Assembly (NCBI GenBank): GCA_031267235.1 | Contig: JAIRZM010000016.1 | Location: 1-33,566 of the forward strand | DNA from: Holosporaceae bacterium | GTDB taxonomy: Bacteria; Pseudomonadota; Alphaproteobacteria; UBA3830 | Reading direction: 5' to 3' | Length of the DNA: 33,566 bases | In this document: one piece after another, positions 1 to 33,566 of the stretch | Layout: each line of letters starts with the position of its first letter | Numbering within the stretch: the stretch's first letter is position 1 | The notes under the pieces: model-generated | What the model was told of the DNA's origin: nothing | The model's input: only the letters and a program-made list of their open reading frames with translations | Database searches by the model: none | Translations under genes and position numbers: made by a program

Positions 1-332
1 CCAATTAAAGTGGTACGTGAGCTGGGTTCAGAACGTCGTGAGACAGTTTGGTCCCTATCTGCCGTGGGTGTTCGAGAATTGAGAGGAGCTGCTCCTAGTA
101 CGAGAGGACCGGAGTGGACATGTCTCTAGTGTACCGGTTGTGACGCCAGTCGCAGCGCCGGGTAGCCATAACATGGAAGAGATAACCGCTGAAAGCATCT
201 AAGCGGGAAACTCGCCTCGAAACTAGTTCTCGCCATTAGGGCCGTGGAAGACTACCACGTTGATAGGCCGGATGTGGAAGCGCAGTAATGCGTGCAGCTA
301 ACCGGTACTAATAGCCCAATTGGCTTGATACA
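1..332 (+). rRNA. rrl: 23S ribosomal RNA, 3' end (partial)
   Basis: This is the 3' part of the large-subunit rRNA gene, cut by the left window edge. It contains the universally conserved sarcin-ricin loop AGTACGAGAGGACC at 97-110 and the closing helix sequence around GCTAACCGGTACTAATAG. The end near 332 is placed by comparison with the known bacterial 3' terminus and is approximate to a few bases. No sign of an intron or fragmentation is visible in this part. A 5S gene follows about 80 bases later, as in a normal rrn operon. Confidence 0.97.
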
Positions 333-345
333 CAACAATCAGTCG

Positions 346-390
346 TAAATTTCTGGATTAGATGAAGATTTTGTACTTCACGGAAATTTA
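346..390 (+). other. 23S-5S spacer stem, possible rRNA processing site
   Basis: The spacer between 23S and 5S contains a perfect 8-bp inverted repeat, TAAATTTC at 346-353 and GAAATTTA at 383-390, with a 29-base loop. Such stems often take part in RNase III processing of rRNA precursors; that role is an inference. No tRNA gene lies in the spacer. Confidence 0.35.
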
Positions 391-413
391 GCTTCAGTTT
401 TCTGGCTTTGTTT

Positions 414-532
414 GGTCTGGTGGTCATGGCGGGGAATCAAACGCTCCATCCCATCCCGAACTGGAAAGCGAAAGTCCTCTGCGGCAATGGTACTACGTCT
501 TAAGGCGTGGGAGAGTAGCACGCTGCCAGACT
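414..532 (+). rRNA. rrf: 5S ribosomal RNA
   Basis: The segment has the length and features of a bacterial 5S rRNA. Its ends pair (GTCTGG at 415-420 with CCAGAC at 526-531), and the internal CCATCCCATCCCGAACTGG loop and the distal GTGGGAGAGTAGCACG block are conserved. It follows the 23S gene directly. No clear T-rich terminator is seen between its end and the next gene 40 bases downstream, and no tRNA-fMet follows it. The exact ends are estimated from the terminal helix. Confidence 0.95.
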
Positions 533-571
533 TAATAAAGCCGGGACACGTTAAAATATGCTGACGAAAAG

Positions 572-1240
572 ATGTTGGATTCAGTTATAGCAGAAATAAA
601 GAGCGCCTCATCGGAGGACTATGCTCTGTTCCAAAGAAAAATGCTCCAATCTGTGGATGGCTATGGAAAGGGAGATCTGCTACTCGGATGTAGAGTTCCG
701 CATCTCAGAAAAATCGCCCAAAGGCATCGCTTAGTCTCGGAAGCAGATCTTTTAAGATTATTACGATCCGATTATCATGAAGTGCGCGTTCTAGCTCTAC
801 TAATTATGGTATGGAAGTTTCACGCCATTCAAAACTCACGCGAAGAGCTGGTGAAGATGTATTTAGAGAACGTTTTCTTCATAAACAATTGGGATTTAGT
901 GGATTTATCATGTCATCACATTATCGGCTCATACTTCGATCCTGAAGATGAGATTTTTGAACGTTTTTCAAACTCAAATAATTTGTGGGAAAACAGAATC
1001 TCCATCGTCTCAACCCAAACCTTCATTAAAAAAGATTATTTCGATCTAACACTGCGATTAAGCAAAAAATTCCTGAAACATCAGCATCATTTGATACATA
1101 AGGCCTGTGGATGGATGTTGCGGGAAGTTGGAAAAAGAAACGAGGGAGTTTTAAAAAAATTTCTCCGGGAACATCGAGAAAACATGCCTCGCATAATGTT
1201 TTCCTATGCCAAAGAAAGACTTTTGGATCTTAAACTTTAA
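572..1240 (+). CDS. alkD: DNA alkylation repair glycosylase, AlkD family
   Basis: The 222-residue product matches the AlkD family of HEAT-repeat DNA glycosylases, which remove alkylated bases such as 3- and 7-methylpurines without flipping them out. Residues corresponding to the catalytic cleft of Bacillus cereus AlkD are visible: W107 and D111 in NNWDLVD, R142 in WENRIS, and W181 in GWMLREVGKR. The C-terminus has the typical MPRIMFSYAKERL ending. The length is normal for the family. The gene starts about 40 bases after the 5S rRNA with only a weak ribosome binding site (GAAAAG) and no obvious terminator between them, so read-through from the rRNA operon is possible. Family assignment is firm; the preferred lesion cannot be read from sequence. 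Confidence 0.93.
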   Translation: MLDSVIAEIKSASSEDYALFQRKMLQSVDGYGKGDLLLGCRVPHLRKIAQRHRLVSEADLLRLLRSDYHEVRVLALLIMVWKFHAIQNSREELVKMYLENVFFINNWDLVDLSCHHIIGSYFDPEDEIFERFSNSNNLWENRISIVSTQTFIKKDYFDLTLRLSKKFLKHQHHLIHKACGWMLREVGKRNEGVLKKFLREHRENMPRIMFSYAKERLLDLKL

Positions 1241-1274
1241 TGCAAGTTTTTATGAAGATTTCGTGAATTTCCAC

Positions 1275-1302
1275 TTGCCATCTCGGTGGTAAAGAGTATC
1301 TT
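1275..1302 (+). promoter_or_regulatory. possible promoter of the ATP synthase operon
   Basis: TTGCCA at 1275-1280 matches the sigma-70 -35 box at five of six positions. TATCTT at 1297-1302 lies 16 bases downstream as a weaker -10. A second -10-like TATACA at 1302-1307 would need a 21-base spacer. The site is in the only gap before atpH, but it rests on motif similarity alone. Confidence 0.35.
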
Positions 1303-1334
1303 ATACAGAATATTTACTGATTGTGGAGTGAAAG

Positions 1335-1901
1335 TTGACTGATTTTGGGCTTGGCGCAGGAAATTCACTTGTCGGCAGATATGCTAGATCGCTGCACGAC
1401 GTTTCCGTTTCCCTTAAAATAGAGCAGGAAATACTGAATCAAATTCGAAGCCTAAAAGAGTATGTACTTGCCATGGAAAACCATAAAAAAATTCTAAAGA
1501 AAAACTCTTTGCTCCTCGAATGCGGGTTGGAATTTATAAACAGATTGAAGAGGGATTTGAAATTGTCTTTGGAAGTTTCAACATTTCTGGGTTTGCTTCA
1601 TAAAAACAAGCGATTGACCACTTTAATCAAAATCTGTGAAGCTTATATTTTTCTGACTGACAAAGAAAACAGCAGAGAGACAATCTTGGTAGTTTACGCC
1701 AAAAAATTTCCCAAACTAGATGAAAGAAGGCTTATCTCTAATATGGAAGAGATTCTCGGCCGTCGAGTACAGTGCGTTACCCAAAAAGATCCGACTCTCA
1801 TTGAGGGGATAAAAGTACGATACCACTCGAAGATTCTAGACTGCTCCATCAAGTCCAAACTGAACCGCCTGTGCAACGCAATTGTTGGTGAACATTCATG
1901 A
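1335..1901 (+). CDS. atpH: ATP synthase F1 subunit delta
   Basis: This 188-residue protein is the delta subunit, which ties the F1 head to the peripheral stalk of the F-type ATP synthase at the inner membrane. The N-terminal [16 protein letters not shown] corresponds to the conserved N-terminal helix, and the C-terminal ...[22 protein letters not shown] block is the conserved region near the end. The start is a TTG, preceded by GGAG at 1325-1328 six bases upstream; the next in-frame ATG would remove the conserved N-terminus. The stop overlaps the atpA start by four bases, implying translational coupling. It is the first gene of the F1 operon, as in most alphaproteobacteria, where F0 genes sit elsewhere. 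Confidence 0.95.
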
Positions 1902-3442
1902 AAATTAAATCTTCCGAGGTTATTGCCATATTAAAAAAGCGCATAGCCGGAACTAATTTGGACGCAGATTTCGTAGAGATTGGTCGTGTGTTGTCTGTTG
2001 GAGACGGCGTAGCTAAAGTCTATGGCCTAGAGGATGTTTTCCTGGGGGAAATGGTTGTGTTTGAGTCCGGCGCCAACGGCATGGCCCTAAATCTCGGAGA
2101 GGACACCACTGATATAGTACTCTTCGGCGAAGATCGGGAAATCCAGGAAGATATGGAAGTTCGTAGAACTCGCAAAATTATGCAGGTTCCGGTGGGAAAA
2201 GGGCTTCTTGGCCGCGTTGTCAATGCTCTGGGAGAACCCATTGACGGAGGAGAACCCCTTAAGGTTACGGAATATCGCCCCGCTGACATTAAGGCCCCAG
2301 GAATTGTCGATAGAGAATCAGTTCACGAACCTGTTCAAACGGGATTGAAGGCTATTGATGCCCTTGTTCCCATAGGCCGCGGTCAGCGGGAATTAATAAT
2401 AGGCGACCGGCAAACTGGCAAAACTGCCATCGCACTGGACGCAATTCTCAATCAAAAATACGCCTTCGATAACGATATAGAAAAGGACAAGCTTTACTGC
2501 ATCTATGTGGTTATAGGTCAAAAAAGATTTTCCGTAGCTCAAATAGTGAAAACACTGGCAAATGCTGGAGCAATGGAATATACAACCGTTGTGGCGGCGA
2601 CCGCTTCGGACACGGCGACGATGCAATATCTGGCTCCATATTCCGGTTGCGCCATGGGAGAATATTTTCGAGACAACGGAATGCATGCTCTCATAATTTA
2701 CGACGATCTATCCAAGCATGCGATTTCCTACCGGCAAATGTCGCTGCTACTGAAAAGACCGCCCGGTCGCGAAGCCTACCCGGGAGATGTTTTTTATCTG
2801 CATTCTCGTCTTCTGGAAAGGGCAGCTAAACTCAGTAAGTCCAAAGGTGGTGGATCTTTAACTGCTCTTCCAATTATTGAAACCCAAGCTGGCGACCTAT
2901 CGGCCTATATTCCCACCAATGTCATATCCATCACAGACGGCCAGATATTTCTGGAGAGCGATTTATTTTACAATGGCATTCGCCCCGCCATAAACGTCGG
3001 TCAATCCGTTAGTAGAGTAGGATCTGCAGCCCAGATAAAATCCATGAAGCAGGTGGCTGGCAAGATAAAACTAGAACTTGCTCAGTATCGAGAAATGGCG
3101 AATTTTGCGCAATTTGCCTCTGATCTAGATGCTTCCAGCAAACAATTGATTTCCAGAGGAGAAAGATTGACGGAACTCCTGAAGCAGGCGCAATATTCGC
3201 CGCTAAGCATGGAAAATCAGGTCATTAGCATATATCTGGGAGTCCATGGATTTTTGGATGGAATACCATTATCTCAGGTTAAGCTCTTCGAAAACTATGT
3301 TGCCGTCCGCATTCAGAGTGAAGCTCAGGAAATTCTCCATGACATACGCAGCTCCGGAGAAATAACCGCAGAAACCGACAAAAAATTAATGTTATTGATT
3401 GCCAACTACTTGGAAGATTTCAAAAATGACCATAAAACTTAG
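1898..3442 (+). CDS. atpA: ATP synthase F1 subunit alpha
   Basis: The 514-residue alpha subunit forms the non-catalytic nucleotide sites of the F1 hexamer. The Walker A loop GDRQTGKT is at residues 169-176. The [10 protein letters not shown] segment carries the arginine finger that reaches into the neighbouring beta site. The DELSEED-equivalent C-terminal helical region is complete and the length is normal. The start overlaps the atpH stop (ATGA), and atpG begins eight bases after its stop. Nothing is unusual about the protein. Confidence 0.99.
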
Positions 3443-3450
3443 GTAATCTC

Positions 3451-4323
3451 ATGGCGAATTTGAAAGAATTGAGGGACAAAATAAGCGTCATCCAATCGAC
3501 CCGCAAAGTTACTGCTGCCATGAAGTTGGTGGCCGGCGTAAAGTTAAAAAAAATTGAACATAGAGCTGAAGTCTCAAGAGAATATGCCCTGGAACTGGAG
3601 AATATACTGCTTCGCTTTCGGAAAGAGCCGCTATATTGGGATTGCGAACTCCTTTGTGGTCGAAAATGCGTAGCTACAGAAATGTTGTTGATATTTGCTT
3701 CGGATCGTGGTTTATGCGGAAATTTCAATTATCTAATAGCAAAAAAAGCGGCGCTAATCATCGCAGAACTTCACCGAAAGAAGAAAAAAATTCGTCTGCT
3801 GTGTTTGGGAAATAAAATAGCTACGCCACTGAAGCGCTTGCTCAATGAGGACGATACTTTGGAATTGGTCAGCGATTTCTACAAAGACGAAGAGTTATTT
3901 GAAAACTCCCGAAGACTTGCTGCAAAGATTATCTCTAATTTTGCTGCAGGAAATACTGATAGAATATCCATCATATACACCAGATATCACTCCATTATGA
4001 GACGCAGCATTGAAATAAAAAATCTTATTCCCATCGCGTCAGAATCGAGCGCAGACAACGCCATAACCATTTTTGAACCCAGCGTTGGCGATCTTCTGAA
4101 AGATTTGATTCCCCATAACGCTGCCATTCAGATTTATCAATCCGCTTTGGAAAGCATTGCCAGCGAATATAGTTCGCGCATGACGTCCATGGACAATGCC
4201 ACCAGAAACGCCGACGATATGCTCTCGAATTTAAATTTGAAATATAATAGGCTAAGGCAATATGGCATCACGCAGGAGTTGACGGAAGTTGTTTCCGGCG
4301 CAGCAGCCATAGCGGAAGGATAA
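3451..4323 (+). CDS. atpG: ATP synthase F1 subunit gamma
   Basis: This 290-residue protein is the rotating central shaft of F1. The N-terminal helix (MANLKELRDKISVIQSTRKV, then TAAMKLV) and the C-terminal helix (DNATRNADDM ... YNRLRQYGITQELTEVVSGA) form the coiled coil that inserts into the alpha/beta ring, and both are intact. The central part contains the conserved SDRGLCGNFN motif. The ribosome binding site is weak, consistent with coupling to atpA just upstream. The three-base gap to atpD again indicates a single operon. Confidence 0.98.
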   Translation: MANLKELRDKISVIQSTRKVTAAMKLVAGVKLKKIEHRAEVSREYALELENILLRFRKEPLYWDCELLCGRKCVATEMLLIFASDRGLCGNFNYLIAKKAALIIAELHRKKKKIRLLCLGNKIATPLKRLLNEDDTLELVSDFYKDEELFENSRRLAAKIISNFAAGNTDRISIIYTRYHSIMRRSIEIKNLIPIASESSADNAITIFEPSVGDLLKDLIPHNAAIQIYQSALESIASEYSSRMTSMDNATRNADDMLSNLNLKYNRLRQYGITQELTEVVSGAAAIAEG

Positions 4324-6005
<1,682 letters not shown>

Positions 6006-6166
6006 TCGTAATTAGTTTCTAAAAAAAGAGGATAAACAATAACCATGTTCCTTAATTGGGTTTTGCGATTTTTTCCTCCTCAAGCTCGAATGGTCGGTCT
6101 GCCCCTGCAAAACGGCGAGAAGAACCTGTTCCGGGACTGCTCCTTAAAGCTAGCTTATACCAAATC

Positions 6167-6452
6167 CCATCATCGATTATCTATTGCCCGTCTGGTAGCG
6201 GCTGATACAGATGGCATTCCAGAGGCCGTTTAGATAATTCAAAATAGGGAATGATATCGTACCAAATCCAGAAACAATTTGACCTGCCGTCTTTGGGGTG
6301 ACGCTGAGCTATACCGCCTTCCCGTTAGGTGCCGAGCATTCGATACCGGAACTTGGTATCATACCATTTCCCATTTTGGATTGTCCAAACGGCCTCTGGA
6401 ATGCTATCTGTATCAGCCGTTGCCAGACTGGCAATAGATAATCGACGATGGA
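6167..6452. repeat. large imperfect inverted repeat (fold-back element)
   Basis: Two arms of about 100 bases, 6167-6266 and 6350-6452, are reverse complements with roughly a dozen mismatches, nearly all transitions. They flank an 83-base centre. The core GCATTCCAGAGGCCGTTT at 6214-6231 is matched perfectly by its complement in the right arm. Weaker similarity continues a little beyond both outer ends. The right arm also contains a small palindrome, TGGTATCATACCA. The element fills the 580-base gap between atpC and the convergent gene at 6586; I see no gene in that gap. It is too long for an ordinary terminator. A non-autonomous mobile element or a palindromic repeat of the kind known in Rickettsia is possible, but I recognise no known family. 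Confidence 0.8.
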
Positions 6453-6585
6453 AAATCGTATCTCAACTCCTGTTTACGCTGCAAGCAGCGTGGGAATTAA
6501 CCCTTAGGATTTAAATTAAGGCCCTTTTTCTGCTCGGGGGAAGCTTTCATTTTAGCTTTAAGCATTTTCTGCCTGAATTTTACCA

Positions 6586-7224
6586 TTATTTGGTATGTGC
6601 CTTATTGTTCTGAAATTTAGACTCCAATTTTTCCAAATCTTCCTGCCGCCAAGCTTCTATTTGTTCATTAGGTTGCTCAGTCGAATTCCCTATGCTTTGT
6701 TCGTCACGTGAGTGGAGGCCAGTCGAATTATCTTCTCGTATTAGCTTTAACATTTCATGGTTATTTTTTTCCATCATATCATACAATGAATTTATTTTAT
6801 CCTTTTTTTCCTTTAAAATCTGTGTCCCTTGTTGAGCTGAACTACTATCTATTATCCCATTTATCTCGCTTTTTATTTTTCGGTATTCTTCATCTTTGAG
6901 TGAAAATTGGCTTTTAAAGCTGCGCCACTTAGCGGAACCTTGTTGGCCTCTATCCTGCATTTCTTTTGTAATTGCACCCGTTACTACTACTTCTGTACTA
7001 TCATCTTTGTCATCGCTATACTTTTTCAGATATTCGGCTGAATTACTCTCTGCATTATGAATCTTGTTATCGACCACGTAATTCCCTTTTTCCTCATTTT
7101 CATCTTCATCCCCCCAATCCAATTCTTCTGTTTCGTCATAATTATTCAAGCTGGGTTTTGCAGTAGAATCATTAGCTACAAAAATAATTAGACTCATCGA
7201 CGTGAAAATCAAAAGTTTTCTCAT
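6586..7224 (-). CDS. hypothetical exported acidic protein
   Basis: I do not recognise this 212-residue protein. Its start (MRKLLIFTSM) is chosen because AAAGGA precedes it at good spacing and because it begins a signal peptide: two positive residues, a hydrophobic stretch, then a likely cleavage after DSTA. A longer frame reaches 7293 but would bury the signal sequence. The mature part is highly charged. It has an acidic block (DETEELDWGDEDENEE), a Lys/Glu-rich middle likely to form coiled coil (about residues 110-165), and a Gln/Asn/Glu-rich tail. No membrane segment follows the signal peptide and no enzymatic motif is visible, so it is probably periplasmic or secreted. It stands alone on the minus strand. 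Confidence 0.7.
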   Translation of the reverse strand: MRKLLIFTSMSLIIFVANDSTAKPSLNNYDETEELDWGDEDENEEKGNYVVDNKIHNAESNSAEYLKKYSDDKDDSTEVVVTGAITKEMQDRGQQGSAKWRSFKSQFSLKDEEYRKIKSEINGIIDSSSAQQGTQILKEKKDKINSLYDMMEKNNHEMLKLIREDNSTGLHSRDEQSIGNSTEQPNEQIEAWRQEDLEKLESKFQNNKAHTK

Positions 7225-7254
7225 ATTTCTTTCCTTTCGCAATTGTCGATTTGG

Positions 7255-7260
7255 ATTATA
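7255..7260 (-). promoter_or_regulatory. -10 box upstream of the acidic exported protein
   Basis: On the minus strand a perfect TATAAT lies 30 bases before the chosen ATG, giving a predicted leader of roughly 24 bases. No good -35 box is seen at 17 bases, so the call rests on the -10 alone. It supports the shorter start at 7224. Confidence 0.4.
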
Positions 7261-7439
7261 ATGTAACTTTCTTAAATTTCTCTTAATATTCATTTTTTGA
7301 AGAAAAAAAATTTGTTCGACACTTTTGTCAGATCTCGGGCGTACTCCGTTTTCTCTAGATATTCAAAGGATTTCGATAATTCATTCCCGCTGATAAAAAC
7401 GCTGTTTTGATAATTGGGCACCTAATTCTTATGGACTCC

Positions 7440-7513
7440 TTGAGTAGAGATGCCCATTACTGAACATCCCCCTCTCCAGAACCGTACTTGCAGTTTTTCC
7501 GCATATGTCTCCC
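7440..7513 (-). mobile_element. possible decayed 3' end of a group II intron (domains V-VI)
   Basis: Read on the minus strand, GACATATGCGGAAAAACTGC followed by AAGTACGGTTCT resembles the 34-base domain V hairpin of bacterial group II introns. The next segment, with GATG and CATC arms, could be domain VI. The usual AGC triad at the base of domain V reads AGA and one pairing partner is lost, so the element would be inactive. No reverse-transcriptase ORF is present; the surrounding gene-free stretch 7294-7667 shows only short blocked frames. The call is by eye and the family is uncertain. Confidence 0.35.
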
Positions 7514-7667
7514 AGTGATATCTTTGTAAACTTGTTTATGCATATGAATATACCCTCGGTTCCGCCAGTGGGGGTAGTTTGCCAGTATTCCTCTTAACCT
7601 TTTCCCAATTAAGGCTTCTTCTGTTTTTAGTACTTGGAATATAGTCTTTAGGATATTTCTGATCCGA

Positions 7668-8522
7668 TTACCCTTTTACGGATCCTGCCGTAAGTCCGGA
7701 AATAATTCGCCGCTGAAATATCATCACCAGCATAACCAGTGGAAGAGTAACCACAATGCTGGCAGCCATTATTAGCCCCCAGGGTAATTCGTGCTGGCTT
7801 GCCCCAGTAAATAGCGCCAACGATACGGGAACAGTTCTAGCTTGATTGGTCAGCGTGAATGTCAGAGCAAACAAAAATTCATTCCAGGCGGCTATGAACG
7901 CCAATAGTCCAGTGGTAACCACAGCCGGCTTTAATAGTGGAAAAAACACCTTCGTTAATATTAGGTACCTGGAAGCACCGTCCATTATGGCGGCCTCTTC
8001 GATTTCATTGGGAATGCTATTCATAAAATTCGTCATAATCCACAGAGTAAACGGCACAGTTATAATCATATATGACAGAATCAAGGCAGCCTTCTCATTG
8101 TATATGTCCAGAACTCTGATCAATTCAAACATTCCTGACAAAACGGCCACATAGGGCAATGTCGTTACGCTGAGAGCCGTCATCAGTACCCGTTTTCTTC
8201 CAGGAAATTTATGACGAGCCAAGGGATATGCCGCCAGAAGGCAAATCGCCAGCGTTAGCAGCGTTGTCAATAGAGCAACAATAACGGAATTTAAAAACGA
8301 GCTTCCGAATGTGGAGTCACCGAATACGCATCTATAATTTGCCCAGGTAATTTTTGAAGGCCAAAGTTCCGTGGAAAACAAATGTGTGCTATCCAGCAAA
8401 GAAGACACAATCGCCCAATAAAAAGGGAATAAGCAACAAATAGCAACAAGCGCACATAAGGCATAAAGCATTATGTTCTTTATGAATTTTTTGTATTTCC
8501 ATCTATTTTCTGCTTTAACCAT
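7668..8522 (-). CDS. sugar-type ABC transporter permease (MalG/UgpE-like)
   Basis: This 284-residue inner-membrane protein is a binding-protein-dependent permease of the CUT1 carbohydrate family. Six membrane helices are expected; the first is around residues 15-37. The cytoplasmic EAA loop that docks on the ATPase is clear (EEAAIMDGASRYLILTKVFF followed by PLLKP). The start lies five bases after the preceding permease gene. It is the last gene of an aspS-binding protein-permease-permease run. The substrate cannot be told from sequence; sugars or glycerol-3-phosphate are typical. No ATPase gene follows: instead there is a gene-free stretch with a mobile-element scar. Confidence 0.93.
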   Translation of the reverse strand: MVKAENRWKYKKFIKNIMLYALCALVAICCLFPFYWAIVSSLLDSTHLFSTELWPSKITWANYRCVFGDSTFGSSFLNSVIVALLTTLLTLAICLLAAYPLARHKFPGRKRVLMTALSVTTLPYVAVLSGMFELIRVLDIYNEKAALILSYMIITVPFTLWIMTNFMNSIPNEIEEAAIMDGASRYLILTKVFFPLLKPAVVTTGLLAFIAAWNEFLFALTFTLTNQARTVPVSLALFTGASQHELPWGLIMAASIVVTLPLVMLVMIFQRRIISGLTAGSVKG

Positions 8523-8527
8523 AATTT

Positions 8528-9436
8528 TTATCCGACGTTGTATAGTTTCTTTCTGTTAAATGACACATAGAATACGCTCAGAAAGGCGATAAAAAACAAT
8601 AAAGCTGTGGCAGCGGCCGATCCAAAGCCAACGTCGGCGTAATCCACCAAGTGCTTGCGAGCGTAGACGGACATTGTGGCATTGGCGCTGTTGCCACTGC
8701 TCAAAATATACACAAGATCGAAAATTCTTATGGCATCCAATGTTCGAAAAATCACAGCCACTATGATTGTTGGCTTCATTAGAGGAAGAATTATTTTGAC
8801 AAATGACTTTCCGAAGGGAATGCTATCCACTTCGGCAGCCTCGAAACAATCCTGTGGTAATCCCTGTAGGCCAGCCAGCAGGAGCAAGGCCATATAGGGA
8901 GTTGTTTTCCATACGTCCACCAAAATCATGGAAACAATGCTAAGACTACTGGAGGCAATCCAGGGAATCGGAGAATCAATGACGCCAGCCCTGAGCAGAA
9001 GTTCGTTGACGATGCCATAGACGTCATTCAACATCCAGGCCCACATGCGAGCCGAAACAATGGTAGGTATTGTCCATGGAATCAGTACAATCGCTCTCAT
9101 TAAGCCTCTTCCTCGGAAATTTCTATGAAGAATTAGGGCGATTATCATGCCAAGAATCGTTTCCATAGGAACCGAAACGAAAGCTATCAGGAATGTATTC
9201 AAAACCGCTTGCCACCAGTCTTGGTCCCTAGCCAACGAAATAAAATTCTCCACGCCTATGAAATTAATTTCCTTTAAATTATCTAAGGTCGCATCCGTAA
9301 AGCTAAAATATATGGTACGCAGCAGCGGCCATCCGGCTGACAGAACCAGCACCATTAAACAGGGAGCGAGGAAGATCCAATGGGAAAAATTCGATTTTTT
9401 TACCTTTCGCCCCAGCGGCGTGAAATTTATATGCAT
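8528..9436 (-). CDS. sugar-type ABC transporter permease (MalF/UgpA-like)
   Basis: This 302-residue protein is the partner permease. It has a hydrophobic first helix (HWIFLAPCLMVLVLSAGWPL), the periplasmic YFSFTDATL segment typical of MalF/UgpA proteins, and the EAA loop EAAEVDSIPFGKSFVKIILP followed by LMKP. Length fits the family without the extra N-terminal helices of E. coli MalF. Its ATG overlaps the stop of the binding-protein gene by one base (TGATG), so the two are translationally coupled. Together with the downstream permease it would form a heterodimeric channel. Confidence 0.93.
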   Translation of the reverse strand: MHINFTPLGRKVKKSNFSHWIFLAPCLMVLVLSAGWPLLRTIYFSFTDATLDNLKEINFIGVENFISLARDQDWWQAVLNTFLIAFVSVPMETILGMIIALILHRNFRGRGLMRAIVLIPWTIPTIVSARMWAWMLNDVYGIVNELLLRAGVIDSPIPWIASSSLSIVSMILVDVWKTTPYMALLLLAGLQGLPQDCFEAAEVDSIPFGKSFVKIILPLMKPTIIVAVIFRTLDAIRIFDLVYILSSGNSANATMSVYARKHLVDYADVGFGSAAATALLFFIAFLSVFYVSFNRKKLYNVG

Positions 9437-10824
9437 CAGTTCGACAATCCAAAAAACTTTTTGATTCTATACAAGAAACCTTCGCCCTTGGGGAGGCTAA
9501 CTTTTTTCTTTGAAACAGGAGGTGGCGATGTTTTTTCAAGAATTTTATTGAGCTTTCTCGCGAGACGATCAAGATATTTTTTTATGTCCTTCTCTTGGAA
9601 ATTTTCAGATTCGACACTCTCGGTAATGATGGTATTTATGGCATTAAATATCTCCGTGCTTGCTCTTTGATAGTTTTTCCCAAAAATCTTGGATGGCCTT
9701 GCGACGGAATTGCGCAAAGGCTTATACATATAACCGAGGAAAGGATTGTTTTCCAGCACCTTGGAGTCCCTATACAGACTTGCGCGCGCTGGCAAATAGG
9801 AAAACTCTGACCGAACTCTTTGCTGCTCTTTGCTGGTCATAAATTTAGCCAGATCAGCGGAAATATGCGGATGTTTGGAGTACTTTGAGACGGCCAGGGA
9901 CCATCCGCCCAATGTTCCGGACGGTTTGCCTCCTTTAGCAGATGGCGGAATCGGAATAACGCCAATTTTTCCAGCGACTTCCGCTGTTTGTTCATTCATT
10001 AAAGACCATGCATAGGGCCAATTGCGCATGAAAACTGAATTTCCCGATTGAAACAGTCCCCGAATCTCTTCGCCGGAATGATTGACGGCTCCACGATTAA
10101 TTATACTTCCGAAACTGTGGACCAAAAATTTGACAGCTTTCACGCATTCATTTGAATTAACAATAACTTTTCCGTCCTTTATGATCGCACCACCAAAGGA
10201 GTCTACTAGCTCCAGAAAGCTGCAAGTCAGCTCCTCAAAGGCTTTTGCTGGAAAACCAAGTCCATAGAACTTATTTCTCTTTAAAGGATCTTTTCTTTCC
10301 TCATTCTGAATGTATAGCGCGATTTCATGTAACTCTTCCCAGCTCTGGGGCACTGGCTTTCCGTATTTTTGCAGCAAGTCCGTTCTGTAATACATAACGC
10401 CGCAATCTGCGTACCACGGAAGAACAACAATTTTACCGTTGTGATAGATATGTTTTTTTATGACAGGAAAATAATCGCTAACATCCGCTTCTTCCTCGCT
10501 TAAAAACTCATCCAGTGGATGAAGATAGTCTGCCAACATGCCAATCCAGGCAAGATCCACCTGCAGAATATCAACGTCAAATGTTTCGGCGCTTAACCAT
10601 TGTAGATACAACGCAAGACATTCATTGCTAGCTCGCGGTAACGTTATAATTTCAACACTATGCTCGCCTTTGTAGCTCTTCATCCATTCTTTAGTTGCCT
10701 TTTCAATAAGCTCTGCCTCGCGTCCCTTCGCCTTGCAAGCAATTTTAATTGTCGCACAGTTTGCGTCGAAAAAACACAGGAAAGCCGCCGCAAAAACAGT
10801 CAACAATTTCAAATATATTTTCAT
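9436..10824 (-). CDS. extracellular solute-binding protein of the ABC importer
   Basis: The 462-residue product is a family 1 solute-binding protein of the kind that delivers sugars to MalFG-type permeases. The start MKIYLKLLTVFAAAFLCFF is chosen because AAGGA precedes it at good spacing and it begins a signal peptide; a frame extending to 10872 would run deep into aspS. The conserved PWYADCGVMYYRTDLLQKYG and GTLGGWSLAVSKYSKHP regions are typical. A cysteine follows the hydrophobic core (DANC), but the surrounding residues are not a proper lipobox, so a soluble periplasmic form is more likely. The Lys-rich C-terminal tail (about 30 residues after LNKILEKTSPPPV) is unusual for the family. The gene starts one base after aspS ends. 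Confidence 0.9.
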   Translation of the reverse strand: MKIYLKLLTVFAAAFLCFFDANCATIKIACKAKGREAELIEKATKEWMKSYKGEHSVEIITLPRASNECLALYLQWLSAETFDVDILQVDLAWIGMLADYLHPLDEFLSEEEADVSDYFPVIKKHIYHNGKIVVLPWYADCGVMYYRTDLLQKYGKPVPQSWEELHEIALYIQNEERKDPLKRNKFYGLGFPAKAFEELTCSFLELVDSFGGAIIKDGKVIVNSNECVKAVKFLVHSFGSIINRGAVNHSGEEIRGLFQSGNSVFMRNWPYAWSLMNEQTAEVAGKIGVIPIPPSAKGGKPSGTLGGWSLAVSKYSKHPHISADLAKFMTSKEQQRVRSEFSYLPARASLYRDSKVLENNPFLGYMYKPLRNSVARPSKIFGKNYQRASTEIFNAINTIITESVESENFQEKDIKKYLDRLARKLNKILEKTSPPPVSKKKVSLPKGEGFLYRIKKFFGLSN

Positions 10825-10825
10825 G

Positions 10826-12673
10826 CTAATCCTTTTTGGAGTCATTTTTAGACATATTTTTAGGCAAATCAAGCTTTAAGTGTAGTTCTTTCAATTGTTT
10901 TTCACTAACGTTGGATGGAGCATTCATCATCAAATCCTGAGCTTGCTGATTTAGAGGGAATGCAATAATTTCTCGAATGTTCGGCTCCTCCGCTATCAAC
11001 ATTACAATGCGATCTATCCCGGGAGCGCAACCACCGTGAGGCGGCGCGCCATACTGAAACGCATTGAACATGCCCTTAAATTTTTCCTGCGTAATTTTCG
11101 GATCGTAGCCAGCGATTTCGAACGCTTTCAGCATTACATCTGGCAAATGATTGCGAATTGCTCCACTGGACAGCTCTATTCCGTTGCATATGATGTCATA
11201 TTGGTAAGCCTTTATATCCAACGGATTCATATGTAGCAAAGTTTCCATTCCGCCCTGCGGCATTGAAAACGGATTGTGGGAAAATTCTAGAGCGCCAATA
11301 TCTTCATTAAATTCATACATGGGGAAATCCACAATCCAACAGAATTCAAACCCATCGGAGAATAATCTAAGGTCTGTTCCCAATTTTTGCCGCAGTAGGC
11401 CGGAAACTTTCTCCGCCTTTTTCTTTTGATCGCAGATGAAAAACACCGCTCCATTGCGGACTACAGCGTCGTTGTTTTCCGATTGTTCTGGTCGCTTCAG
11501 GGAGCTATGCGATGCAAACACGCGCTCCCTAAGTGTACGTAGCCGTTCTTGGTCTAGAAACTTTAGCAGCGGTCCTTTGGACTCTGCGCCGTCAAAAACT
11601 ATGTAGCCAAGCCCCGGTATTTCTTGCTCTTTGGCCCAGTCATTCAGCTTTTCAAAAAAACTACGCGACTGTTTTTCGATTCCAGCAACAGCAATGGCTC
11701 TCACAACGGCTCCATTTTTTATCATGTCTCTAAAGGCGGCAAAGGATGAATCCGCAAATATGTCGCTTACTTCGTGAATCATAAGTGGGTTTCGCAGATC
11801 AGGCTTGTCGCATCCATAGTGCAGCATAGCTTCATCGTAGGCAATTCGTCTAAAGGGATAGGCTGACACTGATTTTTTTGAAAATTCAATGAAAATATCA
11901 TGCACAACCGGCTCAATGGCAGCAAAAACATCCTCCTGCGTAACGAAGGACATCTCGAAGTCCAGCTGATAAAATTCGCCGGGAGATCTGTCGGCGCGAC
12001 TGTCTTCGTCCCTAAAGCATGGAGCAATCTGAAAGTATTTGTCAAAGCCAGCCACCATTAGCAGTTGTTTAAATTGTTGAGGCGCTTGCGGTAGAGCGTA
12101 AAACTGCCCCGGGTGCAGTCGACTTGGCACCAGGAAGTCCCGTGCTCCCTCCGGAGAGCTGGAAGTCAAAATAGGCGTACTAATCTCCAGAAATCCAGAC
12201 TTTTTCATTTTTTCTCGAATGCGAGCAATAATTTCCGAGCGTAGCACAATATTTCTATGAAGTTGCTCGCGGCGCAAATCCAAAAAACGGTATTTCAGAC
12301 GCGTTTCCTCCGATAAATCTGAGACGCTGCTGATGGACAGAGGAAGATTCTCCACATGAGAGAGTTCAATGAAATTTCCTATCTTGATTTCAATTGCTCC
12401 CGTTGAATTTTCATTGTTAACGGTATCTTCACTTCTTTTAACTACTGTTCCCTCGACTGTGACAATACATTCAAGACGAGTTTTTTCCACCGAAGAGAAG
12501 ATGGCGCTGCCGGAATCAACTACGCACTGAGTAATTCCGTAGTGGTCACGCAAATCAATGAAGAGCAGACTGCCGTGATCGCGCTTTCTATGGACCCAAC
12601 CAGACAATTTAACAGCCTTTCCTACGCTGGAACTGCGCAATTCTCCGCAATTATGGGATCTATATACATTCAT
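10826..12673 (-). CDS. aspS: aspartyl-tRNA synthetase, bacterial type
   Basis: The 615-residue enzyme charges tRNA-Asp (and in many alphaproteobacteria also tRNA-Asn) with aspartate. It has the N-terminal OB-fold anticodon-binding domain ([20 protein letters not shown]), class II motif 2 in the alphaproteobacterial form ([19 protein letters not shown]), the bacterial insertion domain, and motif 3 ([14 protein letters not shown]). GGAG lies at suitable spacing before the ATG. The ABC importer genes follow so closely that they are probably in the same transcript, an unusual pairing. Whether it discriminates tRNA-Asn depends on whether GatCAB or asparaginyl-tRNA synthetase exists elsewhere in the genome. 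Confidence 0.98.
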
Positions 12674-12866
12674 AATCTACTCCGCGAAAACAAACTCACT
12701 AACAACCAGCGAAACGTCAAAGATCGAAAATCTTGGCGGATGCATAGCATTATTACCTCCGAAGAGATATTTTTTCAACACTTGCAAGAATGTAGCGCGC
12801 AAATATTTTTTCGATCAACCACGGCAAATCAGATTTGTTCGAAATTTGGCGTAAAAAAGTTGAATA

Positions 12867-13305
12867 ATGCTTCTGTCAATGGGTTGGTTGGCCTTCCTAT
12901 TCTCGCGGGAAATTTTCTCGTCGTCCATTCAAAATGAAATGAATGAGAATTCCGCCAATTTAGAAGAGGAAGATCTTCAGAATAATCCTCAAACTTCAGC
13001 TTTAAATAAAAAAGCAAAAAAAATTGCAAAGCGACATTTTTCTCTTATCATTTTGGGATTTTGTCATTATATTAGAGTTAATTCTTGTTGTGTTCCTGTT
13101 TTAGTGGTTTTTTGTAAAGCTGACCGCTGCCGCTGCTCTCCGACTCAGCAGTACTAAAATAAGTGTTGTGATCGAAATGTTTGATCAATCGGTGCATGTT
13201 AGAGTGGGTAGAGACGTAACTTGGGAGAAGTTCAAGCATTATGCCGCTGACAAATTTAACATAGATTTCGAACGGCTAAAAATGTACTTTAGGGGGGCTA
13301 TATAG
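12867..13305 (+). pseudogene. possible frameshifted small ORF, unknown function
   Basis: Two overlapping reading frames look like one broken gene. The first opens with ATG at 12867 (MLLSMGWLAFLFSREIFSSS) and continues through an acidic stretch and a hydrophobic segment (HFSLIILGFCHYIRV). The second is open from 13105 to a TAG at 13303-13305 and ends in VTWEKFKHYAADKFNIDFER. Removing one T from the T6 run near 13108 would join them into about 145 residues. No good ribosome binding site is seen and I recognise no family, so this may be chance. The whole stretch 12674-13629 otherwise has no supportable gene. Confidence 0.22.
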
Positions 13306-13402
13306 AAGGCGGACAAAGAACGGTTCAGAACACACTCGGAAAAATGAAGAATCCTAGCGTCGTTATAGTAGTCCCGCGGGATTGAAGTAGTCGATGTGTT
13401 CG

Positions 13403-13617
13403 GAGCGCGGTCAACAGACTGCGCACTTCGGAAGTCTGTTTGTCGTTTTTCGCTCGGCATTCCTGATACACTTACTGTGACGTATTGGGATCCGAGCGGA
13501 ACCACCGCCGCTGGGCCTCTTGAGGTCCTGCCATGCTATTGAGTTTTTGTGGGAAAACTGCGAGGTCTGAGGGATGGGGCAGGGCAGTCTTTATTGATTG
13601 CCGTAAACGTCGGCCCC
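13403..13617 (+). other. run of stem-loops, candidate structured RNA
   Basis: Four hairpins lie in about 200 bases. AACAGACT (13413-13420) pairs with AGTCTGTT (13433-13440), enclosed by GAGCG and CGCTC and followed by a short T-run. GGGCCT pairs with AGGTCC within 13513-13528. AGTTTT pairs with AAAACT within 13542-13559. GGGGC (13576-13580) pairs with GCCCC (13613-13617) around an inner 7-bp stem, GGCAGTC with GATTGCC. The inner stem needs a G-U pair only on the plus strand, which favours plus-strand transcription. I compared it mentally with tmRNA, RNase P, SRP and 6S RNA and found no match. Confidence 0.25.
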
Positions 13618-13629
13618 GTACATGAAACC

Positions 13630-14334
13630 CTAGTTTTCGCCAGATCTTCTGTGCCAAATGATTCGTGCTGCTTTTACTATACTTATTTTTTCTGGATGAT
13701 TGTTTCTGCCACGCAGCACTTCACTTCCATCTTCGAATGTTTTTATTAGCTTGCAAAGGATTGTTTTTTCGCTCGCCAGCTGCGCTATTATTATTTTTCC
13801 AGCGAGTGTTTGGATATTATTTTCTGTGCCTGCAATGCAGTCGCCGCGTCGATAGCGAAAGCCATGGGAATCTTCCTCCACTAGATGAAACAGCGAATTT
13901 TCATGAAGACTTAAAAAAAAACTAAGTTCACGTCTTACGTCGTTGTTTATGAATGGAGGAATCTTATTGCCAATCCTTCCGGTGACAAATTTTTCGCCGG
14001 AGGCGCTTAATCCATTAGAGAAAAATACGAACTTTTCTACGTCATCCATGGCTCTTGGAGGAATTCCAGCGCCGGTAAGAAGCCATTCGCAGGCGCAATA
14101 AATGCCGACCTTTTGTAAAGCAAGACATATGCGCTCGGCACTTTTTTCCGTTAATTCTACTCTGCCGCTTTCCCAAGTGTCCATTGTGGATGTTGCTATG
14201 CCGATTTTTTCATACAATTCTTGGCGAGAAAGACCGGTCAAGGCGCGCACCATGCGCAATCTCCGTCCCTTCAGCTGCGCGACAGTGTGCACTACAGGCT
14301 GGTCGACATTTGTGCCAATCTTTCCTGTCTTCAT
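13630..14334 (-). CDS. HTH regulator with degenerate S24/LexA-like C-terminal domain
   Basis: The 234-residue protein has an XRE-type helix-turn-helix at about residues 22-75 (GRRLRMVRALTGLSRQELYE, then ATSTMDTWESGR). The second half resembles the S24 peptidase fold of phage repressors and LexA: EEDSHGFRYRRGDCIAGTE is placed where the nucleophilic serine loop would be, and CKLIKTFEDGSEVLRGRNNH resembles the lysine region. The match to a working Ser-Lys pair is imperfect, so self-cleavage is uncertain. It could be a phage-derived repressor or a chromosomal regulator. AGAGGAA precedes the ATG. It is divergent from serS across a 183-base gap. No other phage gene is nearby. Confidence 0.75.
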   Translation of the reverse strand: MKTGKIGTNVDQPVVHTVAQLKGRRLRMVRALTGLSRQELYEKIGIATSTMDTWESGRVELTEKSAERICLALQKVGIYCACEWLLTGAGIPPRAMDDVEKFVFFSNGLSASGEKFVTGRIGNKIPPFINNDVRRELSFFLSLHENSLFHLVEEDSHGFRYRRGDCIAGTENNIQTLAGKIIIAQLASEKTILCKLIKTFEDGSEVLRGRNNHPEKISIVKAARIIWHRRSGEN

Positions 14335-14455
14335 TAAATTCCTCTAGCGCTTTCTTATAGAACATCGCACAAAAAAACTCAATATTATTTCGGAAGGCGA
14401 CACATGACTTTGGATCACTTTTTCATGAGACGGCTTTGGAGTAGTCGCAATGCAG

Positions 14456-14486
14456 TTATGATTTCATCCAAATTTTATGATATACT
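14456..14486 (+). promoter_or_regulatory. possible serS operon promoter
   Basis: TATACT at 14481-14486 matches the -10 box at five of six positions, 31 bases before the serS ATG. The best upstream partner is TTATGA at 14456-14461 with a long 19-base spacer, so the -35 is doubtful. It lies in the divergent gap between the HTH regulator and serS. Confidence 0.35.
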
Positions 14487-14517
14487 CCTGCGGCTTTGAT
14501 TTTCTAAGCGGGATATA

Positions 14518-15786
14518 ATGCTTGATATAAAGTGGATTCGAAAGAATCCAAGTTTTCTTGATGCGGCTTTGGCGAGTAGAAATCTTTCGCCAATATCTTC
14601 AGTTCTAGCTGAAATTGATTGCAACAAGAGGAGCATTGCGGCAAAATTACAGCTTCTACAGGCGCGCAAAAACGAACTCTCCGATCTCATTGGCCGAGCA
14701 AAAGCAGCAGAAAAGGATACAGATCTTCTTGAGCGCGAGGCTATGGAAGTTAAATTATCAATTCCGAAGTTGGAAGCGGAAGAGTCCAAGTTTTCTGCTC
14801 AGCTACAGGAACTTTTATCCTCCATTCCCAATATTCCGCTGGCCAGCGTTCCCATCGGCGTCGATGAAACGACCAACAAATGTATTCGAACCGTCGGGAA
14901 TCTACCGCAGTTTGATTTTCCTCCTAAGGCCCACTACGAAATTGGCGAAGCGCTGGGAATGTTAGATTTTCAAAATGCCGTAAAGATTTCCGGTAGCAGA
15001 TTCGCGATCATGCGCGGACCAATTGCCCAAATGGAGAGAGCACTGAAGTCGTTCATGCTGGATATGCACACCCAAAAGTTTGGCTATGAAGAAATTAGCG
15101 TTCCTTTTCTGGTAAAACCGGATAGCATGTATGGAACCGGTCAATTGCCAAAATTTAAAGAGGATTCCTTTGTGACAACGGATGGAAGATGGCTAATTCC
15201 AACTGCGGAGGTATCTCTCACAAACATAGTGCGGGATATGTCAATTCCGCTGGATGCGCTGCCTCTGAGAATGACCGCCTATTCTGCCTGTTTTAGATCC
15301 GAAGCGGGCGCAGCTGGACGAGATAGCAGAGGAATGTTCCGCAATCATCAATTTAGCAAGGTGGAGCTGGTTAGCGTAGTTCATCCAAGCAATGGTGAAG
15401 AAGAACTTGAGCACATAACTGGCGCTGCAGAAAGTATTCTGCAAAAATTAGGATTGCCCTATCGAGTTATGCTATTGTCTACGGGAGATATGGGATTTTC
15501 CGCAGCTAAAACTTATGATTTGGAGGTTTGGATTCCCAGCGAGAACACCTATCGAGAAATTTCCAGTTGCTCTTTATGCGGGCAATTTCAGGCAAGAAGA
15601 ATGTCTGCCCGCTACAAAAGCAGCTCCGAGAAGGGATTTGTCGCAACATTGAATGGATCAGGGTTGGCAATCGGAAGAACTGTTGTAGCAATATTAGAGA
15701 ACTATCAACTTTTTAACGGTAATGTTATTATTCCGGAAGCGTTGAGAGTATATATGAACGGAATGAAGGAGTTAAGGAGAAAATGA
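14518..15786 (+). CDS. serS: seryl-tRNA synthetase
   Basis: The 422-residue class II enzyme charges tRNA-Ser and tRNA-Sec with serine. The N-terminal long antiparallel coiled coil that grips the tRNA variable arm spans roughly residues 25-100. Motif 2 starts at F259 (FRSEAGAAGRDSRGMFRNHQ) and motif 3 is at about 379-395 (NGSGLAIGRTVVAILEN) with the ATP-binding arginine R387. The TAEV substrate loop is visible (IPTAEVSLTNI). Length is normal. It heads an eight-gene plus-strand run, and its stop overlaps the surE start by four bases. Confidence 0.98.
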   Translation: MLDIKWIRKNPSFLDAALASRNLSPISSVLAEIDCNKRSIAAKLQLLQARKNELSDLIGRAKAAEKDTDLLEREAMEVKLSIPKLEAEESKFSAQLQELLSSIPNIPLASVPIGVDETTNKCIRTVGNLPQFDFPPKAHYEIGEALGMLDFQNAVKISGSRFAIMRGPIAQMERALKSFMLDMHTQKFGYEEISVPFLVKPDSMYGTGQLPKFKEDSFVTTDGRWLIPTAEVSLTNIVRDMSIPLDALPLRMTAYSACFRSEAGAAGRDSRGMFRNHQFSKVELVSVVHPSNGEEELEHITGAAESILQKLGLPYRVMLLSTGDMGFSAAKTYDLEVWIPSENTYREISSCSLCGQFQARRMSARYKSSSEKGFVATLNGSGLAIGRTVVAILENYQLFNGNVIIPEALRVYMNGMKELRRK

Positions 15787-16580
15787 CAACTAAACAGTCC
15801 TTGTCTGGGCTAAGAGTTTTAGTAACAAACGACGATGGAATTGATTCCAGCGGCATAAAAGCTTTGGAGCGCATCGCAAATTCCATAACTCCAGACGTAT
15901 GGGTAGTCGCTCCCAAAGCGCAGCAGAGCGGAAAGGGGCATTCCATTACCTTTGATAACATTTTAAGGGTCCATGAGCTTTCTCCGCGTAAATTTTCTGT
16001 TTCTGGTACTCCAACGGATTGCGTATTTGTTGCGTTGGGAGAAATTTTGAAGGACAAAAAGCCGGATCTGCTTCTGTCCGGAATAAACAATGGCTCAAAC
16101 ATCGCTGATTTTATAGGAATGTCTGGAACTGTGGGTGCGGCCTTTGCTGCCGCATCCATGAACATAAAATCAATGGCCATAAGTCAAGATACGCAGGAAG
16201 ATCAGAATCTATCGAAGTTTCCACTAATCGATCATTTTCTGCCGATAATCATCAAAAAACTAATATCTTTTTCTTGGCCTAAGCAAACATGCATGAACAT
16301 AAATTTTCCCAATGTCAAAGTGGGGGAAGTAAATGGCATAAGGATTGCTTCCCAGGGAGATATGTGCGTTACCTGGAACGTTCACAAAAAAGACGATCCG
16401 GTCGGTTGTCCATACTATTGGCTGCACTCCACCTATTCCTATGACGAAAATGCAAACAAAAACTCAGATGTAGTGCTGCTGGAAAAAAGAAAGTCCATAA
16501 CCATAACTGCACTGCGAAACAAACATGAGTTTCTTGAATGTACTGACAAATTAGAGGAGCTTTTTGCATCAAATGCGTAA
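15783..16580 (+). CDS. surE: 5'/3'-nucleotidase SurE
   Basis: This 265-residue metal-dependent phosphatase removes phosphate from nucleoside monophosphates. The metal ligands expected from E. coli SurE are present: D17 and D18 in TNDDG, S49 in AQQSGKGHS, and N102 in SGINNGSN. The SGTVGAAFAA loop is intact. Its start overlaps serS (ATGA) and its end overlaps the following lipoprotein gene by 17 bases. The surE-nlpD neighbourhood is conserved in many proteobacteria. A pcm gene, often between them in gammaproteobacteria, is absent. Confidence 0.97.
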   Translation: MTTKQSLSGLRVLVTNDDGIDSSGIKALERIANSITPDVWVVAPKAQQSGKGHSITFDNILRVHELSPRKFSVSGTPTDCVFVALGEILKDKKPDLLLSGINNGSNIADFIGMSGTVGAAFAAASMNIKSMAISQDTQEDQNLSKFPLIDHFLPIIIKKLISFSWPKQTCMNINFPNVKVGEVNGIRIASQGDMCVTWNVHKKDDPVGCPYYWLHSTYSYDENANKNSDVVLLEKRKSITITALRNKHEFLECTDKLEELFASNA

Positions 16581-17607
16581 CAATTATTTTATAAATCTGC
16601 TATTGTTTGCATCATTCATAACTTCCGGCTGTGAAAGGGCAGGATTCTCTCCGCTGGAGATCAAAATTGACGACAGTTATGAAGCGCAGACCGCTAGCGC
16701 AACGTTAGCGCCACAAGGTTCGGATGATGTTTATACTGTATCGGGAAATGAAACACTTTTCGACGTTGCAAATAAGTATAATGTAGATCCCATGAATCTG
16801 GCGCGCATAAATGGCATAAGTCATTCCCACAAACTGAAACAAGGCGACGTTTTGCGCTTGCCTCGAGATTCTCAGGAGCCGATGGCCCTGGAAGGCATAG
16901 CAGCTCCAGCAGATCTTGCTGAGAATGGTTCCTCGAGAGCTTCCTCCAAAAACAATGAAGAGAAAAAACGCCAGGAGCGAATAAACGAAGAATTTGCTGG
17001 ATTGATGGCCTACGGCGGCAAGAGCGCTTCGTCAGCTTCAAGTTCCAAAAACAACAAAAACGCTTCGACAGTCGTTGGTGCGAGCTCCAACAAACAGGAG
17101 AATATATTATCATCGCCGAAAATAACTAAAACAGCTTCGGGTTTATCCACTGATAAAGCTGAAAAAGCAAAAGAAACAGGCGCTTCAGAAATCCAAAACA
17201 GCTTGAGATCTGGAACTGTAGCCTATCCGGTTAGGGGAAAGATTATCTCCCAATTTGGCGATGTGAAAGATGGCATCGCCAATGATGGCATCAATATAAA
17301 GTCCAGCGCCGGAACTCCGGTAAAAGCATCAGCGGATGGCGTCGTTCTCTACGCTGGAAATGAACTGGAGAAGGAATTCGGCAATGTGGTCATCCTTCAG
17401 CATAACAACGATCTGATTACTTCCTATGCGCATCTGGGAAAGATCGCAGTTAAGAAAAATGCAAAGCTTAAGGTAGGAGATGTGCTGGGAACAGTCGGTT
17501 CGACCGGAGACGTTACGGAACCTCAGTTGCATTTTGAAATTATGAAGGATAAGATAGCGGTAAATCCAATGAAATATTTGCTAAAAGATGCAAAAGTTAG
17601 GAGATAG
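16564..17607 (+). CDS. nlpD: NlpD-like lipoprotein with LysM and degenerate M23 domain
   Basis: The 347-residue product begins with a signal peptide ending in FITSGC (Cys23), a slightly unusual lipobox. A LysM peptidoglycan-binding domain follows (YTVSGNETLFDVANKYNV ... LKQGDVLRLP, about 57-100), then a long Ser/Lys/Asn-rich linker and a LytM/M23 domain at about 218-338. The zinc ligands are not all present: the usual HxGxD motif reads NDGIN and the HxH reads QLH. It is therefore expected to activate amidases, as E. coli NlpD does, not to cut peptidoglycan. AGAGGAG at 16553-16559 sits four bases before TTG 16564 and thirteen before ATG 16573, favouring the TTG. Next to surE, as expected. Confidence 0.88.
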   Translation: MHQMRNNYFINLLLFASFITSGCERAGFSPLEIKIDDSYEAQTASATLAPQGSDDVYTVSGNETLFDVANKYNVDPMNLARINGISHSHKLKQGDVLRLPRDSQEPMALEGIAAPADLAENGSSRASSKNNEEKKRQERINEEFAGLMAYGGKSASSASSSKNNKNASTVVGASSNKQENILSSPKITKTASGLSTDKAEKAKETGASEIQNSLRSGTVAYPVRGKIISQFGDVKDGIANDGINIKSSAGTPVKASADGVVLYAGNELEKEFGNVVILQHNNDLITSYAHLGKIAVKKNAKLKVGDVLGTVGSTGDVTEPQLHFEIMKDKIAVNPMKYLLKDAKVRR

Positions 17608-17611
17608 AAAT

Positions 17612-18097
17612 ATGGCCAACAATCAGACAGCAACTAACACTCGAAGCACTGCTACGCCCCAAGCTGCCACGTCAGCTACTACGTCAACGGCGAATAATCA
17701 AGGCGAAATGCCCGGAAGTTTGCTGGGAGCCTTAACCCCAATTACTCTAATGATCATTGTATTTTATTTTTTGATCATTCGTCCGCAGCAAAAACGCGAA
17801 GCGAGGAATCGAGAGTTAATAAACTCTCTTAAAAGAGGCGATAAGGTGGTAACCGTAGCCGGAATTATCGGAATTGTTCATAAGATTATAGGCGAAAAAG
17901 AGTTGTCTCTGGAAGTGATCGATGGGACCAGGCTACGGATGCTAAAGAGCTCTGTTACGCAGGTTCTCGAGAGAAATTCTGAGCTGGGCAAGGCGGAGAC
18001 GAATAAAGAGGCTGTGCCGCCAATTGCCACAAAACCCAAATCGTTATCGGCTTTTGGCATTAGAAAGTCCAGCCTAAGGGTAAAAAGAGCAAAATAA
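17612..18097 (+). CDS. yajC: preprotein translocase accessory subunit YajC
   Basis: The 161-residue protein is the small single-pass partner of SecDF. A Ser/Thr/Ala-rich N-terminal stretch precedes the one membrane helix (PITLMIIVFYFLIIRPQQKR), followed by the conserved cytoplasmic segment NSLKRGDKVVTVAGIIGIV. The start at 17612 is preferred because TTAGGAG precedes it at eight bases; a longer frame from 17588 overlaps the upstream gene. The extra N-terminal 40 residues and the basic tail are longer than in E. coli YajC. It lies directly before secD. Confidence 0.94.
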   Translation: MANNQTATNTRSTATPQAATSATTSTANNQGEMPGSLLGALTPITLMIIVFYFLIIRPQQKREARNRELINSLKRGDKVVTVAGIIGIVHKIIGEKELSLEVIDGTRLRMLKSSVTQVLERNSELGKAETNKEAVPPIATKPKSLSAFGIRKSSLRVKRAK

Positions 18098-18119
18098 CTT
18101 AATCAGGAGAATTAGCAAG

Positions 18120-19694
18120 ATGAATTTTCCCAAATGGAAGGAGATGCTTATAGCTTGCGTATGCAGCTTTGGCGTTCTGTTTGCTTTTCCGAATATTCTT
18201 CCGCAGAGCGTGCTAAGCAAGCTCCCGGCGTGGGTGCCTAACCAGAAAGTATATCTGGGATTGGATTTGCGTGGCGGCGCTCACCTTTTGTTGGAAGTTG
18301 ATTTAGATAGCGTGATCAACGATTGTCTTAATCAAGAACTGGACGCGGCAAGAACTGCGCTGCGAAAGGAACTGATTCCCTATGCGGTGAACTTTCCTAA
18401 ATCAGTCACCAAAGATAAGAAAATCATAGAATTCGATCTGAAGGATACACTAAAAGCAGGAAAAGCTAAAATGGTCCTCAGCGCCATCGATTCTGACTTT
18501 AAAGTAGACATTACCGCCAATCACGTGAAAATTATTCCTGCGGAGGAAATGTTACAGAAGCGAAAAGCTGAAGCTGTGGATCGTTCCATTGAAATTGTAA
18601 GAAAAAGAGTAGATGAGACCGGAACTCGCGAGGCGAATATTCAGCGCCAAGGAGATGACCGCATCCTGTTGCAAATTCCTGGATTACAGGACCCATCCCA
18701 TGTAAAGGAGTTGCTAGGCCGCACAGCAAAGATGACGTTTAGGCTAGTTGACGAGAATGCTCCTGAGATTACGGACTATAAAAAAGCAGTTCCTCCCATA
18801 GGAAGCATGTATTTGGCATCCGCCGAGAGCGGAAAATTAATGGCGGTAAGGAAACAAGTGTTGGTCGGAGGAGAGACTCTTCTGGAAGCGCGCATGGGAT
18901 ATGATGAATATAATCGTCCCGAAGTTAGTTTTAGATTCAATAAAATAGGGGCCAAAAAGTTCGGAGAGGCCACTAAAGAAAATGTCGGTAAAAGATTTGC
19001 CATCATTCTTGATAATGAAATAATTAGCGCGCCAAACATAAACGAGCCTATCACGGGAGGGCAGGGCAGAATTACCGGTCAATTTTCTCCGGAAAGGGCT
19101 CAAGACCTCGCTTTGCTCCTGAGAGCTGGAGCATTGCCAGCTCCGCTGGATATAATTGAAGAAAAAACTGTTGGACCAGATTTGGGGGCGGATTCAATTC
19201 GCTCCGGCATAATTGCAACGATATTGTCCGGAGTGTTCGTTCTTGTATTTATGTTTCTATGGTATTCATCCTTTGGCATGATAGCCAATGTGGCTGTTGT
19301 TGTGAATTTGATTCTACTAATCGCGGGATTATCCTGCCTGCAAGCAACGTTGACATTGCCTGGCATTGCAGGTATCGCGCTGACTGTCGGTATGGCTGTT
19401 GATGCTAATGTTCTGATTAATGAAAGAATAAAAGAACTGGTCCGCAGAGGCGAAAAGTTGCTAAAAGCCATCGAGGAAGGATATCATCTTGCCATGACCT
19501 CCATCATTGACACAAATCTGAATACAATTATTGGCATGATGTGCTTGTATCAATTTGGCACCGGTCCTGTAAGAGGATTTGCCGTCACAACGATTCTTGG
19601 AACAATCATATCATTTTTTACATCCACAACTCTAACAAGGTACATTATTGTTACGCTCATGAAGTTTAAATACCGCATCGTTATTCCGATGTAA
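18120..19694 (+). CDS. secD: protein translocase subunit SecD
   Basis: This 524-residue inner-membrane protein uses the proton gradient to help pull secreted proteins through SecYEG. It has the N-terminal helix, the periplasmic P1 domain beginning at VYLGLDLRGGAHLLLEVD, and the C-terminal five-helix RND-type bundle with GMAVDANVLINERIKELVRR. The conserved RAGALPAPL segment before the second helix is present. AGGAGA at 18105-18110 is the ribosome binding site. secF follows after 15 bases, so SecD and SecF are separate proteins here. Confidence 0.98.
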   Translation: MNFPKWKEMLIACVCSFGVLFAFPNILPQSVLSKLPAWVPNQKVYLGLDLRGGAHLLLEVDLDSVINDCLNQELDAARTALRKELIPYAVNFPKSVTKDKKIIEFDLKDTLKAGKAKMVLSAIDSDFKVDITANHVKIIPAEEMLQKRKAEAVDRSIEIVRKRVDETGTREANIQRQGDDRILLQIPGLQDPSHVKELLGRTAKMTFRLVDENAPEITDYKKAVPPIGSMYLASAESGKLMAVRKQVLVGGETLLEARMGYDEYNRPEVSFRFNKIGAKKFGEATKENVGKRFAIILDNEIISAPNINEPITGGQGRITGQFSPERAQDLALLLRAGALPAPLDIIEEKTVGPDLGADSIRSGIIATILSGVFVLVFMFLWYSSFGMIANVAVVVNLILLIAGLSCLQATLTLPGIAGIALTVGMAVDANVLINERIKELVRRGEKLLKAIEEGYHLAMTSIIDTNLNTIIGMMCLYQFGTGPVRGFAVTTILGTIISFFTSTTLTRYIIVTLMKFKYRIVIPM

Positions 19695-19709
19695 GAAGGG
19701 AGCATCGCC

Positions 19710-20648
19710 ATGAAATTTTACAAACTTATTCCTCACGATACCAAGATAAACTTCGTTGGCAACAGATGGTATACCTACATTTTCTCCATCCTTATAACAG
19801 CGGCCAGTATTTTCGCCTTTGCTTTTCATGGGTTAAATTTTGGCATTGACTTCCGTGGCGGATTTGTAATGGAAATCAGGGCTCCAGAAGAGATTGATCT
19901 TGGCGGATTGCGCGAAAAACTGACGAAATTAAACATTGGAGAAGTATATCTGCAGGAATTCGGATCCAATAGAGATGTCCTCATAAGAATTCCAAGCTCC
20001 AGCGAAACAGAAAATGGGAAAAATCAAAGTTCTTCACTGGAGAAAATTAAAGCCACTCTTGGCGATAATATTGAGTATAGAAAAATTGAGAAAATTGGCC
20101 CTAAGGTAGGCAATGAGTTGATTTATGACGCGTTGCTGGCGGTTGTCATCTCATTGCTGGCGATTTTGTTATATGTTTGGATTAGATTTGAATGGCAATT
20201 TGCAATCTGCGGCGTTGTTGCATTGGCGCACGATTGCATCGTTCTCATTGGATTGTATTCTGCGCTCCACTATTTCGAATTCGGAATAAATTCCATAGTT
20301 GCTCTGCTGATGACGGCCTGTTATTCCATACATGACACCGTAGTTGTGTTCGATCGAGTGCGAGAGGATATGCATGCATACAGAAGTTTATCCCTAGTAG
20401 AATTGCTGAATAAAGCCATTAACGAAACGCTGTCCAGAACAGTTTTGACCTCGTTAACGACGATTTTGTCACTAATGGCTCTGTGTTCATTCGGTGGAAA
20501 GGTTATATTTGATTTTTGTTTCCCAATATTATTTGGTCTTGTATTTGGAACATTTTCATCGATTTGTCTTGCAACTCCACTGTTGCTGTTAACCGGCATT
20601 CGAGTGGACGGCAGAGATCTGGAACTCGGATTAAATAATATAAAATGA
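19710..20648 (+). CDS. secF: protein translocase subunit SecF
   Basis: The 312-residue partner of SecD has the LNFGIDFRGGFVMEIRAPE motif after its first membrane helix and the conserved YSIHDTVVVFDRVRE segment in helix 4. Six membrane helices are expected. AGGGAG precedes the ATG. The last four bases overlap the start of cmk (ATGA), so translation of the kinase is coupled to SecF. Length and motifs are normal. Confidence 0.98.
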   Translation: MKFYKLIPHDTKINFVGNRWYTYIFSILITAASIFAFAFHGLNFGIDFRGGFVMEIRAPEEIDLGGLREKLTKLNIGEVYLQEFGSNRDVLIRIPSSSETENGKNQSSSLEKIKATLGDNIEYRKIEKIGPKVGNELIYDALLAVVISLLAILLYVWIRFEWQFAICGVVALAHDCIVLIGLYSALHYFEFGINSIVALLMTACYSIHDTVVVFDRVREDMHAYRSLSLVELLNKAINETLSRTVLTSLTTILSLMALCSFGGKVIFDFCFPILFGLVFGTFSSICLATPLLLLTGIRVDGRDLELGLNNIK

Positions 20649-21286
20649 AACCAATTATAGCCATAGATGGTCCAGCTGGCAGCGGGAAGGGGACCATAGC
20701 GAAAAAACTTGCCGGCTATTTTAATTTTGCTCACCTTGATACTGGCATACTATATCGAGCGATCGCTTATTTGAACGCGGAACTCAATGAAATTAAAGAA
20801 CTGTCCATTTCTGAGATTCTAAAAATAGCCCAAGGAGCATCCCTGCAAGTTTTAAAATCTGAAGACATTAGTTCGAAGGCTTCTAAAATTGCAAAGTCAG
20901 CGGAAATACGCGAAATTATGACGCGGTTGCAGCGGGATTTTATCGCTTCCCCCGGCGATCATTATGGAGGATCTGTGCTGGATGGTCGCGATATAGGAAC
21001 TGTTGTGGCTCCTAACGCCATCTGCAAGATTTTTGTGACCGCCAGCTTAGAAGTTCGCGCTGCCCGTCGCTTTAGAGCTCTAGAAAGAAGTAATTCGCTG
21101 GAAACATACGAGGAGATCATGGAAAGTCTAGCGGCAAGGGATAAGCAAGATCAGTTAAGAGAAATTTCTCCACTAACGCTCAACGATAGCTATGTCGTGC
21201 TGGATACTTCCCAAGAAACAGTGAAAGAGTCATTTTTCAGAGCTGTAGAAATTGTGAAGCATTCCCTTGAATACGTAGTGCCTTAG
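20645..21286 (+). CDS. cmk: cytidylate kinase
   Basis: The 213-residue enzyme phosphorylates CMP and dCMP with ATP in pyrimidine nucleotide recycling. The P-loop is GPAGSGKGT at residues 9-17, followed by the CMP-binding HLDTGILYRAIAY and the DGRDIGTVVAP motif. RARRF/RALER-type lid arginines are visible (EVRAARRFRALE). In many proteobacteria cmk sits between aroA and rpsA; here it is coupled to secF instead, which is unusual. Length is slightly short but complete. Confidence 0.96.
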   Translation: MKPIIAIDGPAGSGKGTIAKKLAGYFNFAHLDTGILYRAIAYLNAELNEIKELSISEILKIAQGASLQVLKSEDISSKASKIAKSAEIREIMTRLQRDFIASPGDHYGGSVLDGRDIGTVVAPNAICKIFVTASLEVRAARRFRALERSNSLETYEEIMESLAARDKQDQLREISPLTLNDSYVVLDTSQETVKESFFRAVEIVKHSLEYVVP

Positions 21287-21296
21287 TTGAGTTCAC

Positions 21297-22553
21297 ATGA
21301 AAAATTTCGCTCCATTTGCCGAGAATTTTCTTTTGAATAAAAGAGGGAAATTGTCCCTTAAAAAGGTGACATTCTTTTTGTTGTTCCTGAATGTTGCCAC
21401 GTCTGCGGCTGTCAGCATATATATACCAAATTTAAAGCAAATGGCCATCGATTTGAAAACAGTCAATGCGCTAATGCAGATGACCATAGTCGCTCATCTG
21501 ATCGGGGAATTTGCCGGACGCTTTCTTTGCAGTCAGCTAATAGATCTACACGGAAACCGAGCCGTAATCCTTCCCGCTATAACAATTTCTGCGTTGGGGC
21601 ATTTCGGATGCATGATTTCAACATCTTTGTCGGTATTTATTTTAATGCGATTCCTGCAAGCCATTGGCGCCAGCGTCATCTATGTGGTGTCGCTGAGCGT
21701 CGTTAACAAAATGTTTTCCGAAAATGAAAAGGGCAGCGTAGTTGGCATTTTAGAGTTGTATCAACCAATAGCTTGGATTTTATCTCCCTTCGCAGGAACT
21801 ATTTTTACGGAAATCGGAAGCTGGAGACTGTCATTTTTCGTTTTGCTGATAACTCAGTTCATTGGGATAGCATTTTTTTCAGTTCTACTGAAAAAACGAA
21901 AAAAGGACCAGCGGCGGCACTTTTCTGTGGCAAAACTTTTTTGCGACTATGGATCAATATTGAAGAATTCGTCTTTTGTAATATACGCGCTGATACCCGG
22001 ACTTTTTGCCGGTGGATACATGATTTTCGCCACCAGTTGCCCTTTCATTTGTTCAGAATTCTTTGGCCATGATACCGCTGACATTGCGCTATTTTCGGCT
22101 ACTCCACTTGTATTTTACGTAATGGCTACATTTGCCTATAGAGTGATCCTGCGAAAATTTGGCATTAAAATTTCCAAAAGAACAGGAACAGGAATTTATA
22201 TAATTTTTGGCGTCTATACAATCTTGCTGATTTCGAAGCAGGTTCCCTGGACTCCAAACAATTTGTTGTTTTCCATGAGTTTGCAGTGCGTGGGAAGCGC
22301 TTTTTTGGTGCCAGTCTCTGTGCTGAAAGCGTTGCAGTCCTGCCACCATGCGTCCTATGTGGGAGCTTCCACTGTCGTAGTTTTCAGAAATCTCATTATG
22401 TCGCTCTGCATCACCGTCAGCGTGAAGTTTCATGAAAGTATAACGACCATCATGGCGTCGGTTTTTATGACCGTTGGCACAGTCCTAGTGCTGATTATGG
22501 CTCGCAAAATTATTAGACTTAGAATAAATCGTCAACAAAAAATTGAATATTGA
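21297..22553 (+). CDS. MFS transporter, Bcr/CflA-like drug efflux type
   Basis: This 418-residue membrane protein has twelve hydrophobic segments and features of the DHA1 drug:proton antiporters. The first helix ends in SIYIPNLKQMAIDL, matching the YLPALPxIAxxL pattern of Bcr/CflA proteins, and the loop 2-3 motif reads QLIDLHGNRAVILP. A basic central loop (LLKKRKKDQRRHF) separates the two halves. It starts ten bases after cmk with only a weak ribosome binding site; about 25 residues precede the first helix, so a later start is possible. Substrate is unknown; drugs, metabolites or amino acids are all possible. Confidence 0.87.
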   Translation: MKNFAPFAENFLLNKRGKLSLKKVTFFLLFLNVATSAAVSIYIPNLKQMAIDLKTVNALMQMTIVAHLIGEFAGRFLCSQLIDLHGNRAVILPAITISALGHFGCMISTSLSVFILMRFLQAIGASVIYVVSLSVVNKMFSENEKGSVVGILELYQPIAWILSPFAGTIFTEIGSWRLSFFVLLITQFIGIAFFSVLLKKRKKDQRRHFSVAKLFCDYGSILKNSSFVIYALIPGLFAGGYMIFATSCPFICSEFFGHDTADIALFSATPLVFYVMATFAYRVILRKFGIKISKRTGTGIYIIFGVYTILLISKQVPWTPNNLLFSMSLQCVGSAFLVPVSVLKALQSCHHASYVGASTVVVFRNLIMSLCITVSVKFHESITTIMASVFMTVGTVLVLIMARKIIRLRINRQQKIEY

Positions 22554-22589
22554 TGTCATCGTGACCGCAGCATCGCCGACTATTAAAAC

Positions 22590-22614
22590 CTAAATTCACT
22601 TATTGCAAATTTAG
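22590..22614 (+). terminator. weak AT-rich hairpin after the MFS gene
   Basis: CTAAATT at 22590-22596 pairs with AATTTAG at 22608-22614 across an 11-base loop, followed by CATTTT. The stem is AT-only apart from one pair and the T-run is short, so it is at best a weak terminator of the serS-to-MFS run. Confidence 0.25.
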
Positions 22615-22654
22615 CATTTTGGACATATACTCAGCCCAGCTTTTATGGAGATTT

Positions 22655-23755
22655 ATGATGAGATCTGGGATGTGTTGTGCTGCAGCAGTGCTTTCTCTCT
22701 TGTGTTTTGAAACATCTGACGGTGGCGCATTGAAAAAAACCTTTTCCAAAGATGGGCAGATTGAGGATGCCAAAATTGAGAAGAATCAAACTCACGCAGA
22801 AGAAACAGTAGACAAAAACGACGCTAAGGAAACTCAGCCAGTCACGTCGAATGAGATTGCCGCAGACAAGGCCTCTCCGCCGACAAATGTTGATGCGAGT
22901 CCAGCCAAGCAGACTGCTTCCGGAGAAAAGAAAAAGATCGTTGGAGATCCGATTGTGTTGAAAATCAATGGCAAGAAAGAATACAGACGCAGCCAGATTT
23001 TAGCCGACATGAAGTTAGTTCCTCCCCAGATGGTGCAGGGAATTTCTCCGGATAAACTATTTGCGATGCTGGTGACTCAAAAGCTTAATACTTATTTGAT
23101 GATTGAGCAGGCGAGAAAGGCCGGCCTGGATCGAACGAAGGAATTTATGGAAAGATTGGAGCGTTTCAAGGAAGAGCTTTTGGGAAGAACTTTCCTCATA
23201 AGAGAGCTTGCGCCTAAAGCGGAAAATGAATCCGCTCTGAAAGCTCGCTATACCAAGTATCTGGTAGAATTTAAAAAGGGAAGAGAGTGTAAGGTATTCC
23301 ATATTATGCTAAGCACAGAAAAAGCCGCTAAGGAAGTGCTAAGCTCTTTGGCCAAGGGCACAGATTTTTCGAAATTAGCCACAGAGAAGAGTGAGGCTCC
23401 CTCGAAATCCAAGGGTGGAGAAGAAGGCTACATACCACTAGAGATGCTTCCACAGGAAATAAAGGATAAAATTTCCTCTCTTAAGGATGGAGAGTACACC
23501 AAAGACTTCCTTAAGACGGAAAATGGATTCCATATTTTCAAGATCACCGACAGCAGGGATACAACTCCTCAGAAATTTGAAGAAGCAAAGGACATGCTGA
23601 AGCAGGTAATAATGCATGAGGAAATGATGAAATTGCTGGAGCGGCTTGAAAAACAAGCTAGAGTTGAGAGATTTAACGAAGACGGCTCTCCTTTTACGCC
23701 GGAAAAAGAGGCATCTGGTCCGGACGCTGCATTGACAAGCACCGCCGCCCACTAG
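22655..23755 (+). CDS. exported parvulin-type peptidyl-prolyl isomerase
   Basis: The 366-residue product has a signal peptide (MMRSGMCCAAAVLSLLCFET), a charged low-complexity linker of about 75 residues, an N-terminal SurA/PpiD-like chaperone helix region, and a parvulin domain at about residues 210-300. The parvulin signature includes KVFHIMLS, a GTDFSKLATEKSE helix and GFHIFKITD. It probably helps fold outer-membrane or periplasmic proteins, fitting the upstream Sec genes. The start is chosen at the ATGATG pair 22655/22658 with GGAG just before it; a TTG at 22619 would give a poorer N-terminus. The mature protein ends in an Ala/Thr-rich tail. A strong terminator follows. Confidence 0.9.
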   Translation: MMRSGMCCAAAVLSLLCFETSDGGALKKTFSKDGQIEDAKIEKNQTHAEETVDKNDAKETQPVTSNEIAADKASPPTNVDASPAKQTASGEKKKIVGDPIVLKINGKKEYRRSQILADMKLVPPQMVQGISPDKLFAMLVTQKLNTYLMIEQARKAGLDRTKEFMERLERFKEELLGRTFLIRELAPKAENESALKARYTKYLVEFKKGRECKVFHIMLSTEKAAKEVLSSLAKGTDFSKLATEKSEAPSKSKGGEEGYIPLEMLPQEIKDKISSLKDGEYTKDFLKTENGFHIFKITDSRDTTPQKFEEAKDMLKQVIMHEEMMKLLERLEKQARVERFNEDGSPFTPEKEASGPDAALTSTAAH

Positions 23756-23793
23756 GGCTTGCTTGGCGCAAAAGCAAGTTATTCCTGAGAAAG

Positions 23794-23827
23794 CTCCGTC
23801 AAGATTTGGCGGAGTTTTTTGTTTTTT
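23794..23827 (+). terminator. Rho-independent terminator after the parvulin gene
   Basis: CTCCGTCAA at 23794-23802 pairs along its full length with TTGGCGGAG at 23806-23814 (one G-T pair), with a three-base loop. TTTTTTGTTTTTT follows. This is the clearest intrinsic terminator in the window. Confidence 0.92.
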
Positions 23828-23950
23828 AGGATACATTTGGGCTGAAATCAGCCTAGTTCTATCATTGTGCTGGGAATTTGCGCAATCTTTACAAAATAGT
23901 AATCTTCAGCGAATAGGATCGAGGTATGTTTTTGTATTTAGGTGTGCCAA

Positions 23951-26197
23951 ATGCTAAAAAAACTTGTGTCCATCATAAAGACAACATTGTTGATGTGGGT
24001 ATGCGTCCTGGTTCCACTATTGATCGGGCTTAAGCTTGTAAAGTCATCTTCTAAAAAAGATATTGCCCAATGTGTTGATACTTTTATGCAGAGTGAAGGC
24101 GCTAATTTAGCAAAGTATGTAGCTTTACAGTTCGAGAGCACCCAAAAGGATCTGGACATTCTTATGTCAGAAATTCAATCATTGGATTTAACAAACAAGA
24201 AAGATACAAGCAAAAAACTAAAAAACTTCCTTAAGCAAAACAGCAACATAATTTCCATAAATTTGTACGATAGGGACGGGAAATTTTTGGCTAGCACCAA
24301 AAAAGGAGGAGAAACAGATCTGGAAAAGAGCGATAAACTAAAAACAATGGACGAAATCAACTATAGTATCGGACAGCGCGAAGATGGTCTCATTACCGTG
24401 GATTATATGGTATTACACAGTGCGCCAAACAAAAAAGAAAAGGAAGACGGATTCTATTTTGATATTACGGTTAAGTGGGATCAATACGAAAGATACATGA
24501 ACGAACTGCAAGAAGGAGCGTTTCCTCGGGTGTTTTATATAATTTCCCCCGATTGCAAACGCTATGTGGCGTTGAACTCTCTTCCTAAAGAGTCCCTAAA
24601 TGCCAGGGGAGTAGCGGCTCTTGGAATGCATCTTACCTCAAAAATTCAAAATATACCTGAGGGATTTTCGGATCAAGAAATAGAGTCTCTAGATTTTCGA
24701 GTTTTTAAAAGTGAAATAAAAATTCCGGAAACCATGAAGGGCAACAAGTTTTTTATCCTGGTGGCTACCGGTGACACTGCTTTGCGAATAGTAACAGATG
24801 GGATGTTTAGCAGCATGTCCACGGTAATCATAGTCATAATCATAATTTGGCTGGCATTCTGTATGTTAATCTCCAGATTTTATAACGCATCGCTGAGTCA
24901 GTTGGAAATAGCCAACACGATTACAGATTCTACTCCGCTAGCCACTGTTATCTTTAAGGCGTCGGACGGTAAAATTATGCGCATAAATCTTTCCGCCATA
25001 ACATTGCTCAGAATTGAAGAAAAAGACATAAAAACGGCAAATATATGGAATCTTTTCATATCAGAACGCGATAGAGATTACATAGCTAGCGCTATCCCGT
25101 CCAATATTAACGTGATGAATTATGAGGTTTTACTCCAGAGCTTTGGTGGTGGAAGCTTCTGGGGCATATGTTCAGCCAGTCCAGTGGATATAGACGATGA
25201 AAGACACGTTGTATTAGCAGTTCTGGACATTAACCGACGCAAGGAAATCGAGAAAAAATTAGCCAACAACGCTGAACTTCTGGAGAAACAAGTGTTGGAA
25301 CGAACTACAGACTTGGAAACCAAGGCGAAACAATTGGAAGAGTCAAATTCTCTATTGGAGAAGACTCAAAAAGTCGCCAACGAAGCGAACGAAGCCAAGA
25401 GCAAATTCTTGACCAATGTTAGCAGTGAGCTCAAAACTCCCATCAATGCCATCATTGGATATGGAGAAATTCTCCAGGAAGAAGCGCTGGACAGAAAAGA
25501 CACTGTTTCCGCCGATGATCTTCGTAAAATTATTGGTTCGGCAAAGCATTTGCTATCTCTGGTGGATGAAATTTTAGATTTGTCCAAGATTGAGGCCGGC
25601 AAAGTTCAATTATTCTTTGAAAATGTGGATGTTCATAGCATAATTAAAGATGTTGAAGGCGTCACCATGCCTTTAATTGCCAAAAACGATAACTCGCTCT
25701 TTTTAGAATATCCGAAAAACATCGGCGTTATGTATACGGACGCTTTAAAACTTAGACAATGCCTTCTTAATTTACTAAGCAACGCAGCGAAATTTACGGA
25801 ATTTGGCAAGATAACGCTAAAAGCTTCCGCTGTGGTGAAGCAGGGCATTGATTACATAGAATTTTCCATTATAGATAGCGGAATAGGCATAGATCCTGAC
25901 AGAATAAACAGCATATTCGATCCGTTTCAGGACAGTGGCACAAAGAAATCAGGAGCCGGTCTTGGATTGTCAATTACTAAAAGATACGTAGAATTACTGG
26001 AGGGTACGGTTACAGCCGAAAGCGAAAGTGGAGTAGGATCTAAATTTTCCATGAGAATTCCGAGAATATGCACGGTAGAAGCCAATGAGTTCATCGAGAT
26101 AAAGAACCAGTCCAGCGATGAAATTCTGGAGGAATTCAAGGAAGAAAATGTTGCAGAAGTAGTTGTTCCGGCTGTGGAAGAACCTGAACTGTCATAA
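23951..26197 (+). CDS. membrane sensor kinase-like protein lacking the phosphoacceptor His
   Basis: The 748-residue protein has a membrane helix at about 9-28, a periplasmic sensor region to about 290, a second helix (STVIIVIIIIWLAFCMLI), a PAS-like domain at about 317-428, a coiled coil, and the HisKA and HATPase domains of a histidine kinase. The ATP site looks intact: N box LLNLLSNAAKF, G1 DSGIGI, F box IFDPF, G2 GAGLGLSI. The H box, normally SHELRTP, reads SSELKTP, so the phosphorylated histidine is serine (Ser492, codon AGT at 25424-25426). It should not autophosphorylate in the usual way. DivL of Caulobacter, with tyrosine there, is a known parallel. The start is ATG with TTAGGTG upstream; GTG 23942 is an alternative. 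An acidic 40-residue tail follows the HATPase domain. No response regulator adjoins it. Confidence 0.92.
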   Translation: MLKKLVSIIKTTLLMWVCVLVPLLIGLKLVKSSSKKDIAQCVDTFMQSEGANLAKYVALQFESTQKDLDILMSEIQSLDLTNKKDTSKKLKNFLKQNSNIISINLYDRDGKFLASTKKGGETDLEKSDKLKTMDEINYSIGQREDGLITVDYMVLHSAPNKKEKEDGFYFDITVKWDQYERYMNELQEGAFPRVFYIISPDCKRYVALNSLPKESLNARGVAALGMHLTSKIQNIPEGFSDQEIESLDFRVFKSEIKIPETMKGNKFFILVATGDTALRIVTDGMFSSMSTVIIVIIIIWLAFCMLISRFYNASLSQLEIANTITDSTPLATVIFKASDGKIMRINLSAITLLRIEEKDIKTANIWNLFISERDRDYIASAIPSNINVMNYEVLLQSFGGGSFWGICSASPVDIDDERHVVLAVLDINRRKEIEKKLANNAELLEKQVLERTTDLETKAKQLEESNSLLEKTQKVANEANEAKSKFLTNVSSELKTPINAIIGYGEILQEEALDRKDTVSADDLRKIIGSAKHLLSLVDEILDLSKIEAGKVQLFFENVDVHSIIKDVEGVTMPLIAKNDNSLFLEYPKNIGVMYTDALKLRQCLLNLLSNAAKFTEFGKITLKASAVVKQGIDYIEFSIIDSGIGIDPDRINSIFDPFQDSGTKKSGAGLGLSITKRYVELLEGTVTAESESGVGSKFSMRIPRICTVEANEFIEIKNQSSDEILEEFKEENVAEVVVPAVEEPELS

Positions 26198-26216
26198 TAA
26201 ATTCTGCACCCAACGT

Positions 26217-27773
26217 CTAAGGATGCCCTCTGCGAAAGGCATAAATTAGACCAATCATTAGGAAAACGAAGAATAACAGATCGCCGAACTTGCCATATGG
26301 CGTCTCTAAAATGCTGCGTGGTACACGACAGTCGAGAAACCCACTTTTGTTAAAGTCAATTCTACCGATTTCTCTTCCCAAAGGATCGAAAACTGCGCTG
26401 ATTCCATAATTGGCGGCGCGAATTAGCGGAAGTCCGATTTCGATCGCCCGCGCTCTAACTATCTGTAGATGCTGAAATGGTTCGCTGGTGGGTCCAAACC
26501 AGCCATCATTGGTGAGATTTAGGATGACGTCTCCCCGTTGTCCCGAAGGAATGAATTCCAGTGGGAATGCCGCCTCATAGCAGATGGCCATAACAATCCT
26601 AAGACCATTGATTTCCAAAAGTTTGGGAGCGCTTCCAACGTTAAAATCTCCTATGTCGCTGGCAATGCTACTGAAACTTTCAAATGGAATATACTTTCGC
26701 AGAGGCAGAAATTCGCCGAAAGCTACCAATCTTATCTTATCGTAATTGTAGATATTTTCTCCCAGATGATTTATGACCACTGCACTGTTATAAACATTGG
26801 AGGTAAGCAAATCTTTGCGCACAGCTCCGGCGATGAGGTATTCACCTATTTTTAGCGGAGATTTCAAATGACTGTGTAGCTGAGCAAATTGCTCATGATA
26901 CAGATACGGCACAGACGCTTCCGGCCAAATAACGAAATCTATTCGCCTGTTATGCCAACTAAGAGCTACATGCCGGTTTAGATTTTTGAAGGAAAGATTT
27001 TGATTGATTTTATCCATTTGAGAAATGTTGCATTGAACAATGCGGACATTGTAATTGGTAAATTCTGTTCTGTACCAGTGTAGCCGATAAAATCCAAAAA
27101 CAATCAAAAAGAGCACTAAAAAAAGTGCTCCGAGCAAAGACTTGCGACTATTTTCTGGGTCTTTTTTTTTGTGAAAAACGTAGGAGCATCCTAGAAGACA
27201 GGAAATCAACACTGTAACGAAACTCAATCCGTAAATGCCATAAACACTAAGGGTTTGCAGAAATATTTCGTGGGAATTCCAGATGTAGCCCGGCAGAATC
27301 CAAGGAAATCCTGGACCATAGTGACCCACAAAGAAAAGTATCGCGCAAAATAGCGTAGTAAAAGCCAGAGCTTTTTCATAAATTCCGTCGCAATATTTTT
27401 CCGTAATAAATACAGCCAGCCACAATTGCAGAGATAGATAAATGGGAATTAAAATGACTGCCGGCGGTATCAGAATCCAATGGCGGGCAAGATTTATGGT
27501 CAAGGGAAACGCCAACCAATAGAGGTTGGCCATGTGTAGTCCCAGCAAAAACGCAAAGGCACAGGCGAAATTATGGGATTCTGACCTAGTTACAAGAGCA
27601 ATTTTTGCAAAAAACCATCCCCATGAGAGCAAAAACATGAAGCTAAGCTGGAATGGGGCAAAACCAAGTGCCGCAGAAGCTCCTGCCAGAAAATATCCTC
27701 CCAAGTTCCACAATCCTTTGGCTGAGCGAAAGTTTTTCACGTTGTTCAATATTTTGCGATAAATTAATGCCAT
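26217..27773 (-). CDS. lnt: apolipoprotein N-acyltransferase
   Basis: Lnt adds the third acyl chain to the N-terminal cysteine of lipoproteins at the inner membrane. The protein has the N-terminal helices (YFLAGASAALGFAPFQLSF) and a C-terminal nitrilase-like domain with the expected triad: Glu285 in WPEASVPY, Lys346 in YDKIRLVAFGEFLP, and Cys398 in AICYEAAFP. The 518-residue length from the ATG at 27773 matches the family (E. coli 512). The frame stays open to a TTG at 27836, and an ATG at 27821 is a possible alternative; none has a clear ribosome binding site. It lies downstream of two exported-protein genes and ends 19 bases from the convergent kinase gene. Confidence 0.95.
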   Translation of the reverse strand: MALIYRKILNNVKNFRSAKGLWNLGGYFLAGASAALGFAPFQLSFMFLLSWGWFFAKIALVTRSESHNFACAFAFLLGLHMANLYWLAFPLTINLARHWILIPPAVILIPIYLSLQLWLAVFITEKYCDGIYEKALAFTTLFCAILFFVGHYGPGFPWILPGYIWNSHEIFLQTLSVYGIYGLSFVTVLISCLLGCSYVFHKKKDPENSRKSLLGALFLVLFLIVFGFYRLHWYRTEFTNYNVRIVQCNISQMDKINQNLSFKNLNRHVALSWHNRRIDFVIWPEASVPYLYHEQFAQLHSHLKSPLKIGEYLIAGAVRKDLLTSNVYNSAVVINHLGENIYNYDKIRLVAFGEFLPLRKYIPFESFSSIASDIGDFNVGSAPKLLEINGLRIVMAICYEAAFPLEFIPSGQRGDVILNLTNDGWFGPTSEPFQHLQIVRARAIEIGLPLIRAANYGISAVFDPLGREIGRIDFNKSGFLDCRVPRSILETPYGKFGDLLFFVFLMIGLIYAFRRGHP

Positions 27774-27887
27774 ATGATTTTTTTCAGAGCAGCGCCAGTA
27801 TATCGAAGTCAGATGCTTCATGCAAATGCCCGACAATTTTCTTGAATTATTCCGAAAAGAAGTGAAACTACTTTCCTATAAAACGCC

Positions 27888-30251
27888 TTAAACCGTTGAG
27901 CTCTTTGCTGCTTTTTTCTTCTTTTTGGAAGACTTTTTAGCGGTGCTGGTGATCTTGCCGCTATCGTTGGTGGTAGCAGTCGACTGGGAAGGTTGGGTTG
28001 TTGCCGGCGTTGTTGCCGCTGGCGTTGCCGCCGCAGTTGTTGCTGGCGTTGCCGCCGCAGTTGCTGCTGGCGTTGTTGCCGCAGTTTCCGCTGGCGTTGA
28101 GGAAACTTTATTCTTTAGGCCAGAGATTGCTGACTTAGCTACGTTTGCAATACTAGAAAAAAATCCCGAACTACTGGCCGCACTTTTTCCTGCAGCAAGA
28201 GCTTCTTCAGAAGTTTTTGCCGGCACAAATGCTCCGAGTGAATTTTTTATATACCCAAATATTCCAGATGGCAATGATCCCAAAGGAACAAGATTGCCGG
28301 CAGCGTCCAATACCATTTGTTGAGCAGGCTGAGTAGCATTGGCGGATGCGATTCCGGTTGTTCCAACTCCTGCAAATGAAGGAGCGGTAGTGGCACTAAC
28401 TGGCGATGTAGCGACAGCCGGAGCGGCTGCAGTTGTAGCCGTAACAAGTTGTCCAGTTACTGGATCTTTCGTGTATCCGAATGATCCTGGCGGCAAAGAG
28501 CTTAGGGGAACCAATTGCCCGGATGCATTTAATACCATTTGAGAGCCGGATGCTTTCGTAGTTGTGGTTGTTATGGTGGTCGTAGTCCCCGATGGATTTC
28601 CTCCGGACGCAATTGTAGAATTGCCTGCCGGTCCAGCTCCAGGCAAAGGAGCAGGAATCATTTGGCCATTGGCATCTCTTATGTAGCCATTTAAAGCTGC
28701 ATTTCCCATCAATGAACCTAGAGGAACCATGTTGCCATTGGAATTCATTCCCATTTGATTACCATTCGGATTGTTCACGCCTGCTCCAAATGTGTTTCCA
28801 TATGAATTTTGCCCATTACCGCCATTCATAGCATTCACGAGTCCGCCTATACTACTTTCCTTGCCGTCCAATACAGCGCCAATTTCTTCCATAGCGCCTC
28901 TTTCTCTAGCGACATATCCGTTGCCATACACGCCTCCACCGTATCCCATCGGATGCATTCCGTTGTTGTAGGCATTGCCTTGCGCACCAAAAACGTCGCC
29001 GGAAGGCATTTGGTTCATTTTTAATCTTTCGAAACAAATGTTGCATATCCCCCAATCATCTTGTCCGCCTATAACATGTACAGTTTTATTCGCTTTGCAG
29101 TGCACACATATTCCAGTTCTGGTATCTCCAAGAGTCAAAGAAGCTAGTTTTGATTCGTCTATCAATCCAAGCTGTCGCAGATATCTAATAGTTTCTTCCG
29201 TTGTTTCTTGAACAATGACCTTCTCGCTAGAAAAATTTCCTCCTTGATAATTGTTTCCAGCGCTGCCCATCATCTGAAGATTGTTTCCTGCCGTTCCAAA
29301 TGCATTTTGCTGTCCAGATTGAAACCCAGACTGTTGTCCATATGGGAGATTCTGCATTCCTCCATTATTATAGTTCTGTTGATACTGATTTTGCCCCAAG
29401 CTGGACTGCGAATATTGAGCGTTATTAGAGCCATAATTAGAGAACTGATTCTGTCCAAAGCCGGACTGCGAATACTGATTCTGTTCACCGTTGGGCGTTT
29501 GCTGATTGCTGTGCACTTCGGTAGTGGTCGTTTGAGTGAATGTTTCGGGAGAATTGCTATTTGCTAAGTGGTTCGGCGCTGCGGATAGTGAATTTAGGTT
29601 TTGCGTGCTTGTGGGTGAGGGCATGGAAAATGACGAAGTTAAATTGGGTATGCCTGTTGATGATGGCGGCGCAGGGAAGCTTGATATACCAACTGACGGC
29701 ATAGATGGCGAGTTTGGCATGTTATTGATTGGTGTTATAAGCGAATTTGGCATGTTATTGATTGGTGTTACTTGTGTTGTAGGCGCTTGATTGACCATTG
29801 GTGGTGGCTGTTGATTTGGCGCTAATTTTCCCAAAAGTTCACCGAGATCTAGCTTGATGGTAATAAGTTTTTCTGAGGATGCTTCATCGCCTCTTTTTTC
29901 TGATTTTTTCCTAGATTCCCCACGAGAATCTTCGCCGCCTTTGGCCCTGTTTCTTTCGGAAAAAAAGTTGTTTTCCCCATCTAGTCCATCTACGTAAAAG
30001 TTTATTCTCTCCTTTTCTTCATCGTCCTCATCATCCTCGTCGTCGTCTTCATCGTCGTCATCGTAATAATCTTTATGTTTTTTTTTAGCTTTTATAGCAG
30101 CACTAGAAGAATCGTCAACATGGACGTAATTTTCATGTTTTTTTTTAACTTTTTTAGCAGCAGACGAAGAAATATCAAGACTGCCAAAGGAGAATTCTAT
30201 GATTGAAATGCCGCAAAACGAAAACAACAGCAGCAATAGGAAAACACGCAT
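27888..30251 (-). CDS. large exported Q/N-rich protein with a four-cysteine motif
   Basis: I do not recognise this 787-residue protein. Visible parts in order: a signal peptide (MRVFLLLLLFSFCGISIIEF); two copies of a 20-residue Lys-rich repeat (28-67); an acidic run (63-81); a Pro/Asn/Ser-rich stretch (145-235); a Gln/Asn/Tyr/Gly-rich, prion-like stretch (248-340); a short folded-looking segment with C382-x2-C385-x17-C403-x2-C406 (CVHC and CNIC), resembling a zinc ribbon or a redox pair; a Gly/Asn-rich stretch; three imperfect copies of a unit containing GxxVPLxSL followed by GY (about 500-535, 571-603, 645-678); an Ala/Thr/Pro tail; and a Lys-rich end. The composition suggests a surface or secreted protein. 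It sits between an LpoA-like gene and lnt on the same strand. Function unknown. Confidence 0.8.
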   Translation of the reverse strand: MRVFLLLLLFSFCGISIIEFSFGSLDISSSAAKKVKKKHENYVHVDDSSSAAIKAKKKHKDYYDDDDEDDDEDDEDDEEKERINFYVDGLDGENNFFSERNRAKGGEDSRGESRKKSEKRGDEASSEKLITIKLDLGELLGKLAPNQQPPPMVNQAPTTQVTPINNMPNSLITPINNMPNSPSMPSVGISSFPAPPSSTGIPNLTSSFSMPSPTSTQNLNSLSAAPNHLANSNSPETFTQTTTTEVHSNQQTPNGEQNQYSQSGFGQNQFSNYGSNNAQYSQSSLGQNQYQQNYNNGGMQNLPYGQQSGFQSGQQNAFGTAGNNLQMMGSAGNNYQGGNFSSEKVIVQETTEETIRYLRQLGLIDESKLASLTLGDTRTGICVHCKANKTVHVIGGQDDWGICNICFERLKMNQMPSGDVFGAQGNAYNNGMHPMGYGGGVYGNGYVARERGAMEEIGAVLDGKESSIGGLVNAMNGGNGQNSYGNTFGAGVNNPNGNQMGMNSNGNMVPLGSLMGNAALNGYIRDANGQMIPAPLPGAGPAGNSTIASGGNPSGTTTTITTTTTKASGSQMVLNASGQLVPLSSLPPGSFGYTKDPVTGQLVTATTAAAPAVATSPVSATTAPSFAGVGTTGIASANATQPAQQMVLDAAGNLVPLGSLPSGIFGYIKNSLGAFVPAKTSEEALAAGKSAASSSGFFSSIANVAKSAISGLKNKVSSTPAETAATTPAATAAATPATTAAATPAATTPATTQPSQSTATTNDSGKITSTAKKSSKKKKKAAKSSTV
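28018..28098. repeat. 24-bp tandem repeat inside the Q/N-rich protein gene
   Basis: Three units of 24 bases (28018-28041, 28042-28065, 28066-28089), beginning GCTGGCGTTG, and a partial fourth encode the Ala/Thr/Pro tail. The first two differ at two positions and the third is more diverged. Copy number may vary by slippage between strains. Confidence 0.85.
29708..29773. repeat. 33-bp direct duplication inside the Q/N-rich protein gene
   Basis: Two nearly identical 33-base units (29708-29740 and 29741-29773) share TTTGGCATGTTATTGATTGG and encode two copies of TPINNMPNS. The near identity points to a recent duplication. Confidence 0.85.
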
Positions 30252-30335
30252 ACTGCACCCAATACTGGAGCAAATTGTTTCATAAAGATGTTGAATATTA
30301 GTTAAATTTTATTTTTGCGTAGGTCACTAAAGTCA

Positions 30336-31421
30336 TCAATCTGCGTCAATCTCCACTCTTTGAGAATCTTGCAAACAAAATATTCCCAGATCTCTATTTA
30401 ATCCTTGTCCCTTTTTTATGGAGAACTTTCCAAGACAACCGGAATGACTTTTCTCGAAAATTTGCTCTTTATTTTCGATGGATTCGCACGCTATCTTGGT
30501 CAGATCGTAGCCGATTATATCTAAGATTGTGGGGCTCTTCCCGAACAAGTTTTGATACTCTTCCACAAATTCCTTTTGTTCCTGATTTTCAACAAAGGCG
30601 AAAATTGAGCCGTTCCATGCATTGCTATTGGATAAGGCAGAGGAGCTAAGCGTGAAAATATGCATATCCTTTAGTTGCGGTATATCCAATAGAGGATCTA
30701 CTATAAAGGCGCCTTTTTTCCCTGAAGTTCGCAGGTATTTCATCGCATCTTTGCTGGAAAAACTGACGTAGCGAACAACATCCATATCTTCATCCAAACC
30801 ATGTTTTCCGGCTTCCACCATGATATTAGTCAGAATCTGATCGCCGAATTCTCCCTCCGGCAGCATTAACATAAAACTATTTATATTTTTCGACGCCGCA
30901 AACGAAAACAGCGCCTTAATTTCATTCTCGGGAGACATGCCGCAGGCAATGGTATGGTCGTTGTTTACTTTAATGTTATTGGAAAATGTAAATATGGGAA
31001 CATTTGGAAACAATGCGCTGTATTGTTTAGCTTCGTGAAAAAATACGGGACCGATTATGGCTTTTAAGTTCTTGTTCCGAAATTCGTCATAGAGACTGAA
31101 CTTCTCCATGTCGGCGTTGGCGGTATCAACCACGTAAAAATCAACACTTTTAAAATCGTTTTTTACATTTGCCAAAATGCAAGCGTTGAGTATGCCGCGC
31201 CCAATAGCTGCGTTGCTTCCGGACATCGGCAGGAGCAGAAGAATTGCGTTTTCTGAATTCCGGACAGGAAAAATTGCCAGAGAAGAATCCAAAAGTTTGT
31301 CGGCACCTGGTTCATAAATAATTGTCTTTTCAGATGGAATTGTCGTAATCTGCCGAATGTTTCCATTCGGAGAGCAGGATGCCAAAAACATCAGAAGCGA
31401 CAACTCCATCATCCGGCGCAT
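30336..31421 (-). CDS. LpoA/LppC-like lipoprotein, penicillin-binding protein activator
   Basis: The 361-residue product starts with a lipoprotein signal (MELSLLMFLASC, canonical lipobox LASC, Cys16). A periplasmic-binding-protein fold follows, with AILLLLPMSGSNAAIGRGI and KAIIGPVFFHEAKQYS, typical of the LppC family that activates penicillin-binding proteins. The start is chosen from a strong ribosome binding site (GGGAGG, seven bases upstream) and from the lipobox; a frame extending to 31502 has neither. Its position divergent from rsmI-yraN matches the arrangement around lpoA in other proteobacteria. It lacks the N-terminal TPR-like domain of E. coli LpoA. Its first 43 bases overlap the rsmI start on the opposite strand. 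Confidence 0.85.
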   Translation of the reverse strand: MRRMMELSLLMFLASCSPNGNIRQITTIPSEKTIIYEPGADKLLDSSLAIFPVRNSENAILLLLPMSGSNAAIGRGILNACILANVKNDFKSVDFYVVDTANADMEKFSLYDEFRNKNLKAIIGPVFFHEAKQYSALFPNVPIFTFSNNIKVNNDHTIACGMSPENEIKALFSFAASKNINSFMLMLPEGEFGDQILTNIMVEAGKHGLDEDMDVVRYVSFSSKDAMKYLRTSGKKGAFIVDPLLDIPQLKDMHIFTLSSSALSNSNAWNGSIFAFVENQEQKEFVEEYQNLFGKSPTILDIIGYDLTKIACESIENKEQIFEKSHSGCLGKFSIKKGQGLNRDLGIFCLQDSQRVEIDAD

Positions 31422-32299
31422 TTCTATCCCTCCCGCTACTGGAAAAAATATCGCAAAATCTACATGAGCAGGAGCATAGACCAGGATTGTATGTGGTTGC
31501 AACTCCCATCGGAAATATATTGGACATTACCCTGCGCGCCATTTATCTTTTGAAAGAAGCTCAGCACATTTTTGCGGAAGATACCCGTGTGTCAAAAAAA
31601 TTATTGAATTTCTATAATATAACTACGCCGTTGGTCGCCTGTCATGAGTATAATGAGATCTCTCCATCCATTATTTCCTCCATCACAAAAGAAGGTGTCT
31701 ATGCACTGATATCGGACGCTGGTACTCCACTTATCTCCGATCCAGGATATAGACTCGTCAATTGGTGTCTAGACAACGGTATAGACGTTTTTCCAGTACC
31801 CGGAGCCTGCTCCGCTATTGCAGGACTAAGCGTGGCTGGATTGGGAACCGACCTCTTTCTGTTTTATGGTTTTTTGCCGCCCAAATCCGGAGCTCGCAAA
31901 GCTGCGCTAAAAAATACTAAATCCTCGACGGCTACGTCCATATTTTTCGAATCTCCACTGCGTTTAATCAGCGCGTTGACGGATATGTTGGAAATTTTCG
32001 GAGATAGATTTTGCTGTGTTGCAAAAGAAATCACCAAAATTTTTGAAAAATTCCAGCGTGGGCGCTTATCGGAACTAATCGAGCACTTTTCGGAGCATAA
32101 ACTAAAGGGAGAATTCATAATAATAGTCTCCGGAAATAAAAAAAATGAAATTGACGAAGGTGAAATTCGCGCCTATTTGATTGAATTACTAAAGAACAAT
32201 TCACTAAAAAAATCTGTGGAGAAGGCGTCGGCTCACTGCAATATATCCAGAAACTCCGCCTATGAACAGGCTCTCAAAATTAGAAAGCAAACCCCATGA
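31379..32299 (+). CDS. rsmI: 16S rRNA 2'-O-methyltransferase RsmI (C1402)
   Basis: The 306-residue enzyme methylates the ribose of C1402 in 16S rRNA using S-adenosylmethionine. The family markers are present: LYVVATPIGN followed by DITLRA, FAEDTRVSKKLLNFY, and SDAGTPLISDPGYRLV. The ATG at 31379 has GGAGAG four bases upstream; it gives an N-terminal extension of about 35 residues before LYVVATPIGN, longer than usual, but no other in-frame ATG precedes that motif, so a non-ATG start closer in cannot be excluded. The stop overlaps yraN (ATGA). The 5' end overlaps the divergent lipoprotein gene. Confidence 0.94.
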   Translation: MPKTSEATTPSSGAFLSLPLLEKISQNLHEQEHRPGLYVVATPIGNILDITLRAIYLLKEAQHIFAEDTRVSKKLLNFYNITTPLVACHEYNEISPSIISSITKEGVYALISDAGTPLISDPGYRLVNWCLDNGIDVFPVPGACSAIAGLSVAGLGTDLFLFYGFLPPKSGARKAALKNTKSSTATSIFFESPLRLISALTDMLEIFGDRFCCVAKEITKIFEKFQRGRLSELIEHFSEHKLKGEFIIIVSGNKKNEIDEGEIRAYLIELLKNNSLKKSVEKASAHCNISRNSAYEQALKIRKQTP

Positions 32300-32640
32300 G
32301 CTCCACGGAATATAAGGGCATTTTTGGCGAATTGATAGCTGCGCTATTGCTGATAGTTAAAGGTTATTGGATATTAGCGCGGAGATATAAAACCTACTGC
32401 GGTGAGATAGATATTGTCGCACGCAAAGGAGATACTATCGTATTTGTGGAGGTAAAATCCCGTAAAAGTTTAAGGAAATGTTACGAAGCTATTCAAAACA
32501 AGCAGCTACAACGCATCGTGCGAGCGTCGGAAATATTTTTAAGCAAAAGTCCGCATTTACGCTCAAATTTTGTCCGCTACGATGTAGTTTTAGTACCCGA
32601 CTGGAATTTTCCCAGACACATCAAAAATATATCCCTGTGA
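32296..32640 (+). CDS. yraN: YraN family endonuclease-fold protein (UPF0102)
   Basis: This 114-residue protein belongs to the YraN family, with a restriction-endonuclease-like fold. The metal-site signature is visible as GEIDIVARKGDTIVFVEVKS (E, D and ExK residues). The cellular function is not established in general. Its start overlaps rsmI by four bases, and the rsmI-yraN pair is widely conserved. Length is typical. A tRNA gene on the other strand follows. Confidence 0.94.
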   Translation: MSSTEYKGIFGELIAALLLIVKGYWILARRYKTYCGEIDIVARKGDTIVFVEVKSRKSLRKCYEAIQNKQLQRIVRASEIFLSKSPHLRSNFVRYDVVLVPDWNFPRHIKNISL

Positions 32641-32719
32641 GCGGCGCCTGCTGGTCCGGTGACTCCGGCGACGCATCGGTCAATGGCATTTTTGCATTGG
32701 CCGCTATATCCCCTGGAAC

Positions 32720-32794
32720 TGGTGCCGCTGGTGAGAATCGAACTCACGACCTTATCCTTACCAAGGATACGCTCTACCACTGAGCCACAGCGGC
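32720..32794 (-). tRNA. tRNA-Thr(GGT)
   Basis: On the minus strand a full cloverleaf of 75 bases is visible: acceptor arms GCCGCTG and CAGCGGC, D stem GCTC/GAGC, anticodon stem TATCC/GGATA around the loop TTGGTAA (anticodon GGT), and T arm GTGAG-TTCGATT-CTCAC. The 3' CCA is encoded. GGT reads ACC and ACU threonine codons. Confidence 0.97.
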
Positions 32795-32809
32795 TTGAAA
32801 TTGATGCAC

Positions 32810-32839
32810 ATCCTAGCACACCGTTGCGGTACTTGGAAA
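32810..32839 (-). promoter_or_regulatory. possible tRNA-Thr promoter
   Basis: On the minus strand TTTCCA (32834-32839) and TAGGAT (32810-32815) are separated by 18 bases, each matching four of six consensus positions. The -10 lies about 15 bases before the tRNA 5' end, a normal distance for a tRNA promoter. Confidence 0.4.
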
Positions 32840-32902
32840 GACATTCGAATTTTCTTGCATATCGAACTTAAATAATTATAATTATGTTAAATGAAGTAAA
32901 AA

Positions 32903-33113
32903 TTATATTCGATTCAAGACTAAATTGAGTTGGACGTCGCAGATAATTTTCTTAAGAATTTCCAGAAATGTATTCATGCTTTCGGTGTTGACATTCGGAA
33001 AACTAATGCTGTAATTTGAGCCAGTTTTGGCTGATACAGCCCCATAAACATAAAATGCTTTGTAGCCAATTTTAAACCCGCGGAGCGGAAATCTAGGGCG
33101 CTCTGCGCCCGAG
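32903..33113 (-). pseudogene. IS630-type transposase remnant (minus strand)
   Basis: The minus-strand frame reads ERPRFPLRGFKIGYKAFYVY, then GAVSAKTGSNYSI and NVNTESMNTFLEILKK. This matches the middle of IS630-family DDE transposases, around and after the first catalytic Asp region. The N-terminal part is missing and the frame ends in a TAA at 32903-32905 before the later catalytic residues, so it is a fragment. The frame is open upstream to 33166, but the resemblance stops near 33113. It faces a different transposase fragment on the plus strand. Confidence 0.7.
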
Positions 33114-33120
33114 ATGGATA

Positions 33121-33566
33121 GCGACAACAAAGGAGTTAGTAAAAAACACTCCCGAAAATGAGGCAATTTTGTTCATGGACGTGGTTCATCCGACGATGAA
33201 TAGCAAGACGAGTTGTTGTTGGATTCGGACAGGCGTTGAAAAACTAATAAAAACCAGCGGGTCGAGAACTAGATTGAACATAATCGGCGCAATAAATTTG
33301 AAGGATATGGAGGTAAAAGTCATGAGATTTCAAACAGTTAACAGCGATTCGATCGTCGAATTCTTTGATTTTTTGAAAGAAAGATATCCCGGGAAAATAC
33401 ATATTATTTTGGACCGAAGCGGCTATCATACAAGCGCAAAAATGCTAAAAGCTGCGAAAGAAAGAGACATTGTTTTGCATTTTCTTCCGCCATACAGTCC
33501 GAATCTGAACCCCATCGAACGACTCTGGAAAGTGATGAACGAATACGTTCGCAACAACAGATATTT
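33121..33566 (+). mobile_element. IS630-family transposase, C-terminal part, cut by window end
   Basis: An open plus-strand frame encodes the catalytic half of an IS630-type DDE transposase: ILFMDVVHPTMNSKTSCCWI (first Asp), SRTRLNIIGAINL, HIILDRSGYHTS (second Asp), and LPPYSPNLNPIERLWKVMNE (Glu). All three catalytic acidic residues are present. The frame is closed upstream by a TAG at 33094-33096, so the N-terminal helix-turn-helix half is not in this frame. The gene runs past the right window edge. It is probably a 5'-truncated copy. A perfect palindrome, GGGCGC-TCT-GCGCCC at 33096-33110, lies at the join with the opposing fragment. Confidence 0.85.

Follow-up and report, generated by a model that had tools for sequence, protein, structure and literature searches.

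A putative family-wide sensor pseudo-histidine kinase and parallel losses of phosphorylation sites in one family of Alphaproteobacteria

Location and domain architecture of the sensor kinase gene

The window, that is, the whole stretch of 33,566 nucleotides that was analysed, contains on its forward strand a frame (23942-26197) that is open over its whole length and encodes a putative sensor pseudo-histidine kinase. The start of this gene (the window gene) is probably the ATG at 23951, based on homology and on an upstream AGGTG; the alternative start of the longest frame is a GTG at 23942. The intact protein has 748-751 amino acids and is composed of Cache-like, PAS, HisKA and HATPase regions. 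The features of the gene are as follows.

23951..26197, + strand: coding sequence of the putative sensor pseudo-histidine kinase; open frame, same starting Met in the orthologues
23940..23944, + strand: putative Shine-Dalgarno-like AGGTG, 6 bases upstream of the ATG at 23951
23981..24040, + strand: predicted transmembrane helix 1, amino acids about 14-33 (hydrophobic; part of a modelled helix, 2-79)
24044..24814, + strand: predicted extracytoplasmic Cache-like sensor region, amino acids about 35-291 (dCache_1 below cut-off, E 0.002)
24815..24871, + strand: predicted transmembrane helix 2, amino acids about 292-310 (hydrophobic; part of a modelled helix, 278-330)
24947..25231, + strand: PAS domain, amino acids 336-430 (PF13426, 5e-8)
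25394..25600, + strand: HisKA/DHp domain without phosphoacceptor His, amino acids 485-553 (PF00512, 7e-16)
25424-25426, + strand: Ser495, codon AGT, at the phosphoacceptor position; N, V, I or T in orthologues, never His
25427..25438, + strand: E496-L-K-T499, the E-x-x-T that comes after the absent His, with no variation in E, K or T across a 28-row alignment (A1)
25739..26062, + strand: HATPase_c/CA domain, amino acids 600-707 (PF02518, 4e-25)

Both HisKA and HATPase_c pass their Pfam cut-offs in a single open frame, so the protein has the fold of a HisKA-type histidine kinase. In the predicted structure model (pLDDT 76.5, pTM 0.41; usable only for the match of the core) the sensor region is a mixed strand/helix fold. 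No CtrA site (TTAA-N7-TTAA) is found upstream of the gene, the one match, at 7272, being at chance level. Outside the genus, the flanking genes are not kept beside the orthologues.

Other features of the window are also worth recording. On the minus strand, 27888-30251 encodes a low-complexity protein of 787 amino acids, acidic, Asn/Gln/Gly- and Ala/Thr-rich and without a Pfam match; its tandem repeats lie at 28000-28099 and at 29708-29770. The ATP synthase epsilon-like frame directly 3' of the beta subunit (5742-6005, + strand) looks short, at just 87 amino acids. A sugar-type ABC transporter (solute-binding protein and two permeases) is present at 7668-10872 on the minus strand, in a genome of 0.7 Mb.

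Absence of the phosphoacceptor histidine and conservation of the protein

The H-box of the protein is FLTNVSSELKTP (NVSSELKTP). An earlier sequence-only reading of the window had reported this serine in place of the histidine and had judged a read error unlikely, and both statements are borne out: a second MAG, of another species and with a protein 85% identical, has Ser at the same site encoded by TCC, whereas a third MAG has AAC (Asn). Since the two Ser codons differ between independent MAGs, an assembly error is rejected.

We searched 61 genomes and the GTDB contig collection for orthologues. Almost every genome of a single taxonomic family (f1) has one, at 48-85% identity, and the domain architecture hardly ever differs between these genomes. 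The members of f1 are gut MAGs labelled 'Holosporaceae bacterium', 'Alphaproteobacteria bacterium' or 'uncultured proteobacterium', several of which come from rumen, cecum or omasum; others carry isolate codes that we take to resemble those of termite-gut MAGs. A review of the Holosporales mentions an uncharacterised gut clade, found particularly in termites (PMC11909080), which may or may not correspond to f1.

Among 36 tabulated orthologues, including the window protein, the acceptor residue is Asn in 27, Val in five, Ser in two, Ile in one and Thr in one. Histidine at this site, which would have spoken against the sequence-only reading, is absent from all of the at least 36 f1 orthologues examined and from the aligned set (0/28). 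It is present in every homologue that was read from outside f1, a set that ranges from Gemmatimonadetes to Methylobacterium and includes the sister family f3. The phosphoacceptor is missing from 0.9% of HisKA domains (His) and 2.0% of receivers (Asp) (PMC12632262), and against the former base rate its absence from every orthologue is not due to chance. The idea of a distinct serine version did not survive the alignment: Asn is the usual residue of the family, with Val, Ile and Thr as alternatives, and Ser, in 2/36, is not fixed at a site that is free to vary. Ser as a new fixed acceptor was rejected for the same reason, as position 495 varies. No report of a family-wide loss of the histidine was found in the open-access literature, subscription papers lying outside that search.

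The rest of the protein is strongly conserved. Between congeners, dN/dS is 0.05-0.07 for the whole protein and 0.008-0.023 for HisKA, values that are rough because dS is mostly >1; identity is 97-100% in HisKA vs 75-80% in the sensor. In alignment A1 conservation is highest in the HisKA domain (entropy 0.42; CA 0.96, sensor 1.83), and the variable acceptor site (entropy 1.23) is flanked by the invariant S494 and E496. T499, which is the HisKA phosphatase residue (Thr/Asn at H+4), is present in 28/28 sequences. Almost invariant is the DHp hairpin (EEAxDRKDxVSxDDLxKI), which adjoins the surface that contacts the response regulator in other kinases. H536 is invariant and is also present in the His-bearing relatives. 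Concerning the CA domain, the N, G1, F and G2 boxes are represented by the invariant residues N610, N614, D645, G647, G649, F659 and GLGL (673-676).

Compared with a functional histidine kinase, the protein thus lacks the acceptor His and has all four ATP-site boxes. As judged from its sequence, it is unable to phosphorylate itself on the canonical His, and it is under strong purifying selection without any need of that residue. The earlier description of an intact, non-decaying sensor pseudokinase with an open frame therefore agrees with the invariant boxes and a dN/dS of about 0.05, and the alignments identify the protein as a family-wide pseudo-histidine-kinase that is selected and is neither a product of decay nor of error. 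Sequencing error or a pseudogene was rejected on the independent Ser MAG with the other codon and on the purifying selection.

Kinase relationships and parallel phosphosite losses

The sequence-only reading had also placed the protein in a possible PleC/DivJ/DivL-type network. When 90 DHp-CA cores are placed in a tree, the window protein and its orthologues (the window clade) group together (100) among hybrid-type kinases that have the His. The DivJ-like kinases group separately, and Caulobacter DivL (4Q20) is joined by the f1 DivL-like proteins (84, long branches). In an AU test on a reduced set of 33 rows, a grouping of the window clade with the DivJ-like kinases is not rejected (p 0.61), so the tree is not decisive on this kinship. 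The FG-x-L hairpin is found in 19/24 DivJ-like and 8/8 f1 DivL-like proteins vs 0/15 of the window clade and 0/22 of the hybrid-type kinases; it is missing from Caulobacter DivL too. The model scores of the window protein are 100 bits for DivJ vs 208 bits for TorS. Concerning DivL itself, the window protein has no Tyr at the acceptor position and does not form a clade with Caulobacter DivL. A core of the PleC/DivJ/DivL type is thus not supported by the motif, although the tree leaves room for it. The part of the proposal that fared better is the presence of such a network in the relatives, which hold DivL-like, DivK-like and PleD-like proteins, with their phosphosites lost. The proteins concerned are listed below with the loci at which they were read.

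L164, 1-1905, + strand; also L217-L246: DivL-like protein, degenerate G2 box (GISM for GLGL)
L141/L139, 1453-1860, - strand; also L184-L213: DivK-like single-domain receiver, overlaps pleD
L141, 189-1475, - strand; also L184-L213: PleD-like protein, best PDB match PleD
L136, 1459-2685, + strand; also L247-L276: REC-HisKA-HATPase protein (REC-HK), in 32/41 f1 genomes
L338, 1676-2140, - strand: DivK-like receiver of the sister family f2, Asp kept, acidic pocket lost; possible intermediate stage

The DivL-like protein is a separate protein, found in 34/41 f1 genomes (best PDB match DivL), and has T, I, V, L or A at the acceptor site in 30/30 sequences (His or Tyr in 0/30). The divK-pleD pair has overlapping frames; a PleD-like protein is present in 37/41 genomes and a DivK-like one in 35/41. 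The identity of the latter is based on homology and the divK-pleD order, and its best PDB match is DivK (1m5t, E 1.5e-9); its structure model is moderate (pLDDT 70), with Foldseek matches to generic receivers only. It has Asn for the phospho-Asp (29/29 read and 28/28), the E-D pocket is mostly E-Q/K, and Lys and Ser are kept. In the PleD-like protein, receiver 1 is without Asp (Asp 0/29), while GGDEF and the RxxD I-site are intact; judging by these residues, it is probably a diguanylate cyclase uncoupled from phosphorylation. REC-HK has inactive residues at both sites (Asn in the receiver, 30/30; Gln, Asn or Arg for His, 30/30), and is kept at 49-72% identity. As to the controls, CtrA, NtrX, NtrY and ChpT keep their phosphosites, and CckA keeps His and Asp wherever the motif was read.

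The Asp is lost from the PleD-like receiver of f2 as well. Together with the lost pocket of its DivK-like receiver, this pattern suggests that erosion had already set in at an earlier stage and ran to completion in f1. In the 95% complete genome G001, six sensor kinases were found, of which three are without His. Four further loci (L151, L154, L169 and L170) encode PAS-kinase-REC hybrids whose N-terminal domain is unusual; their H-boxes, of which AHDxxSPLxSL is an example, have the His intact.

The window's own MAG (80% complete) contains CckA, one further receiver protein and a CpaE-like pseudo-receiver; it shows no DivK, PleD, DivL or ChpT match and no CtrA-type receiver. As no genes of the module are seen there, the link of the window protein to DivL-DivK-PleD comes from the relatives, and we infer a tie to the DivK module through shared fate alone. 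All these genes are near-universal in f1, so their co-occurrence has little power.

Possible mode of action and comparison with known systems

On balance we lean towards the explanation that the protein is an orphan membrane pseudokinase whose docking to a partner depends on ligand and ATP and which modulates CckA-ChpT-CtrA in this way. The signal would enter at the periplasmic Cache-like domain and reach the DHp bundle by way of the PAS domain and the coiled coil; the response regulator-docking hairpin of DHp, set by the binding of ATP to the CA domain, would then bind or release the partner. Candidate partners are the DivK-like pseudo-receiver with Asn for Asp and, as direct targets, CckA and CtrA. 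The intact CckA-ChpT-CtrA relay would then be modulated by protein contact and not by phosphotransfer, as with DivL, which binds DivK~P and has neither kinase nor phosphatase activity (PMC4211667), and with Osp, which is receiver-like and inhibits CckA without being phosphorylated (PMC9430884). The loss of His, the selection, the near-invariant hairpin, the intact ATP boxes, the parallel losses and the intact controls count for docking. Against it count the invariant T499, since pure docking needs no phosphatase residue, the invariant E496, which is unexplained (in CrdS it serves kinase activity only), the fact that no partner and no neighbour conserved outside the genus were identified, and the lack of DivK, PleD, DivL, ChpT and CtrA-type matches in the window's own MAG.

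The invariance of T499, together with the phosphatase activity of a His-less CrdS, makes phosphatase-only action the main rival. Through T499 and the ATP-bound CA domain, the protein would strip phosphate from an Asp-bearing receiver (CtrA, NtrX, the receiver of CckA or another). This would fit the intact ATP site and the E-x-K-T-P frame around T499, which is invariant in the 28-row alignment, and the H-to-A form of the HisKA kinase CrdS (H371A) retains strong phosphatase activity, for which the Thr/Asn is needed (PMC3510030). However, it too leaves E496 unexplained, the neighbourhood of the window gene yielded no cognate receiver, and a survey argues against such activity as the general role of pseudo-histidine-kinases (PMC12632262); we regard it as unlikely, though by no means negligible.

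ATP-site boxes that stay intact after the loss of the protein's own His would also suit action in trans, in a heterodimer with a His-bearing kinase whose His would be phosphorylated or blocked by the CA domain of the window protein. That sensor kinases can interact and modify one another's activity is well known (PMC5992135), but the window's own genome shows no His-bearing kinase with a similar DHp, only CckA, which is of a distant DHp class, and this mode appears improbable. Transfer of the phosphate to Ser, Thr or Asn495 or to a nearby His is harder still to credit: Ser or Thr occurs in 3/36 tabulated orthologues, but the six with Val or Ile exclude a fixed new acceptor at 495, and the invariant H536 is common to His-bearing relatives and so is no new gain. 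Equally implausible is the decay of a kinase that is being lost in a reducing genome. The genome is small, His is lost and the copies of two relatives have an internal stop; nevertheless, dN/dS is about 0.05, the architecture is the same in nearly all f1 genomes and the ATP-site boxes are invariant.

The acceptor losses in the window pseudokinase and in several likely network neighbours indicate that this branch of the signalling network probably runs without phosphorylation. Tentatively, and with less confidence than for docking itself, we suggest that the branch above CckA-ChpT-CtrA (window pseudokinase, DivL, DivK, PleD and REC-HK) could be a phosphorylation-free network of pseudokinases and pseudo-receivers, working by ligand- and ATP-gated contacts and c-di-GMP, with the core relay as a true phosphorelay. 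At least five two-component proteins in these small genomes have lost His or Asp family-wide and are yet conserved, in contrast to base rates of 0.9% (HisKA) and 2% (receivers). The family f1 would thus be a natural experiment on the DivL/DivK/PleD logic without phosphorylation, its output relay CckA-ChpT-CtrA being apparently intact. This signalling branch stripped of phosphosites is the broader finding, and of more interest than the Ser codon.

Several known systems resemble parts of this arrangement. RetS of Pseudomonas carries receivers, acts on GacS and controls another kinase by contact. Its sensor kinase core structures (PDB 6DK7/6DK8) match the profile of the window family; a RetS-like partner for the window protein was not identified here. 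Osp of Rhodobacter sphaeroides, like the DivK-like protein of f1, is a receiver-like single-domain protein, and acts unphosphorylated on CckA (PMC9430884); Osp keeps the Asp and is without the acidic pocket and Lys, whereas the f1 protein keeps Lys and Ser and has Asn for Asp. PleC, DivJ and PdhS are, like the window protein, HisKA and HATPase sensor kinases of Alphaproteobacteria; unlike them, the window protein has neither the His nor the FG-x-L hairpin. The nearest DHp-CA cores, up to 49% identical, are those of His-bearing hybrid-type kinases (Gemmatimonadetes L073/L074 and Bauldia L077), which share a similar hairpin and a KHLLxLIxxILDLSKIEAG-type second helix; they differ in having the His, and the likeness is limited to the C-terminal core. 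Caulobacter DivL (PDB 4Q20) is likewise a PAS sensor pseudokinase, with a HisKA domain without His, a conserved docking surface and a CA domain, and the predicted model of the core of the window protein matches it at fold level (30% identity, target TM 0.63). DivL differs in that it has Tyr at the acceptor site and several PAS domains. The window protein keeps the Thr used for phosphatase activity and the full G2 box; in the f1 DivL-like proteins this Thr is replaced by E, D or G and the G2 box is broken.
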